A stretch of 64,000 nt of DNA from the NCBI RefSeq assembly GCF_017812015.1, contig NZ_JADQTN010000001.1, forward strand, positions 1,156,501 to 1,220,500, given 5' to 3'. The translations under genes were made by a program, and so were the position numbers. This document shows positions 1 to 64,000 of the stretch, piece after piece (positions within the stretch are counted from its first letter, which is position 1; the number at the start of each line of letters is the position of its first letter). The stretch is from Pontixanthobacter sp. CEM42. GTDB taxonomy: Bacteria; Pseudomonadota; Alphaproteobacteria; Sphingomonadales; Sphingomonadaceae. The notes below the pieces were generated by a model that searched no databases, was not told the DNA's origin, and saw nothing but the letters and a program-made list of their open reading frames with translations.

Positions 1-773
1 ATGGGTTCATCTCCGTGGAAATACGGGATGCCCAATCCACCGCCCATGTTGAGCTTCGGCAGAGGTTTGCCGATTTCAGTCGCAAGCTGATCCGCGAGAT
101 CGAGCACATTTGCCTGCGCTTCAATAATCGCATCAGCGCTCAGCGCCTGACTGCCAGTGAAGATATGCAGTCCGCGCCACTCAGCACCTGCAGCAATGAT
201 CTCCTTCGCCAGCGCAGGTACGCGCTTTTGATCGACGCCGAATGGTTTGGCGCCGCCTCCCATCTTCATTCCCGAGCCGCGTAGTTCGAAGTCAGGGTTT
301 ACCCGGATCGCCATTCGCGGGACCGCGCCGATACGTTCAGCGATAGCAATCGCCCGGCGCGCTTCATTTTCGGACTCCAGATTAAGCGTTACTCCTGCAC
401 GCAGAGCAGCTTCCAACTCGTCATCACGCTTACCTGGGCCAGCGAAGCTGATCTTGGTGGGGTCAAGACTGGCCATTTGCGCCATGGTCAGCTCGCCGCT
501 TGAGGCAATATCGAAGCCGTCCACCAGCGTGGCCATATGTTCGAGAACAGGTGCGAAAGGATTGGCTTTAATAGCATAGTTGATGGTGAGCCGATCGGGC
601 ATGGCAGCGCGCAAATCGGCGACGCGCTTGGTTAGATGCTCGCGCGAATAGACGAACAATGGCGTTGCCCCGCCCTGCTCCACCAATTCACGCGCGGTCA
701 TGCCGCCAACGCTTAGCTGACCATCCTTGATGGCATAGCCTGCAGGTATGGGGCCGAGCGGTTTCGGTTTCAT
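1..773 (-). CDS. Exosortase A system-associated pyridoxal-dependent decarboxylase (partial, C-terminus off window)
   Basis: This is a fold-type III PLP decarboxylase of the ornithine/diaminopimelate/arginine decarboxylase group. Reading leftward from an ATG at 773, the frame stays open to the window edge, so about 257 N-terminal residues are present and the C-terminal part is missing. The PLP-lysine motif YAIKAN is visible, as are RVNPDFELRGSGMKMGG and a glycine-rich GGGLGIPYF segment. The start overlaps the stop of the upstream acyl-CoA ligase gene as ATGA, which implies translational coupling. Together with that ligase and the neighbouring ACP and hydrolases it matches the decarboxylase found beside exosortase A genes (TIGR03099 type). 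The substrate is unknown. An ordinary lysA is less likely given the partners. Confidence 0.9.
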   Translation of the reverse strand, partial: MKPKPLGPIPAGYAIKDGQLSVGGMTARELVEQGGATPLFVYSREHLTKRVADLRAAMPDRLTINYAIKANPFAPVLEHMATLVDGFDIASSGELTMAQMASLDPTKISFAGPGKRDDELEAALRAGVTLNLESENEARRAIAIAERIGAVPRMAIRVNPDFELRGSGMKMGGGAKPFGVDQKRVPALAKEIIAAGAEWRGLHIFTGSQALSADAIIEAQANVLDLADQLATEIGKPLPKLNMGGGLGIPYFHGDEP

Positions 774-2335
774 GCCCCGATCTCTTCCATTATCTCTTTG
801 GCAAGGGCCGTCCGGTCGAGCTTTCCATTCGGGTTTAGCGGCATTGCGTCTTTCCAGTGGATCACATGGGGCTGCATAAAGTTGGGAAGCTCCTTAGCCA
901 GCGCTTTGGGCAATTGCGCCTCAGCATCCTCTGCATCATGGGCAGCGCGAACGACAAGGTGTATCGCATGACCAAGCCGATCATTTGTAACACCCAGCGC
1001 TACCGCTTCTGCCACAAGATCAGTTGCCCGCGCTGCGTCTTCGATCTCTTGCGGGCTTATCCGGTTGCCTGCGCTTTTGATCATCGCATCGCGGCGCCCG
1101 ACAAAATAGAGCAAGCCGTCTGCCTCGCGTTTGACCCGGTCGCCGGACCATACTGCTGTTCCGCCATATTCTGAACTTTCCGGCGAAGCTTTGAACCGCT
1201 CTGCCGTCCGTTCGCTATCCTGCCAGTACCCTTGCGCAACCAAAGGCCCGCAATGCACTAGCTCACCCTCTTCGTCCGGATCGGCGACATTGCCATCGTC
1301 ATCGATGACCATGATCTCGGCGAACGGGATGGCACGGCCCATAGACGTCGGGTGGCTCTCAACCAATTCGGGATCAAGGAAGGTCGAACGAAAAGCTTCT
1401 GTCAGACCGTACATGGGAAACAAGCGTGCCTGCGGGAAGATGTCGCGTAAATCTTCGACCAGTTCTTCGGTCAAAGCACCGCCACTGTTGGTTAAACGGC
1501 GCAGGGGTGCACTGGCCTCGGCAGGCCATTCCAGTTCGGTTAATTGCACCCAAAGCGGCGGGACGGCAGCAAGCGTTGTGACACCATACTTTTCGCATGC
1601 TCTCGCGACGTCGCGCGGGAACAGGTAGTCGAGCGGTACAACAGAAGCACCCGCATACCAGCTACTTAGAAGTTGGTTCTGACCATAATCGAAAGATAGT
1701 GGCAGCACGCCCAGCGTGACGTCATCCGGCTCCATTCCGAGATAATATGCCACACTGACGGCTCCCAACCACAGATTGGCATGGCTCAGCATGACGCCTT
1801 TGGGTCGCCCTGTTGAGCCGCTGGTATAGAGGATAGCGCACAGATCGTCGGTATTGGCCTTCGATGCTGACATCGGCTCAGCGACGTCATCTAGCGCGTC
1901 GAGCACATCATTCTCGTCAATCGCTTCGCAGCCTACCGGCAAGTCGCCATCCTCAAGCGAAGCCAAACGCGCCTTAGTACCGAGCAGCATAGCGGCACCG
2001 CTATCGGCCAGAATATGCTTAGCCTGCGTATGCTTAAGCAGCGGATTGATCGGTACATGGACCAACCCCGCCCGCGCCGCCGCCAGCGGCATCAGGCAGG
2101 TTAGCTCATTTTTTGCCGCCCACGTCGCGACCCGCGCGCCCTGCTGAGGCACCCGATCTCTTAACCAGCCACTAAGAAGGGCAACACGGTCCCTTAAGTC
2201 CTTGAAGCTAAGCGTCCGGTTGCGCAGAACCAGCGCCGGGCTATCATCAGCGCCAATCTCGGCGAGGTGATCCAGCGGCTTTGGATCTGGATTGGGCAAA
2301 TTGGGCAATTGTGGCTCCAGCAAGGGAAACGGCAT
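770..2335 (-). CDS. Exosortase A system-associated acyl-CoA ligase (AMP-forming)
   Basis: A 521-residue member of the ANL superfamily, which activates a carboxylate as acyl-AMP and transfers it to CoA or a carrier protein. The P-loop-like motif LYTSGSTGRPKGVMLSH lies near residue 170. MYGLTEA and the C-terminal hinge with SGDRVKREADG and GRRDAMIKSAGNRISPQEIE are also present, ending with the catalytic-lysine region PNGKLDR. Length and neighbours match the exosortase-associated ligase (TIGR03098 type). An acyl carrier protein encoded 1 kb away on the other strand is a plausible acceptor (inference). The start codon lies only two bases from the GTG proposed for the divergent FemAB gene, so a start a little further in cannot be excluded. 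Confidence 0.9.
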   Translation of the reverse strand: MPFPLLEPQLPNLPNPDPKPLDHLAEIGADDSPALVLRNRTLSFKDLRDRVALLSGWLRDRVPQQGARVATWAAKNELTCLMPLAAARAGLVHVPINPLLKHTQAKHILADSGAAMLLGTKARLASLEDGDLPVGCEAIDENDVLDALDDVAEPMSASKANTDDLCAILYTSGSTGRPKGVMLSHANLWLGAVSVAYYLGMEPDDVTLGVLPLSFDYGQNQLLSSWYAGASVVPLDYLFPRDVARACEKYGVTTLAAVPPLWVQLTELEWPAEASAPLRRLTNSGGALTEELVEDLRDIFPQARLFPMYGLTEAFRSTFLDPELVESHPTSMGRAIPFAEIMVIDDDGNVADPDEEGELVHCGPLVAQGYWQDSERTAERFKASPESSEYGGTAVWSGDRVKREADGLLYFVGRRDAMIKSAGNRISPQEIEDAARATDLVAEAVALGVTNDRLGHAIHLVVRAAHDAEDAEAQLPKALAKELPNFMQPHVIHWKDAMPLNPNGKLDRTALAKEIMEEIGA

Positions 2336-2337
2336 TT

Positions 2338-3327
2338 GTGTTGAGCGTCAGCTATCACGACACGGTTAATGTTCTGCAAGGGACGATTGAAAAATCGCGT
2401 GACTTGAATCAAGGGCCTTTTGACCGGGTTGAATGGTTGGAACTGCTGGCGAAGTCTGGTGCCGAGCCACTGATTGCTGTTGCGGAAGACGGCGATACCA
2501 AAGTCGCGCTCCCCTTGATGCGGGATAATGACAGGCTTGAAGCCCTAGCTAACTGGTACAATTTTACATGGCGGCCGCTCCATTCGCACGATCCAGCACT
2601 CCTTGAAACGGTCGCCAGAGGATTGCGCAGCCAAACGCACCGGATTGTGATGTCACCCGTCCCCGATGACGATGGCAGCGCGGCGGCAATCGAAACAGCT
2701 TTTCGCGGCGCAGGGTGGAATGTCCTGCGCGAGCATTGTGATCACAACCATGTTCTGGAAGTGAAAGGTCGTAGTTTCGCAGACTATTGGGCCGAACGCC
2801 CGGGGCGAATGCGCACGACGCTGAAGCGCAAAGCCAAGAAGGTTGATGTCGAGTTGCTAACGCGTTTCGGTGCAGATGCTTGGGCCGAATACGAAGCGGT
2901 CTATGAGGATAGTTGGAAGCCCGAGGAAGGTGATCCAGCGCTTCTGCGAACCTTTGCCGAGCAGGAAGGCGCTGCTGGCCGCATTCGCCTCGCTATAGCG
3001 CGCCATGAAGGCAAAGCTGTCGCCGCCCAGTTCTGGACGGTCGAGGATGGTATCGCCTACATTCACAAACTCTCACATCTCGAAGAGCACAAGGCGCTAT
3101 CTGCCGGAACGACGCTCAGCGCGGCCTTGTTCGAACATGTTATGGACCAAGACAAAGTCGGTCTAATCGACTTTGGCACAGGTAATGATCCCTACAAACG
3201 CGATTGGATGGAGGAGGATCGCCCGCGCTTCCGGATAGACTGCCTTGATCCGCGCCAACCAAAGGCATGGCCCTCCCTCGCCAAACGAATAGTTACCCGG
3301 CTTGCACGCGGTGGCACCGAAAGCTAA
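2338..3327 (+). CDS. FemAB/GNAT-like protein, exosortase A system-associated
   Basis: About 329 residues with a C-terminal acyltransferase-like domain (GNAT / CelD-like, Acetyltransf_6 type). The segment from RPGRMRTTLKRKAKK through IRLAIARHEGKAVAAQFW to FGTGNDPYKRDW is characteristic of the FemAB-like proteins that accompany exosortase systems (TIGR03019 type). Such proteins are thought to transfer an acyl or aminoacyl group, but the substrate is not known. I chose GTG at 2338 because AAGGGAAA lies about ten bases upstream. An in-frame ATG at 2281 would run 55 bases into the opposing ligase gene, and TTG at 2341 is also possible. The gene leads a rightward operon with the ACP and two hydrolases. 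Confidence 0.75.
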   Translation: MLSVSYHDTVNVLQGTIEKSRDLNQGPFDRVEWLELLAKSGAEPLIAVAEDGDTKVALPLMRDNDRLEALANWYNFTWRPLHSHDPALLETVARGLRSQTHRIVMSPVPDDDGSAAAIETAFRGAGWNVLREHCDHNHVLEVKGRSFADYWAERPGRMRTTLKRKAKKVDVELLTRFGADAWAEYEAVYEDSWKPEEGDPALLRTFAEQEGAAGRIRLAIARHEGKAVAAQFWTVEDGIAYIHKLSHLEEHKALSAGTTLSAALFEHVMDQDKVGLIDFGTGNDPYKRDWMEEDRPRFRIDCLDPRQPKAWPSLAKRIVTRLARGGTES

Positions 3328-3361
3328 GGGCAGCGCCGCACTTGCAGGGGAAAGCACGCAT

Positions 3362-3703
3362 ATGGATCGCGAGCCCGTGACAGACGGTACCGAGAATACT
3401 CCGACCGAAGACAGCGAAGCGCCAAGCGGCCTCGCGCCCAGTCGCCATGCGATTGATGTACAATTGCGCTCAATCCTATGCGATGTGCTTGGCCTCGATA
3501 GCGATGATGTCGAGCAATTCGACAACGACACCGGCCTGTTCGGTCACCTTCCCGAGCTCGATTCCATGGCAGTCGCAGGTTTGCTGACCGAGATGGAAGA
3601 CCGGATGGATATCATTATCGAAGATGATGATGTCGATGGTGAAATGCTGGAAACCTATGGCGGGCTGCTTACCTTCGCCGAGGCCAAAGTCATCGAGGGC
3701 TGA
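3362..3703 (+). CDS. Acyl carrier protein, exosortase A system-associated
   Basis: A 113-residue acyl carrier protein. The motif LPELDSM contains Ser68, the expected 4'-phosphopantetheine attachment site, inside a four-helix-type acidic domain (about residues 30-105). The first 28 residues are a low-complexity acidic, Ser/Thr/Pro-rich leader. The start at 3362 is supported by AGGGGAAA about nine bases upstream; an upstream in-frame start at 3302 would overlap the preceding gene. The gene sits between the FemAB-like gene and hydrolase 2, and is probably the carrier loaded by the divergently encoded acyl-CoA ligase (inference from association). Confidence 0.88.
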   Translation: MDREPVTDGTENTPTEDSEAPSGLAPSRHAIDVQLRSILCDVLGLDSDDVEQFDNDTGLFGHLPELDSMAVAGLLTEMEDRMDIIIEDDDVDGEMLETYGGLLTFAEAKVIEG

Positions 3704-3706
3704 TCA

Positions 3707-4393
3707 GTGCGTAGCTTCGCACAATGGCCCGCCCCACTATCGGGCGGTGGCACAAGCGAAGAGCAAGCGCTGACGTTCAATCAGGGACGCGAGCAGCGGC
3801 TCTTGGTTCTCCCTGCTTTATTCGATGAGGCCAACAAGCTGCGGCGGCAGACAGTGGAAGTGATGCACCGTCTGGACCTATCGGGCATCGACAGTTTTCT
3901 GCCCGATTTGCCCGGTTGCAATGAAAGTGCCCAGCCACTTGAAGCGCAGACGCTTGAGAGCTGGCGCGAAACAGCCGTTGCTGCTGCCAAGTATTTTGAC
4001 GCGACGCACCTGCTGACTATTCGCAGCGGCGCTTTGCTCGCACCCGGTGGGTTACCCGGCTGGCGGTATGCACCGCATGGCGGTAAGCAATTGCTACGAT
4101 CAATGCTGCGCGCCCGCACCATCGCCGCGCGCGAAGCAGGTCGCGAGGAAACCATCGCAGACCTTGATGCGACTGGCCGAGCTGATGGCATTGAGCTGGC
4201 AGGATGGCAATTAGGTGCAGAACTGTTCTCTGCTCTGTCGGACTCCAAGACGCCCGCAAGCGAAACGCTAGCAGATATTCCAAGCGATGCTGTACCCGGC
4301 GCTGGCCTTTGGCTCCGCGCGGAGCCGGACGAAGATCCGGAACAATCAGACGCCATCGCAGCCATCATCGCGATCGCATTGTCCGAATCATGA
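3707..4393 (+). CDS. Exosortase A system-associated hydrolase 2 (alpha/beta-hydrolase-like)
   Basis: A 228-residue alpha/beta-hydrolase-like protein starting at GTG 3707, three bases after the ACP stop. Segments such as PALFDEANKLRRQ, LPDLPGCNES, IRSGALLAPGG and GGKQLLRSMLRAR line up with the pattern I know for exosortase-associated hydrolase 2 (TIGR03101 type). A normal GxSxG nucleophile elbow is not preserved: the corresponding stretch reads TIRSGA, so catalytic activity cannot be assumed. The stop overlaps the start of hydrolase 1 as ATGA, indicating coupled expression. Its role in the exosortase/EPS system is unknown. Confidence 0.75.
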   Translation: MRSFAQWPAPLSGGGTSEEQALTFNQGREQRLLVLPALFDEANKLRRQTVEVMHRLDLSGIDSFLPDLPGCNESAQPLEAQTLESWRETAVAAAKYFDATHLLTIRSGALLAPGGLPGWRYAPHGGKQLLRSMLRARTIAAREAGREETIADLDATGRADGIELAGWQLGAELFSALSDSKTPASETLADIPSDAVPGAGLWLRAEPDEDPEQSDAIAAIIAIALSES

Positions 4394-5166
4394 GCCGCCT
4401 TTCGCTCACCTTTGAATGCCAAGGCAGTTGCCTAGCCGGGACGTTCGACACTGCGCCCGGTACCACAGGTCTCTTGATTGTGTCAGGCGGCAATGAAGTG
4501 CGCGCTGGTACATTCTCCGGACAAGCCAAGCTGGCAGCGAAACTTGCAGGCGCTGGCTTCCCGGTCTTTCGCTTTGACAGACGCGGGATTGGTGACAGCG
4601 ACGGAGAAAATCGCGGTTTCACGAAGAGCCGGAAAGACATCGCCGCCGCTATCGAGGCATTCCGCGCAATCAATCCGCAAATGACGCGCGTTATTGGCTT
4701 CGGCAATTGCGATGCAGCGAGCGCGTTGATGCTGGCCGGTGGTACCGATCTGGACGGGCTGATCCTGTCCAACCCGTGGACTATCGAAGATGAAAGCGAT
4801 GATACGCCGCCGCCGAGCGCAGTGCGGTCTCGCTATGTCGAAAAACTCAAGAACCCCAAAGAGATCTGGCGGCTGCTCACTGGCGGTGTTGATCTGCGAA
4901 AACTGTTTGGCGGTCTCAAACAAGCTGCAAGTGGTTCGTCCGAGACCACCGGTTTGGCACAGGATATGGCGGCGGGCATTGCTGCCTACGACAAACCCGT
5001 CAGCATTCTTCTGGCCAGCAGCGACCGGACGGCTCAAGTCTTTCTGGAAAATTGGAACGCCAATGATCCGCGCATCCGCAGCTGCGAGGGTGCCTCTCAC
5101 GCCTATGTTGAGCCACATGCTCGCGAGTGGCTGGAACAGCAAATTTTGGAAGTGCTACGCGCTTGA
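4390..5166 (+). CDS. Exosortase A system-associated hydrolase 1 (alpha/beta hydrolase)
   Basis: A 258-residue alpha/beta hydrolase. The N-terminal part has LIVSGGNEVRAGTFSGQ followed by FRFDRRGIGDSDG, the signature of exosortase-associated hydrolase 1 (TIGR03100 type). IGFGNCDAASALM occupies the nucleophile-elbow position with Cys or Asp in place of Ser, and a late His (ASHAYVEPHA) could complete a triad. The ATG at 4390 overlaps the hydrolase 2 stop; an upstream frame extension from 4204 is only overlap with that gene. The 3' end overlaps the convergent RNA methyltransferase gene by 12 bases. This is the last gene of the rightward part of the locus. Confidence 0.85.
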   Translation: MSRLSLTFECQGSCLAGTFDTAPGTTGLLIVSGGNEVRAGTFSGQAKLAAKLAGAGFPVFRFDRRGIGDSDGENRGFTKSRKDIAAAIEAFRAINPQMTRVIGFGNCDAASALMLAGGTDLDGLILSNPWTIEDESDDTPPPSAVRSRYVEKLKNPKEIWRLLTGGVDLRKLFGGLKQAASGSSETTGLAQDMAAGIAAYDKPVSILLASSDRTAQVFLENWNANDPRIRSCEGASHAYVEPHAREWLEQQILEVLRA

Positions 5167-6360
5167 GCGGACAAACAGACTGCTAAGCTCAACATGCGTT
5201 GACCAGCGGAATTGACCGACCGGACGCAATTTCTCAAGCCGATATCCACCCTCAATCAGCTTTCTGGCATCGCGTGCCCAGCTTGATGGGTTGCAACTGA
5301 TATAGACTACTTTTTCCACTGTGCTTTCGGCCAGCAATTCGATCTGATCGCGAGCGCCAGCCCTGGGAGGATCAAGCAATATCGCACTGAATTTGTTGAG
5401 TTCCTCCAATTGTAGCGGGTTGCGAAACAGATCGCGGTGGATCGAATGGACTGGCTTACCCGTAACGCGCGCTGCCATCAGACAGGCCATATGCGTATCG
5501 CGCGCTGCCTCCGCCGCAAGCACCTTGGTCTTACCAGCTAAAGCAAATGCAAAGGTACCTAACCCGGAAAACAGATCGGCCATCGTGTGCGCATCGGCCA
5601 ACCATGCCTTGGCGTCGCCGACAAGCACATCCTCGCCATCCTGCGTTGCCTGCAAGAAACCGCCGGACGGAAAACCGACGGGAACCCCTGATAGGGTTAC
5701 GGTAACGGGGTCAGGCTCCCACAATGTCTCGGGACCATAGCCTTGATCCAGCGTTAGCCGCGCCAGTCTCTGATCACGCGCAAAGTCGAGAATCGTTTCA
5801 GTCTGCTCGAGCCCTTCAATTGGCAGGTTCTTGAGCGAGCAATCGACGCCTTGGTCGGTTTCAGCCAGTTCAATATCGACCGCGAACTTGCCTTTGCGGC
5901 GCGCCAGGATTGCTCTCAGTGCTTCAACAGTCCCAAACAATTTTTCTGACAGGATATGGCATTCAGTCAGACCGACCACCTTATGCGAGCCGGCCTCACG
6001 AAAGCCGATCAGCGGCTTCCCGCCCTGGCTAAGCGCCTGCAATGTGGCGCGGCGACGACTCCTTGGCGGCGACAGATGCGTTGGCAGCAATTTACCGACA
6101 GCAATATCTTGCCCCTCGGCGGCGTTGGCCACGCGCGACGTCACAAAATCGCGAAGGCTTTCCTCGTCAATATGCTGCAACTGGCAGCCGCCGCATTTGC
6201 CGAAGTGGCGACATGCTGGAGCGATATGATGCGGGCCATGCTGTAAAGTGCCATCGTCTTGCAGGATATCACCCGGCGCTGCCCCGGAAACGTGGCGGCC
6301 ATCGGCGGTAATGCCATCGCCTTTGGCAGCGATACGGACGATTTCGGATGAAGTACTCAC
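5155..6360 (-). CDS. Class I SAM-dependent RNA (uracil-5-)methyltransferase, RumA/TrmA family
   Basis: A 401-residue enzyme expected to methylate uracil C5 in rRNA or tRNA. It has a short N-terminal TRAM-like stretch, an Fe-S cysteine motif CRHFGKCGGC (C-x5-C-x2-C), a SAM-binding loop ADLFSGLGTFAFALA and the catalytic-Cys region YISCNPSSWARD. It ends with the FRWSTHVELSSLF motif typical of the family. The start is GTG at 6360, overlapping the stop of the upstream NAD(P)HX gene as GTGA; a longer in-frame extension upstream is only overlap with that gene. Which uracil is modified (RlmC, RlmD or TrmA type) cannot be told from the sequence by eye. Confidence 0.9.
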   Translation of the reverse strand: MSTSSEIVRIAAKGDGITADGRHVSGAAPGDILQDDGTLQHGPHHIAPACRHFGKCGGCQLQHIDEESLRDFVTSRVANAAEGQDIAVGKLLPTHLSPPRSRRRATLQALSQGGKPLIGFREAGSHKVVGLTECHILSEKLFGTVEALRAILARRKGKFAVDIELAETDQGVDCSLKNLPIEGLEQTETILDFARDQRLARLTLDQGYGPETLWEPDPVTVTLSGVPVGFPSGGFLQATQDGEDVLVGDAKAWLADAHTMADLFSGLGTFAFALAGKTKVLAAEAARDTHMACLMAARVTGKPVHSIHRDLFRNPLQLEELNKFSAILLDPPRAGARDQIELLAESTVEKVVYISCNPSSWARDARKLIEGGYRLEKLRPVGQFRWSTHVELSSLFVRSSA

Positions 6361-7766
6361 AGGCAGGCCGCGTAGGCGTCTGCTACCTTTCCGGCAAGCT
6401 CTGTCGCAGTGAAGGCTGTTCCGGATAGACGTGCCGCCTCCGAATGGAGCCACACAGCCTGACAGGCCGCCTCGAACGGTTCTGCGCCGGTAGCTAGCCT
6501 GCTCACCGCAATTCCGGCGAGGACATCGCCTGTGCCAGCAGTCGAGAGCCAACTGGACGCTGGCCTTGCCAGGGCTGTTCTACCATCGGGCGCGGCAATG
6601 ATCGTGTCCGGTCCTTTGGCCACGATTACCATCCCGCTTGCTTTGGCCAGTGCCTGGGCTTTTTCGCGCTTACTTTTCGCAATCACCGCGAATGATCGGC
6701 ACAATTGCTCCAGTTCGCCCTCATGTGGTGTCGCGATGTAGATTCCATCCTCGCGCAACATATCGGGCGTCAAAATTGTCAACGCATCGGCATCGAGGAC
6801 CGCTGTCCGACACCATGCCAGCGTAGTCCGCAACGCCGCGCTTGCTTCATCACTGCGGCCGAGACCCGGGCCTACAAGAACTGCGCCGATCCGTTTGTCG
6901 CCCAACGCGACGTCCAGAATCTTTCGATCAACCACCAGATCTGCAGGCACGGCACGTTCCATCCGCTCGCTCAACAGCTTCACATAGCCTGCACCGGCAT
7001 GCATCGCTGCTTTGCATGACAAGAACGCTGCACCCGGCATTTCACCACCAACAACCGCACACAGCCCTCGCGTATATTTGTGTGCGTCCGGCGCGGGAGC
7101 CGCCAGCACCGGCCTGCCAACCAGTGCGGCTGACTCGGTCGGGGCGGTAATACCGATTGGCACCAGCTTGCGCTCGCCCATGGTTCCGCAGGCCGGCATC
7201 GTCCAATGGGCATATTTCCATGCACCCAATGCCAGTGTCAGCGTGTTCTCAGGCAGGTTATCATTCAGGGTCTCACCGCTATCGCTTGCGATGCCAGAGG
7301 GTAGATCAATAGCAATCCTATACCGATGCCGCGAGGCAAGATCGCGCAGCAACAACAGCAATTCTGCCGAAAGAGGTCGTGAAAGGCCTGAGCCAAACAG
7401 ACAATCGACCAGAACCGCACCGTCGATCCCTTTTCCCGAGGTGGCTGCCGTGCCTTTGTAAGCCCGCCGCGCATTCATTGCCGCTGGTGTCTTTGGTGCC
7501 ATCGGCGCGACGACATTCACTGGCAGGCCGCGCGCGCGCAAAACTTCAGCAATTACATAGCCATCGCCGCCATTATTACCGGGACCGCACAGCACCGTCA
7601 CAGACCGCCCGGCGGCAATCCGCCAGACCCATTCGGCTGCACCAATGCCAGCAATTTGCATCAATTCATCGACGCTTGATCCCGCATCGATCAGCGCCTG
7701 TTCCGCCGCGAGCATCTGCGCGGCGGTGAGTACGGGCTCACTCGGCCGCTTCATCCGCACCGGCAT
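6357..7766 (-). CDS. Bifunctional NAD(P)HX epimerase / ADP-dependent NAD(P)HX dehydratase
   Basis: A 469-residue two-domain repair enzyme. The N-terminal YjeF/NnrE domain (about 1-200) epimerises hydrated NAD(P)H and shows CGPGNNGGDGYVIAEVL. The C-terminal NnrD domain (about 220-469), a ribokinase-fold dehydratase, shows VGPGLGRS, VLDADAL, ATPHEGE and the AGTGDVLAG loop. The start at 7766 is preferred because AGGAAA lies about eight bases upstream; an internal Met at 7754 is an alternative. The 5' end overlaps the preceding lipoprotein gene by 29 bases and the 3' end overlaps the methyltransferase gene, so the three are probably co-transcribed. Confidence 0.93.
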   Translation of the reverse strand: MPVRMKRPSEPVLTAAQMLAAEQALIDAGSSVDELMQIAGIGAAEWVWRIAAGRSVTVLCGPGNNGGDGYVIAEVLRARGLPVNVVAPMAPKTPAAMNARRAYKGTAATSGKGIDGAVLVDCLFGSGLSRPLSAELLLLLRDLASRHRYRIAIDLPSGIASDSGETLNDNLPENTLTLALGAWKYAHWTMPACGTMGERKLVPIGITAPTESAALVGRPVLAAPAPDAHKYTRGLCAVVGGEMPGAAFLSCKAAMHAGAGYVKLLSERMERAVPADLVVDRKILDVALGDKRIGAVLVGPGLGRSDEASAALRTTLAWCRTAVLDADALTILTPDMLREDGIYIATPHEGELEQLCRSFAVIAKSKREKAQALAKASGMVIVAKGPDTIIAAPDGRTALARPASSWLSTAGTGDVLAGIAVSRLATGAEPFEAACQAVWLHSEAARLSGTAFTATELAGKVADAYAACL

Positions 7767-8139
7767 CTGGTGTTTCCTGGCCGCTGACATTGGCAGTAAA
7801 GCGATAACGATCAGCACCAACGCTGATCTCCAGAATATCGCCATCAAGCATCCGCGTCATCTGGTCAGCGCCATCCAGCTCAATCAGGCCGCGCCCGTCA
7901 TCAAGCTGCGCAAAACGCCGGAAACCGCCATCTGGATGACGCACGATAAGCTGCTTCTGACCATCCACATCTTCTCGCTCGACCAGACAGTCGGGACCGA
8001 ACTGGCTACCGTCGCCCAGCGCGCATTCGACCATCTGAGCGCCCTCTTCCGCCTGTGGTTGATCCACATCAGGAGAGGAGCATGCACTAGCACCGACCAG
8101 CAAAGCCGAAACGGTTAGAATTCGGGAAGTGACAGTCAC
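7738..8139 (-). CDS. Small putative lipoprotein of unknown function
   Basis: A 133-residue protein with an N-terminal signal and a lipobox-like LVGASAC, so Cys20 is probably lipidated. The mature part is acidic, containing VECALGDGSQFGPDC, HPDGGFRRFAQLDDGRG and LEISVGADRYRF, with an Asp/Glu/Ala-rich tail. I do not recognise a named domain. It begins one base after the ilvD stop and overlaps the NAD(P)HX enzyme gene, so it is carried in a housekeeping operon. Envelope location is inferred from the signal only. Confidence 0.75.
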   Translation of the reverse strand: MTVTSRILTVSALLVGASACSSPDVDQPQAEEGAQMVECALGDGSQFGPDCLVEREDVDGQKQLIVRHPDGGFRRFAQLDDGRGLIELDGADQMTRMLDGDILEISVGADRYRFTANVSGQETPDAGADEAAE

Positions 8140-8140
8140 A

Positions 8141-10009
8141 TCAACCTCGCTTCGATTGGGGTTTCAATTGGGTCAGATCGCGCACAGCGCCTTTGGCCGC
8201 ACTCGTGGTCATCGCGGCATAGGCTTGCAACGCCTGTGACACCATACGCGGTCGGTCTTTGGCAGGTTGCCACGCGTCCTCGCCTTTTGCCTCAACAGCA
8301 GCACGGCGTTTTGCGAGCATATCTTCAGAAACCGCCAGCGAAATCGTGCGGTTTGGAATATCGATTTCGATGATGTCACCATCCTCGACCAGAGCGATTG
8401 TGCCGCCCTCGGCTGCTTCAGGCGAAACATGGCCGATGGACAGGCCCGATGTACCTCCCGAGAAACGGCCATCGGTCAGCAAGGCACATGCCGCGCCCAG
8501 CCCTTTCGATTTCAGGTAGCTGGTGGGGTAGAGCATTTCCTGCATACCGGGTCCGCCTTTGGGACCCTCATAGCGGATCACGACCACGTCGCCCTCAACA
8601 ACCTGATCGGTCAGGATAGCGGTCACGGCATCGTCCTGGCTCTCATAGACTTTCGCGGGACCGGTGAAGGTCAGGATCGAGTCATCGACGCCTGCGGTCT
8701 TCACGATGCAGCCATCAAGCGCGATATTGCCGGAAAGCACGGCAAGCCCGCCATCCTGACTGAATGCATTCTCTGCGCTGCGGATCACGCCGTTTTCGCG
8801 GTCGGTATCTAGCGATTCCCACCGGCGCGATTGGCTGAAGGCGGTTTGTGTCGGCACTCCTCCCGGAGCGGCTGAGTAAAATTCATGCACTTTGTTGTTC
8901 TGCGTGCGACTAATGTCCCAATCGTCCAGCGCATCGGCCATGGTCGGGCTGTGCACCGTCGGCAGCGCGGTATTGAGCAGTCCCGCATTGTCTAGTTGTC
9001 CTAGGATCGACATGATCCCGCCCGCGCGGTGGACGTCCTCCATATGGACATCGTCCTTCGCCGGAGCGACGTTGGAAAGGCACGGAACACGGCGGCTGAG
9101 CCGGTCGATATCTTCCATGGTGAAATCGACGCCCGCTTCGTGCGCGGCGGCGAGAAGGTGGAGCACTGTGTTGGTCGAACCGCCCATCGCGATATCGAGC
9201 GACATGGCATTTTCGAATGCCGAGAAACTGGCAATGCTTCGCGGCAGAACGCTCTCGTCGTCTTCCTCGTAATATCGCTTGGCCAAGGTCACGATCAGGC
9301 GGCCAGCGCGCAAGAACAGGTTCTTTCGATCAGCATGGGTGGCTAGAGTCGATCCATTGCCGGGAAGAGACAAGCCTAGCGCCTCTGTCAGACAGTTCAT
9401 CGAGTTAGCCGTGAACATCCCCGAGCACGAACCGCAAGTCGGGCAGGCAGAACGCTCAATATCGGCAACTTCCTCGTCGGAGTAGCTATCATCGGCAGCG
9501 GCGACCATCGCATCAACTAGATCGAGCGCCTTTTCCTTGCCATCGATCACGACTTTGCCGGCCTCCATTGGTCCGCCTGACACGAATACAACCGGAATAT
9601 TCAACCGCATCGCGGCATTGAGCATACCCGGTGTGATCTTGTCGCAATTGGAAATGCACACCATCGCATCGGCGCAGTGGGCGTTGACCATATATTCGAC
9701 GCTGTCTGAGATGATGTCGCGGCTCGGCAGCGAATAGAGCATCCCGTCATGGCCCATCGCGATGCCATCATCGACCGCTATCGTATTGAATTCCTTGGCA
9801 ACACCGCCCGCTTCCTCAATTTCCCTCGCAACCAATTGGCCGAGGTCTTTGAGGTGGACGTGACCTGGTACGAACTGCGTGAAGCTGTTCACCACCGCAA
9901 TAATCGGCTTTCCGAAATCGCCGTCCTTCATGCCCGTGGCGCGCCATAGTCCGCGTGCGCCGGCCATATTGCGGCCATGGGTGGTGGTGCGGGAGCGATA
10001 GGCGGGCAT
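8141..10009 (-). CDS. ilvD: Dihydroxy-acid dehydratase
   Basis: A 622-residue IlvD/Edd enzyme that dehydrates 2,3-dihydroxy-isovalerate and its homologue in valine, leucine and isoleucine synthesis. The Fe-S cysteines are in [12 protein letters not shown] and [36 protein letters not shown] near the C-terminus is the usual active-site signature. Length is normal for the family. I placed the start at 10009 ([10 protein letters not shown]), with GGAG about ten bases upstream, rather than 48 bases further out. The upstream gap of 96 bases to the N-formylglutamate amidohydrolase gene probably holds a promoter. Confidence 0.97.
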
Positions 10010-10105
10010 TGAGAACTCCGGTATTCTGGAAGAATGTGCGGTATGTTGTGCCAGCAATGCTACCCTACCGGAAGGCGTATCCGAAACAGAAAATCTTGCG
10101 TGCGC

Positions 10106-10840
10106 TTAGGTTTCCGCTTTGAGAGCCAGCGCAACACGGTTGGCAACATCGGTGACCAGCGACGCCCAACGAGCTTGTTCCGCCTTGGTGCCGATCAAAT
10201 CCTGCCGGATCTCAACGGTAATATATTTCCGGCCTTTCGCCTCCGCATGGCGATCCATCGTCGCATTAAGTTGCTTGCCCGAATAGGGTTCGTTGTCGCC
10301 GACATTCAGCCCTTCTTCGCCAAACAGGCGGATCGCATGGCGGGCGGCGCTATCATCCTGATTGTAGAGTAGCGCCACTTCCCATGGGCGATCCTCCATT
10401 TTGGATTCAAGTTTCGGTGTAAAGCTATGTAATGCAACGATCAGTTCGGGATCGGCCTCGTCCAGCCAATCTGCAAGCGCCGCGTGATAAGGGCGGTGAA
10501 AACGGTCCAAACGCCCCTCCACATCCGCGCCAATATTTCCCGCAATTACATGTCCGTCGCTCTCGGTTGGAACAACTGCAAGAGCATCTTCGGTCCGGTG
10601 CAGATCGCAGACCAAGCGACTGACAGTGGCAATATGCGCTGCGACATCGTGACGTCGTGCCATCCGGTCGGCAATGCCGCCGGTGCCGATATCATAGCCG
10701 ATGTGAGTGTCCAGAAGGCCCTTGGCGATACCCAGTTCGATATCATCGGGCACATAGTTCGCTGCATGGTCGGCAACGCACACAATCCCGCCGCGACGGG
10801 GTTCGCCGACTTGGCGATATGGTAGATCATCCATCATCAT
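10106..10840 (-). CDS. N-formylglutamate amidohydrolase
   Basis: A 244-residue zinc-type amidohydrolase of the N-formylglutamate amidohydrolase family, which releases formate and glutamate at the end of one histidine-degradation route. Visible landmarks are CVADHAANYVP near the N-terminus, the DIGTGG segment, RLVCDLHRTED, LIVALHSFTP and ITVEIRQDLIG. No hut genes are next to it, so its role in histidine breakdown is not shown by context. Three consecutive Met codons open the gene, and the exact start among them is undecided. It follows ispE by 13 bases. Confidence 0.92.
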   Translation of the reverse strand: MMMDDLPYRQVGEPRRGGIVCVADHAANYVPDDIELGIAKGLLDTHIGYDIGTGGIADRMARRHDVAAHIATVSRLVCDLHRTEDALAVVPTESDGHVIAGNIGADVEGRLDRFHRPYHAALADWLDEADPELIVALHSFTPKLESKMEDRPWEVALLYNQDDSAARHAIRLFGEEGLNVGDNEPYSGKQLNATMDRHAEAKGRKYITVEIRQDLIGTKAEQARWASLVTDVANRVALALKAET

Positions 10841-10853
10841 GGAAGTGAATTTC

Positions 10854-11666
10854 CTATCTCAGCGTTCCGGGCATCTGCCACCAATCTGGGTGGTCGAATG
10901 CCAGCTTTTCTGCGGCTTCGCGCATGACGTCATGACTGCGATATAGCGCAAAACACGTCGCACCTGAACCCGACATACGGCTGAGAAAAGCATCTGTTCC
11001 GTTCAGGGACTCCAGCACTGTTGAGATTTCGGGACAGATGCTGATCGCGGGCGCTTCGAGATCATTGCGACCTTTCTGAGCGATCAGCGATGCCGTGCCA
11101 GTCGGCATTGGTCCGTGATCTTCGCCGTCCCACGCTTTAAACACCGGCCCTGTGGCTAAAGGAATGCGCGGATTGACAAGCAGAACCGATGTGCCGGTCA
11201 GATTACTCTCGATGGTTTCCAGTTCGGTGCCCGTGCCGCGCCCGATACACGTCAGGCTCTCGACACACGCAGGAACATCAGCCCCAAGCGCCGCAGCGCG
11301 TGCCTGCCAATCATCGGGCAGACCATGAATTTCGCGAACAATCCGGAAGATCGCACCGGCATCAGCAGACCCGCCACCAAGGCCAGCCGCAACGGGCAAA
11401 TTCTTCTCAAGCATGACTCGCAAGCCATTGGCACGTGGTAATTTTCCAAGAGCCTTGGTAGCGATGTTGTCGAATGGATCAGTCAGCGCAGTGCCGAATT
11501 CGCCAACGACCGTGACCTCATCCTGCTCCGCCGCACTTGCTGTCAAAACATCGCCCTGATCGACAAACGCAAACAACGTCTCAAGCTCGTGATACCCATC
11601 ATCCCTCCGCGCACGAACATGCAGCGCAAGGTTGATCTTGGCGTAGGCGGTTTGGATGTGAGCCAT
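10854..11666 (-). CDS. ispE: 4-(cytidine 5'-diphospho)-2-C-methyl-D-erythritol kinase
   Basis: A 270-residue GHMP kinase that phosphorylates CDP-methylerythritol in the non-mevalonate isoprenoid pathway. The N-terminus AYAKINLALHV with RDDGYHEL and the glycine-rich ATP loop LPVAAGLGGGSADAG are diagnostic. MSGSGATCFALY near residue 235 is the third GHMP motif. The start overlaps the stop of the upstream small gene by one base (TAATG), indicating coupling. Length is normal. Confidence 0.96.
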   Translation of the reverse strand: MAHIQTAYAKINLALHVRARRDDGYHELETLFAFVDQGDVLTASAAEQDEVTVVGEFGTALTDPFDNIATKALGKLPRANGLRVMLEKNLPVAAGLGGGSADAGAIFRIVREIHGLPDDWQARAAALGADVPACVESLTCIGRGTGTELETIESNLTGTSVLLVNPRIPLATGPVFKAWDGEDHGPMPTGTASLIAQKGRNDLEAPAISICPEISTVLESLNGTDAFLSRMSGSGATCFALYRSHDVMREAAEKLAFDHPDWWQMPGTLR

Positions 11667-11986
11667 TATTTGTCGGCGCCATCCAGGCGTTCAAGCTCAT
11701 TCAACAGCTCTTGAATGGTAAACCGGCCATCATCAGTGAGCGGGAGTTCAATAGCTACCGCTCTCGTACGAATGCTCTCCAAAGCGGCATCGCTGATCGG
11801 CTGAGTTATAAATCCAGCCCATTCGACGTGCAGCCAACGACCTTCCAGCAGCTTCTGTAGCGCCTCAGCAATCTCACCAGCGGAGCGATCCACCGGAGCC
11901 ATCCGCACAACGACACCTGCGCTGGCAACAATTGCGGCCAAAGTTGCTAGCCGACCCACAACTGCCTTAGCTGCGTTAATGATCAC
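11666..11986 (-). CDS. Small membrane-anchored protein of unknown function
   Basis: A 106-residue protein. The first 30 residues (INAAKAVVGRLATLAAIVAS) form one probable membrane segment or uncleaved signal. The rest is a soluble mixed region with the helix EIAEALQKLLEGRW and a C-terminal helix IQELLNELERLDG. No named family recognised. It lies between the ETF-QO gene (22 bases away) and ispE, into whose start its stop runs, so the three are likely one transcript. Confidence 0.65.
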   Translation of the reverse strand: MIINAAKAVVGRLATLAAIVASAGVVVRMAPVDRSAGEIAEALQKLLEGRWLHVEWAGFITQPISDAALESIRTRAVAIELPLTDDGRFTIQELLNELERLDGADK

Positions 11987-12008
11987 AATGTATCGGCGTG
12001 ACTGCGCA

Positions 12009-13670
12009 TCACATATTCGGATAATTCGGACCGCCGCCGCCTTCGGGCGTGGTCCAGTTGATGTTCTGGTTCGGATCCTTGATATCGCAGGTCTTGCAGT
12101 GAACGCAGTTTTGCGAGTTGATCTGGAATTTCATCGAACCATCGCTCTCGTCTTCCAACCACTCATAAACACCCGCCGGGCAATAGCGCGTTGACGGGCC
12201 AGCATAGACGCCCAACTCGCTCTGTTTCTGCAGGTCAAGATCGGCCACTTTCAGGTGGACCGGCTGGTCTTCGGCATGGTTAGTGTAGCTGAACGATACC
12301 GAGGTTAGGCGGTCAAAGCTGATCTCTCCATCGGGCTTTGGATAGTCGATAGGGCGATACAGATCGGCGCGGCCCAGCTTGGTATAATCGGGATCGTGCT
12401 TCATCGTGATCGGCAAGCCAATCTTGAGCTGGCGCATCCACATATCGATGCCAGCGATAACTGTGCCGTAATCGCCTCCAAATTTGGCAATGGCGGGTTG
12501 AGCATTCTGAACCTGCTTCAACTCCTTGGCGATCCAGCTTTCACGCAAATTCGGTTCGTAATCGGTCAGTTCGGTTTTCTCGGCACCACTTGCAATGGCC
12601 TCAGCCGCCGCTTCTGCCGCCAGCATGCCGCTCTTCATGGCGGTATGGCTGCCCTTGATACGAGGAACATTCACGAAGCCAGCTGCGCAGCCAATCAGCG
12701 CGCCGCCCGGGAATGCGAGCTTCGGCACAGATTGCCAACCGCCTTCGTTAATGGCTCTCGCGCCATAGGCAACGCGCTTTCCGCCTTCGAGATATTCCTT
12801 GATGACCGGATGGGTTTTCCAGCGCTGGAACTCCTGAAACGGCGAGACATAAGGGTTTTCATAATCGAGCGCGGTCACGAAACCGAGCGCTACCTGACCG
12901 TTTGCTTGGTGATACAGGAAGCCCCCGCCCCATGTATCAGTCTCGCTGAGAGGCCAGCCTTGGGTGTGGATCACCCGACCCGGCTCATGCTTGGCAGGAT
13001 CAATGTCCCACAGCTCTTTAATGCCAAGGCCGTAAACCTGCGGCTGGCAATCAGCCTCCAGATCGAACTTGGCTTTCATTTCCTTGGTCAGATTGCCGCG
13101 AACACCCTCTGCAAACAGCGTGTATTTCGCTTCGATTTCCATACCGGGTGCGAAATCACCTTTGTGCGACCCGTCCTCGGCGATGCCCATATCTTGTGTC
13201 ACAACGCCGCGCACCGCGCCATTCTCATCAAACATCACTTCGGCAGCGGGGAAGCCGGGGAAGACCATTACGCCGAGCGCCTCTGCCTGCTCACCCAGCC
13301 AGCGTGTCATGCTGCCCAGCGAACCGGTGTAGCAACCATGGTTGGACATGAACGGCGGCATCATCAGATGCGGCATTCCGTACTTACCGCCCTTGGTCAG
13401 AACCCAGTGCCAATTATCGGTGACCGGCGTTTCGGCCATCGGGCAATCCATATCGCGCCAATCAGGCAAGAGTTCATCCAAAGCTTTTGGATCAACAACC
13501 GCACCAGACAGGATATGCGCGCCGATTTCGGAGCCTTTTTCAAGCACCACAACCTCAAGATCTTCATTGATCTGTTTAAGACGGATTGACGCTGCAAGGC
13601 CTGCTGGCCCACCACCCACAATCACTACGTCACACGGCATTGATTCGCGTTCTATCGCTTCGGCGCTCAT
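12009..13670 (-). CDS. Electron transfer flavoprotein-ubiquinone oxidoreductase
   Basis: A 553-residue inner-membrane flavoprotein passing electrons from ETF to ubiquinone, linking acyl-CoA and other dehydrogenations to respiration. The FAD-binding VVIVGGGPAGLAASIRL is at residues about 15-31. Membrane-inserting and quinone-region motifs follow, and the C-terminus carries the 4Fe-4S ligands YCPAG and NCVHCKTCDIKDP. Length is normal. I chose Met at 13670 (MSAEAIERES); an in-frame start seven codons upstream exists. A fatty acyl-CoA synthetase gene elsewhere in the window fits the same metabolism. The etfAB genes are not in view. Confidence 0.96.
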   Translation of the reverse strand: MSAEAIERESMPCDVVIVGGGPAGLAASIRLKQINEDLEVVVLEKGSEIGAHILSGAVVDPKALDELLPDWRDMDCPMAETPVTDNWHWVLTKGGKYGMPHLMMPPFMSNHGCYTGSLGSMTRWLGEQAEALGVMVFPGFPAAEVMFDENGAVRGVVTQDMGIAEDGSHKGDFAPGMEIEAKYTLFAEGVRGNLTKEMKAKFDLEADCQPQVYGLGIKELWDIDPAKHEPGRVIHTQGWPLSETDTWGGGFLYHQANGQVALGFVTALDYENPYVSPFQEFQRWKTHPVIKEYLEGGKRVAYGARAINEGGWQSVPKLAFPGGALIGCAAGFVNVPRIKGSHTAMKSGMLAAEAAAEAIASGAEKTELTDYEPNLRESWIAKELKQVQNAQPAIAKFGGDYGTVIAGIDMWMRQLKIGLPITMKHDPDYTKLGRADLYRPIDYPKPDGEISFDRLTSVSFSYTNHAEDQPVHLKVADLDLQKQSELGVYAGPSTRYCPAGVYEWLEDESDGSMKFQINSQNCVHCKTCDIKDPNQNINWTTPEGGGGPNYPNM

Positions 13671-13759
13671 AGTGGCTCTATTCCCTATCAATTAGCTGCG
13701 TCTAAAGTCGCTGAAACCCTTGAATACTGCGGCGCAGCAGGTCAAGACCCGTGCCAGCG

Positions 13760-14515
13760 ATGACCGAGCCCTCACCTTCTACTTTAGCTAACGAATTTGC
13801 AGCAGCTTTGGACTGGTGGCGCGACGCGGGCGTCGATCATGATTTCGCCGATGACGTTACGGACTGGCTGGTCGCGCCGGAGGCTCAAAGCGCACAGCAA
13901 GAACATCAGCCTAAGCCGAAGAAAAAGGCCGAACCTGCCCCGCCGCCTCCACCAAAGAAAATTGGCGGCGCGCGCGAGGATTGGCCAGCAGAGCTTGCTG
14001 CCTTTCAACAATGGCTCGTCAGCAGTGAGGAACTAGACGGCGGCGGCGCATTTCCGCCAATCGCTCCGCGCGGTTCCGCAGGTGCAGAACTGATGGTTAT
14101 TTTGCCAGAGCCCGAGGAAAACGACAGCGACGATCTGCTGGCCGGGCCGCAAGGGCGTTTGCTAGCGGGCATTATGCAGGCCGCTGCAATATCAGATGAC
14201 GATATCTATCTCGCCACCGTGCTGCGCCGTCACACGCCGATGCCCGATTGGCAGGCTTTGCGCAGCGCTGGCATTGGCGAAGTCCTGTCACACCACATCG
14301 CTCTCGCTGCGCCGAAACGGATCCTAGCGTTCGGCCGTAACATTCCGCCGCTACTCGGGAACGATACGGCGCAGGGCACTGTAATTTTACCGAATTTTAA
14401 CCATGAAGGCGGAAGCATACCCGCAATGGGTGTCGGCTCCCTGGCTGAATTGCTGCGATCCGCAGGAAGACGTCAAAGGTTCTGGCAGCGCTGGCTCGAA
14501 TGGACGGATAGCTAA
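13760..14515 (+). CDS. Uracil-DNA glycosylase superfamily protein, degenerate (no cysteines)
   Basis: A 251-residue protein with a sphingomonad UDG-family layout: an N-terminal ALDWWRDAGVDHDF helix, a Pro/Lys-rich linker (about residues 50-75, KPKKKAEPAPPPPPKK), then a UDG-like core. The core shows MVILPEPEENDSDDLLAGPQGRLLAGIM, the counterpart of the family-4 GEAPG...GPAGKLL region, and YLATVLRRHTP, the counterpart of YITNVVKCRPP. There is no cysteine anywhere, so the family-4 Fe-S cluster is absent. The expected C-terminal HPS/HPR catalytic motif is replaced by MGVGSLAELLRS. Repair activity is therefore doubtful. ATG 13760 is used; GTG 13751 is an alternative. Confidence 0.7.
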   Translation: MTEPSPSTLANEFAAALDWWRDAGVDHDFADDVTDWLVAPEAQSAQQEHQPKPKKKAEPAPPPPPKKIGGAREDWPAELAAFQQWLVSSEELDGGGAFPPIAPRGSAGAELMVILPEPEENDSDDLLAGPQGRLLAGIMQAAAISDDDIYLATVLRRHTPMPDWQALRSAGIGEVLSHHIALAAPKRILAFGRNIPPLLGNDTAQGTVILPNFNHEGGSIPAMGVGSLAELLRSAGRRQRFWQRWLEWTDS

Positions 14516-14516
14516 T

Positions 14517-16298
14517 TTGAAACAGTTTGGCGGAATTCAGAAGGCCGTGTTGATGCTCGCAGGCGCTCTCGCTTGCGGTGTTTCCACACCAGTTGTGGCG
14601 AATAGCAGCGCGGCGGAATATTTCCGCGACCGCGCATCCTCCACCAACGTGCCCGAGCTATTGAGCCGCCGCGACCGCGAATATTATTCCAGCCTTTTCG
14701 ATGCAATTGACGGCCAGAATTGGGACCGTGTCCAATCGTTGTTCAGCCAGCGCGATGATGGCCCTCTGCACCAAGTTGCCCTCGCCGAATATTATCTTCA
14801 CGCCAACAGCCCGCGTGTTGAAGGCGACCAGATCGCCAATTGGCTCTCGTCAGGTCGCTATCTGCCGCATGCAGAGCAACTGACCCGTTTGGGCGAGAAA
14901 CGCGGCCTGAACGCAACTTACGGCTTACCGCAGGCGCAATCACTGGTGCGCCAGCCTTACAAATCAAAGCGCATCCGGCCCAAAACCGTGCGCGATGGCA
15001 CAATGCCTGCTTCAATCCGCAGCGCGATCCTCGACAAGATTAAGAATGACGATCCCGATGGCGCCCGTATTTTGCTCGATGGTATCGATGCGAGCCTGAG
15101 CTCCGCTGCCCGTGCCGAATGGCGTCAGCGCGTTGCATTTAGCTATTACATCGAAAACGATGATCCTGCGGCATTCGCCGTTGCACAGACCGTCAACGAA
15201 GGCACTGGCGGTTGGGTCGCCGAAGGTAATTGGGTCGCAGGTCTCGCCGCATGGCGGATGAAGGATTGCGGCAGCTCCGCGGTCTATTTCGAGCAAGCGG
15301 CCATTGGCTCAACCAATATCGAACTCACCGCCGCTGCACGCTATTGGGCCGCCCGCTCCTACATGCGTTGCCGCGCGCCGGAAAAAGTGACTGAACAACT
15401 GCGCGCAGCCGCTGATCTTGACGAAACGCTGTACGGAATGCTGGCCCGCGAACAACTCGGCCAAGCACTGCCGCAATCGCACTCGACCGCCGATTTTGAT
15501 CTGGAAGATTGGCAGAAAATCCGCAGCGTCGACAATGTCCGCACAGCCGTTGGCCTTGCCGAAATTGGCCGCGGCAACCTAGCCGACGAAGTCCTGCGTC
15601 ATCAGGCGAAGATAGGTGACGCCGAGCATTACGGCGAATTGTCGCGTCTGGCACGCGAACTCGGCCTGCCATCAACGCAGCTATGGATGGCGCACAATGC
15701 CCCGCGCGGTGCGAGAGCAGAGCCAGCATTGCAGTACCCTGCCCCTCGCTGGACACCAGTGAACGGTTGGAAAGTCGATCCAGCGCTGGCTTATGCTCAC
15801 ACGCTACAGGAATCGAACTTCCGTCCGGCAGTCGTTAGCCCAGCCGGTGCGCGCGGATTGATGCAGATTATGCCCGCGGCAGCCAAGGACCACCGCCGCA
15901 AGCTCGGCGTTGCAGGCAATGCACGCGATTTGTCTCAACCCGAGATCAACCTGGCCTTCGGTCAAGAACACCTGAACATGCTGCGTGATAGCCGCGCGAC
16001 ACAAGGGCTACTGCCCAAAATTATGGCGGCCTATAATGCCGGCCTGACGCCGGTTACGCGCTGGAACAGCGAAATCCGCGATCAGGGCGACGCGCTTCTC
16101 TACATGGAGAGCATCCCCTATTGGGAAACGCGTGGTTACGTTTCAATCGTGATGCGCAATTACTGGATGTATGAACGCCAAGCAGGCGGCGCATCCGAAA
16201 GCCGCAAAGCGCTGGCGCAAGGCATGTGGCCGACCTTCCCCGGAATGGGTTCCAACAGCTCTAGCACCAACGGCGTACGCCTGAGCGTGCGGGATTGA
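14517..16298 (+). CDS. Soluble lytic murein transglycosylase (SLT family)
   Basis: About 593 residues. A signal peptide (KAVLMLAGALACGVSTPVVA) opens the protein, followed by a long helical TPR-like region (about 40-430) and a C-terminal SLT domain. The SLT domain has the catalytic Glu in HTLQESNFRPAVVSPAGARG followed by LMQIMPAAA and IMAAYNAG. It should cleave peptidoglycan glycan strands with 1,6-anhydro product in the periplasm. The start is taken as TTG 14517, just after the UDG stop, with GGACGGA upstream, because the signal peptide begins there. A longer frame from 14403 lies inside the previous gene and is unlikely. Confidence 0.88.
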   Translation: MKQFGGIQKAVLMLAGALACGVSTPVVANSSAAEYFRDRASSTNVPELLSRRDREYYSSLFDAIDGQNWDRVQSLFSQRDDGPLHQVALAEYYLHANSPRVEGDQIANWLSSGRYLPHAEQLTRLGEKRGLNATYGLPQAQSLVRQPYKSKRIRPKTVRDGTMPASIRSAILDKIKNDDPDGARILLDGIDASLSSAARAEWRQRVAFSYYIENDDPAAFAVAQTVNEGTGGWVAEGNWVAGLAAWRMKDCGSSAVYFEQAAIGSTNIELTAAARYWAARSYMRCRAPEKVTEQLRAAADLDETLYGMLAREQLGQALPQSHSTADFDLEDWQKIRSVDNVRTAVGLAEIGRGNLADEVLRHQAKIGDAEHYGELSRLARELGLPSTQLWMAHNAPRGARAEPALQYPAPRWTPVNGWKVDPALAYAHTLQESNFRPAVVSPAGARGLMQIMPAAAKDHRRKLGVAGNARDLSQPEINLAFGQEHLNMLRDSRATQGLLPKIMAAYNAGLTPVTRWNSEIRDQGDALLYMESIPYWETRGYVSIVMRNYWMYERQAGGASESRKALAQGMWPTFPGMGSNSSSTNGVRLSVRD

Positions 16299-16311
16299 TC
16301 CGCGCACGCTG

Positions 16312-16839
16312 ATGCCAATCAAAGAAGATCTTCAGTTCAAGCCGATCAATATCGCGATTATTACGGTTTCCGACACGCGGACTTTGGAAACAGACAGTTC
16401 GGGCGACCTGCTGGCGGATCGGATCAAAGGTGCCGGGCACATACTTGCGGCACGCGTGATCGAAAAAGATGACGCCGATGTTCTCGCAAACCGTCTGAAC
16501 AGCTGGATCGATGATAGCCGGATCGATGCGATCATTACCACCGGCGGTACTGGATTGACCGGCCGCGACGTAACGCCAGAGGCCTTGGACCGCGTCAAAG
16601 AGAAAGACATCCCCGGCTTTGGCGAGCTGTTCCGTTATCTCAGCTTGAAAAGTATTGGCACTAGCACCGTGCAGAGCCGGGCATGCGCTGTTCTCTCGCG
16701 CGGGACCTATATCTTCGCTCTGCCCGGTTCGAATGGCGCGGTGAAGGATGGCTGGGACGGTATTCTGGCGGAGCAACTCGATAGCCGGAACAAGCCCTGC
16801 AATTTTGTCGATCTTATGCCGAGATTGAGGGAACAATAA
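16312..16839 (+). CDS. moaB: Molybdenum cofactor biosynthesis protein B
   Basis: A 175-residue MoaB/Mog-type protein. INIAIITVSDTR, IITTGGTGLTGRDVTPEAL and FALPGSNGAVKDGWD are the molybdopterin-binding signatures. It would act in the adenylylation step of molybdopterin synthesis; MoaB and MogA cannot be separated with certainty by eye, though the short length and DxxRIDAI segment favour MoaB. It lies 13 bases after the transglycosylase gene. No other moa genes are in view. Confidence 0.92.
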   Translation: MPIKEDLQFKPINIAIITVSDTRTLETDSSGDLLADRIKGAGHILAARVIEKDDADVLANRLNSWIDDSRIDAIITTGGTGLTGRDVTPEALDRVKEKDIPGFGELFRYLSLKSIGTSTVQSRACAVLSRGTYIFALPGSNGAVKDGWDGILAEQLDSRNKPCNFVDLMPRLREQ

Positions 16840-16840
16840 T

Positions 16841-17368
16841 TTGGCTAAGAAGCCGAGCACCCGTCAGATCCGCAAGGCCCAGCGCGAGCTGCTTGAGCCG
16901 CGTATTGCCGAGGCCGGCTTCACCGGAAAGTATTCCGAATGGCACCGCGATACCGGCACGGCAATGCAATTTATCTCGATTGATCCAGCGAAGTATGGCG
17001 GCAGTTTTTCGATTAGCGGAGCATGGGGCACGCACAAAAGTTTCGGCGAAAACCTGCCTACTCTTGCCGCAACCAAATTCGAGGATCGAGCTAAGGTGAT
17101 GCGGCTCATCCCACTTTGGCATCTGGACGGCATGCAACATGCCTATCGCGTTTCGCATTTCGAGTATGTGCATTTTACGGCCGACGAAGAAAGTTGCCGT
17201 GCGTTGATCAACGAAGCGCTACCGGGCCTTGAAGCATTATTGAGATGGTTCGACACAAAGGAAATGGGCAAGGAGCTGGGCACGGTTTTCAGCGCGGTCG
17301 GAAGCGCCGCCAATCCGGAACTTCTCAAGCGCATCGCTTCAGCAAAGGCAGAACTCGGTCTTTATTGA
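16841..17368 (+). CDS. DUF4304-like protein of unknown function
   Basis: A 175-residue soluble protein starting at TTG 16841, one base after the moaB stop; AGGGAAC about eight bases upstream supports the start. The order LLEPRIAEAGFTGKYSEWHRD, then MQFISIDPAKYGGSFSISGAWG and a C-terminal helix FDTKEMGKELG resembles DUF4304 proteins (large-domain family of unknown role). That match is by pattern only. Its function is unknown. Co-transcription with moaB is probable from spacing. Confidence 0.65.
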   Translation: MAKKPSTRQIRKAQRELLEPRIAEAGFTGKYSEWHRDTGTAMQFISIDPAKYGGSFSISGAWGTHKSFGENLPTLAATKFEDRAKVMRLIPLWHLDGMQHAYRVSHFEYVHFTADEESCRALINEALPGLEALLRWFDTKEMGKELGTVFSAVGSAANPELLKRIASAKAELGLY

Positions 17369-17407
17369 GGCCTTTCCTTTAGCCATTGTTCTGCTTATGT
17401 TCTCTCC

Positions 17408-18520
17408 ATGGGTTCTCAAATTATCAAGGGTCGCGGAGCGCAATCCGCGTTAGTCTCTCAGCGCTTTGGCTTAGCGGAAAGAGAATTGGACGGTGACTGG
17501 CATGATGCGATGGAAGCGCTTGCCCAAGAGGACGGCGGTCCGCCGGTAAAGCTGCGCACAACCGTCACTGAAGAACATCCCAAAACGATCCTCAGCTTCA
17601 ACCAATCACCTGACATTCCGTTTGATCGCTCGGTCAATGCCTATCGCGGGTGCGAGCATGGATGTGTATATTGTTACGCGCGTCCTACCCACGCCTATCA
17701 TGATCTCTCACCCGGCTTGGACTTCGAGACACAGCTGTTCGCCAAACCCAATGCGGCGAAACTGCTGCGCGACACTCTAGCAAAGCCAAAATACCGACCG
17801 CGTTGGATTGCAATGGGGACCAACACCGACCCGTATCAGCCAATCGAAGCGAGTTATCGGATCACTCGGGACATTCTGAAGCTGTGCCTCGACACGCGGC
17901 ATCCGGTGACAATCACCACAAAATCAGACCGCGTCCTGGCCGATATCGATCTGCTCGAGGAATTGGCAAAACGCAATCTCACCGCTGTGTCGATCTCCGT
18001 GACGACATTCGATCCACGCTTGTCCAGTCTTCTGGAACCCCGCGCCTCAGCCCCGCGCAAGCGCCTTGCCGCAATCAAGCGATTGGCCGCTGTAGGAGTG
18101 CCGACACACTGCTCAGTGTCGCCCATCATACCGGCTATAACGGATGATTTTATGGAGCAGATCATAGCGCAAGCTGGAGAAATCGGCGCGCGGTCAGCTG
18201 GCTGGATCCCACTGCGTCTACCGCATGAAGTCGCGCCTTTGTTTCGCGAATGGCTCGACGTTCACTATCCAGATCGCGCAGGCAAAGTGATGAGCATCGT
18301 CCGCTCGATCAGAGCCAAAAACGGGAAAGGCCGGGACAATGACCCCGACTTCAAAACGCGGATGAAACCCAAAGGCGTATGGGCCGACCTGTTCCGCTCG
18401 CGCTTCCGCCTTGCCTGCAAACGCGCGGGCCTGACCAGTCTCGACAACGACCCAAAATTTGAACTCGATTGCTCGCAATTTCGCAAACCGGAGATCGGCG
18501 GGCAAATGCGGTTGCTTTGA
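17408..18520 (+). CDS. PA0069-family radical SAM protein (SplB-like)
   Basis: A 370-residue radical SAM enzyme. The cluster motif is in NAYRGCEHGCVYCYARPTHAY (Cys-x3-Cys-x2-Cys, near residues 82-90), preceded by the family stretch SFNQSPDIPFDRS. AMGTNTDPYQPIE and SISVTTFDPRLSSLLEPRA follow in the barrel. This family is related to spore photoproduct lyase but found in non-sporulating bacteria, and its substrate is not established. The photolyase gene at 33825 is a separate DNA-repair enzyme, so a shared repair role is only speculation. Start ATG 17408. Confidence 0.9.
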   Translation: MGSQIIKGRGAQSALVSQRFGLAERELDGDWHDAMEALAQEDGGPPVKLRTTVTEEHPKTILSFNQSPDIPFDRSVNAYRGCEHGCVYCYARPTHAYHDLSPGLDFETQLFAKPNAAKLLRDTLAKPKYRPRWIAMGTNTDPYQPIEASYRITRDILKLCLDTRHPVTITTKSDRVLADIDLLEELAKRNLTAVSISVTTFDPRLSSLLEPRASAPRKRLAAIKRLAAVGVPTHCSVSPIIPAITDDFMEQIIAQAGEIGARSAGWIPLRLPHEVAPLFREWLDVHYPDRAGKVMSIVRSIRAKNGKGRDNDPDFKTRMKPKGVWADLFRSRFRLACKRAGLTSLDNDPKFELDCSQFRKPEIGGQMRLL

Positions 18521-18669
18521 ACGGTGTCGCTCGATCAATGTGAGTAACGCCACATAGGCTCTGCGGGCGTCGGGGTACCTTTTATTAACGATTACCGCAT
18601 AATTCTTCAAAAGTAGTTCGCTAAGAAAGCGGGCACAGGTCGTTGAAGCTTTAGAAGTAAGGCACTGAT

Positions 18670-18855
18670 ATGTCGAAGACAATCCAAGGAACTCTAGTCG
18701 CAGCAGTATTGCTGATCGTAATCGCAACCCTCTTCAACTCGACATTCGTCGCAGGCGGAAGCGGCGTGGTTCTGATTGTTGGATTGGCCTATGCCTACGT
18801 CGTCAGCAAACGGGAAGTCGAGCGTGGTGAGGTTGCCGGAGCGGATGCGACCTAA
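18670..18855 (+). CDS. Small two-segment membrane protein
   Basis: A 61-residue protein made almost entirely of two hydrophobic stretches (TLVAAVLLIVIATLF and VVLIVGLAYAYVV) followed by a charged tail KREVERGEVAGADAT. No family recognised. It stands alone after a 149-base gap. A perfect 7-bp stem with a three-base loop (18849-18865) covers its stop codon. It is likely real from the clear membrane pattern and the RBS-like AAGTAAGG upstream, but a function cannot be given. Confidence 0.6.
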   Translation: MSKTIQGTLVAAVLLIVIATLFNSTFVAGGSGVVLIVGLAYAYVVSKREVERGEVAGADAT

Positions 18856-18874
18856 TATTTAGGTCAAGCGGTCT

Positions 18875-19306
18875 TTACCCGAACCCGCCGCCAGCCTCTC
18901 CCGGCTCAAACCGCATAAGGCGGCTATCGACCAGCGCCGCAGTGCGATTCACCACTGCTAGCTGATATTCCGGGTCTTTGATCATTTCAAAGAACGCGCC
19001 GCTATTGGGGTATTGCGCGACGAAGCCTTCATGCCATTGCTTCGCATCGGGTCCAGTGACCATCGTTTGAAACGCACCGCGCCACACGATTTCGCCGCCG
19101 ACGCGCTGAAAGATCGGTCCGCTTGTCTTGCCATATTCCTGATAGGCGCGTTTGCCACTCCAGCCATTACCGTGATGCTCGTGCCCCTCGGGATATTCCG
19201 CGGACTCACGGAATTGCAACAGGTTGAGCATATGGATCGGCTGGTCGCGAAGTAGGTCTTTGAACGCCTGAAAATTGACCGGACTCGGGTCGATATACGT
19301 TGTCAT
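18875..19306 (-). CDS. DUF1330 family protein
   Basis: A 143-residue member of the DUF1330 / dimeric alpha-beta barrel group. It shows IHMLNLLQFRESAEYPEG and WRGAFQTMVTGPDAKQWHEGFVAQYP. The region PNSGAFFEMIKDPEYQLAVVNRTAAL is the usual helix-strand end of the domain. The start at 19306 has an AAGGGTGATGGA ribosome site; the frame upstream of it runs into the acyl-CoA synthetase gene. It sits four bases downstream of that gene and is probably co-transcribed with it. Activity is unknown. Confidence 0.85.
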   Translation of the reverse strand: MTTYIDPSPVNFQAFKDLLRDQPIHMLNLLQFRESAEYPEGHEHHGNGWSGKRAYQEYGKTSGPIFQRVGGEIVWRGAFQTMVTGPDAKQWHEGFVAQYPNSGAFFEMIKDPEYQLAVVNRTAALVDSRLMRFEPGEAGGGFG

Positions 19307-19310
19307 TCCA

Positions 19311-20924
19311 TCACCCTTCCAGCTTATAATTCTTGAACCGGTCGCGCAGATCCTTCTTCGATATCTTGCCGGTCGCTGTGTGCGGAATATCGTCAACAAA
19401 CTCGACCGCATCGGGCATCCACCATTTGGCGATCAGCGGCTTGAGGTGCTCGTTGATATCATCGGCAGTGACATTAGATCCCTCATTACGAACCACAAAC
19501 AATACGGGTCGCTCATCCCATTTAGGATGCGGCATGCCAACTGCTGCGGCTTCGGCCACTTCGGCATGACCCACGGCGGCATTTTCCAACTCGACCGAGC
19601 TAATCCACTCGCCGCCAGACTTGATCACATCCTTCGTACGGTCGGTCAGTTGCAGCGTGCCATCTGGATGGAGGATTCCAACATCACCAGTGTCAAACCA
19701 ACCATTCTCGTCGACGCAATCTTCCTCTGCCTTGAAGTATCGCTTGATAATCCATGGCCCGCGGATTTGCAGCGCGCCCGAACTTTTACCGTCGCGCGGT
19801 AGTTCTTTGGTCCAATCATCGAGATCGACGGTGCGCAGCTCGACACCGAAGATCGGACGCCCCTGCATCGCGGTCTTGTCGACTCTCTCTTCAAAGCTCA
19901 GATCGTCCCAATCCCAAGTCGGTCCGCCAACGGTACCAATGGGCGACGTCTCGGTCATACCCCAAGCGTGCTGCACCCGGGTGCCGTTTTTCATCAGTCG
20001 CTCGATCATGAAGCGCGGGCAGGCAGAACCACCGATTGTCGCGGCTTTTAGCTTAGGCAGATCGATGCCCTGCGCGTCGCAATATTGGAAATGCGCAAGC
20101 CAAACGGTCGGCACGCCAGCGCTGTCAGTCACCCCTTCGCGCTCCATCAGTTCGTGCAGCACTGCGGGCTCGTTACTGCAGGAGAATACGAACTTGATCC
20201 CCGCCATCGCGCCTGCATAGGGCAGTCCCCAACTGGCCGCGTGGAACATCGGAACAACGGGCAGCATGACACTGGCGGCGCTGAAGTTGAACGTTGATGG
20301 CTGAAGACCCGATACCGCGTGCAGCACGGTTGAGCCATGCTCATACTGGACGCCTTTGGGGTTGCCCGTCGTTCCGCTGGTATAGCAGATCATGCATGGA
20401 TCTGTGGCTTCGCCCATGATCCAGTTAAAGTCCCCGTCCTGGTCGCCAATCCAATCTTCGAAGGCAGGCGAATGCTCGGCGGAATCGAAGCAGATATAGT
20501 GCTCAACGGTGGTCCAGCGATCGCGCATCTTGTCGATGATCGGCTGGAACATTGCGTCATACAGCATCACCTTATCTTCGGCGTGATTGACGATATATTC
20601 GAGCTGGTCTTCGAACAGGCGCGGATTCACCGTGTGCAGCACCCCGCCCATTCCGGCGACGCCGTACCAACTCACCAGATGGCGCGAATGGTTCATCGCA
20701 AGGCTGGCCACACGCTCACCCTTCTTGATACCAAGCGCTTGAAGCGCCTGCGCCATTCTGAGCGCATCTGTGCGAATGCCTGCCCAATTGGTCCGTGTTT
20801 CATTGCCATCAGCCCAGCGCGTTACGATTTCACGAGCGCCGGATTCGCGTGCTGCATGATCGATCACATGGGTTATGCGCATGGTCCAATCATGTTGCAT
20901 CGCGCCCAGATTTGCTGCTGACAT
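19311..20924 (-). CDS. Fatty acyl-CoA synthetase (medium/long-chain, DmdB/AlkK-like)
   Basis: A 537-residue AMP-dependent synthetase. [21 protein letters not shown] is the ATP-binding P-loop, [14 protein letters not shown] the adenine motif, and [14 protein letters not shown] with [18 protein letters not shown] the hinge. [13 protein letters not shown] carries the catalytic lysine. The pattern resembles long-chain-fatty-acid and methylmercaptopropionate CoA ligases, and substrate range cannot be set by eye. The Met at 20924 follows GAGAGGATAACA; an in-frame start five codons further out is less well placed. It is divergent from a membrane protein gene, with a perfect 16-bp palindrome between. 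Confidence 0.9.
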
Positions 20925-20977
20925 TGTTATCCTCTCCAAGATTGCCGGTTGTTTTTTGCCACCATGCCTATGCTTGC

Positions 20978-20993
20978 CCGATTGCGCAATCGG
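20978..20993. promoter_or_regulatory. Perfect 16-bp palindrome in a divergent promoter region
   Basis: CCGATTGCGCAATCGG is its own reverse complement. It lies between the acyl-CoA synthetase start (20924) and the membrane protein start (21008), where a dimeric repressor could control either gene. TetR-type regulators of fatty-acid genes bind such sites, but no regulator gene is adjacent, so the role is inferred. Confidence 0.4.
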
Positions 20994-21007
20994 TCTAAGA
21001 AAGCATC

Positions 21008-21373
21008 ATGAGCCCGCTCAATGACATCAAAAACTTCATCGTCGAATTCAGCGGCCTCGCGAAAGATGCGCTGCATGTCTATGTCGCGTTGATTGTGTTC
21101 CTCGGCGCGTGCCTTATCTTCCGCTGGCGCGCATCCGAATGGAAACCATTGGCATTAGTTCTGGCGGTGGTTGTCATCGGCGAAATCATCGATATCCGCG
21201 ACACCATCACTATTGAAAAGCGTGTTCTTCTGGGCGGTCATTGGCACGACATCTGGAACACGATGCTCGCCCCCACGCTACTTTTCGTGCTGGCCAGATT
21301 TAGCAGCGTGTTTGAGAGACGCGCAGCAATTGTGCCCGAGGGCGAAGAATCAGGCGACGAGGCGGAGGTTTGA
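21008..21373 (+). CDS. Small integral membrane protein of unknown function
   Basis: A 121-residue protein with about three membrane segments (VYVALIVFLGACLIF, PLALVLAVVVIGEIID and MLAPTLLFVLARF). A hydrophilic loop DTITIEKRVLLGGHWHDIWN separates the second and third, and the C-terminus is acidic. No named family recognised. Its last 24 bases overlap the 3' end of dnaE on the other strand. Confidence 0.7.
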   Translation: MSPLNDIKNFIVEFSGLAKDALHVYVALIVFLGACLIFRWRASEWKPLALVLAVVVIGEIIDIRDTITIEKRVLLGGHWHDIWNTMLAPTLLFVLARFSSVFERRAAIVPEGEESGDEAEV

Positions 21374-24300
21374 CGCACCGCGCCGCGCCGTAAGAGCGAC
21401 TTTGTCGATGCCTTCTATGAGTGCCAACCTCTCGGCCAATTCGCCATCCAAAGCGTAATCACGGCCCAACCTGATCAGCGGTTCAACCTCACCGCCTGTT
21501 TTTAGCTGCACCAATACTTCGCCATAGCCGGGAGCACCGGGAGCAAGTTCCAATTTCAGATCGTGCAACGCAGCAGCATCGCTCAGTTCCATCCGCAGCA
21601 TCATCCGCGAACCGCCTTTGATCTCCTCCAAGGGCCTGCCTCCACGGATAGTCACGCGCGGTGGTTCATCGGGGCTCGGAGAATCCAGTTCGACATTCAA
21701 TAGTATGCAAGTGCTTTCCGATGCCCAGTTCTGGAAGTTTTCGACCAGTGATTCCTCGAAACACGCGGCACTGAACTGACCGGTGGAATCGGAGAAGTCA
21801 GCGCGCACAAAGTCCTTGCCCTTGCGGGTCTTGCCCTTGTTCACGCTCTCTACCATTGCCGCCATAACTGCGGCTTGGCGACCACCCGGAGGCGCACCAG
21901 CCTCCATCAGACTCTGAAAAGTCCTCGCTCCATTTGCGGAAGCAACTGCCCAATATTGCTGGACCGGATGCGCAGAGAAATAGAAGCCGAAATTCTCGCG
22001 CTCCTTAGCCATCTGCTCGGGCCGCGACCAGTCATCGATCTCTTTCAACCGCAGCGTGTCTTCGGCTTGATCTTCACCGCCGAACAACGCCACCTGACCA
22101 CTTTCCCGTTCGCGCGTCGCCGCATCGGCTACCGCAAGCAGCAGCTCGACATTGCCAAACAGCTTCCCTCGGTTGGGTTCAAGCTCGTCCAACGCTCCCG
22201 CACAGATCAGCCCTTCCAACTGACGCCGGTTCATTGAACCGGGCGGCAAGCGTTCGAACAGATCATTCAGGCTTTCGAACCAGCCATTCGCCTCCCTCTC
22301 TGCGGCGATCGACTCCATCGCTTTCTCACCGACATTGCGGATGCCGGCGAGAGCATAGCGGACGGCATAGCCATCATCGGTTTGCTCGACCGAATATTCG
22401 GCTTCAGAACGATTGATATCGGGCGGCGCGACTTCGATACCATGCCGCCGCGCATCATCGACAAACAGCGCCAGCTTCTCGGACTGATGCATATCGAAGC
22501 ACATCGAAGCAGCGTAGAACTCCTCGGGATAGTGCGCCTTCAACCAAGCCGTTTGATAGGCGAGTAAAGCATAGGCTGCCGCATGCGATTTGTTGAAGCC
22601 GTAACCGGCAAACTTGTCGATCAAATCGAACAGTTCGTTGGCCTTGGGCTTTTCGATCCCAGAAAGCTCTTTGCAGCCTTCGATGAAACGCGCGCGCTGC
22701 GAATCCATTTCTTTCTGGTCTTTTTTACCCATTGCGCGCCGAAGCAAATCGGCATCGCCCAGTGAGTATCCCGCAAGTATCTGCGCGGCCTGCATCACTT
22801 GTTCTTGGTAGACAAAAATCCCGTATGTCTCGGCCAAAATGCCTTCCAGCTTGGGATGCGGGTATTCGATCTCCGCTTCGCCATTCTTACGCTTTCCGAA
22901 CAGCGGAATGTTGTCCATCGGACCTGGGCGATAGAGCGAAACGAGGGCGATAATGTCACCGAAATTGGTCGGCTTCACTGCCGACAGCGTGCGCCGCATA
23001 CCTTCGGATTCAAGTTGGAACACCCCAACGGTATTGCCTGATTTCAGCAGATCATAGACCTTGGGATCATCCCAAGCGAGAGTGCCCAGATCAATCTCGA
23101 TCCCGCGCTTTTCCATCAGGTCGGTCGCCTTGCGCAACACCGACAGCGTTTTCAGGCCAAGGAAGTCGAACTTCACCAAGCCGCTGCTCTCGACATGCTT
23201 CATGTCGAACTGCGTCACCGGCATATCCGAACGCGGATCGCGATAAAGCGGCACAAGTTTCGCCAGCGGCCGATCGCCAATCACCACGCCAGCAGCGTGG
23301 GTCGAGGAGTTGCGCGGGAAGCCTTCCAGTTGCATCGCCAGATCGACGAGGCGCTTCACCTCATTATCGTTGTCATATTCGCGCTTGAAATCCGCGGCAC
23401 CGTTTAGGGCGCGCGGTAGAGTCCATGGGTCAGTCGGATGGTTCGGCACCATCTTGCAAAGCCGGTCCACCTGACCATAGCTCATCTGCAAAATACGGCC
23501 GGTATCGCGCAGCACAGCACGTGCTTTCAGCTTACCAAATGTGATGATCTGAGCGACGTGATCGCTGCCATATTTCTGCTGCACATAGCGGATCACTTCG
23601 CCGCGTCGCGTTTCGCAGAAATCGATGTCGAAGTCAGGCATTGATACACGTTCGGGGTTCAAGAAACGTTCGAACAGCAGGCCCAATTTCAGTGGATCAA
23701 GATCAGTAATAGTCAACGCCCAAGCGACGACAGAGCCCGCGCCCGAACCGCGCCCTGGTCCCACCGGAATGCCATTGTCTTTGGCCCATTTGATGAAGTC
23801 CGCAACGATCAGGAAGTACCCGGGGAAACCCATCCCGACGATCACATCGACTTCGAAATCGAGTCGATCGAAATAGGGTTTGCGCTCCTCCTCCGACATC
23901 TCACCATAGGGTGCGAGACGCTCCTCGAGACCTTTTCGCGCGTCGTCGGCAAGCGCTTTGGCTTCACCTTCCAGATCACCTGCAAGGCTGGGCAGAATCG
24001 GATCTCGATTGGGCGGCGCATAGGCACAGCGCTGGGCAATGGTCAGCGTGTTGGCGGTTGCTTCCGGAAGATCATCAAACAGTTCCTCCATCATCGCGGA
24101 TGATTTTACATATGCCTCGCGGTTGGAACGGGGGCGATCATCCGCATCGACTTGGGATGAGTTGGCAATACACAACATAGCATCGTGCGCCGCGAAGACA
24201 TGCGGCTCGGCGAAGAATGCGGGATTGGTCGCGACCAGCGGAAGATCGCGGGTATAGGCCAGATCGATCAACGCCTTCTCGGCCGCATCCTGCACCGCAT

Positions 24301-24823
24301 CATATTTGCGTGCCAGCTCGATATAAAGCCGGTCAGGGAACAGCCCCTGCAGCCGGTCGAGCAGCGCTTCGCCATGATCTTGCTGACCTTCGCCCAACAA
24401 TCGCGACAAAGCGCCCTCGTCTGCACCTGTCAGCGCAATCAAACCATCAGTATGACCTTCAAGATTGCTCAGCCGAACATGGGGTTCAAATTCCAGCGGG
24501 CGGTCAAGATGCGCCATGCTGACGAGATGGCAGAGGTTGTCATAACCCGTCGCATCCTGCGCATAGAGCGGCAGATAGTCGACTTGCTTGCCTTCTGCAT
24601 CGCGCGCGATACCTAGCAGCGTGCCGATTATTGGCTGAATGCCCTCATCCAAGCACGCCTTGGCAAACATGACTGCGCCATAGAGACCGTTTCGATCACA
24701 AATCGCGATCGCCGGAAAACCGCGTTCCTTCGCCAATTTGGCAATCTGTTTCGGATCAATCGCCGCCTCAAGCATCGAGTAAGACGACAGAACGCGAAGA
24801 GGAACGAAGGGAGCGAAAGCCAT
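21350..24823 (-). CDS. dnaE: DNA polymerase III alpha subunit
   Basis: A 1157-residue replicative polymerase of the DnaE1 type. The N-terminal PHP domain starts FVPLRVLSSYSMLEAAIDP. The palm carries MPDFDIDFCETRRGEVI with the catalytic aspartates, and GPGRGSGAGSVVAWAL precedes it. The helix-hairpin-helix, beta-clamp-binding and OB-fold regions follow at the C-terminus (residues about 850-1100). Length fits DnaE1 and not the shorter error-prone DnaE2/ImuC. It is an unlinked single gene, overlapping the convergent membrane protein gene by 24 bases. Confidence 0.98.
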   Translation of the reverse strand: MAFAPFVPLRVLSSYSMLEAAIDPKQIAKLAKERGFPAIAICDRNGLYGAVMFAKACLDEGIQPIIGTLLGIARDAEGKQVDYLPLYAQDATGYDNLCHLVSMAHLDRPLEFEPHVRLSNLEGHTDGLIALTGADEGALSRLLGEGQQDHGEALLDRLQGLFPDRLYIELARKYDAVQDAAEKALIDLAYTRDLPLVATNPAFFAEPHVFAAHDAMLCIANSSQVDADDRPRSNREAYVKSSAMMEELFDDLPEATANTLTIAQRCAYAPPNRDPILPSLAGDLEGEAKALADDARKGLEERLAPYGEMSEEERKPYFDRLDFEVDVIVGMGFPGYFLIVADFIKWAKDNGIPVGPGRGSGAGSVVAWALTITDLDPLKLGLLFERFLNPERVSMPDFDIDFCETRRGEVIRYVQQKYGSDHVAQIITFGKLKARAVLRDTGRILQMSYGQVDRLCKMVPNHPTDPWTLPRALNGAADFKREYDNDNEVKRLVDLAMQLEGFPRNSSTHAAGVVIGDRPLAKLVPLYRDPRSDMPVTQFDMKHVESSGLVKFDFLGLKTLSVLRKATDLMEKRGIEIDLGTLAWDDPKVYDLLKSGNTVGVFQLESEGMRRTLSAVKPTNFGDIIALVSLYRPGPMDNIPLFGKRKNGEAEIEYPHPKLEGILAETYGIFVYQEQVMQAAQILAGYSLGDADLLRRAMGKKDQKEMDSQRARFIEGCKELSGIEKPKANELFDLIDKFAGYGFNKSHAAAYALLAYQTAWLKAHYPEEFYAASMCFDMHQSEKLALFVDDARRHGIEVAPPDINRSEAEYSVEQTDDGYAVRYALAGIRNVGEKAMESIAAEREANGWFESLNDLFERLPPGSMNRRQLEGLICAGALDELEPNRGKLFGNVELLLAVADAATRERESGQVALFGGEDQAEDTLRLKEIDDWSRPEQMAKERENFGFYFSAHPVQQYWAVASANGARTFQSLMEAGAPPGGRQAAVMAAMVESVNKGKTRKGKDFVRADFSDSTGQFSAACFEESLVENFQNWASESTCILLNVELDSPSPDEPPRVTIRGGRPLEEIKGGSRMMLRMELSDAAALHDLKLELAPGAPGYGEVLVQLKTGGEVEPLIRLGRDYALDGELAERLALIEGIDKVALTARRGASNLRLVA

Positions 24824-24887
24824 TCTATAAGTATGTGGTCAAAGCGAGCGAAAGTGAAGGAGACAGGTGGGAGTTACCCCCCTATTC

Positions 24888-24913
24888 GTCATTGCCGTGA
24901 AAGCCGGAATGAC
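24888..24913. repeat. REP-like extragenic palindrome
   Basis: GTCATT, a spacer with CCG...CGG, then AATGAC form an imperfect 26-base hairpin. It resembles the GTCATTCCCGCGAAAGCGGGAATGAC type of extragenic palindrome common in sphingomonad and other alphaproteobacterial genomes. It lies in the 96-base gap between dnaE and the membrane protein gene at 24920. Only one copy is visible in this window, so repeat status is inferred from the known motif. Confidence 0.55.
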
Positions 24914-24919
24914 AACGTG

Positions 24920-25267
24920 TCAACCGGAAGGCGTTTGATCTTCAGCCTTCGCTGCGGCGATCTTCTTGCGCGTATCGCGGATGCTCGACCATGCGCCGTA
25001 GACAATCAGGACACCGAGGAAAATCCACACCCAGACCGGGATGTTATTCCCTACCAATGCCAGATAGAGATACGCCGACACAAAGAAGAAACCGGCGGCC
25101 ATCGTCGGCAGCAGCGTCGACTTGCCTGCTTTGGCATTGCGCACCAGCCAGCCGATCGACAGCAGGAAGAACGGGATGGCAGCGACGTAGATGCCGCCAA
25201 AAATATACGGATTCACGCCATATTCCGCGCCAAGCGACAGGAACCATTGGTTGATCGATTCGAGCAT
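24920..25267 (-). CDS. Small integral membrane protein of unknown function
   Basis: A 115-residue protein with three predicted membrane segments (FGGIYVAAIPFFLLSIGWLV, TLLPTMAAGFFFVSAYLYLAL and IPVWVWIFLGVLIVYGAW). A cytoplasmic-looking basic tail RDTRKKIAAAKAED follows. No named family recognised. It lies 50 bases downstream of the glutathione peroxidase gene on the same strand. Confidence 0.72.
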   Translation of the reverse strand: MLESINQWFLSLGAEYGVNPYIFGGIYVAAIPFFLLSIGWLVRNAKAGKSTLLPTMAAGFFFVSAYLYLALVGNNIPVWVWIFLGVLIVYGAWSSIRDTRKKIAAAKAEDQTPSG

Positions 25268-25317
25268 TGTGCCCTCCTAATTTCTTGGCCTGTCATTCGC
25301 CCGTGCAGCAAGAATGG

Positions 25318-25797
25318 TTACAGCAATTTCGCGATATCCTTCTCGATCCGCGCGGGTGTGTCCTGCGGCGCGTAGCGTTTCACAACTTCGCCATCGCGGT
25401 TGATCAGGAACTTGGTGAAGTTCCATTTGATTTTCTTGCTACCCATCAAGCCAGGTGCTTCGGCCTTCATCCAATCGAATAGCGGGCTCGCGCCTCCGCC
25501 ATTGACTTCAACCTTCTGCATTAGCGGGAATGTCAGTCCGAAATTGATTTTGCAGAACTGGTCGATCTCTTCTGCCGTTCCGGGTTCCTGACCGCCGAAT
25601 TGGTTGCAAGGGAAGCCAAGAACTTCAAAGCCTTGATCGCCGAACTTTTGATACAGTTCCTCGAGACCGTCATATTGCGGTGTAAATCCGCATTTGCTGG
25701 CGACATTGACCACCAGCAGGACTTTGCCTTTCTTATCGGACAGATCGAGATCCGATCCGTCGGATTTTTTCACGCTGAAATCGGCAATCGTGGTCAT
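25318..25797 (-). CDS. Glutathione peroxidase family (thiol peroxidase)
   Basis: A 159-residue peroxidase reducing H2O2 and organic peroxides with thioredoxin or glutathione. The peroxidatic Cys36 is in VVNVASKCGFTPQY. The active-site Gln is in LGFPCNQFGGQEPG and the Trp in WNFTKFLINRDG. It has cysteine, not selenocysteine, as usual for bacteria. A second conserved Cys in the NQF loop fits an atypical 2-Cys mechanism with thioredoxin (family knowledge). The start overlaps the stop of the upstream secreted-protein gene as ATGA, which rules out the longer in-frame reading. Confidence 0.95.
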   Translation of the reverse strand: MTTIADFSVKKSDGSDLDLSDKKGKVLLVVNVASKCGFTPQYDGLEELYQKFGDQGFEVLGFPCNQFGGQEPGTAEEIDQFCKINFGLTFPLMQKVEVNGGGASPLFDWMKAEAPGLMGSKKIKWNFTKFLINRDGEVVKRYAPQDTPARIEKDIAKLL

Positions 25798-26378
25798 TCT
25801 GTATCTTTCTGCCCGGCATCTGCCGTGGGTCTGTAAGTGAAATCGAAACTCGGGCCCCAACTTTCTCCTTCGTCGTAGGAGACCTCGCCGCGCTGGCGCA
25901 CCGAACCGTCCAGCTCATTTGGGGTGTAGGTCATGCGGATCAACCCGTCGCGTCCCGGTCCACCCACATTGGGCCACAAACCGGTGAGCACCATGCCGGT
26001 GCGAACACCCTGCCCTTTAAAATAGACTTGTCCGGGAGAGGAGCCGATCCATGTCTGCTCCCACATGTCTGTTTCGGGATTATACCCGCTGAGACTGCCA
26101 CCGGGATTTGGCCGTGCAGGCATCCAGTTTTCACGGATTGCGCAGCCATTGTAGAGTTTTTCGATTTTGCTCTGTGCTACAATACGCGGGGAGCCATCAG
26201 GGCGTCTATCGGCGCCAGTGACATAGACATCCCACTCGCCTACCCAAAAGTCGAACGCGTCGTAGTTTTCACCTTCGCAGGTAGGTGCTGGAGGAGGCGT
26301 AGCAGGCGGCGGAGCCTCAGTTTGCGCGACTGACTCTTGAGCCAATATCAGAGCGAGGAACGAAACTAGCATTTGCAA
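25794..26378 (-). CDS. Secreted protein of unknown function with FDFWVGEWDV motif
   Basis: A 194-residue protein with a signal peptide (LVSFLALILAQESVAQ), a Pro/Ala linker and a single beta-rich domain. That domain opens with FDFWVGEWDVYV and continues with IEKLYNGCAIRENW and a MTYTPN strand. The FWxGxWxV pattern is shared with DUF1579-like lipocalin-type proteins; I cannot assign a ligand. Its stop overlaps the glutathione peroxidase start, and it follows lolD by 33 bases, so it is probably part of the lolCD transcript. Confidence 0.75.
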   Translation of the reverse strand: MQMLVSFLALILAQESVAQTEAPPPATPPPAPTCEGENYDAFDFWVGEWDVYVTGADRRPDGSPRIVAQSKIEKLYNGCAIRENWMPARPNPGGSLSGYNPETDMWEQTWIGSSPGQVYFKGQGVRTGMVLTGLWPNVGGPGRDGLIRMTYTPNELDGSVRQRGEVSYDEGESWGPSFDFTYRPTADAGQKDTE

Positions 26379-26411
26379 ACCCTTTCTACGGATACTTCCG
26401 CACCGGGCCGC

Positions 26412-27086
26412 CTAATCGAGTGTGCCCTCGTGCAACCGTACCACACGGTCCATCTGTGACGCCAGTCGCTCATTATGCGTAGCAACCAGCGCTGCGCTGC
26501 GCTCGCCACGCACCAGTGCAAGAAACTGGTCGAGTACCTTGTCGGCTGTTGCCTCATCCAGATTTCCGGTGGGCTCATCTGCCAGCACCAATTGCGGACT
26601 GTTCGCCAAAGCGCGCGCGACAGCGACACGCTGCTGCTCACCGCCCGAAAGCTGGCTTGGACGGTGATCGAGCCTACCGCTGAGACCCAGCGACGTCAGC
26701 AATTCACGCGAACGTTCGGAAGCTACGTCGCGATCAACACCACGAACCAATTGCGGCAGTATCACATTCTCTTCGGCGTTAAAGTCGGGCAGCAAGTGAT
26801 GGAATTGATAGACAAAACCCATATGCGTCCGGCGCAGTTCCGTGCGCCCATCAGATGGCAATGCGCTCGCATCAATACCGCCAATCTCGATAGTGCCACC
26901 AAAGCCACCTTCGAGCAGTCCTACCGCCTGCAGCATTGTCGATTTACCCGAACCGGACGGGCCGAGCAGCGCGACAATCTCGCCAGGCTGGATTTCCAGA
27001 TTCACGCCGCGTAGCACATCGATGCGCACACCGCCCTGTTCGAAAGATCGAGTCAACCCCGATAGTTTGACGACCGGATCACTCAT
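26412..27086 (-). CDS. lolD: Lipoprotein-releasing ABC transporter ATP-binding protein
   Basis: A 224-residue ABC ATPase. Walker A is [14 protein letters not shown], the signature [15 protein letters not shown] and Walker [18 protein letters not shown]. It belongs to the LolD/MacB branch that works with FtsX-type permeases. Its start overlaps the 3' end of the lolC/E-like permease gene by eight bases, which gives the assignment: it energises release of outer-membrane lipoproteins from the inner membrane to LolA. Several predicted lipoproteins in this window would be clients (inference). Confidence 0.95.
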
Positions 27087-28320
27087 AACGCAGCACCTGC
27101 ACCGGATCCGTCTTCGCCGCCTTCATTGCGGGATAAAGGGTCGCGAGAAAGCTCAGGCCGATGGCCAACACGCAAATGCCAACAATCTCAATTGGATCGG
27201 TCCGCGCTGGCAGCTCAGTAAGCAGTCGCACTTGAGGGTCCCAAATATCCTGTCCAGTCGCGAAATTGAGGAAGCCCAAGATCGGTTGACGGAAGTAGAG
27301 AATGATAAAGCCGAGGATCACTCCGGTAATCGTGCCGAATGCCCCGATAGTCGTACCAGTGGTCACAAATATCTTGAGGATATTGCGCCGTGTCGCGCCC
27401 ATGGTTCTCAAGATCGCGATGTCGCGCGTTTTGGCGCGCACCAGCATCACCAGTGACGACAGAATGTTAAAAGCAGCGACCAGCACGATCAGCGACAATG
27501 CAAAAAACATCGCGACCCGTTCGACCTCAAGGGCTTCGAAGATACTGGAATTGATCGACCGCCAATCATTGATCTGGGCAATGCCTTGAAGCTTGGGCTG
27601 CAAGGGTTGGAGGATTCGCCCGACATCCTCGGCATCCGATGTTGTCACTTCGATCAATCCAATGGTGTCGCCGGTCAGCAGCAGTGTTTGCGCATCGCGG
27701 ATCGGCATCACTACGAAAGTTTCATCGAACTGATAAACACCCGTCTCGATCAGTGCCACCACATCATAAGCAACCTGACGGGGAACGGTGCCAAACGGCG
27801 TTGATCGCCCGAGTGGATTAATGATCGTAATCCTGTCGCCGATCCGCGCGCCAAGATTGATCGCCAACTGGGAGCCGATCGCTATCCGGCCTGCATCGGG
27901 CTCGAGTTCCGACAGATTACCTGCAATCAGATTTTCGCCCAGTTTTTCAATATCTTGCTGCGTGTTACCACGAACACTTACCTGCTTCACGCGGCCATTA
28001 AACGTCACCAGCAGCGGTTGCTCGATCAAAGGAGACGCGCTCACCACATCGGGCGTCGCGCGGACTTCCTCGAGAATCTCTTCCCAATTGTCCAAACTCC
28101 CATTGAAGCTTTGGATAATCGCATGGCCATTCAGATTGACGAATTTGTCGAGAAGCTCGCCGCGAAATCCGTTCATCACGCTCATCACGACGATCAGCAG
28201 CGCAACTGACAGCATCACCACGCCAACGCTGATCCCGGCGACAAGCGCAATAAAGCCCTCCCCTTTACCGGGCAGCATGTACCGCTTGGTGATCGTCCAT
28301 TCGAAGGGGTTCAGAAACAC
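27079..28320 (-). CDS. lolC: Lipoprotein-releasing ABC transporter permease (LolC/LolE/LolF family)
   Basis: A 413-residue inner-membrane permease with the four-segment FtsX layout. One segment is at the N-terminus ([28 protein letters not shown]). A large periplasmic domain (about 50-265) follows, then three segments at the C-terminus. The N-terminal [23 protein letters not shown] is typical of LolC/E. Only one permease gene accompanies lolD, as is usual in alphaproteobacteria where a single LolF-like protein forms the homodimer (family knowledge), so the name lolC is nominal. Confidence 0.93.
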
Positions 28321-28405
28321 AATAAAGGTGCTTTTTCCGTTATGACTTGCCGCACCGTTTAGGCAGGCTTTCCTGTCGCTGCAATGAAATCTGCCAAACT
28401 ACGCG

Positions 28406-28411
28406 TATAAT
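28406..28411 (+). promoter_or_regulatory. Candidate -10 element for purF
   Basis: A perfect TATAAT stands about 100 bases upstream of the purF start, in the 192-base gap between the divergent lolC and purF genes. No good TTGACA-like -35 sits at the right distance, so this is only a candidate. The gap holds no other gene I can support. Confidence 0.35.
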
Positions 28412-28512
28412 CCCCAGCGGCCTCTTGTAATTGACCTGTAACAGCGCCATTGAGCGCCCACGATTTGCTTCGCCGAGAAGCATCATCTGGCAGGCATCGG
28501 ACAGGCTCTACC

Positions 28513-29979
28513 ATGACGCACAATCATCCGTTTTTTGACGCAGGCGGAGATAAGCTGCGCGAAGAGTGCGGCGTGTTTGGCGCGATCAACGCTGATAAAG
28601 CATCAGCCGTCACCGCGCTCGGCCTTCACGCATTGCAGCATCGCGGACAAGAAGCCGCCGGCATTACCAGCTACAATGGCGACCGCTTTTACTCGGTGCG
28701 CGGCACAGGCCATGTTGCCGAGAATTTCTCGACTGAAGAGGCGCTCGCCGAACTACCCGGCCATATGGCAGCAGGCCATGTCCGTTATTCTACTACTGGC
28801 GGATCGGGCCTGCGCAATGTCCAGCCGCTCTATGCAGATCTCGCTAGCGGCGGTTTCGCAGTCGCGCATAATGGCAATATTTCCAACGCGCGGACTTTGC
28901 GTGATGATCTGGTCAGCCGGGGTGCAATTTTCCAATCGACATCCGATACCGAAGTAATCATCCATCTGGTCGCAACCAGCCGCTACCCAACGATTATCGA
29001 CCGTTTGGTTGATGCGTTGCGGATGGTCGAAGGCGCGTATTCGCTGATTGTAATGACGCCGGATGGTATGATGGCTTGCCGCGATCCCTTCGGCATCCGC
29101 CCATTGGTTATGGGCAAACTGGGCGACACCACAGTTTTTGCCAGCGAAAGCGTTGCATTCGACGTAATTGGTGCCGAGTTCGTTCGCGAAGTCGAGCCAG
29201 GTGAACTTATCCGCATCGGTTTTGACGGGTCGATGGGATCGCTCCACCCGTTCGGCAATATCAAACCGCGCCCATGCATATTCGAGCATGTCTATTTCAG
29301 CCGTCCCGACAGTATCTTTGTCGGTCAATCGGTCTACTCATCGCGCAAATCAATCGGCGAGCAATTGGCCATTGAAAGTCCAGCAGATGTCGATCTGGTT
29401 GTGCCTGTGCCCGATAGCGGCGTTCCTGCGGCAATCGGTTACGCGCAGCAAGCAGGCGTACCGTTCGAGCTGGGCATCATCCGGTCGCACTATGTCGGGC
29501 GGACCTTTATCCAGCCGACGCAAGGAGCACGCACTTCCAGCGTTTCGTTGAAGCACAATGCCAACCGCGCGCTGGTCGAAGGCAAGCGGATTGTTCTGAT
29601 TGACGACTCATTGGTGCGCGGCACAACCAGCATCAAGATCGTGCAGATGATGCGCGATGCCGGTGCAACCGAAGTCCATTTCCGCGTTGCCAGCCCGCCC
29701 TTCGCGCATAGCTGCTTCTATGGCGTGGACACGCCCGAGCGCGAGAAACTGCTCGCTGCGAAGATGGATACCGAGCCGATGCGCGCGCATATCGGAGCGG
29801 ACAGCCTAGCGTTTGTCTCCATTGACGGTCTCTACCGTGCCGTTGGCCTGCAAGGGCGCGAAAGCGCGTGCCCGCAATATTGCGATGCATGCTTCACCGG
29901 CGAGTATCCGACCCCGCTGACCGACCAATCCAAGCGCGAAGACAAAGACGCGCAACTTTCCTTTGATAAGGTCACCTGA
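28513..29979 (+). CDS. purF: Amidophosphoribosyltransferase
   Basis: A 488-residue enzyme catalysing the first committed step of purine synthesis, from PRPP and glutamine. The Ntn glutaminase domain has its nucleophile Cys19 in LREECGVFGAI after an 18-residue propeptide. HRGQEAAGI and HNGNISN follow. The C-terminal phosphoribosyltransferase domain has VLIDDSLVRGTTSIKIV as the PRPP loop. YCDACFTGEYP near the end fits the Fe-S-containing type. The start at 28513 is preferred over a longer TTG-initiated frame because it gives the normal propeptide. Confidence 0.97.
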   Translation: MTHNHPFFDAGGDKLREECGVFGAINADKASAVTALGLHALQHRGQEAAGITSYNGDRFYSVRGTGHVAENFSTEEALAELPGHMAAGHVRYSTTGGSGLRNVQPLYADLASGGFAVAHNGNISNARTLRDDLVSRGAIFQSTSDTEVIIHLVATSRYPTIIDRLVDALRMVEGAYSLIVMTPDGMMACRDPFGIRPLVMGKLGDTTVFASESVAFDVIGAEFVREVEPGELIRIGFDGSMGSLHPFGNIKPRPCIFEHVYFSRPDSIFVGQSVYSSRKSIGEQLAIESPADVDLVVPVPDSGVPAAIGYAQQAGVPFELGIIRSHYVGRTFIQPTQGARTSSVSLKHNANRALVEGKRIVLIDDSLVRGTTSIKIVQMMRDAGATEVHFRVASPPFAHSCFYGVDTPEREKLLAAKMDTEPMRAHIGADSLAFVSIDGLYRAVGLQGRESACPQYCDACFTGEYPTPLTDQSKREDKDAQLSFDKVT

Positions 29980-30701
29980 TGTCCGACGATAAACCGCTAT
30001 CCGACAAGCTGGCTCTGGTCACAGGATCAAGTCGCGGGATTGGCGCGGAGACGGCGAAGGCTCTGGCAAAAGCTGGCGCACATGTTATCCTGACCGGCCG
30101 CGACGTCAAAGCGCTTGAAGCTGTCGAAGACGAGATTCACGATTTCGGCGGCAACTCGACAATTGCGCCGCTTGATCTGGGCGAGCCCGATGCTATTTCG
30201 CGTCTTGCGGCGGCAGTTGCCGGGCGCTGGGACAAGCTTGATTATCTCGTGATCTCTGCAGCTTACCTGCCAAGCCTCACACCTGTCACCCAGATCGACC
30301 AGAAGCAATTCAGTACTGCAATCACCACTAATGTGCTCGCAACGCAAGCACTGCTCGCAGCGTTCGATCCGCTATTGAAGCGGGCCGGCGCGGGCCGGGT
30401 GATTGGTCTGACCAGTTCGGTAGGGTCCGACGCTCGCGCTTATTGGGCCGCCTACGGCGCTACCAAAGCGGCGTTTGAGTCCATCCTCGACAGCTATGCA
30501 CAGGAAGTCGAGAAAATCGGCGGCGTAAAGGTCGCGATTGTCGATCCCGGCGCGACTCGCACGGCAATGCGAGCGAAGGCCTATCCCGGCGAAGATCCCG
30601 AAACTGTTAAGACAGCAGACGTTGTCGCCGACCGGATCATTCATTTGTTGGTTGAAGATTTTGCAACCTCCCACCGAGAGCGGGTGGTAAAACCTTCTTA
30701 A
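29979..30701 (+). CDS. SDR family NAD(P)-dependent oxidoreductase
   Basis: A 240-residue short-chain dehydrogenase. The cofactor loop is ALVTGSSRGIGAETA near residue 12-26, the catalytic Ser lies in IGLTSSVGS and the Tyr/Lys pair in YGATKAAFE. NN-A-G is replaced by ISAAYLPS. Its ATG overlaps the purF stop (TGATG), so the two are translated together, but no purine-related reaction is known for SDRs, and the substrate is unknown. Confidence 0.9.
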   Translation: MSDDKPLSDKLALVTGSSRGIGAETAKALAKAGAHVILTGRDVKALEAVEDEIHDFGGNSTIAPLDLGEPDAISRLAAAVAGRWDKLDYLVISAAYLPSLTPVTQIDQKQFSTAITTNVLATQALLAAFDPLLKRAGAGRVIGLTSSVGSDARAYWAAYGATKAAFESILDSYAQEVEKIGGVKVAIVDPGATRTAMRAKAYPGEDPETVKTADVVADRIIHLLVEDFATSHRERVVKPS

Positions 30702-30810
30702 CCATCCTCGGTAATTCCTGAGAAAGTAGCTTGGTGCAGAAAGTACAAAGCCTGCCCGGAAATACCCCGGAAAGGTGTGGTTAGTCTTCAAGCCTACAGG
30801 ATGCCCGTAA

Positions 30811-31161
30811 ATGCTGGCTCAAACACACGATTCATACGAGCTTGCAGCCCAAGAAGATCGCTGCTCGCCTCGCACAAAGCTTACCATCCCCGCGCAATTG
30901 CGCGCGTCGGGTGGCCGTGCCTTCCAGACAGTCGTCCACGACCTGTCGATCTCGGGTTTCTCCTGTGCGGCTATTAGCCGCATGCGCGAAGGCCAGCTCT
31001 GCTGGATCACGTTGCCCGGTTTGGAATCGCTTCAGGCCGAAGTGGTCTGGTGGGACAGTTCCATCGTCGGTTGCGCATTCTCGGAGCTTTTGAGCCCGAT
31101 TGTTCACGACAATATTCTGCAGCGATATAGTCCGAGCACGGTGTATCGCAGCACGCTCTAA
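30811..31161 (+). CDS. PilZ domain protein
   Basis: A 116-residue single-domain protein. Residues about 18-30 (EDRCSPRTKLTIPAQLR) correspond to the RxxxR arm, and VHDLSISGFSCA to the D/N-x-S-x-x-G motif of PilZ domains, which bind cyclic di-GMP. The arm reads R-CSP-R, so c-di-GMP binding is plausible but not certain. No flagellar, pilus or cellulose genes are adjacent. A strong terminator follows 44 bases downstream. Confidence 0.85.
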   Translation: MLAQTHDSYELAAQEDRCSPRTKLTIPAQLRASGGRAFQTVVHDLSISGFSCAAISRMREGQLCWITLPGLESLQAEVVWWDSSIVGCAFSELLSPIVHDNILQRYSPSTVYRSTL

Positions 31162-31205
31162 GGAACCAAGTCCCCCAAAGACCAGAATCCTTAGAACGCC
31201 CAGAG

Positions 31206-31236
31206 ACGGGTCGCTCCCCAAGAGTGGCCCGTTTTT
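31206..31236 (+). terminator. Rho-independent terminator of the PilZ gene
   Basis: An 11-bp stem (31206-31216 with 31222-31232, containing two G-U pairs) and the five-base loop CCCAA are followed directly by TTTT on the plus strand. It separates the rightward PilZ gene from the leftward serine hydrolase gene. Confidence 0.88.
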
Positions 31237-31257
31237 GTGTTTGTACTATCGAGTGGA

Positions 31258-32472
31258 TTATTCGGCGGATTGGGCATCCTCGGTTGGTGCCAGCGCATCA
31301 ACCGCTTGCTGGACCGATCCGTAGAACTCCATTCGCTGCTTGCCTTCTGCACCCTGCCCCGAGGCGTTGGGCCAGTTGCTGTTGGATGCAATCACAAGAT
31401 TTCGCGCGGGATCGATAAAGATGCCCTGTCCGAAGATACCCTGAGCGGCATAACTGCCATCGTCATAAGTCCACCATTGGAAGCCATAACCATAGCCTGG
31501 TGCGCCGATATCGGCTTGCTTGGTTGTGGCCTGCGCCAACCAGTCTGCGGGCACAATGCTCTCGCCGTCCACCATCGCTCCGCCGCGTATAAATTCGCCA
31601 AAGCGCGCATAATCGCGCGTTGCCGCCTGAATGCAGCACCCGCTGATTTCATGACCGGTCGAGCCAAGCAACCACGTGGCGTCCTGCTGCATCCCGTATG
31701 GCGCCCATACTTTCTCGGAGAGATAGTCGGCGAGACTCTTGCCGGTCGCTTCGCTAACCAAAACGCCGATCAGGTTCGTCTCACCGGTGCTATACACCCA
31801 CTTCTCGCCGGCGGGCACATCCCGAGGGAGCGTTTTCATATAGCTGACGGTGACGTCCTCTCCGTCTTCCGCCTGATGCTCGTTGAACAGCGCCACATCC
31901 GATTGCGGATCGGTGTAATCCTCATTCCAGCGGACACCTGATGTCATGGTCAGCAATTGCTGGATCGAGACATCATCATAAGCGGAGCCCTTGAGCCCTT
32001 CGATGTAGTCAGTGACCTTATCGTCGAGGCTCTTGATATAACCGTCCTTCACCGCAGCGCCGACCAGAGTCGATGTGAAGCTTTTCGCGACCGAGAAGCT
32101 GGTCCATTTACCGTCAGCATCAAAATCGAGCCCATAGCGTTCGTAGACCAGCTTGCCGTCGAGCAGGATCACAATCGCCGCGGTTCGTTGCTCCTCCATG
32201 TAAGCATCGACATCGCTTGGAATTGAAAGCGCCGCGCCATCCGGCAGTTTGCGGATGGTATCGCCCGATTCAATCACGCGTGCATCGGCCAATATCGGGA
32301 TCGCATCAAGCGTGCGGAACGCGATCTCCCGCTGCTCGTCAGACCAGAACAACACATTGCGATCAGTCGGCAGATTGGCGAGCAACGCACGCTGATCCTT
32401 GTCCAAGCTAGCATAGGCAATCGTCCCGCCCGCAAGCAGCACAACCAATATTCCGATGATCCATTTCTTCAT
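31258..32472 (-). CDS. Membrane-anchored serine hydrolase (beta-lactamase class C / PBP-like)
   Basis: A 404-residue protein anchored or exported by an N-terminal segment (WIIGILVVLLAGGTIAYA). The catalytic SxxK motif is Ser127-Val-Ala-Lys130 in WTSFSVAKSFTSTLVG. The second motif lies in WVYSTGETN, and the C-terminal region includes GYGYGFQWWTYDDG. Such proteins include esterases, DD-peptidases and beta-lactamases; this one has no close feature of a clinical AmpC, so activity is open. It follows cyclopropane synthase by 37 bases on the same strand. Confidence 0.88.
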   Translation of the reverse strand: MKKWIIGILVVLLAGGTIAYASLDKDQRALLANLPTDRNVLFWSDEQREIAFRTLDAIPILADARVIESGDTIRKLPDGAALSIPSDVDAYMEEQRTAAIVILLDGKLVYERYGLDFDADGKWTSFSVAKSFTSTLVGAAVKDGYIKSLDDKVTDYIEGLKGSAYDDVSIQQLLTMTSGVRWNEDYTDPQSDVALFNEHQAEDGEDVTVSYMKTLPRDVPAGEKWVYSTGETNLIGVLVSEATGKSLADYLSEKVWAPYGMQQDATWLLGSTGHEISGCCIQAATRDYARFGEFIRGGAMVDGESIVPADWLAQATTKQADIGAPGYGYGFQWWTYDDGSYAAQGIFGQGIFIDPARNLVIASNSNWPNASGQGAEGKQRMEFYGSVQQAVDALAPTEDAQSAE

Positions 32473-32509
32473 TTTCGTGCCTCTCGCTGAACGCGGATTG
32501 TTGCGTTGA

Positions 32510-33775
32510 TTATGTGCCTTTGACCAGTGTCACCTGGCTCACGTCAATGCTGCCCGCGCGAAAACCCGCTTCGCAATACATCAGATAGAAGCGCCACAGC
32601 CGGATAAAGCGTTCATCGAAACCATCGGGCAATTTGCCTGCCTCGGCGGCATTGTCGAAGTTTTCACGCCATAGTTTCAGTGTCTTGGCATAATCGAGTC
32701 CGAAGAATTCCTGATCGCGCCATTCCAGACCGCGCTCGGCGGCCAGTTTCTGAAACTCGCTATTGCGGATCAGCAAACCGCCCGGGAAAATATACGCCTG
32801 AATGAAATCCGCGCTGGCCGCATAGGCATCGAACAGATCATCATCGATAGTGATAAACTGGAGAGCCGCGCGGCCACCGGGTTTGAGGTTGCGGGCGATA
32901 CAATCGAAATAGCTTGGCCAATATTCGCGCCCGACCGCCTCAACCATTTCGACACTGACAATGGCATCATACTGGTCTTCGGTATCGCGGTAATCCTGCT
33001 TGCGGAATTCGATGGATTGATCGTGATGTTCGCGCGCCCACGCCAACTGCGCATCAGACAGGCTAATACCGGTGACCTGTGCACCCTCGCCCGCAAAGTG
33101 CCCCGCCAGGGCGCCCCATCCGCAGCCGATCTCCAGCAGCGTAACGGGATTGCCCACACGTTCGGACAATCGCGCCCATTTGTGCTTTTGCGCCGCTTTC
33201 AGATCGTCGCCCTCTGCGAAAATCCCTGACGAATAGCTCATCGTCGGGTCGAGCCATTGCGTATAGAAGTCATTGCCCAGATCATAATGCGCATGAATAT
33301 TGCGCGCCGAACCGGACTTGCTGTTCCGGTTGAGCCAATGCGCAACCTTTGCCGCCAAGCGAAACGGTCCCTTCGCGCGGCCTGTCGCTCCAAGAGAACG
33401 AGCATTGTGGGGGAAGATCGCCAGAACCTGCACCGGATCGGGGCTGTCCCATTCACCTGCTTCCCACGCCTGATACCAGCCAATCGATCCGTTCGTTGCA
33501 AGCCGGATCAACGCGCGCCAATCTTTCAAATCGACAATCGTTTCAAACCCGGGGCTCCGGCCACCAAGCAAGCGCGTGGTTCCGTCGGGCAAATGCACCT
33601 GCATCACCCCGCGCTCCAACCCGCGATCAATTTGGTCGAGGATTTTGTGGAAGCTGGGCGCGATTAGGCGGGCAAAAAAGCCCGAGAGTCCATGAGACTT
33701 GCGCTCGAAACGCGATGCGCCGTCAATAAGTCCCTGCCCTCTTCTCAGGTCTCCACTTGCTCCCTCCGCACTCAT
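32510..33775 (-). CDS. cfa: Cyclopropane-fatty-acyl-phospholipid synthase family methyltransferase
   Basis: A 421-residue SAM-dependent enzyme that adds a methylene group across double bonds of membrane phospholipid acyl chains. Family landmarks are HYDLGNDFYTQWLDPTMSYS, the SAM motif LLEIGCGWGALAGHFA, VEMVEAVGREYWPSYF and LWRFYLMYCEAGFR near the C-terminus. Length is normal. It lies downstream of the photolyase gene on the same strand with a 49-base gap; there is no obvious functional link. Confidence 0.93.
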   Translation of the reverse strand: MSAEGASGDLRRGQGLIDGASRFERKSHGLSGFFARLIAPSFHKILDQIDRGLERGVMQVHLPDGTTRLLGGRSPGFETIVDLKDWRALIRLATNGSIGWYQAWEAGEWDSPDPVQVLAIFPHNARSLGATGRAKGPFRLAAKVAHWLNRNSKSGSARNIHAHYDLGNDFYTQWLDPTMSYSSGIFAEGDDLKAAQKHKWARLSERVGNPVTLLEIGCGWGALAGHFAGEGAQVTGISLSDAQLAWAREHHDQSIEFRKQDYRDTEDQYDAIVSVEMVEAVGREYWPSYFDCIARNLKPGGRAALQFITIDDDLFDAYAASADFIQAYIFPGGLLIRNSEFQKLAAERGLEWRDQEFFGLDYAKTLKLWRENFDNAAEAGKLPDGFDERFIRLWRFYLMYCEAGFRAGSIDVSQVTLVKGT

Positions 33776-33824
33776 GCGCTGCTCTATGCCGCGCAGGCGT
33801 TAGAGGAGCAAGCCCGGAGCAAAC

Positions 33825-35216
33825 CTAGTTACCCTTCATTTTCTTGTATGCCGCAAGCGCTCGTTCCCTAGCCTCGCGGTGGCCGATAATCTTGACGGGA
33901 TAGTCACTTGGCAAGCACCCATGCTCTTCGGGATCGTGGATGTAAGGGGCGTCCAGATCAGCCAGTTCAGGCACATATTCGCGAATATAGCTCGCCGCGT
34001 CGAATTTCTCCGATTGGCTGAGCGGCGCCATGATCCGCACGAACATATTGCTGTCCACACCCGTCCCGGCGACCCATTGCCAATTGGTACCGTTCTGCGC
34101 GTAATCGGCATCGACCAGCGTGTCCCAGAACCATTTTTCACCGTGCCGCCAATCAATCAGCAGATGCTTGATCAGGAAGCTCGCTGCGATCATCCGCACG
34201 CGGTTATGCATCCAGCCTGTCTGCCATAGCTGCCGCATTCCGGCATCGACGATAGGATAGCCGGTTTGGCCCTTTTGCCATGCTTCCAGATCGGCCGCAG
34301 CTTGTTCATCGGCTTCCGGATCGCGCCATGTGAGGTCTTCAAACGCCTCCCGATATCCTTGCTTGGGATAAGCGGGAAATTGGCAAATCACATTCTGCGC
34401 ATAGTCGCGCCAGATCAGCTCCTTGCCGTAGACATACCAACCCTTCCCACTCCGCCCTTTCAGTGCGTGCCACACCTGCGCGGGTGAAATCTCACCAAAA
34501 TGAAGGTGGGGTGACAGGCGTGATGAGCCATCCTGTGACGGCATATTGCGCGCATCATCATAGTCGGCGACGTCGTCTTCCCAGTCGGTCAAACGCTCAT
34601 GCGCAGCAGCTTCACCAACATTCCAGAATGCGTCGATCCCGCCGGACCAATCAGGACGTTCGGGGAGCAGGCTCCATTCTTCCAGCGCATCGCTTCGCGG
34701 CCAAGTGTCGGGATGCGAGAGCGTTTCCGGCTCCGGCAGAACATCGCGCGGGGGCATATGTTCGAGCGTCGCTTTGGAGAACGGCGTATAGATCTTGTAC
34801 GGCGTGCCCGATCCGGTCGTAACCGCTCCGGGAGGGAGCAGATAATTGCCATCATACAGTTGGAGGTCGAGTTTTTCCGAAAGCTTCCCCTGAGCCTTAC
34901 GCCACCATGGCTCGTAGTGCCGGATCGCATGAACCGTTTCCGCTCCGGTTTCCTCAGCAAGCTTGGTCAGCTCCTCAACCGCATCGCCGCGCCGCAGAAC
35001 GAGCCGCGAATTCCTTGCACCAAGCGACTTGGAGAGGCTCTCCAACGAATGGTGCAACCACCAGCGCGACGCACCGCCATAAGCATGGCTTCCCGCCGCT
35101 TCATCATCCAGCACATAGACGGGAATAACCGGACCAGCTTGCGCGGCGGCAAAGAATGCGGGCTGGTCAGCTAAGCGAAGGTCACGGCGGAGCCAGACAA
35201 TTTGTGTTTTGGTCAT
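33825..35216 (-). CDS. phrB: Deoxyribodipyrimidine photolyase
   Basis: A 463-residue class I photolyase using light to split pyrimidine dimers. The N-terminal antenna domain has IVWLRRDLRLADQPAF, and the FAD-binding C-terminal domain has HLHFGEISPAQVWHAL, PIVDAGMRQLWQTGWMHNRVRM and DADYAQNGTNWQWVAGTG. All are standard. A cryptochrome is less likely because the full photolyase FAD-region sequence is kept. It is 15 bases downstream of the membrane hydrolase gene. Confidence 0.96.
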   Translation of the reverse strand: MTKTQIVWLRRDLRLADQPAFFAAAQAGPVIPVYVLDDEAAGSHAYGGASRWWLHHSLESLSKSLGARNSRLVLRRGDAVEELTKLAEETGAETVHAIRHYEPWWRKAQGKLSEKLDLQLYDGNYLLPPGAVTTGSGTPYKIYTPFSKATLEHMPPRDVLPEPETLSHPDTWPRSDALEEWSLLPERPDWSGGIDAFWNVGEAAAHERLTDWEDDVADYDDARNMPSQDGSSRLSPHLHFGEISPAQVWHALKGRSGKGWYVYGKELIWRDYAQNVICQFPAYPKQGYREAFEDLTWRDPEADEQAAADLEAWQKGQTGYPIVDAGMRQLWQTGWMHNRVRMIAASFLIKHLLIDWRHGEKWFWDTLVDADYAQNGTNWQWVAGTGVDSNMFVRIMAPLSQSEKFDAASYIREYVPELADLDAPYIHDPEEHGCLPSDYPVKIIGHREARERALAAYKKMKGN

Positions 35217-35231
35217 GCGAGGAGAACGACG

Positions 35232-36152
35232 CTACTCCGCCGAAGGTTCCACGCACTTCAAACCCGTCAGGACGGCGGTAAACCTGTCCCGCGCGCGGGG
35301 GTCATAGAAACGCGCATCGCGCAGCCTCCAAACGCCGTCTTCACCCGGTTCGATAAAGGGCGTCCGCGACCAAAACAGAAAGGAATCAACCTGCGGATTG
35401 TTCGCCCGGAGTTCGTTCAGATTGCAGCGATCCAACGGCACGCCAGGCAGCGCGGTGCCATTGATCGCGTACAGGCCGTTTCCACCGGTAATTACTTCAC
35501 GCCCTAGGAAGTTTCCGGGAACGGGGCTTGCGATAACCTGCTCGGAACCAGTTGGAGCATAGGAATAGGTGTCCACTGCTACCGATGATATCGCTCCATT
35601 CAGCCCGATATATGCGACCGCCACGGCCATCGCCACGCGCGCAGGCTTCTTCCAGTCTCCGCCTCGTTTTTCACGGCGCAGGGAGAACCATGTGGCGAAG
35701 CCCATCAGTGCCCACAGCCACACATCAATGATGAACAGCGTATCGCCGTAGAACCACTGGCTCGAAAACGGTTCGAGCAGACGGATTCCATAGACATTGA
35801 GCCAATCCAGAGCAGGATGCGTCAAGCAACCGATAAAGCTCAGCAGGAACAGCCATTTGAAACTGACCGGCAGCCGCGTTTCTGGCCGCTTTCCGCGTTT
35901 GGCCTGCCATCGATCAAAACCATAGAGCAGCCCCGCCAATATTAGCGGCAGTAGTACCAGCGCTGGCGGGCCGTGCGTGATTCCGCGCCGGAAGCCGAGA
36001 TGCTCCGTGCCTTCAAGCCAAAAGAAACACGCTGCATCCACATCGGGCAAATTCGCCCCTATAATCAGCGCAGGCATCGCCAAGCCGGTCTTCCTCTTAA
36101 GACCTGTCTGGCCAAGCAAAGCGCCGACCAGCGAATGGGTTAGATTATCCAT
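35232..36152 (-). CDS. Membrane-bound metal-dependent hydrolase (YdjM/DUF457 family)
   Basis: A 306-residue inner-membrane protein. The opening MDNLTHSLVGALLGQTGL and ANLPDVDAA, RRGITHGPPAL and LTHPALDWLNVYGIR carry the conserved His/Asp set of the LexA-binding, membrane-bound hydrolase family. Four or five membrane segments are spread through residues 20-200. The C-terminal third is soluble. In E. coli the relative YdjM belongs to the SOS regulon; next to photolyase here a DNA-damage link is possible but only inferred. Confidence 0.88.
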   Translation of the reverse strand: MDNLTHSLVGALLGQTGLKRKTGLAMPALIIGANLPDVDAACFFWLEGTEHLGFRRGITHGPPALVLLPLILAGLLYGFDRWQAKRGKRPETRLPVSFKWLFLLSFIGCLTHPALDWLNVYGIRLLEPFSSQWFYGDTLFIIDVWLWALMGFATWFSLRREKRGGDWKKPARVAMAVAVAYIGLNGAISSVAVDTYSYAPTGSEQVIASPVPGNFLGREVITGGNGLYAINGTALPGVPLDRCNLNELRANNPQVDSFLFWSRTPFIEPGEDGVWRLRDARFYDPRARDRFTAVLTGLKCVEPSAE

Positions 36153-36155
36153 AGT

Positions 36156-36785
36156 CTACAATCCCCGCCGCCCGAAGCGGCCAGAGCGAGGCTGCGGAGG
36201 ACTTTCCAGCCCGGTCGTTACAGTGTCAGGCGCCGTTTGCAGCAGTGTATTCAGTTCACTGGCGAGTTCTTCAATTTCTATGACAGACCCGACTAGCACG
36301 GCACCATTTCGCGGCCCGCCAACAGCTTCGATGTAGAGGCATGTACCGCCTCCGCGTTGTTGGTTTCCGGCAGTCGCGCGAGAGCCGGAGAAAAACTGTG
36401 TGATATTGGCGAAAGCGACGGTGTGCTGCGTACTAGGCGACCCTTCAGTCTCTCTATCTACTTTCACTTTGGAAATGACCAACTCCCGCTTGCGCATATC
36501 CATTTCCAGTTGCGTCACTGACTTGCGCGGATACAGCCCGCTCCATCCCAGAAGAGCGCCCATTGCTGCCATCCCGCCGCATAGGATTATACGTATCCAT
36601 GTCACATCCTGGCCGGTATCTTCGACTGGCATCTGCCAGAAGAAAATCGCTGCAGCGAGGAAAGCAGTACCGCCAAGCGCAGCGAATATGCGGCCCATCA
36701 GGCTTACTTCAGGGTTCTCGCGAATTAGCAGATCGTCACCTCTGCTGGCGCGGAGAAGCGTGTCACCTATTACAAAATGAACCAT
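36156..36785 (-). CDS. Membrane protein of unknown function
   Basis: A 209-residue protein with two adjacent membrane segments (IFAALGGTAFLAAAIFFW and RIILCGGMAAMGALLGWSGL) and a soluble C-terminal domain. That domain has an ELVISKVKVDRE strand, a Ser/Gly-rich turn and the helix EIEELASELNTLLQ, then a basic RSGRFGRRGL tail. The layout resembles membrane-tethered PH-like domains, but I cannot name a family. It is three bases from the membrane hydrolase gene, so they are probably co-transcribed. Confidence 0.7.
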   Translation of the reverse strand: MVHFVIGDTLLRASRGDDLLIRENPEVSLMGRIFAALGGTAFLAAAIFFWQMPVEDTGQDVTWIRIILCGGMAAMGALLGWSGLYPRKSVTQLEMDMRKRELVISKVKVDRETEGSPSTQHTVAFANITQFFSGSRATAGNQQRGGGTCLYIEAVGGPRNGAVLVGSVIEIEELASELNTLLQTAPDTVTTGLESPPQPRSGRFGRRGL

Positions 36786-36806
36786 TCGCCCCTCCCTTGC
36801 CCTGAT

Positions 36807-37839
<1,033 letters not shown>

Positions 37840-37856
<17 letters not shown>

Positions 37857-38199
37857 GAGTTCCGTTCTTTCTAAAATCAATCGCAGCAGTTGCGACAAAA
37901 CTCGTAATGCCCCCTGCGACCAGTCCTCCAACGAATATATAGCCGAGGTAATTCGAGTAACCCTTGGGAAAGATAAAGGTCGCAATCGCAAACAAAGCGC
38001 CAGCGATTCCCACAGCCCAATAACTAACTCTGAAGTCGTCCTTGCTGGAAACCTTCCAAGCAAAGATGCTGATACCCACGGCTGCGCAGAAACCGGCTAC
38101 AAACATAACGTAAGGCGAATTCGATAGCGCTGCCAAACGCATCAATCCTAGCATCAACGCCAGAGCGACAACTTGAGAAAAGACTCCCTTCAACGTCAC
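37840..38199 (-). CDS. Small membrane protein inserted between korA and korB
   Basis: A 119-residue protein with about four hydrophobic segments (VVALALMLGLMRLA, VMFVAGFCAAVGISIFAW, YWAVGIAGALFAIATFIF and YIFVGGLVAGGITSFVATAAI) and a basic end. It starts at GTG 38199, overlapping the korA stop (GTGA), and its 3' end overlaps the korB start. That double overlap argues for a true, co-translated gene. I do not recognise the family. A role in docking the ferredoxin oxidoreductase to the membrane is possible but untested. Confidence 0.72.
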
Positions 38200-40115
38200 T
38201 GCTCCGAACTCGGCAGCTGCGTATCGTTCACTTCAACCTGCCCGCCTTCATTGTCAGGAATGCCATCGAAATATTTGTCGATGGCCTCTTCCATTTCGAC
38301 AATGCTGAATGGTTGTCCGCTGGTCTTTGTCAGCGGCTTCGCATCGACCAAGAACTGGTCGCGCAGCACGGTTTTGAACTGGCCGGTGTTCATTTCGGGC
38401 ACCAGCACATTGTCATAGCTGTTGAGTAGATCGCCGAGGTTCTTCGGCAGCGGCCAGATATGGCGGACATGGATATGGCTGACATCCATTCCTTTCGCGC
38501 GCGAATTGTCGACTGCGCGGCGGATCGGGCCGTAGGTTGATCCCCAACCGACCACGACCAGCTTACCGCCCGCTTCACCTGCGGCGATTTCCTGATCCGG
38601 CACTTCGACGTTCAGAACCTTGTTCACCCGCGCATCGGTCATCGCTTGGTGATTATCCGGCGCATAATCGATGTGACCGGTATCGACCGCCTTCTCGATC
38701 CCGCCGATGCGGTGCATCAGATCGGGCGTTCCGGGCTTGATCCAAGGGCGAGCACCTTTTGAATCGCGCTTGTAAGGCAGCAATTCTTCGCCGTTTTTCT
38801 CGGTCAGGAATTTGGCAGGGAACGGCTCGAAAGTATCCGGATCGGGCACTTTCCATGGCTCCGCCGCGTTGGCGATATAGCCATCAGTCAGTAGCATCAC
38901 GGGCGTCATATATTGGGTCGCAATACGGCAAGCCTCGATAGCGACTTCAAACGCATCGCCGGGGCTGCATGCGGACACGATCGGCATCGGCGCATCGCCA
39001 TTGCGGCCATACATTGCCTGATAAAGATCGCTTTGCTCGGTCTTCGTCGGCAGACCTGTCGAGGGGCCACCGCGTTGGCTGTTGACGATGACCAGTGGAA
39101 GCTCGGTCATAATCGCGAGGCCCATTGCCTCACCCTTCAGCGCAATGCCGGGACCAGACGAGGATGTGATGCCCAACTGCCCTGCATAGGACGCACCGAT
39201 TGCAGCACAAATTGCCGCAATCTCGTCTTCCGCTTGGAAAGTCGTGACACCGAATTCTTTAAGACGTGCAAGGTGATGCAAAATCGCCGAGGCAGGCGTG
39301 ATCGGATAGCCGCCGAAGAACATCGGCAGCTCGGCCAATTGCGCACCCGCCACCAAGCCGAGCGAAATGGCTTCCGCGCCGGTGATTGTGCGATACAGGC
39401 CCGGCTCAGCTTCAACCGGATCGATATGCAGTTTTTGCAACGGGCCGGACAGTTCAGCCGTTTCGCCATAAGCATGGCCGGCATTCAGCGCGGCAATGTT
39501 GGCGTCGGCAATCTCGGGCTTGTTCTTGAACTTGTTCTTGAGCCAGTCCTCAAGCGGGCCGCGCTCACGATCAAACATCCACAGCGCAAGGCCGAGAGTC
39601 CACATATTCTTACAGCGCAACGCATCCTTGTTGCCAAGGCCGAACGGCTTGACCGCCTCAACCGTCAGCGCCGAGATATCGAATGCCAGCACATCCCATT
39701 TCGCAAGGCTGTCATCTTCCAGCGGCGAAACATCATATTTCGCCTTGTCGAGGTTGCGCTTGGTAAACTCACCTGTGTCGATAATGATCAGACCGCCGGG
39801 CTTCAGCGCATCCAGATTGACTTTCAGGCCCGCCGGATTCATCGCCACCAGAACGTCAGGCGCATCGCCTGCTGTGTTGATTTCGCGGCTGCCAAAATTG
39901 ATCTGGAACGCGGACACGCCGAACAACGTGCCTTGAGGGGCGCGGATCTCGGCGGGGAAATCGGGGAATGTCGCCAGATCGTTACCTGCCAGCGCGGTCG
40001 ATAGTGTGAACTGGCCACCGGTTAGCTGCATCCCGTCACCAGAATCTCCGGCGAAACGGACTACGACTGAGTCTGGAGCGGTATCCTGGGGAGTGTCTTT
40101 GGCCTGCGTAGCCAT
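38196..40115 (-). CDS. korA: 2-oxoacid:ferredoxin oxidoreductase alpha subunit (fused gamma-alpha)
   Basis: A 639-residue subunit. The N-terminal gamma domain (about 1-190) shows VVRFAGDSGDGMQLTGGQF and a PDFPAEIRAPQGT segment. The alpha part follows with MFFGGYPITPASAILHHLA, FQAEDEIAAICAAIGASYAG and NSQRGGPSTGLPTKTEQSDL. Fusion of gamma and alpha domains is the usual form in actinobacterial and proteobacterial KorA. Start 40115 has AGAAGGAAATTTG before the ATG; the frame could extend eight codons further. It begins a three-gene operon with the membrane protein and korB. Confidence 0.95.
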   Translation of the reverse strand: MATQAKDTPQDTAPDSVVVRFAGDSGDGMQLTGGQFTLSTALAGNDLATFPDFPAEIRAPQGTLFGVSAFQINFGSREINTAGDAPDVLVAMNPAGLKVNLDALKPGGLIIIDTGEFTKRNLDKAKYDVSPLEDDSLAKWDVLAFDISALTVEAVKPFGLGNKDALRCKNMWTLGLALWMFDRERGPLEDWLKNKFKNKPEIADANIAALNAGHAYGETAELSGPLQKLHIDPVEAEPGLYRTITGAEAISLGLVAGAQLAELPMFFGGYPITPASAILHHLARLKEFGVTTFQAEDEIAAICAAIGASYAGQLGITSSSGPGIALKGEAMGLAIMTELPLVIVNSQRGGPSTGLPTKTEQSDLYQAMYGRNGDAPMPIVSACSPGDAFEVAIEACRIATQYMTPVMLLTDGYIANAAEPWKVPDPDTFEPFPAKFLTEKNGEELLPYKRDSKGARPWIKPGTPDLMHRIGGIEKAVDTGHIDYAPDNHQAMTDARVNKVLNVEVPDQEIAAGEAGGKLVVVGWGSTYGPIRRAVDNSRAKGMDVSHIHVRHIWPLPKNLGDLLNSYDNVLVPEMNTGQFKTVLRDQFLVDAKPLTKTSGQPFSIVEMEEAIDKYFDGIPDNEGGQVEVNDTQLPSSEQ

Positions 40116-40311
40116 CAAATTTCCTTCTCGTGCGCGCATGCAGCGCGCTCTGTAATCGTGACCTTTCAGTCTTGATGCGCCACCTAGGTGTCACACCCAT
40201 CTCTCGCAATGAAGTTTTTCTCCTAGATTGGCAAAAAGTCGAGTGGAAAAGCGCGGTGACATCGCTAGAGCGCGAACCAAGCTGCCGTTAATTGGATCAG
40301 GGGACGTTGAA

Positions 40312-40800
40312 ATGAGCGAATTGGGGTACCGCCCATGCGTGGGTGTGATGCTGGTCAACACCGACGGGAAAGTGTTCGTCGCCGAACGGCTCGATAGCCG
40401 TCATGGCACCGGCCACACCGCAGGATTCTGGCAGATGCCCCAAGGCGGCGTCGATGAGGGCGAGGATTTGCAGGAAGCCGCGTTGCGCGAGCTAGCCGAA
40501 GAAACCGGGGTCAGCGAAGACAAGGTCACAATCCTCGCGAGAGTCAGCGAGCCGATCCGCTATGACCTGCCCGAAGAATTGATCGGCAAGCTCTGGAAAG
40601 GCAAATATCGCGGGCAAGAACAGGTCTGGTACCTAGCCCGCTTCCAAGGTGAAGATGCCGATATCGATCTAGAAGCGCATGATCCACCTGAATTTGCGCA
40701 ATGGAAATGGTTGGAGCCTGAAGAGCTACCAGACGTGATTGTGCCGTTTAAAAAGCACGTTTATCGCTCTGTTTTAGAAGAGTTTCGTGAGCTGATCTAA
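40312..40800 (+). CDS. rppH: RNA pyrophosphohydrolase (Nudix)
   Basis: A 162-residue Nudix hydrolase that removes pyrophosphate from mRNA 5' ends and so starts decay. The Nudix box G-x5-E-x7-R-E-x2-E-E-x-G is intact in the segment beginning GGVDEGEDLQEAALREL. GYRPCVGVMLVN and the ending of about 160 residues match RppH of alphaproteobacteria. The ATG at 40312 follows GGGGACGTTGAA; a frame extending 28 codons upstream carries no homology I recognise. It is divergent from korA across a 196-base gap with a CACCTAGGTG palindrome. Confidence 0.95.
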   Translation: MSELGYRPCVGVMLVNTDGKVFVAERLDSRHGTGHTAGFWQMPQGGVDEGEDLQEAALRELAEETGVSEDKVTILARVSEPIRYDLPEELIGKLWKGKYRGQEQVWYLARFQGEDADIDLEAHDPPEFAQWKWLEPEELPDVIVPFKKHVYRSVLEEFRELI

Positions 40801-40801
40801 C

Positions 40802-41305
40802 TCAGTTCTGCGTAACCTGCGTATCGGGCATCACTGCCTCTGCGCGCAGTACTTGCGGTTGCGGGCCGCGGGCGATGGCCCTCGCCAATTCGCGTGTTTC
40901 GGGGCAGCGATCACCACATAGCTCTTCCAGCTTGGAAAGGTTCTTGCGGGCTTTCTCTACCGCGCCTTTCTCAACCAGAGCTTCACCCTCGCCTGAGATT
41001 GCGGCGACATTTCCCGGCTCGCGCGCTTGCGCTTCGCGGTAATAGGTAATGGCTTTGCCTTGCAAACCTTCGCGGCGTGCAGCCTCTGCCAGCGCGAGAA
41101 ATACAGGTGTGTAACCGGGATCAACCGCCAATGCGGCTTCGAAACTGTCGATGGCGCGTTGCGGTTGGCCGGCATCCAGTGCCGCCTTGCCTTCTGCGAT
41201 CAGCATCGCTGCGCGCGGATTGGGTTCTCGATCCTGTGCAACACCCATACTGGCCGTGATGGCCAAAACCAAAGAAAGGGCAGCAGCAGGCGGTCCAAAG
41301 CGCAT
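40802..41305 (-). CDS. Periplasmic TPR-repeat protein
   Basis: A 167-residue exported protein. The signal peptide PPAAALSLVLAITASMGVAQ ends before DREPN. Two or three tetratricopeptide-like repeats follow (RAAMLIAEGKAALDAGQPQRA, then PVFLALAEAARREGL), then a Lys/Arg-rich helix. The start at 41305 has a near-perfect AAGGAG six bases upstream, which fixes it against an 18-codon longer frame. The 3' end abuts convergent rppH (one-base gap). Function beyond protein-protein contact is unknown. Confidence 0.85.
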   Translation of the reverse strand: MRFGPPAAALSLVLAITASMGVAQDREPNPRAAMLIAEGKAALDAGQPQRAIDSFEAALAVDPGYTPVFLALAEAARREGLQGKAITYYREAQAREPGNVAAISGEGEALVEKGAVEKARKNLSKLEELCGDRCPETRELARAIARGPQPQVLRAEAVMPDTQVTQN

Positions 41306-41377
41306 TATTAACTCCTTGAGGGCAGCTTTCTGTGAAGGTGTCGAATCTGCCATGGCCACGGTAGTTAACAGCGATTG

Positions 41378-42559
41378 CTATGCGGGTGAAGTGACACGGC
41401 CGATGAAAAATCCGTCCGTGCCGTCGTGATACGGTGTGAGACGCCTTCCTTTTCCATGCTCCCGCCCGATCGGCCAGTCGAGTGGTTCGGCCTGCCAGCC
41501 CGGGTGAGAGGTTAGAAATGCGTCGATCCGGCTTAGCCCTTCCTCGTCCAGAAGCGAGCAGGTCACATAGATGATCCGGCCGCCAGGTTTGACCAACTGT
41601 GCCGCGATACCAAGCAGGCGCGATTGCAGATGTGCAAAGTCGGTCACCGCCGAACGGTCAAGCCGCCAACGTGCCTCCGGATTGCGCCGCCAAGTGCCCA
41701 CGCCGGAGCATGGAGCGTCAACCAGAACCGCATCGGCCTTGCCGCGACAATCGGCGAGGATTTCCAACTCTTTGCCCGGATCAAGCAGGATCGTTTCTAC
41801 CACGCCCGCACCGGCCCGTTCAGCGCGCGGCGGAAGATTACCGAGACGGCGCTTGTCGGTGTCTGCCGCAATAAGTGTGCCGCGATTTTCCATGGCCGCT
41901 GCGAGAGCAAGCGTCTTGCCTCCCGCACCGGCGCATAGATCAATCACCGTCTCGCTCGGCTTTGCATCGACCGCAGCGCAGGCCCACTGGCTTCCGTGAT
42001 CCTGTACTTCGATCTGGCCATCGCGATAGGCCTGCCATTGCTCTACCTGCGTGCCCGAGGGGTAGCGCAGCGCATTTGGCGCTAACAGTTCCTCGCCCGC
42101 TTCAGGCAATTCGAGTGTCTCACGGCTCGCCTTCAGCGTATTGATCCGGATATCGAGCGGCGCACGGTCGAGCAGCGCACCAGCTTCGGCACCAACAATA
42201 TCAGATGCGGCAAGCAGGCTGTTCACCACCGAATGCGCGATACCGCCTTTGGCGGGCACTTCCTTCGGACCAATCGCTGGCGGGCCGTAGTTGGAGCCGT
42301 CAAATAATGGCGCAATATCGGCATTGATCTCAGCTAGCCGCAACATTGCCGCACGGCCAGTGTCTGGAATTGGGCCACAGGCGCGGATCGCGCCGTAAAC
42401 AAGCTCGCGAATAGCGCGGCGATCTTTAGAACCAGCATAGCGGTTCCCGCGCGCCCACTCGGCGATAATCCGGTCGGCAGGAGCGCCTTTGATGCGGGCC
42501 TTGTCGATGATCGTATCAAGAATCTCGATTGAGGCTTGGACTCTGGCTGCAGGTGTCAT
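41378..42559 (-). CDS. RsmB/NOP-family rRNA (cytosine-C5)-methyltransferase
   Basis: A 393-residue class I methyltransferase. An N-terminal NusB-like helical region (about 1-130) precedes the catalytic domain. Motifs are VIDLCAGAGGKTLALAAAM (SAM), LVDAPCSGVGTWRRNPEARW (motif IV Cys) and YVTCSLLDEEG (motif VI catalytic Cys). Both cysteines are present, so activity is expected. E. coli RsmB modifies C967 of 16S rRNA; here the target is inferred only by family. The start overlaps the stop of the small upstream gene by four bases. Confidence 0.93.
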   Translation of the reverse strand: MTPAARVQASIEILDTIIDKARIKGAPADRIIAEWARGNRYAGSKDRRAIRELVYGAIRACGPIPDTGRAAMLRLAEINADIAPLFDGSNYGPPAIGPKEVPAKGGIAHSVVNSLLAASDIVGAEAGALLDRAPLDIRINTLKASRETLELPEAGEELLAPNALRYPSGTQVEQWQAYRDGQIEVQDHGSQWACAAVDAKPSETVIDLCAGAGGKTLALAAAMENRGTLIAADTDKRRLGNLPPRAERAGAGVVETILLDPGKELEILADCRGKADAVLVDAPCSGVGTWRRNPEARWRLDRSAVTDFAHLQSRLLGIAAQLVKPGGRIIYVTCSLLDEEGLSRIDAFLTSHPGWQAEPLDWPIGREHGKGRRLTPYHDGTDGFFIGRVTSPA

Positions 42560-42813
42560 TGACTGTCTTCCCGCATATCACGGAAAGCCTTCTCGAATTC
42601 GGATTGGTCCGGAATTGTCACGCATCGGAATTGATAACGAGCACCGCTCTTATCGGCGGCGGCCTCGGTCATTCGGTCCGCCATGGTTTTTCCGGCGGTC
42701 TCGCATTCCGTCATCGACATAAACACCACTTCAGGACGCTGAAGATCAATCTCCCCTGGTTTGTCAGGATGCCACCCAAGGATGAATAGCATTACGGGGA
42801 TGATTTCGATCAT
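42556..42813 (-). CDS. Small protein of unknown function
   Basis: An 85-residue protein with a short N-terminal hydrophobic stretch (IIPVMLFILGW), possibly an anchor, and a mixed charged remainder containing MTECETAGKTMADRM and YQFRCVTIP. The two cysteines could form a disulfide if it is exported. No family recognised. It overlaps the RsmB-type gene start by four bases and begins eight bases after the guaB stop, so it is probably part of the same transcript. Confidence 0.6.
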   Translation of the reverse strand: MIEIIPVMLFILGWHPDKPGEIDLQRPEVVFMSMTECETAGKTMADRMTEAAADKSGARYQFRCVTIPDQSEFEKAFRDMREDSQ

Positions 42814-42821
42814 CTGTGGTC

Positions 42822-44411
<1,590 letters not shown>

Positions 44412-44432
44412 CTAGCACCATTTATGTACCGC

Positions 44433-45923
44433 CTAGCCGCCCGGATGCGTGGATATATTCGCAAAATGGCGAACGAGCTCAAGGTGCAACAGCAAATCCT
44501 CGCTAGCTCCCCCCAGTTCAACATCATCGATCTCATCATTTGGACCGTGATAGCGGCCATTGGTGTAGCGCCGCATCAGGTTGGGATGCGCAAATGCGCT
44601 GGACACCATCAAGGTCGGCACATCGCTTTGCAGCAAGACCCAGCCATCTTGTCGTTTTACGAATTGCGCCGCGAAGTCGCTCGCTTCAACCGTGCGTCCC
44701 ATGCGGGTGATGATCGCGTTCACTTCAGTATCGAGTGGGGTCAGCCCCTCTCCCAATATCGCCACTTCATCACCGCGCGGCGCGAGGCCGATAGTGTCGA
44801 CGTTGAACGCAGCGACAATGGACTCGAGCGGCAATGGCGGGTCGCGAGTGAAAGCTCTCGCCCCTAGCAAGCCCCATTCCTCCGCCGTAGTGGCAACAAA
44901 ATAGACATCACGGTCAAGCGTGCGCCCCTTGTTCAAACGCTTCGCAAGCTCGGTCAGAAAAGCGAGGCCGCTGGCATTGTCAACCGCACCATTGCAAATG
45001 CCATCTCCACCTTCGCCCGCGCCCTCAACTTTGCCGCACATGCCGAAATGGTCCCAATGCGCCATCATCAGCACCGCACCGCTATCGGGAATTTTGCCGG
45101 GCAATTTGGCGACAAGATTGTGGGTTTGAACGACTGCCTCTGTCGACGTCGCCTCAAGTGTGGCCATAATATCGATATTCGCCGGCCGGAAATCGGACTG
45201 CTGCGACACTAGCTTGAGCGCGCCATATTGCGCCGCACCTATCAACGTTTCGGCTGCTTGCTCCGTGATCGCACCGTCCAGCATCGTGCCAGCCGCCTCG
45301 TCCGCAAGGCGATATGCTCCGTTCGCGCGAATCTGGCGGAGTTCATCGAAGCTCGCGGCATCAGGCATGATCGCCAGGACCGCCGCAGCGCCATTTTCAA
45401 GTAAGGCATCGCGCTGCACATTGCGTTGCGGGTGATCCCATTCCATCACAGCGACACGGCCCGCCAACTCCGATTGGTCGAGTGCAACGCCGAGCCTTCC
45501 AACATACAGCAGCGGCGCGCCCTCAACCAGCGAGCGTCTGCCAGAAGAGAATAGCGTTACCTGCTCTGCGGGAACGGCAATGTCTTCGCCGTAGCGGGTA
45601 AAGCGCGCTGCGCTGCTCTCCTGCGTCCACAAGGCCAGCTCAACCGGCGCAAACCAAGGGTTCGCTGGATCATTGGTGGCAGATTGCAATCCTGCTGCCT
45701 GCCATTCGCGCGCAAGATAGCTGAGCGTCTTGCGCTCGCCAGCGGTGCCGGGCCTACGCCCTTCAAACTCATCGCTTGCCAGTACAGCGATATGCGCGCG
45801 CATATCGGCTTCGATCACTTGTAGAGAATTGGGATCAGCAGAACGCGGACCATTCATAGGCGCGCAGCTAGCAGTGGCGCACAACGCCGCCGCTCCAGCC
45901 AATAGCCTAAGAAAAGCCCCCAT
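44433..45923 (-). CDS. M28 family zinc aminopeptidase, lipoprotein
   Basis: A 496-residue exported peptidase. A signal with lipobox-like ATASC (Cys20) suggests lipid attachment. The mature protein has an inserted PA domain (about 130-230) and the M28 catalytic domain with two-zinc ligands: His and Asp in MMAHWDHFG and GAVDNASG, Glu in ATTAEEWGLLGA, Asp in FNVDTIG and a late His in YHGPNDEI. It should remove N-terminal amino acids in the periplasm or at the outer membrane. It follows 3-hydroxybutyrate dehydrogenase by 14 bases. Confidence 0.93.
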   Translation of the reverse strand: MGAFLRLLAGAAALCATASCAPMNGPRSADPNSLQVIEADMRAHIAVLASDEFEGRRPGTAGERKTLSYLAREWQAAGLQSATNDPANPWFAPVELALWTQESSAARFTRYGEDIAVPAEQVTLFSSGRRSLVEGAPLLYVGRLGVALDQSELAGRVAVMEWDHPQRNVQRDALLENGAAAVLAIMPDAASFDELRQIRANGAYRLADEAAGTMLDGAITEQAAETLIGAAQYGALKLVSQQSDFRPANIDIMATLEATSTEAVVQTHNLVAKLPGKIPDSGAVLMMAHWDHFGMCGKVEGAGEGGDGICNGAVDNASGLAFLTELAKRLNKGRTLDRDVYFVATTAEEWGLLGARAFTRDPPLPLESIVAAFNVDTIGLAPRGDEVAILGEGLTPLDTEVNAIITRMGRTVEASDFAAQFVKRQDGWVLLQSDVPTLMVSSAFAHPNLMRRYTNGRYHGPNDEIDDVELGGASEDLLLHLELVRHFANISTHPGG

Positions 45924-45937
45924 TTTGCGCCCCGAAC

Positions 45938-46693
45938 TTATTCAGCGGTCCACCCGCCATCGATGCTCCAATTCGCACCAGTGACATTGCCCGCTTCTTC
46001 TTTGCAAAGGAACACTGCCAGCGCGCCAATTTCGGCAGGCTGAACAAACTTCTTGGTCGGAGTTTTGGCAAGCAGCACATCGTTGATGACTTCATCCCGA
46101 GTCATGTTGCGAGCCTTCATCGTGTCGGGGATTTGCCCTTCGATCAGCGGCGTCCAGACATAGCCCGGGCTGATGCAATTGGCAGTCACACCCGTTTGCG
46201 CCAACTCAAGTGCAATGGTCTTGGTGAAGCCATCGATCCCGTGTTTGGAGGCGTTATAAGCGCTCTTGAACGGCGAGGCAGTTTTGGAATGCGCGCTGGC
46301 CGTGTTGATAATCCGGCCCCAGCCCTTCTCCTTCATCGCGGGAACCGCAAGCCGCGTTGTGTGGAATGCTGCTGTCAAATTGAGCGCGATGATTGCGCTC
46401 CATTTATCGATCGGAAAATCCTCCACCGGAGAGACAAATTGCATTCCGGCATTGTTGATCAGAATATCGACTGCGCCCGCTTCGGCCATTAATTGCTCGC
46501 AGCCTTCCTGCGTCATCAGATCGGCACCGACATGCGTCGCGCCCAATTCTTCGCACAGTGCAGCAATCTCTGCCTCATCGCCGAAGCCATTGAGAACGAC
46601 CTGTGCTCCCTCCGCGCTTAGCGCCCGCGCAATGGCGAGCCCGATACCCGAGGTTGAGCCAGTGACGAGCGCGCGCTTGCCGGAAAGAGACAT
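45938..46693 (-). CDS. bdhA: 3-hydroxybutyrate dehydrogenase
   Basis: A 251-residue SDR enzyme interconverting 3-hydroxybutyrate and acetoacetate with NAD. The cofactor loop is ALVTGSTSGIGLAIA, NNAGMQFVSPVEDFP is the family-specific stretch, and the catalytic set is in INTASAHSKTAS and SAYNASKHG. PDTMKARNMTRDEVINDVLL is the substrate lid typical of BdhA. Start 46693 follows GGAG; a longer frame upstream is not supported. The enzyme fits poly-hydroxybutyrate or ketone-body use, though no PHB genes are in view. Confidence 0.93.
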   Translation of the reverse strand: MSLSGKRALVTGSTSGIGLAIARALSAEGAQVVLNGFGDEAEIAALCEELGATHVGADLMTQEGCEQLMAEAGAVDILINNAGMQFVSPVEDFPIDKWSAIIALNLTAAFHTTRLAVPAMKEKGWGRIINTASAHSKTASPFKSAYNASKHGIDGFTKTIALELAQTGVTANCISPGYVWTPLIEGQIPDTMKARNMTRDEVINDVLLAKTPTKKFVQPAEIGALAVFLCKEEAGNVTGANWSIDGGWTAE

Positions 46694-46809
46694 GGGGTAC
46701 TCCAAACGTGATTGATAATTAGGACCTTTGCGTAGCGCATCATTTGCGGGCATCGTTGCCATCGCGCAAGAATTATCGGCATCGCAGGACCGATTCGGAG
46801 GGAAAGAAT

Positions 46810-47679
46810 ATGCGTCTCAACCGGTTCAACACAAACAGCATCAATGTAGGGACAACCGGAGGTGGCGGACGTTTTCCCGGCGGCGGCGGCGGCAAAGTTG
46901 GCTGCGGCACAATTGTGATCGCGATCATTGCCGCATTGGTGTTTGGCGTCGATCCCATGCAGACTATCGGCATGATCGGCGGATCAGAGACAGGACAGCA
47001 GATAGAGCAGCAAGCTGGCGGGCAGACAGAGGAAGAAATCTGTACGTCGAACAAATACGCTCTGGAAACCTGCAACGCGCTCAGCTCCCTCAATGAAACA
47101 TGGGAACCAGTTTTCCGGTCGGCAGGCGTGCGCTTCCAGCAACCCATGCTGAAATTTGCGACAAGCGACCGCTTCAGAAGCGGGTGCGGTCAGGCGGCGA
47201 GCGGCATGGGGCCATTCTACTGCCCTGCCGACGAGGGCATTTACATCGACACCCGTTTTTACGACACGATGGAAAGGCAATTGGGCGCAGGCGGTGACTT
47301 CGCGCGTTATTACGTGGTGGCGCATGAATATGGCCATCATATCCAGAAATTAACCGGCGTCGCAGCGCAGATCCGCAGCCTGCAGCAGCAACGCCCCGGC
47401 GCTTCGAACCAATTGCAAGTTCTGATGGAGCTACAGGCGGATTGTTATGCTGGCGTTTGGGCTGGCAAAAACCGCAATCTGATTGAACCCGGCGACATGG
47501 AAGAAGGTCTTCGCGCCGCGGCTTCGATTGGCGATGACACGCTACAACGAAATGCTGGCCAGCGCGTCAATCCGGAAGGTTTCACGCACGGGACCAGCGC
47601 GCAGCGGATGCAGGCATTGAAGCTTGGGCTCGATTCTGCCGACGATACGCAATGCGACCGGATTGTGGAGCTACGCTAA
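46810..47679 (+). CDS. Neutral zinc metallopeptidase (YpfJ/KPN_02809 family)
   Basis: A 289-residue membrane-anchored peptidase. After a Gly-rich stretch (GGGGRFPGGGGGK) comes one membrane segment (GTIVIAIIAALVFGV), then a periplasmic domain with the zinc motif VAHEYGHHIQ (HExxH). ELQADCYAGVWA, the third-ligand motif, and RFYDTMERQLGAGGDFA are family landmarks. ATG 46810 follows GGAGGGAAAGAAT. It is divergent from bdhA across 116 bases. Substrate is unknown. Confidence 0.93.
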   Translation: MRLNRFNTNSINVGTTGGGGRFPGGGGGKVGCGTIVIAIIAALVFGVDPMQTIGMIGGSETGQQIEQQAGGQTEEEICTSNKYALETCNALSSLNETWEPVFRSAGVRFQQPMLKFATSDRFRSGCGQAASGMGPFYCPADEGIYIDTRFYDTMERQLGAGGDFARYYVVAHEYGHHIQKLTGVAAQIRSLQQQRPGASNQLQVLMELQADCYAGVWAGKNRNLIEPGDMEEGLRAAASIGDDTLQRNAGQRVNPEGFTHGTSAQRMQALKLGLDSADDTQCDRIVELR

Positions 47680-47689
47680 GCGAAGCGCG

Positions 47690-47727
47690 CAAACGAAAAG
47701 GCGGGGACAGTCGCACATCCCCGCCTT
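47690..47727 (-). terminator. Hairpin terminator between convergent genes
   Basis: A perfect 10-bp GC-rich stem (47698-47707 with 47718-47727) has a ten-base loop. On the minus strand it is followed by TTCGTTTG, so it should stop the leftward BlaR1-like transcript. On the plus strand the T run comes six bases later and is weaker. Confidence 0.8.
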
Positions 47728-47754
47728 CCTCGGTTTTAGGGTTGAAGCGCTAAA

Positions 47755-49320
47755 TCAGTCCTCTTTGCCCCAGTTCTCGATCTTTTCGTCGAGGGCCCGA
47801 AGGACTTCGGCGCGCATATCCGGCGCCATATCGGGGTCCTCTGCAATCGCCTTGCGTGCCTCTTTGATACCCGTCAGCGCTTGGGCCATCACCTCGCTGG
47901 TGCAGACATGGACGGTGCGAGTGCCATCTGAGTCAACGGTCTCGCCGGACTTGCCATTCTTGCAAGTGGTCTTGATCTTGGTCTTGGAGCCGTTCTGGTC
48001 CATTTCGATCATTGCCACGCGGACTTCTTCCATCGCTTCCTTGATCTCGACATCGACATTGTCGAGCTCTTCGCGAAGTTCCAGAATTATCTTCTCGCGC
48101 TCGTCTTCGGACAGTTTCTCACCGTTCTTAAACACCATCCGGTGCTTGCGAACCTCTTTGTGCTTTTTGCCGTCTTGGCCCTCGCCCTCTTTATTGATGA
48201 CATAGACATGCCGCTCGACTTCTTGAGCCTCGGGCGCAGCAGGTGCTTCTTGAGCGCCCTGCATCGCAAATGGTGCAGCAGGCGGTGCTGGTGGTGTTGG
48301 CGCGGCAACACCGCTCGGCAACATCGGAGCCTTGGCCGCCGCAGCTGCTGCTGGCGGCGGGTTCGGCGTGGTCATGGACTCTGCGTAAGAGATCGACGCG
48401 GTCAGCGGCAGCGCCAGCACAGCAGCACCAATCAACGCGCGACCAGCGAGCTTCCGGCGGGGGGAAATATCAGACATAGTTAGGCTCCTCAAACGATGGA
48501 TTATGGATTTCTCTCCGATGACGGGACACGCCATCGGGGCAGCTAAGGCTAGTCTCGGCGCGGCATTGGGACCGGTCGCGAAACTGGCAATGACATTGGC
48601 GTAAGCGGCTTTCTCTTCACCGCCGCGCGCCGCAATTACACGAGCATCGCAGGCCGCCTCTTGATCGCGGCGCATTGCGCGCCAGCCATACCAGGCAAGC
48701 GGATTGAACCAGTGCAGCGCGAACAACGGCTGCGCGGCAAAGTTGGCGAACAGATCATGCGCCTTGTGGTGCGACAGTTCGTGCTCGAGCGCGAGATCAC
48801 GCTCGATCTTGTCGGGCATCACCATAAAGCCTTCTGGAAGTGCGACGACCTTGTCTAATACGCCGAACGCGATGGGCGAATTGGTCGCAGGCGTTTCAAC
48901 CAGACGAACATCACCTGCCTCACCGACCGGATAGGCGTCCTCGAGCAATTCAGCCCGCATGCGGAAGTAATTGGTGAAGCGGAACGTCAGGAACGCTGCC
49001 GCACCGACAAGCCAGATCACCGACGCAAACAGAGCCCAATCAATGGGTGTGCTGGCAGCAACCGCGCTGGCACCTTGCGTTGCAGCGGCCCCACCTTCGG
49101 TCATGACAATTGTCAGGCCCGTTTCACTAACTGGCACGGGCGCAGGCGCGAGCCATGCGGGCAAAGTAAGCGGTGGTAGGATCAGGCGTAGCAACGGAAT
49201 TGCCCACAGCGCATAGGCAAATTGGGCGCCCAAATAACGTGCTACCGGGCGACGGATGACTAAGATCAAAGCAATCAGTACCGCGGTCCAAACGAGCGTA
49301 TCGAACAGCCAGGTGGTCAT
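47755..49320 (-). CDS. BlaR1-like M56 membrane metallopeptidase sensor
   Basis: A 521-residue integral membrane protein. Three or more membrane segments lie in residues 1-120. The M56 zinc motif HELSH is at 180-184 with the downstream DQEAACDARV. A further membrane segment (GRALIGAAVLALPLTASISYA) is near residue 290. Instead of the penicillin-binding domain of true BlaR1, the periplasmic part is a Pro/Ala linker and a charged, helix-rich region (ELREELDNVDVEIKEAMEEV) with two cysteines. It presumably senses envelope stress and cleaves the BlaI-like repressor encoded just upstream (ATGA overlap). Confidence 0.9.
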   Translation of the reverse strand: MTTWLFDTLVWTAVLIALILVIRRPVARYLGAQFAYALWAIPLLRLILPPLTLPAWLAPAPVPVSETGLTIVMTEGGAAATQGASAVAASTPIDWALFASVIWLVGAAAFLTFRFTNYFRMRAELLEDAYPVGEAGDVRLVETPATNSPIAFGVLDKVVALPEGFMVMPDKIERDLALEHELSHHKAHDLFANFAAQPLFALHWFNPLAWYGWRAMRRDQEAACDARVIAARGGEEKAAYANVIASFATGPNAAPRLALAAPMACPVIGEKSIIHRLRSLTMSDISPRRKLAGRALIGAAVLALPLTASISYAESMTTPNPPPAAAAAAKAPMLPSGVAAPTPPAPPAAPFAMQGAQEAPAAPEAQEVERHVYVINKEGEGQDGKKHKEVRKHRMVFKNGEKLSEDEREKIILELREELDNVDVEIKEAMEEVRVAMIEMDQNGSKTKIKTTCKNGKSGETVDSDGTRTVHVCTSEVMAQALTGIKEARKAIAEDPDMAPDMRAEVLRALDEKIENWGKED

Positions 49321-49706
49321 TTGCGCAGCTCCTTCAACAGAACTTCCATCTCAGCGATATCATCATCGGTGAGCGCCTCCGCCTCGGCCAATTGCGCAAA
49401 AAGCGGCGCGGCGCGGCCACCGAACAGGCGATCGACCAGACGACGCGACTCTGAACCGGTGTAATCCGCACGTTCAAGCAGCGGGGAATAGAGAAAACGA
49501 CGACCGTCAGGCTCGGTCGCGATGGCGTTCTTAGCCACCAACCGGCTGAGCAACGTCTTCACCGTCGCCAGCGACCATCCGCGCTTCTCGCACACTTCGT
49601 CACAAACCTCGGATGCAGTCAGCGGACTGCGCTGCCACAGTGCCTCCATAACCGCATGTTCGGCATCGCTAATACGTTCTGGTGTTTTGTCTTCTGGTGT
49701 GGACAC
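49317..49706 (-). CDS. BlaI/MecI/CopY family transcriptional repressor
   Basis: A 129-residue winged-helix repressor. The DNA-binding domain covers residues about 10-80 (ISDAEHAVMEALWQRSPLTA and GWSLATVKTLLSRLVAK), and a C-terminal helix bundle mediates dimerisation. It starts at GTG 49706 with GGGGAGGG upstream. Its stop overlaps the start of the M56 sensor gene, the usual blaI-blaR1 order. Two BlaI-type boxes overlie its own promoter, so it should repress itself until cleaved. No beta-lactamase gene is directly attached. Confidence 0.93.
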   Translation of the reverse strand: MSTPEDKTPERISDAEHAVMEALWQRSPLTASEVCDEVCEKRGWSLATVKTLLSRLVAKNAIATEPDGRRFLYSPLLERADYTGSESRRLVDRLFGGRAAPLFAQLAEAEALTDDDIAEMEVLLKELRK

Positions 49707-49725
49707 AAAGCCCTCCCCGGCTTTC

Positions 49726-49762
49726 GTTTACGTTTGTAGGCATTACGACTACGGATGTAAAC
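49726..49762 (-). promoter_or_regulatory. Predicted blaI-type autorepressed promoter with two operator boxes
   Basis: Two 10-bp boxes, TACGTTTGTA (49729-49738) and TACGGATGTA (49750-49759), each match 8 of 10 positions of the staphylococcal BlaI/MecI core TACATATGTA. They stand exactly 21 bases apart, two helical turns. Reading leftward, TTTACA (49761-49756) and TACAAA (49738-49733) are a plausible -35 and -10 with a 17-base spacer, so the boxes sit on both promoter elements. The whole block is also an inverted repeat with 14-base arms, 11 of 14 matching. Confidence 0.7.
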
Positions 49763-49834
49763 ATGAAGCATGGATGAACGGTTCCTGTCACTCGTCGAAG
49801 GACATCTTACGCCCATACAATAGGGCGCATAGCA

Positions 49835-49868
49835 ATCGGGCGGAGAAGCCATCGCTCCCCCGCCCGAT
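49835..49868 (-). terminator. Possible terminator hairpin downstream of creD
   Basis: A perfect 9-bp stem, ATCGGGCGG with CCGCCCGAT, and a 16-base loop lie 21 bases past the creD stop. There is no clear U run on the minus strand (TTGCTATG follows), so termination may be weak. Confidence 0.45.
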
Positions 49869-49889
49869 CAACAGCAGTGACGGTTCTAG

Positions 49890-51308
49890 TTAGTTGGCCT
49901 CAGCAAGACTCTCCTCTTCATCCTGACCGGTCAATCCCGACCAGTCGATGTTGCGTGTGGCGTACATTACCGCAGCCAGAGCAACGAAGAGCAGTACCGA
50001 TCCAATCATCAGCGACCATGCTTCCAAGCTCAGCAGGACGTAGAGTGTCATGTAGAGGCCAGTCAGCATCCCGCCGATCATCGACGCACGTCGCCAACCG
50101 CCTAGCACCGCCGCGCTGTAGGATGTCAGCAGCCCGATCATTGCAACGCTGGCCACGATGTAAGCCCAAGCGAAGCCGATCACCTCAGCGAACGCCAATA
50201 GCATCACGAAGAACAGCACCAGGCCGATGCCCGTCAGCAAATATTCCGCAGCGGCCACCCGTGCTCCGGCCACCACATCAAACATGAAGAAGCAGGCAAA
50301 GGTAAAGCCGATAAACAGGAAGCCATATTTCACCGACCGGTCGACTTGGCTGTAGAGATCGACCGGTTCGATCAGCCGGATCGACGCGTATTTCGTGGAC
50401 GAACCGTCAGAAACAGCAGGCGCATAGTCTATGACAGTGCGCCCATGGACATCATCCACAATCGGCGCGGGCGCATCGCTGAGATTCACCAAGGATTCGC
50501 CCAATGCCAGATTGGTAATGCCGCCATAGGTCGCTGTGAAACCGTCCGCATTGCCGCTTTCATCACCGCGACTATCGGGCAGAAAATCGCCTTTGAAACT
50601 GGGATGTTGCCACGGTGATGTGACTGTCCATTCGGTTTCGCCGCCTCGCGGGATGAGCGCAATCGAGCGACTGCCGCGCAGACCATATTGCCAGCTCACC
50701 GCGAGTTCCTCGCTGCCGTCCCACTCAACCGCAGTGGAAAAGCCGGAACCGTTGGTGCTCGCCGGCCCATTGCCGGGATGTAGTTCCTGCACTTCATTGC
50801 CAACACGAACAGTTGTGCCATCCGTCAGGCCGCGCGGGTCGGACACGCCAAAGCGCAGCTCCGCTTGATCAAACAACAATTGATCGCGCTTTACTCCGCC
50901 ACGATCGAGGTCGCTCGGGAGAACAAAGCTGGCCGTTCCCGCCATGTCCGATTGATAGATCACCGACCGATAGATTGAATACTGCTTCACGTCCGGCTGC
51001 AAATCGGTTTCAATACTCTGCTTGAGCGGTGACAGAAACAGTTCACGCCGGGCGTCGATGGAGCGAGTCACTTGCTTGCCATCAACCGTTTCGGTCTGCA
51101 CCGATCTGCTGTTGTAGGGGATGACGAGGACTGGCCCGGTCACGGTCTGCGCACCGCCCCACCCCGCTGTGATCGATGCCTGCGCGGTGCGCGACTGGGT
51201 CTCCCGATCACTCACCAACGCATAGACCATAATCAATGGTACCAGCAGAACTACACCAATAGCCGCTGCCAAAAACAGCTTCACTCCAGGACTTCGATCA
51301 CGCTTCAT
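49890..51308 (-). CDS. creD: Inner membrane protein CreD
   Basis: A 472-residue CreD-family protein. One N-terminal membrane segment (VKLFLAAAIGVVLLVPLIMVYALV) leads to a large periplasmic region (about 35-320) with GPVLVIPYNSR and SVKYGFLFIGFTFACFFMFDV. Five or six segments follow at the C-terminus (RVAAAEYLLTGIGLVLFFVML and onward). CreD is controlled by CreBC in gammaproteobacteria and affects envelope integrity and colicin/beta-lactam response. Here no CreB or CreC is near; its neighbour is the BlaI/BlaR-like pair. AGGAGGCCCGA precedes the ATG. Confidence 0.93.
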   Translation of the reverse strand: MKRDRSPGVKLFLAAAIGVVLLVPLIMVYALVSDRETQSRTAQASITAGWGGAQTVTGPVLVIPYNSRSVQTETVDGKQVTRSIDARRELFLSPLKQSIETDLQPDVKQYSIYRSVIYQSDMAGTASFVLPSDLDRGGVKRDQLLFDQAELRFGVSDPRGLTDGTTVRVGNEVQELHPGNGPASTNGSGFSTAVEWDGSEELAVSWQYGLRGSRSIALIPRGGETEWTVTSPWQHPSFKGDFLPDSRGDESGNADGFTATYGGITNLALGESLVNLSDAPAPIVDDVHGRTVIDYAPAVSDGSSTKYASIRLIEPVDLYSQVDRSVKYGFLFIGFTFACFFMFDVVAGARVAAAEYLLTGIGLVLFFVMLLAFAEVIGFAWAYIVASVAMIGLLTSYSAAVLGGWRRASMIGGMLTGLYMTLYVLLSLEAWSLMIGSVLLFVALAAVMYATRNIDWSGLTGQDEEESLAEAN

Positions 51309-51320
51309 TCGGGCCTCCTA

Positions 51321-51338
51321 TGTACGGTGAACCGTGCA
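51321..51338. promoter_or_regulatory. Inverted repeat upstream of creD
   Basis: TGTACGGT and ACCGTGCA, separated by GA, form an 18-base inverted repeat with one mismatch per arm, 13 to 30 bases before the creD start and just beyond its ribosome site. It is of a size bound by a dimeric regulator. It does not match the TAC-N4-GTA boxes before the blaI-like gene. Confidence 0.4.
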
Positions 51339-51418
51339 TTGTGAGCGATGAACTGAATACGTTGTGAATGGCGCGCGCGAAGCCTGGCGGCGTCGATCCT
51401 GTGCTGAGTGCGACGTGG

Positions 51419-51796
51419 TTAGCCTAAAATGTATGAGCCAACGCTCGTCTTCACTTCGATCTTGCGCGAGGGACCCGGTTGAAATGCTGGCCGAAAAAAC
51501 ATCCCGAGTGTCAGTGTCTCACCTGCTGCGAGATCTTTGGACGTGCAGTTAAAACTCCAGTCCTGATCATCGAACTTCACAGCAAAGGCGCTTCGGGTCG
51601 ACTTTTGATGGGTCTGCAGCACCATGTCAGCATCAGTCGGGCACAAAGACACTGACTGCTGCTCTGCCGAATTGTTGGTGAGAACCAGATCAAAGCGTTC
51701 CCAACGGGTCTCGCCTATACTCTGCTCATACCCGCCAAACGTTCCAACAACTGCCGGGGTTGCTGCCAGCGCAGCGGCTGTAATCAAACTAAGCAT
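51419..51796 (-). CDS. Small secreted protein of unknown function
   Basis: A 125-residue protein with a short N-terminal export signal (LSLITAAALAATPAVVG) and a beta-rich remainder (RFDLVLTNNSAEQQSVSLCP, FAVKFDDQDWSFNCTSKDL, LTLGMFFRPAF). The two cysteines could pair. No family recognised. It stands alone between creD and the cyclase gene with gaps of 110 and 157 bases, in which I see no other gene. Confidence 0.65.
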   Translation of the reverse strand: MLSLITAAALAATPAVVGTFGGYEQSIGETRWERFDLVLTNNSAEQQSVSLCPTDADMVLQTHQKSTRSAFAVKFDDQDWSFNCTSKDLAAGETLTLGMFFRPAFQPGPSRKIEVKTSVGSYILG

Positions 51797-51953
51797 CGCA
51801 CTACTCCCTCTCTATAACTAACTGTATCAATTAGAAAGTGCTTGATGAACTGGGGATGATTTTGAGTGGTATCTAGTATGGGAGCCTGAAGAGAGGGTGA
51901 CGACGTAAAGCCCCATTGCGAACCGCGAGGCCGGGTTTGGCGGCCCGCCCCAA

Positions 51954-53186
51954 CTAACCGATCACGCGATATATCTTGAGCTCACCGACACCCTTCAGCG
52001 CGACCAACTCAGGTTCTGAAAAGGCGGTCACTTCGCACGCGCTGTAGAAAGTGCTTTCCGAAACCGCGATCCCGCCTGGATCAGCCGCGCCTTCAATGCG
52101 GCTCGCAATATTCATCGTATCGCCCCAATAATCATAGGCCAGCCTTTGATTTCCGATGACACCGCCAACCACCGGTCCGGTATGGATACCGATCCGTACA
52201 TTGACATCGATCCCGCTAGACTTCGCATATTCCGCAATCTGGCTGATCAGTTGCTTCGAAAATGCAATCGCGGCGATGGCGTCCCTATCAGCTGAGGCAT
52301 TTCCGCCCGATACGGCCAAGTAAGCATCGCCAATCGTTTTGACCTTTTCCACCCCGTGCTGCGCCGCACAATCATCAGCGAATTGGAAGATTGTGTTCAG
52401 CATCTTCACCAGATGGCCAGGAGACAGTTTCTTTGCGAGTTTCGAGAAGCCGACAATATCAACAAACACCACCGACACATCGGAGAAAGCATCCGCCACC
52501 GCCTCACCCTGACGCAACCGGTTTGCGACATCGCGCGGCAGGACATTGAACAGCATTTCCTCGGTCTTGGCCTGCTCTTCCTCCAGCGCCAGATTGGCCG
52601 CGAATGTTCTCCGCGCGCGCCGGTCAATGTCCCAGTTTGCAAAACTGGCGAAGGTGAAAAATGTCGTGAAATTGGTGAAGGTGTAAACCTTATTTACGAT
52701 GGTCCGATCCGCTTGCAGTAGGAACACAATATACAGGACTAACAGCACCGCCGCCCAGGCAAGGAAATAGCGCGTAGTGGCGACAAATCCGACGCTGGCA
52801 AACACCATCAATATGCCAAGATTGATGATCGCCATGCCGAATTGCGAAATGCCGGTTATCTCTGCCTGCGCACCCAGCGCATCAATCAGCAGAACCATAA
52901 CCCCCAGCATGAGGCTGAAGATCACGATATCGATCCAGCCCTGCACGACGTAAAAGCGGGTGAAGGTAATGCCGAACACGCCGGCTAGCAGCAGAACAAA
53001 CGGGCCAGCCGCCAGATTGTATTGCAGCACGCCATCGCGCGGGAAATGCATCGGGTTAAAGCCGATGTAAGAGATCAGCGTGATAATTCCGATGGCTGCC
53101 AGAAAGCGCGTTGCCGGAATACGCGCTTTACGCTCGCTCTCGACATAGGATTTTTCGACCTGCGGATCGTCAAAACGAAACAGCAT
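51954..53186 (-). CDS. Membrane-bound class III adenylate cyclase
   Basis: A 410-residue cyclase with about six membrane segments (residues 28-185), a short coiled linker (LALEEEQAKTEEML) and a catalytic domain. Metal-binding Asp243 (VFVDIVGFS) and Asp287 (GDAYLAVSG) are present. Lys283 and Asp356 (YDYWGDTMNIASR) are the adenine-selecting pair, and Asn359 and Arg363 complete the active site, so cAMP synthesis is expected. ATG 53186 follows AGGGG seven bases upstream; GTG 53189 and TTG 53207 are alternatives. No cAMP receptor gene is adjacent. Confidence 0.92.
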   Translation of the reverse strand: MLFRFDDPQVEKSYVESERKARIPATRFLAAIGIITLISYIGFNPMHFPRDGVLQYNLAAGPFVLLLAGVFGITFTRFYVVQGWIDIVIFSLMLGVMVLLIDALGAQAEITGISQFGMAIINLGILMVFASVGFVATTRYFLAWAAVLLVLYIVFLLQADRTIVNKVYTFTNFTTFFTFASFANWDIDRRARRTFAANLALEEEQAKTEEMLFNVLPRDVANRLRQGEAVADAFSDVSVVFVDIVGFSKLAKKLSPGHLVKMLNTIFQFADDCAAQHGVEKVKTIGDAYLAVSGGNASADRDAIAAIAFSKQLISQIAEYAKSSGIDVNVRIGIHTGPVVGGVIGNQRLAYDYWGDTMNIASRIEGAADPGGIAVSESTFYSACEVTAFSEPELVALKGVGELKIYRVIG

Positions 53187-53283
53187 CACTAGCCCCTGAT
53201 TAAACAACCTTCGGTCACGGTTACGTCAGGTACACACGCCGGTTTAACAAAGCCACTTCTTCCGTCCGATACTACCCGCATTG

Positions 53284-54330
53284 TCAGCGTCCCGCAGGAG
53301 TCCTGAGCGCCTCAAACTTCTGACGAAGCGCACCAACATCGGTGAGCTTGCCCGTCGGGTTGGTCGCGGCTTTGGGCATTTGCGCTTCCAATGCTGGCAA
53401 CCAATTGCTGACCGACCCACCGATGGAAGTTTGCGGCAACGAATTTGCCACGCCCAAATTGCTCTCCCAACCAGTAATCATCTGCACCGCCTCTGACGTT
53501 GCGACCTCCAACGAGCTAGGTTTGCGCAGCGCACGATTGATCAGAGCATCGCCGAAGAACGTCCAGTCATTGTCGGGCTCACAGCCGAAGGACGTTCGGT
53601 TGAAAGTCGATGCAGTCACGATCGCTGTGTCCGGGCCAGCAAGATGCGGCACAAACACACCCGAATAACACGCGCTGATAATCAGGACGCGCCGCTTGAT
53701 CCCGGCGCTCTTCAATACATTGCGTAGGCGCTGCGGCGACAGCATGCCAAAACCGGTATCACCATAGTGATAGGCCAGTCCCTGCGGTGTTCCATGCGTG
53801 GTCGTGTAGAGCACCAGAACATCTTCGCTCGTGTCCATCACTTCGGCAATTCGCGTGAGTGCAATCGTCATCGCCGTAATCGACCCGCGCGGCAATGTGT
53901 TTACACTGTCGCGGCCATTGGGGCCCGCCAGAGTTATCGTGCGGCCCGCAGCACCGAACCGCCGCGACAAGACATTGGCCGCCTCCCGCGCCTCTCGCGC
54001 GAACACCGCATCGCTATCGAGCGCTACGCTGAGGACGTAAGTATCGACTTTGCCTTTGCGCTGCGGCTTCAAGCCACCGAGTGTGCTGCCCAGCAAACGG
54101 CTCTGCCGCAGCATTTCTTTGGCATCGACACCGCGCTGCAGTTCCGGCCCGAATTGCAGGCTAAACTGCTTTTGCGCATCGTTCTGGCCGGTGCCCAAGC
54201 CGGGCCACGGCGTAGTGTGACGCGGCGGTTGTTCGGGTGCGTCAGAAGATTGGGCGTAAGCGAGTCCAAATCCCACAAATGTGGTGACAACAAACGCGAC
54301 GCTCACCAATTGTGCGAGGCGCGTTCTCAA
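53284..54330 (-). CDS. Peptidase C13 (legumain/caspase-like) family protein, exported
   Basis: A 348-residue protein with a signal peptide (LAQLVSVAFVVTTFVGFGLAYA) and a caspase-fold domain. The catalytic dyad appears as His179 in LYTTTHGTP and Cys221 in LIISACYSGVF, matching the order and context of clan CD family C13. It starts at TTG 54330 with no strong ribosome site, so the start is less sure. It lies 55 bases downstream of sdhA, where sdhB might be expected. C13 members elsewhere cut after Asn or act in GPI transamidation; the substrate here is unknown. Confidence 0.85.
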   Translation of the reverse strand: MRTRLAQLVSVAFVVTTFVGFGLAYAQSSDAPEQPPRHTTPWPGLGTGQNDAQKQFSLQFGPELQRGVDAKEMLRQSRLLGSTLGGLKPQRKGKVDTYVLSVALDSDAVFAREAREAANVLSRRFGAAGRTITLAGPNGRDSVNTLPRGSITAMTIALTRIAEVMDTSEDVLVLYTTTHGTPQGLAYHYGDTGFGMLSPQRLRNVLKSAGIKRRVLIISACYSGVFVPHLAGPDTAIVTASTFNRTSFGCEPDNDWTFFGDALINRALRKPSSLEVATSEAVQMITGWESNLGVANSLPQTSIGGSVSNWLPALEAQMPKAATNPTGKLTDVGALRQKFEALRTPAGR

Positions 54331-54385
54331 ATTTGATTACCGAGCGTTATATACTCGCTGCTTGCCACTCTAATCTTCCTGTCAG

Positions 54386-56224
54386 CTAGTAAACCCGCTT
54401 TTTCGGCTTGATATATTCCGCATCGTCAGTGAGCGTATATTCATGGACCGGGCGGAAGTCGATTTTGACCTTGCCGCCTTTGCCGCCCCAGCCGTCGAAC
54501 CAGGCTGCGGTGTGCTTCATCCAGGTCTTGTCGTCGCGATCGGGGAAGTCTTCATGCGCGTGGGCGCCGCGGCTTTCCTTGCGGTTTTCGGCGGAGGTCA
54601 TGGTCACGCTGGCCTGCGCGATCAGATTGTCGAGCTCCAGCGTTTCAATCAGATCGCTGTTCCAGATAAGCGAGCGGTCGGACACTTTGATGTCCTCCAT
54701 CTTCTTATAAGTCGCGGCGAGTTGCTTGACGCCTTCGGTCATCAATTCGCTGTCGCGGAACACGGCAGCGTGTTTCTGCATCGTTTTCTGCATATCGCTA
54801 CGCAGTTCAGCGGTTGGTGTACCGCCATCTGCGTGACGGAAGTGATCGACACGGCCCAGCGCGAGATCCGCGCTGTCTTTCGGAAGATCAGGTTGAGCAG
54901 CGCCCGCTTTTGTGATCTCCTTCAGGCGGTGACCGGTTGCGCGGCCAAACACCACGAGGTCGATCAGCGAGTTCGAACCAAGGCGGTTCGCACCGTGGAC
55001 CGACACACAGGCTGCTTCACCCACAGCAAACAGACCCGGCACAACCGTATCCGGATTGCCATCCTTGCCGATGGTCACAACTTCGCCGTGATAATTACAG
55101 GGGATGCCGCCCATATTGTAGTGAACCGTCGGGGTCACCGGCAGCGGCTCGCGTGTCAGATCGACATTGGCGAAAATCTTGCCGCTCTCGGTAATACCGG
55201 GGAGACGGTCCGCCAGCACTTCGGGATCAACGTGATCGAGGTGCAGATAGATGTGATCGCCATCCTCACCGACACCGCGGCCTTCGCGCATTTCCAGCGC
55301 CATCGAACGCGACACAACATCGCGCGATGCAAGGTCTTTCGCCGATGGAGCATAGCGCTCCATAAAGCGCTCGCCCTCGGAATTGGTCAGATAACCGCCC
55401 TCGCCGCGCGCGCCCTCGGTAATCAGAACGCCAGCGCCGTAAATGCCGGTCGGGTGGAATTGAACGAATTCCATATCCTGCAGAGGCAGGCCAGCGCGCA
55501 GCACCATGCCGCCGCCATCGCCGGTGCATGTGTGCGCCGATGTCGCGGTGTAATAACACCGGCCATAGCCGCCGGTTGCCAGCACTACGCTTTGCGCGCG
55601 GAAACGGTGGATCGAACCATCGTCCAGACACATCGCGATCACGCCGACGCATTTGCCTTCGCTCATAATCAGATCGAGCGCGAAATACTCGATGAAGAAG
55701 TCCGCATCATATTTCAGACTCTGCTGATACAGCGCGTGCAGCATTGCGTGGCCGGTACGGTCGGCAGCAGCACAGGTCCGCTGGACCGGAGGACCCTCGC
55801 CCATATTCTGCATGTGCCCGCCAAACGGGCGCTGATAGATTGTGCCGTCTTCGTTGCGCGAGAACGGAACGCCAGCATGTTCAAGTTCGTAAACAGCCTG
55901 CGGTGCTTCACGAACGAGATACTCAATCGCATCTTGGTCACCCAGCCAGTCAGAGCCCTTCACTGTGTCATACATATGCCAGGACCAGTGATCGGGTGTG
56001 TTGTTACCCAACGAAGCCGCAATGCCGCCTTGCGCCGCAACGGTGTGGCTACGTGTCGGGAAAACCTTAGAGATATTCGCGGTCTTTAGGCCAGCTTCTG
56101 CGCTGCCCATGGTTGCACGAAGGCCGGAACCACCCGCACCAACAACAACGGTGTCATAGAGGTGATCGATAATCTTATAGGCAGGCGTGTTACCCGCTTC
56201 GGACGCGCTAGTATTAGCCGGCAT
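54386..56224 (-). CDS. sdhA: Succinate dehydrogenase flavoprotein subunit
   Basis: A 612-residue subunit of complex II oxidising succinate to fumarate. The FAD loop is [33 protein letters not shown] holds the covalent flavin His region, and [21 protein letters not shown] the active-site loop. [21 protein letters not shown] and a complete C-terminus (PKKRVY) are present. Start 56224 follows GGGAG; an upstream frame runs into sdhD. It is one base from sdhD in the order C-D-A. Confidence 0.98.
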
Positions 56225-56225
56225 A

Positions 56226-56666
56226 TTAGCGGGCTCCCATTGAATTTTGAAGTTCGGCAAGTGCGCCTTCAGCGGCCGCATCGCCCTGTGCAGTCATGAC
56301 GATCCGCACGACAAAAAAGATACCGGCAGCCGCGCCGCCGATTGCCGCAAGATTGAGCAGCGCCAGCGTCGCAAACTTATTGCCCGCCGTGTGCACGTAA
56401 TCCTCGATCAGCACCTGAAGCCCGTGATGAGCATGCCAAAACACGCAGATGATCAGCAAGACCATCGCCGTCGCAGGCACTGCGCCTGAAAGATAGGCGC
56501 TCCATGTACCGTAGGACATGTCAGGCAGCATCAGAATCGAAGCGACCAACCAGATCGTCAGCACGACATTGCCGATGGCCGTAAAACGCTGGACCAGCCA
56601 ATGATGCGCGCCCTCATGCGACGAGCCAAGCCCGCGTACTTTCCCGAGAGAAGTTCCGTTACCCAT
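56226..56666 (-). CDS. sdhD: Succinate dehydrogenase membrane anchor subunit D
   Basis: A 146-residue anchor with three membrane segments ([40 protein letters not shown] and [23 protein letters not shown]). [15 protein letters not shown] supplies the heme-region His and quinone-site residues. The N-terminal [20 protein letters not shown] is typical of alphaproteobacterial SdhD. It follows sdhC by 11 bases. Confidence 0.95.
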
Positions 56667-56677
56667 GGTCTATTTCC

Positions 56678-57112
56678 TCAGAGATACAGGATGGCGGCCC
56701 AGAAGCCGGCAGTCAGCAAAATGGCGATAATCGGGCTGGCGATGGACCACATCTTGTTGGCGCCCAATTCGTAACCTGCGCCTAGATCCAAAACGAAGTG
56801 GCGCAGTCCGCTGCACAGATGGTTGAAGAACGCCCAGCTCAGGCCGATAACCACGATCTTCAGAATGATCTTGATGATCGAGTAGAATATCTCCGCACCG
56901 CTCCATGTCAGCGCGGACAGATCAGCCCACATCCAGCCTTGGAATGTCGCGTATGCTTCAGGACCGCTTGCCAAAGCACCCAGCCACCACAGCAGCACAG
57001 CCAACCCGGCAACGGCCATGCCGTCACCCGATACACGGTGCAGGATAGAGACCAGCATAGCCGGCCCCCATTTCCAGATTGATAGATGGGGTGAGAGTGG
57101 TCTGTTCGACAT
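56678..57112 (-). CDS. sdhC: Succinate dehydrogenase cytochrome b556 subunit C
   Basis: A 144-residue anchor with three membrane segments. RPLSPHLSIWKWGPAMLVSI near the start, SILHRVSGDGMAV and FNHLCSGLRHFVLDLG with the heme-binding His are diagnostic. The start at 57112 gives MSNRPLSPH; a long in-frame extension upstream overlaps the divergent SDR gene and is not real. It begins the sdhCDA transcript; the 106-base gap to the divergent SDR gene should hold the promoter. Confidence 0.95.
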   Translation of the reverse strand: MSNRPLSPHLSIWKWGPAMLVSILHRVSGDGMAVAGLAVLLWWLGALASGPEAYATFQGWMWADLSALTWSGAEIFYSIIKIILKIVVIGLSWAFFNHLCSGLRHFVLDLGAGYELGANKMWSIASPIIAILLTAGFWAAILYL

Positions 57113-57218
57113 AAAGCTATCCGATAGTCCCTGTTTGAGCCTCTCCCTTAGCGCAATATGTGCGTGAAACAAGGCGCACAGCGTGGACTTATGATGCAAA
57201 TTTGCGGATAGCGTTTGC

Positions 57219-57929
57219 ATGACAAACATCCTTCTTACCGGATCAAGCCGCGGCATCGGCGCGGCTACCAAAGCCGCGCTGGAAGAACGCGGTGCGACCG
57301 TGATCGGCCATGCCTCCAAAGCCTGTGACGATGCGACAATCGGGGCAGACCTGTCTGACCCTACGGCACCGCAGCAATTGTGGGCGGAGGCCCTTGATCG
57401 TGCAGGTCGCTCGGTTGATGTTCTGATCAACAATGCCGGACTGTTTTCGGCGACTGCTTTGGATGCGTCTGACGACGAATGGCTGTCCGGCTGGGAAGAA
57501 ACGCTACGGATCAATCTGACCGCCTCGGCGCAGCTATCCCGCTTTGCCGTTCGACATTGGCAAGAGCGCGGCGTCGCCGGCAGGATTGTCCATATCGCCA
57601 GCCGCGCAGGACATCGCGGCGATAGTCCGGCGCATTGGCACTATGCGGCGGCCAAGGGCGGGATGCTGGCAATGCACAAAACCATTGCCCGCGCATACGC
57701 CAAGGATCGGATTTGCAGCTACGCGATCACACCGGGCTTCACCGACACGGCAATGGCCGGCGACTATCTGGAAAGCCGCGGCGGTGCAGGATTACTCGCC
57801 GATATACCGCTAGGCCGCGTGGCCCAGCCGGAAGAGATCGCGAGCATTGCAGTCTATTGCGCACTCGATGCTCCAGAAAGCCTGACCGGCGCAACACTAG
57901 ATGCCAATGGAGCCAGCTATGTTCGTTAG
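57219..57929 (+). CDS. SDR family oxidoreductase
   Basis: A 236-residue short-chain dehydrogenase. ILLTGSSRGIGAATKAAL is the nucleotide-binding loop, VLINNAGLFSAT the structural NNAG, IVHIASRAGHRG the catalytic Ser region and HYAAAKGGM the Tyr-x3-Lys. The end, TGATLDANGASYVR, fits FabG-like members. It is divergent from sdhC and its 3' end overlaps the start of the metallo-beta-lactamase-fold gene by 11 bases. Substrate is unknown. Confidence 0.9.
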   Translation: MTNILLTGSSRGIGAATKAALEERGATVIGHASKACDDATIGADLSDPTAPQQLWAEALDRAGRSVDVLINNAGLFSATALDASDDEWLSGWEETLRINLTASAQLSRFAVRHWQERGVAGRIVHIASRAGHRGDSPAHWHYAAAKGGMLAMHKTIARAYAKDRICSYAITPGFTDTAMAGDYLESRGGAGLLADIPLGRVAQPEEIASIAVYCALDAPESLTGATLDANGASYVR

Positions 57930-58908
57930 AATTGCAGCAGCAGCCCTCGCCTCCATTTCAGTGGCATCATGCGCCGCGCAACCACAGGCGCAAGCCGCAT
58001 CCAAAACAGCGGAGAACGTAAGCGACGGTTCGGCATGGTCGCCTTATCCAGGCGCATCAAAAGATGCGGAATTCCTCAAGGCAACACCCGCTGAATTTCT
58101 CCCCTTCGTCAAAGCCTGCAATCCGTGGGATGAATGGGACAAACCCGCCCCGCCCTTCAAAATTCACGGCAACACATATTATGTCGGCACATGCGGCATC
58201 GGTGCGATTCTGATCGTCGGCGATGACGGCCATGTGCTGATCGATACCGGCACGCGAAAAGGCGCGGAGGTTGTCGCCGCCAATATCCGGACGCTCGGCT
58301 TCAAGCTGGAAGACGTGGCCGTCATCCTGCACAGCCACGAGCATTACGATCACGTTGGCGGGTTTGCATGGATGCGAGAACAAACGGGTGCCGAAATTCT
58401 TGCTTCGCCCGAAGCGGCCAAAGTTCTCGAAAGCGGCGTGGCTGCGGCCGAAGATCCACAGTTTGAGATGCACGAACCAATGGCCCCCGTAACCGTCGCC
58501 AATATCGTTGAAGGCGGTGATGTTGTCACGGGCGGCTCAATCTCGTTGACTCCCGTCAGAACCCCCGGCCACTCCCCCGGTGCACTCAGTTGGCAATGGA
58601 AAAGCTGCGAAGGCGATGTGTGCCTGAACATTGTCTATGCCGACAGCCTCAGTCCAGTCAGCCGCAACGACTACAAATTTAGCGAGCACCCGGAATATCT
58701 GGCTGCTTATGAAGCCGGGCTGGAGCGGTTAGCGCGAGTGGATTGCGATATCCTGATCACTCCGCATCCATCGCACAGCAGGCTGCTGAAACGGATGCGC
58801 AATGACACTATGGTCGAGCCCACAGCCTGCGCCTATTACGCAATCGGCAAATTCCAAGATCTGGAAAAGCGTCTCAAAAAGGAAAGCGCAGAACCCGATG
58901 CCGAATAG
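57919..58908 (+). CDS. Subclass B3-like metallo-beta-lactamase-fold lipoprotein
   Basis: A 329-residue exported zinc hydrolase. A signal ends in SVASC, a lipobox-like site (about Cys18). Zinc ligands are in LHSHEHYDHVGG (HxHxDH), TPVRTPGHSPGAL and ILITPHPSHSRL, the B3 arrangement of metallo-beta-lactamases. HVLIDTGTRKGAEVV precedes them. B3-type enzymes include true beta-lactamases and relatives with other hydrolase activity, so resistance cannot be assumed. ATG 57919 lies inside the SDR stop region, and the 3' end overlaps prmA by 11 bases. Confidence 0.88.
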   Translation: MFVRIAAAALASISVASCAAQPQAQAASKTAENVSDGSAWSPYPGASKDAEFLKATPAEFLPFVKACNPWDEWDKPAPPFKIHGNTYYVGTCGIGAILIVGDDGHVLIDTGTRKGAEVVAANIRTLGFKLEDVAVILHSHEHYDHVGGFAWMREQTGAEILASPEAAKVLESGVAAAEDPQFEMHEPMAPVTVANIVEGGDVVTGGSISLTPVRTPGHSPGALSWQWKSCEGDVCLNIVYADSLSPVSRNDYKFSEHPEYLAAYEAGLERLARVDCDILITPHPSHSRLLKRMRNDTMVEPTACAYYAIGKFQDLEKRLKKESAEPDAE

Positions 58909-59800
58909 CTGGAAGTTAACCGCCTTCGCGGAGAAGTCCGCGGTCGAGGGTGCTCTGCTAGCGCATGATGATGCGTGTGACTGGGATCACGACATCGTGC
59001 TCTCCGGTTGTGAGATAGATGAGCAGATGCCGGACGATTGGAAACTTGAAGCATGGCTGCCCCGACAGCCAAACAACGCCGACAAAACGGCGATCAGACG
59101 GTTATTCTCGGCCAACCCACCTGATCTGGTTTCGGAAGAACTGGAAGATCAGGACTGGCTCACGCTCAGCCAGCAAGGCGTGGAGCCGATTAGCGCTGGC
59201 TGCTTCTACGTCCACACGCCTGAATACCCCGCCAGCACTGAGAAAGGCGTCACAAGCCTGACCATCCCAGCCAGCCAGGCTTTCGGAACTGGTCAGCATG
59301 AAACAACCGCCGGATGCCTCGCAATGTTGACGCTGATGAAACGAACCGGAGTAACCGGCCGCAACATTGCCGATATTGGCACCGGCACCGGGCTGCTCGC
59401 CTTTGCCGCGCTCGATCTGTGGCCTTCTGCGCTCGCCACTGCCAGCGATATCGATCCGGTATGCACCCAAGTGGTCGAAAACAACGCTGCAGCAAATATC
59501 TTCAAGATGGGCCACCGCGCTGGCGAACTAACGATGGTGATCGCTGACGGTATGGACGATCCGCTGCTGCAGGCGCGCGGGCCTTATGACGTGCTGATCG
59601 CCAATATTCTCGCCGGACCGCTGGTTGAGCTGGCTCCTGACTTTGCCGCTTCGGTTCCGCCGGGCGGCCACGTCGTGCTTGCGGGCCTACTGACCGAACA
59701 GGAAACAGCAGTCCGCCGTGCCTATCGCAAAGCAGGCTTCCGCCTCGCTAAGCGGCTGGTCAATGGTGATTGGTCCATCCTGTGGCTCAGAAAACGCTGA
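58898..59800 (+). CDS. prmA: Ribosomal protein L11 methyltransferase
   Basis: A 300-residue methyltransferase of L11. The N-terminal substrate domain is followed by TIPASQAFGTGQHETTAGC, the PrmA signature, and the SAM motif IADIGTGTGLLAFAAL. NILAGPLVELAPDF and HVVLAGLLTEQE complete the domain. The start at 58898 overlaps the MBL-fold gene; longer in-frame readings are only overlap. It abuts the convergent CinA-like gene. Confidence 0.93.
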   Translation: MPNSWKLTAFAEKSAVEGALLAHDDACDWDHDIVLSGCEIDEQMPDDWKLEAWLPRQPNNADKTAIRRLFSANPPDLVSEELEDQDWLTLSQQGVEPISAGCFYVHTPEYPASTEKGVTSLTIPASQAFGTGQHETTAGCLAMLTLMKRTGVTGRNIADIGTGTGLLAFAALDLWPSALATASDIDPVCTQVVENNAAANIFKMGHRAGELTMVIADGMDDPLLQARGPYDVLIANILAGPLVELAPDFAASVPPGGHVVLAGLLTEQETAVRRAYRKAGFRLAKRLVNGDWSILWLRKR

Positions 59801-60295
59801 CTAGTCCGCGATCAACCGCGCTTCGAAAAAGCTCAACGCCGCTGCGGTAAACGCCCACATGTTAGCGATACGGTTATCGCTCTGCGTTTCGGTAATCTGC
59901 GCCCACTCGCCATCGGGACCAGCCAGCGCGGCACAGCTTCGGCCAGCAGCTGCACCGGTTGGATGCTTGCTCCCGCCTACCGAGCCGCTCTCGGCCAGTC
60001 CCCAATCAGCACCGAAATTGTCACGGATGGAAATGGCTTGCAGCAGCGCATACTCCTCGCTCGCCCCGCGCATGCCTTTGTACGCTTCGCGCGGTTGATC
60101 GAACAGCACATCACGAGCGCGGAAAGAATAGACCACGCCGCCGCCAACGAAGAACTCCAACGCGCCGGGTACGGTCAGCAATGACGCAGCGATCAGCCCA
60201 CCCGTTGCACCGTCCGCCACCGCAACTTTCTCACCGCGTTCACCTAGCAGAGCGGCAATGCGGAGCGCTTGGGGATGGAGGTCTTCCAGCGTCAC
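59801..60295 (-). CDS. CinA/PncC-like protein lacking the usual catalytic serine
   Basis: A 164-residue protein of the CinA C-terminal (nicotinamide-nucleotide amidase, PncC) family. The family motif AES(C/S)TGG reads ADGATGG here, so Ser is replaced by Gly. GALEFFVGGGVVYSFRARDVL and the later AESGSVGGSKHPTG and GPDGEWA are kept. Loss of the nucleophile argues against ordinary NMN amidase activity. It overlaps the start end of the desaturase-family gene by four bases. Confidence 0.8.
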   Translation of the reverse strand: MTLEDLHPQALRIAALLGERGEKVAVADGATGGLIAASLLTVPGALEFFVGGGVVYSFRARDVLFDQPREAYKGMRGASEEYALLQAISIRDNFGADWGLAESGSVGGSKHPTGAAAGRSCAALAGPDGEWAQITETQSDNRIANMWAFTAAALSFFEARLIAD

Positions 60296-61479
60296 TCTTC
60301 GCTCTCGATCTTCTTGCCCGTACTTGTCAGCGGGTAAAAGAATTGCCCGGTATAATTGCGCGGCACATCTTCAGGGATACCGTAATCCTTGGGCCAGCGA
60401 TCCTCAGGCAAATGAAAAGTCCCGAACAGCTTGTCGATCCAAGGGAAGTGGATTGCGAAATTCACATCGAACGCCTCATCCTCCAACCCATGATGCCAAT
60501 GGTGAAAACGCGGGGTCGCGATCCAATGGCCTAGCTGGTTAAAATTGCCGCCAACATTGGCGTGCAGCAACGACGACCAGACATAGATAAAGCCAAGATA
60601 GGCCTGCATCACAGACGGCGCGAAACCCAGCGTAAACAGCGGTAGCGACGTCACGCAGCGCAGCACTATCAGTTCGATAATATGCATCCGCGATCCGGCG
60701 AGCCAATCCATGCTTTTCGCGCTGTGATGGATCGCATGGAAGCTCCACAGGAATGGCACCTTATGGAACAGCCGGTGATACCAATATTGTGCAAAATCGG
60801 AGACGATCAGCACGATCACGAATTGCACAATCCACGGCAGGCTGGCGACCCCCGCGCGGAACGCGTCCCAACTGCTGGTATTGTCATTGATAAAGGTCGA
60901 CGGCGCGAGGGTCAGGAACGCCAATATCTGCACAAACATAGTGCTGACGAGGAAGTAGAACAGATCCTCCCGCCATTCATTGCGGAACAGGCGTTGCTCC
61001 CGCCGGTGCGGTTTAAACCGTTCAAGCGGGGCGAACATAAAACCGGTCGCAAGCAAGTTCACGATAAAGAAGTCGAGACCGAAGAATACGCCCCAACTCT
61101 GCGTTTCCTCAGGTTGAACATTGGCCCCGCCAAGCAGCGCGGCACCAAGGCCAATCATCAGCGCCACCATGCCAAGCCCTTTGCGCGGTCTCAGTAACAA
61201 GCTCAGCAAGGAAAGCGCGTAACTCGCCAGCAGAATAGCATGCACCACCGCACGGAAACCGCCCCACTCCTTTACGATCTCCAGCTCAGGCGTCGCGAAC
61301 CAATCGGGAAAGCGCAACGCAACCACTAGCAGTAACGCACCGATGGCTAGCAGAAGAGCGAAGAAGCCCGATAGCCACCCGCTGCCGAACCGGCGCACTT
61401 CACGCGGTGATTCCAGATCGCGCATAAACTTGCGCAAAAACGGCAGAGCTTTCTCGTCGATTTTCTCTTCGATCTTCAT
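60292..61479 (-). CDS. Sterol desaturase / fatty acid hydroxylase family membrane protein
   Basis: A 395-residue integral membrane di-iron enzyme. Several membrane segments lie in residues 25-220. The three histidine boxes are HRLFH, HAIHH and HHWHHG in the C-terminal half. Such enzymes hydroxylate or desaturate lipids; the product here is unknown. C-terminal FHLPEDRWPKDYGIPEDVP is typical of the bacterial branch. It lies 18 bases downstream of the tail-tube-like gene on the same strand. Confidence 0.9.
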   Translation of the reverse strand: MKIEEKIDEKALPFLRKFMRDLESPREVRRFGSGWLSGFFALLLAIGALLLVVALRFPDWFATPELEIVKEWGGFRAVVHAILLASYALSLLSLLLRPRKGLGMVALMIGLGAALLGGANVQPEETQSWGVFFGLDFFIVNLLATGFMFAPLERFKPHRREQRLFRNEWREDLFYFLVSTMFVQILAFLTLAPSTFINDNTSSWDAFRAGVASLPWIVQFVIVLIVSDFAQYWYHRLFHKVPFLWSFHAIHHSAKSMDWLAGSRMHIIELIVLRCVTSLPLFTLGFAPSVMQAYLGFIYVWSSLLHANVGGNFNQLGHWIATPRFHHWHHGLEDEAFDVNFAIHFPWIDKLFGTFHLPEDRWPKDYGIPEDVPRNYTGQFFYPLTSTGKKIESEE

Positions 61480-61497
61480 CGTACGCAGTCTCTTTCG

Positions 61498-62052
61498 CTA
61501 GCTCGACGGCAATGTGAACTCGGGTTCGGACGGCTCAGCAATCGAAGTGTCTCTCTCCCACCCCTCATTCTCGAGCTTCAGCTTCGATATCGCCACAGCA
61601 TTGCCATTGGCATCCAGCTCGGGAAGGGCTTCATATTCGGACGGCCAACAGCGGAAAATATTGTACGCCAACACTTTCTGGCCAGCCTCATTATAAAGTT
61701 CGAGGATCACATCCTTGCGAAAGTCCTTCAGCGAAACGTCCTTATTGCTCGAACCTTGCGGCTCATCGTCGACGGTAGGATTGTGATAGTCCCAAACCTT
61801 ATTGGCCCATTGCTCGAAGGCCGGATCGTGGGTGACACCGCGCTCGAGCGTGATTGCTGCATACTCGCTTTGACCGGGCATCTCCGAAGGATCGCTCCCC
61901 GAACGATGCGTTACGACATCGGTGCTTCGCGAAAGAGCGCTGACCTTTGAAAAGCCCGCTACATATTTGCCATCCCATTTGAGCCGGAACTTGTGACTGC
62001 GATACGGATCATACCGGTAAGTCGCTTTGGGAAATTCGGTGCTGCTGCTCAT
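61498..62052 (-). CDS. Orphan phage/CIS tail tube protein (T4 gp19-like)
   Basis: A 184-residue protein of the contractile-tail tube family (PF06841 / TIGR02241 type). RSHKFRLKWDGKYVAGFSKVS at the N-terminus, then VTHRSGSDPSEMPGQSEY and ITLERGVTHDPAFEQWANKV, and the C-terminal YNIFRCWPSEYEALPELDAN with KLKLENEGWERD match the standard tube subunit pattern. No sheath, baseplate, spike or ATPase gene is near; neighbours are ligA (42 bases upstream) and a lipid hydroxylase. It is therefore either a relic, a repurposed tube-fold protein or a remote partner of a system elsewhere. Confidence 0.85.
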   Translation of the reverse strand: MSSSTEFPKATYRYDPYRSHKFRLKWDGKYVAGFSKVSALSRSTDVVTHRSGSDPSEMPGQSEYAAITLERGVTHDPAFEQWANKVWDYHNPTVDDEPQGSSNKDVSLKDFRKDVILELYNEAGQKVLAYNIFRCWPSEYEALPELDANGNAVAISKLKLENEGWERDTSIAEPSEPEFTLPSS

Positions 62053-62094
62053 AATCCCGTCTCGATCCTTAATTGGAACGCCGTCTGTACGATA

Positions 62095-64000
<1,906 letters not shown>

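Follow-up and report, generated by a model that had tools for sequence, protein, structure and literature searches.

Conserved, probable paired BlaI-type operator and adjoining direct repeat at the promoter of a sphingomonad blaI-M56 protease operon

A paired TAC-N4-GTA operator and a TTCA-N7-TTCA direct repeat lie side by side upstream of a blaI-like gene that is followed by an M56 protease gene, and both elements are conserved in relatives. We tentatively propose, with a confidence that stays somewhat short of probable, a widespread sphingomonad signalling unit whose BlaI and sensor-divergent M56 protease would have essentially no targets but themselves, the protease being the output and no resistance gene taking part. 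Its promoter would be a two-input gate that combines a BlaI operator with the site of a conserved two-component system. This system would regulate itself and would also activate creD and an M16 peptidase gene. BlaI-M56 pairs without a beta-lactamase pose the question of what their targets are. A literature search found no description of this envelope regulon or of the pair; subscription papers lay mostly outside its scope, and an earlier description is possible.

The window, by which the whole analyzed stretch of 64,000 nucleotides is meant, belongs to the genome of a marine-type bacterium, 3.08 Mb in two contigs. Three genes on the same strand are relevant here, with creD upstream of blaI:

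47755-49320, minus strand: M56 protease gene, 521 amino acids, PF05569 (9e-42, residues 6-256)
49317-49706, minus strand: blaI-like repressor gene, 129 amino acids, GTG start, PF03965 (1.5e-32)
49890-51308, minus strand: creD gene, PF06123 (3e-114), above the cut-off of the NCBIfam CreD model

The BlaI-like protein matches PF03965 with 112.7 bits (cut-off 22.6) over residues 12-125, so that the domain covers most of the protein, and it is the only PF03965 match in the whole genome at an E-value of 0.001. MecI and BlaI structures were matched in the structure comparison. Judged by BlaI, the named relatives that rank best are Allopontixanthobacter, an assembly labelled Erythrobacter, and Pontixanthobacter. 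The start of the M56 gene and the stop of blaI overlap in ATGA. No beta-lactamase family was found among the eleven scanned proteins of positions 42822-56281, the blaI-m56 pair included, and for these proteins the original prediction that no beta-lactamase is attached to the pair holds. Further along the window a cyclase gene (PF00211, 51954-53207) adjoins a C13 peptidase gene (PF01650, 53284-54330), the two occupying 51954-54330. The GGGGAG ribosome-binding site of blaI forms the loop of a six-pair hairpin with the arms AAAGCC/GGCTTT (49707-49724). At least three pairs of the arms occur in 8 of 53 relatives, versus 4.2 after shuffling, and a role of the hairpin in presenting the ribosome-binding site is weakly suggested.

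In the M56 protease HExxHH and RRDQEAACD are invariant among 18 sequences, which together with the PF05569 match identifies an M56 zinc-protease domain. The C-terminal part, made up of a linker rich in proline and alanine and an end that changes fast, is poorly modelled (mean pLDDT 69). Pfam, NCBIfam and structure comparison revealed no penicillin-binding sensor domain in the protein; the match to BlaR1 structures is confined to residues 1-266 of 602, and the NCBIfam model blaR1_generic gives 97 bits against a cut-off of 400. It is unlikely that the protease functions as a BlaR1-type beta-lactam sensor. MecI and BlaI are cleaved between Asn101 and Phe102. The residues aligned to this site here are His/Gln-Leu.

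The operator region of blaI reads TTTACATCCGTAGTCGTAATGCCTACAAACGTAAA on the minus strand and contains the following elements:

49763-49779, minus strand: direct repeat GTTCATCCATGCTTCAT, abutting the -35 and Box 1; candidate activator site
49756-49761, minus strand: proposed -35 element, TTTACA
49759-49750, minus strand: Box 1, TACATCCGTA, TAC-N4-GTA, overlapping the -35; conserved
49738-49729, minus strand: Box 2, TACAAACGTA, TAC-N4-GTA, overlapping the originally proposed -10; conserved
49733-49738, minus strand: originally proposed -10 element, TACAAA, with an alternative at about 49740-49745

The original prediction had described two TAC-N4-GTA boxes upstream of the blaI-like gene, overlapping TTTACA-N17-TACAAA. 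Both the boxes, 21 bases apart from start to start, and the coordinates and spacings of the hexamers (49761-49756 and 49738-49733) were found to be correct. The window contains three TAC-N4-GTA sites, two of which are Box 1 and Box 2. In 200 shuffles of the window a mean of 2.2 single boxes was obtained and the exact pair in none, and when the intergenic region of 183 bases was shuffled 20,000 times with its dinucleotides preserved, a pair at 15-25 bases never arose. A genome-wide scan for the exact 21-base pair, proposed at the outset as a check, returned a single place in the 3.08 Mb; with up to three mismatches allowed, two further places match the paired pattern. As sequences, both 16-mers at blaI fit RNYKACANNYGTMRNY, the operator consensus proposed for the CopR-CopY family in the accessible part of PMC7253601. 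The same text suggests two operators, a distal one at the -35 and a proximal one that blocks the polymerase, and mentions a similar arrangement for BlaI; a two-operator design as such is thus already known.

The match to this consensus could also be read to mean that the repressor is a CopY-type copper sensor and not a protease-controlled BlaI. The protein indeed matches the NCBIfam model CopY_TcrY at 3e-24. However, its 85.7 bits remain below the cut-off of 121.95 for that model, a C-terminal Cys-X-Cys is absent from the BlaI-like protein and from the 11 aligned sequences, and cysteines 35 and 39 of the BlaI-like protein are not conserved. The eleven scanned proteins include no copper pump, and the M56 gene follows blaI in 79 of 80 named loci. 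These observations make a copper sensor very improbable, and a BlaI that is controlled by its neighbouring protease is the reading followed below.

Conservation of the boxes was examined in 149 genomes of the family. The repressor was matched in 102 of these, with 94 strong matches (E at most 3.8e-37) and 8 that were weak only; the loci of 90 of the 94 were read, own genome included and its duplicate loci L001 and L002 left out. A box is present between about -150 and +30 in 88 of the 90 loci, and the exact 21-base pair in 49. Within 14-30 bases the spacings of the pairs are 21 (49 loci), 22 (13), 19 and 24 (2 each), and 16, 20 and 23 (1 each), so that the phasing of 21 bases proposed originally is the commonest one, but other spacings occur too. 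Some blaI promoters contain one exact box alone. The consensus derived from 158 boxes is about GAYTACRNNYGTARTC. In the 80 named loci, which overlap with the set of 90, a box was found in every case and a pair at 19-24 bases in 55. Two boxes are present in 15 of the remaining 25, and the 11 of those that were inspected, all Novosphingobium-titled, have a spacing of 16 without exception (L190, L193-L196, L199, L204, L210, L220, L239 and L242). By eye, two other sequences were seen to recur in these regions: a TGTAAA...CCCGACA-like sequence (TGT-N11-ACA) upstream of blaI in L055, L059, L076 and L088, and a TTCGTCGA-type sequence (GTCGTTCGTCGAA) upstream of many blaI and creD genes, those of L036, L066 and L068 among them.

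The distribution of the paired operator is narrow. It was found in 51 of the 149 genomes, at one place in each, and the reversed control pattern at none. Each of these 51 also has a strong ortholog of blaI, and 50 of the 51 places are within 200 bases of blaI. The single exception (genome G110, L312 2005-2740) lies before a gene for a DUF998 membrane protein with a TTGAC-type promoter. The comparison, with boxes in 88 of 90 loci and 50 of 51 paired places at blaI, lends good support to the predicted autorepression by the BlaI-like protein, and offers no support for the wider regulon that the paired motif had originally been hoped to reveal. For the single box, YTACRNNYGTAR sites number 15 in own genome, including two at blaI, versus 101 for the reversed control pattern. 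In 8 genomes 28 places fit RNYTACRNNYGTARNY and 15 are at blaI, versus 145 in all for the reversed control; none of the 16-mers at the remaining 13 recurs in a second one of these genomes. Single-box targets of BlaI elsewhere are possible. Because the paired operator is so nearly confined to blaI, the protease probably acts as the effector. For the paired motif, the computational answer to the question of the targets is that the pair would regulate almost only itself.

The core promoter elements were compared across the same loci. A simple sigma-70 scan did not list the TTTACA/TACAAA promoter, because TACAAA does not have the final T that the scan requires; this also makes it a weak -10 by the E. 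coli consensus. In 20 of 88 promoters a TTGAC is found just before or at Box 1. TTTACA occurs in 52 of the 68 promoters without TTGAC and in 2 of the 20 with it (p about 1e-7, a value that is descriptive only since the loci are related), a distribution that supports TTTACA as the -35. The other half of the original assignment, TACAAA as the -10, gained no support from the comparison of Box 2. The first hexamer of this box agrees with TATAAT at a mean of 3.08 of 6 positions in promoters without TTGAC (n=51) and 3.0 in those with it (n=17), so the likeness is no closer without TTGAC and placement of the -10 in this way failed. In the TTGAC group, -10-like sequences are present between the boxes.

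The original reading of the promoter overlooked the direct repeat that abuts the operator. In 54 of the 88 loci the 60 bases upstream of Box 1 contain a repeat that agrees with TTCA-N7-TTCA in 7 or all of its 8 letters; it is at -19 in 30 loci and at -18 in 10. In 41 loci with the repeat at -19/-18 the TTCA columns hold about 0.7-2 bits, versus 0.04-0.45 further upstream; these loci were picked for having the repeat, and the unbiased test ranks 2560 repeat types, each a 4-mer with a given spacing, with the boxes masked for blaI. TTCA-N7-TTCA ranks first of the 2560 types upstream of blaI (43 of 90 loci, best unrelated type 11) and also upstream of creD (21 of 30, best unrelated 2), where the copy in the window is:

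51353-51369, minus strand: like repeat upstream of creD, ATTCACAACGTATTCAG

In each of 4 genomes compared, the repeat also precedes one and the same gene, which is an M16 peptidase gene judging by the one copy tested. All loci compared for the repeat are related and not independent. Own genome has 8 RTTCAY-N6-TTCAK sites, 6 of which are elsewhere than at blaI and creD. The creD leader also contains a palindrome, GTACGGTGAACCGTGC (window 51322-51337), and similar sequences of the GCACGGTTC type recur upstream of creD in many of the 30 loci.

Plain autorepression by BlaI, with no second regulator acting on the blaI promoter through the upstream repeat, would be another account. The operator alone accounts for the boxes, the repeat at 7 of 8 letters is missing from 34 of the 88 promoters, and the two copies in the 64 kb compare with 2.2 in shuffles, a chance level that leaves conservation alone to speak for the repeats. 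Against this account, the same repeat takes the first rank upstream of three different genes or operons, and most promoters with a TTGAC -35 are without it (15 of 20, the other 5 having both); neither repeat nor TTGAC is found in 19 of the 88. We regard plain autorepression as quite unlikely, and consider it rather probable, from the arrangement and conservation of these sequences, that the blaI promoter has two inputs, with an envelope-type two-component system as its activator and BlaI as its repressor.

A candidate for the activator was found outside the window, at a locus referred to here as L121:

L121 1051-3600, beyond the window in own genome: genes for a 103-amino-acid protein, a response regulator and a kinase in one operon, preceded by TTCA-N7-TTCA

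Upstream of L121-type regulator-kinase operons the repeat is again first of 2560, in 28 of 30 loci with 14 for the best unrelated type; these loci are one per genome and the best 30 of 44 genomes. The L121 regulator itself was matched in 44 of 44 family genomes searched. Its top NCBIfam scores are to the PmrA and QseB models, all under the cut-offs among those shown, and its nearest solved structure is BasR/PmrA. PmrA boxes are also direct repeats with an 11-base period. The 103-amino-acid protein, first in the operon, has no Pfam or NCBIfam family match, and a PepSY-like label for it was dropped for that reason. The shared site and the apparent autoregulation make the L121 regulator the leading candidate for activation of the blaI promoter.

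Alternatively, the repeat could be a genuine site for a different OmpR-type regulator (such as PhoB, ChvI, CenR or a CreB-like protein). The half-sites and the 11-base period resemble the cre/blr-tag TTCACnnnnnnTTCAC in the accessible text of PMC3660660; relative to TTCAC-N6-TTCAC the last base differs (TTCAT-N6-TTCAT at blaI, TTCAC-N6-TTCAG at creD), with the same core and period. Excerpts of PMC9275681 give CenR sites as TGA-N8-TGA repeats, and the available part of a ChvI study names creD in PBP1a-depletion data of Agrobacterium (PMC9731437). However, TTGC-N3-GCAA is the motif reported for ChvI of Caulobacter (PMC9731502), and the CreB model NF008296 has 26 matches in own genome, none of which is above its cut-off of 273 bits; a CreBC regulon was dropped as unsupported. 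Moreover, among the seven loci of OmpR-type regulators read in own genome, the repeat is present at L121 only, and there it is kept in 28 of 30 loci. The accessible parts of the Sinorhizobium and Brucella papers PMC10659215, PMC10746171, PMC10538546, PMC9491525 and PMC3687685 contain no full comparable motif. Reading of the repeat by a regulator other than that of L121 is kept as a rival but judged unlikely, and the L121 regulator is taken as the activator in the mechanism that we suggest.

In this mechanism BlaI dimers on both boxes, two turns of the DNA apart, would bar RNA polymerase from the -35 and -10. The M56 protease, produced from the same transcript, would cleave BlaI upon an envelope signal, by which repression is relieved; the signal would act at the periplasmic part of the protease and is probably not a beta-lactam. 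An OmpR-type response regulator bound to TTCA-N7-TTCA with its 11-base period could activate the blaI promoter, creD, the M16 peptidase gene and its own operon. An envelope signal would thus raise the activator and at the same time let the M56 protein remove BlaI. The derepressed operon would yield more protease as well as more repressor, giving a quick and self-limiting response. In view of its own probable sites and of a repeat common to cell-envelope genes, the pair probably answers two signals and is mainly self-controlled. One short repeat connects it with both creD and a conserved two-component system, and this offers a testable entry to envelope control in Sphingomonadales.

The proposed system can be compared with three known ones. 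It shares with BlaI-BlaR1 and MecI-MecR1 of staphylococci and bacilli a PF03965 repressor with MecI/BlaI structural relatives, an M56 protease partner in the same operon and TAC-N4-GTA operators at the promoter. It differs from them in a protease without detected penicillin-binding sensor, in scanned neighbours without beta-lactamase, and in a paired operator that is almost confined to its own promoter and joined to a direct repeat. The cop promoters of CopR-CopY, as described in the accessible part of PMC7253601, likewise have two operators, with a 16-base consensus that the sites at blaI fit, but here a protease-type partner takes the place of copper and the C-terminal Cys-X-Cys is absent. 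Finally, the cre/blr-tag promoters of CreBC/BlrAB (available text of PMC3660660) have a direct repeat of the TTCA half-site with an 11-base period, which is here found upstream of creD too. In contrast to that system, no CreB above the family cut-off is present, the repeat is joined to a BlaI operator, and the linked regulator scores best with the PmrA and QseB models.
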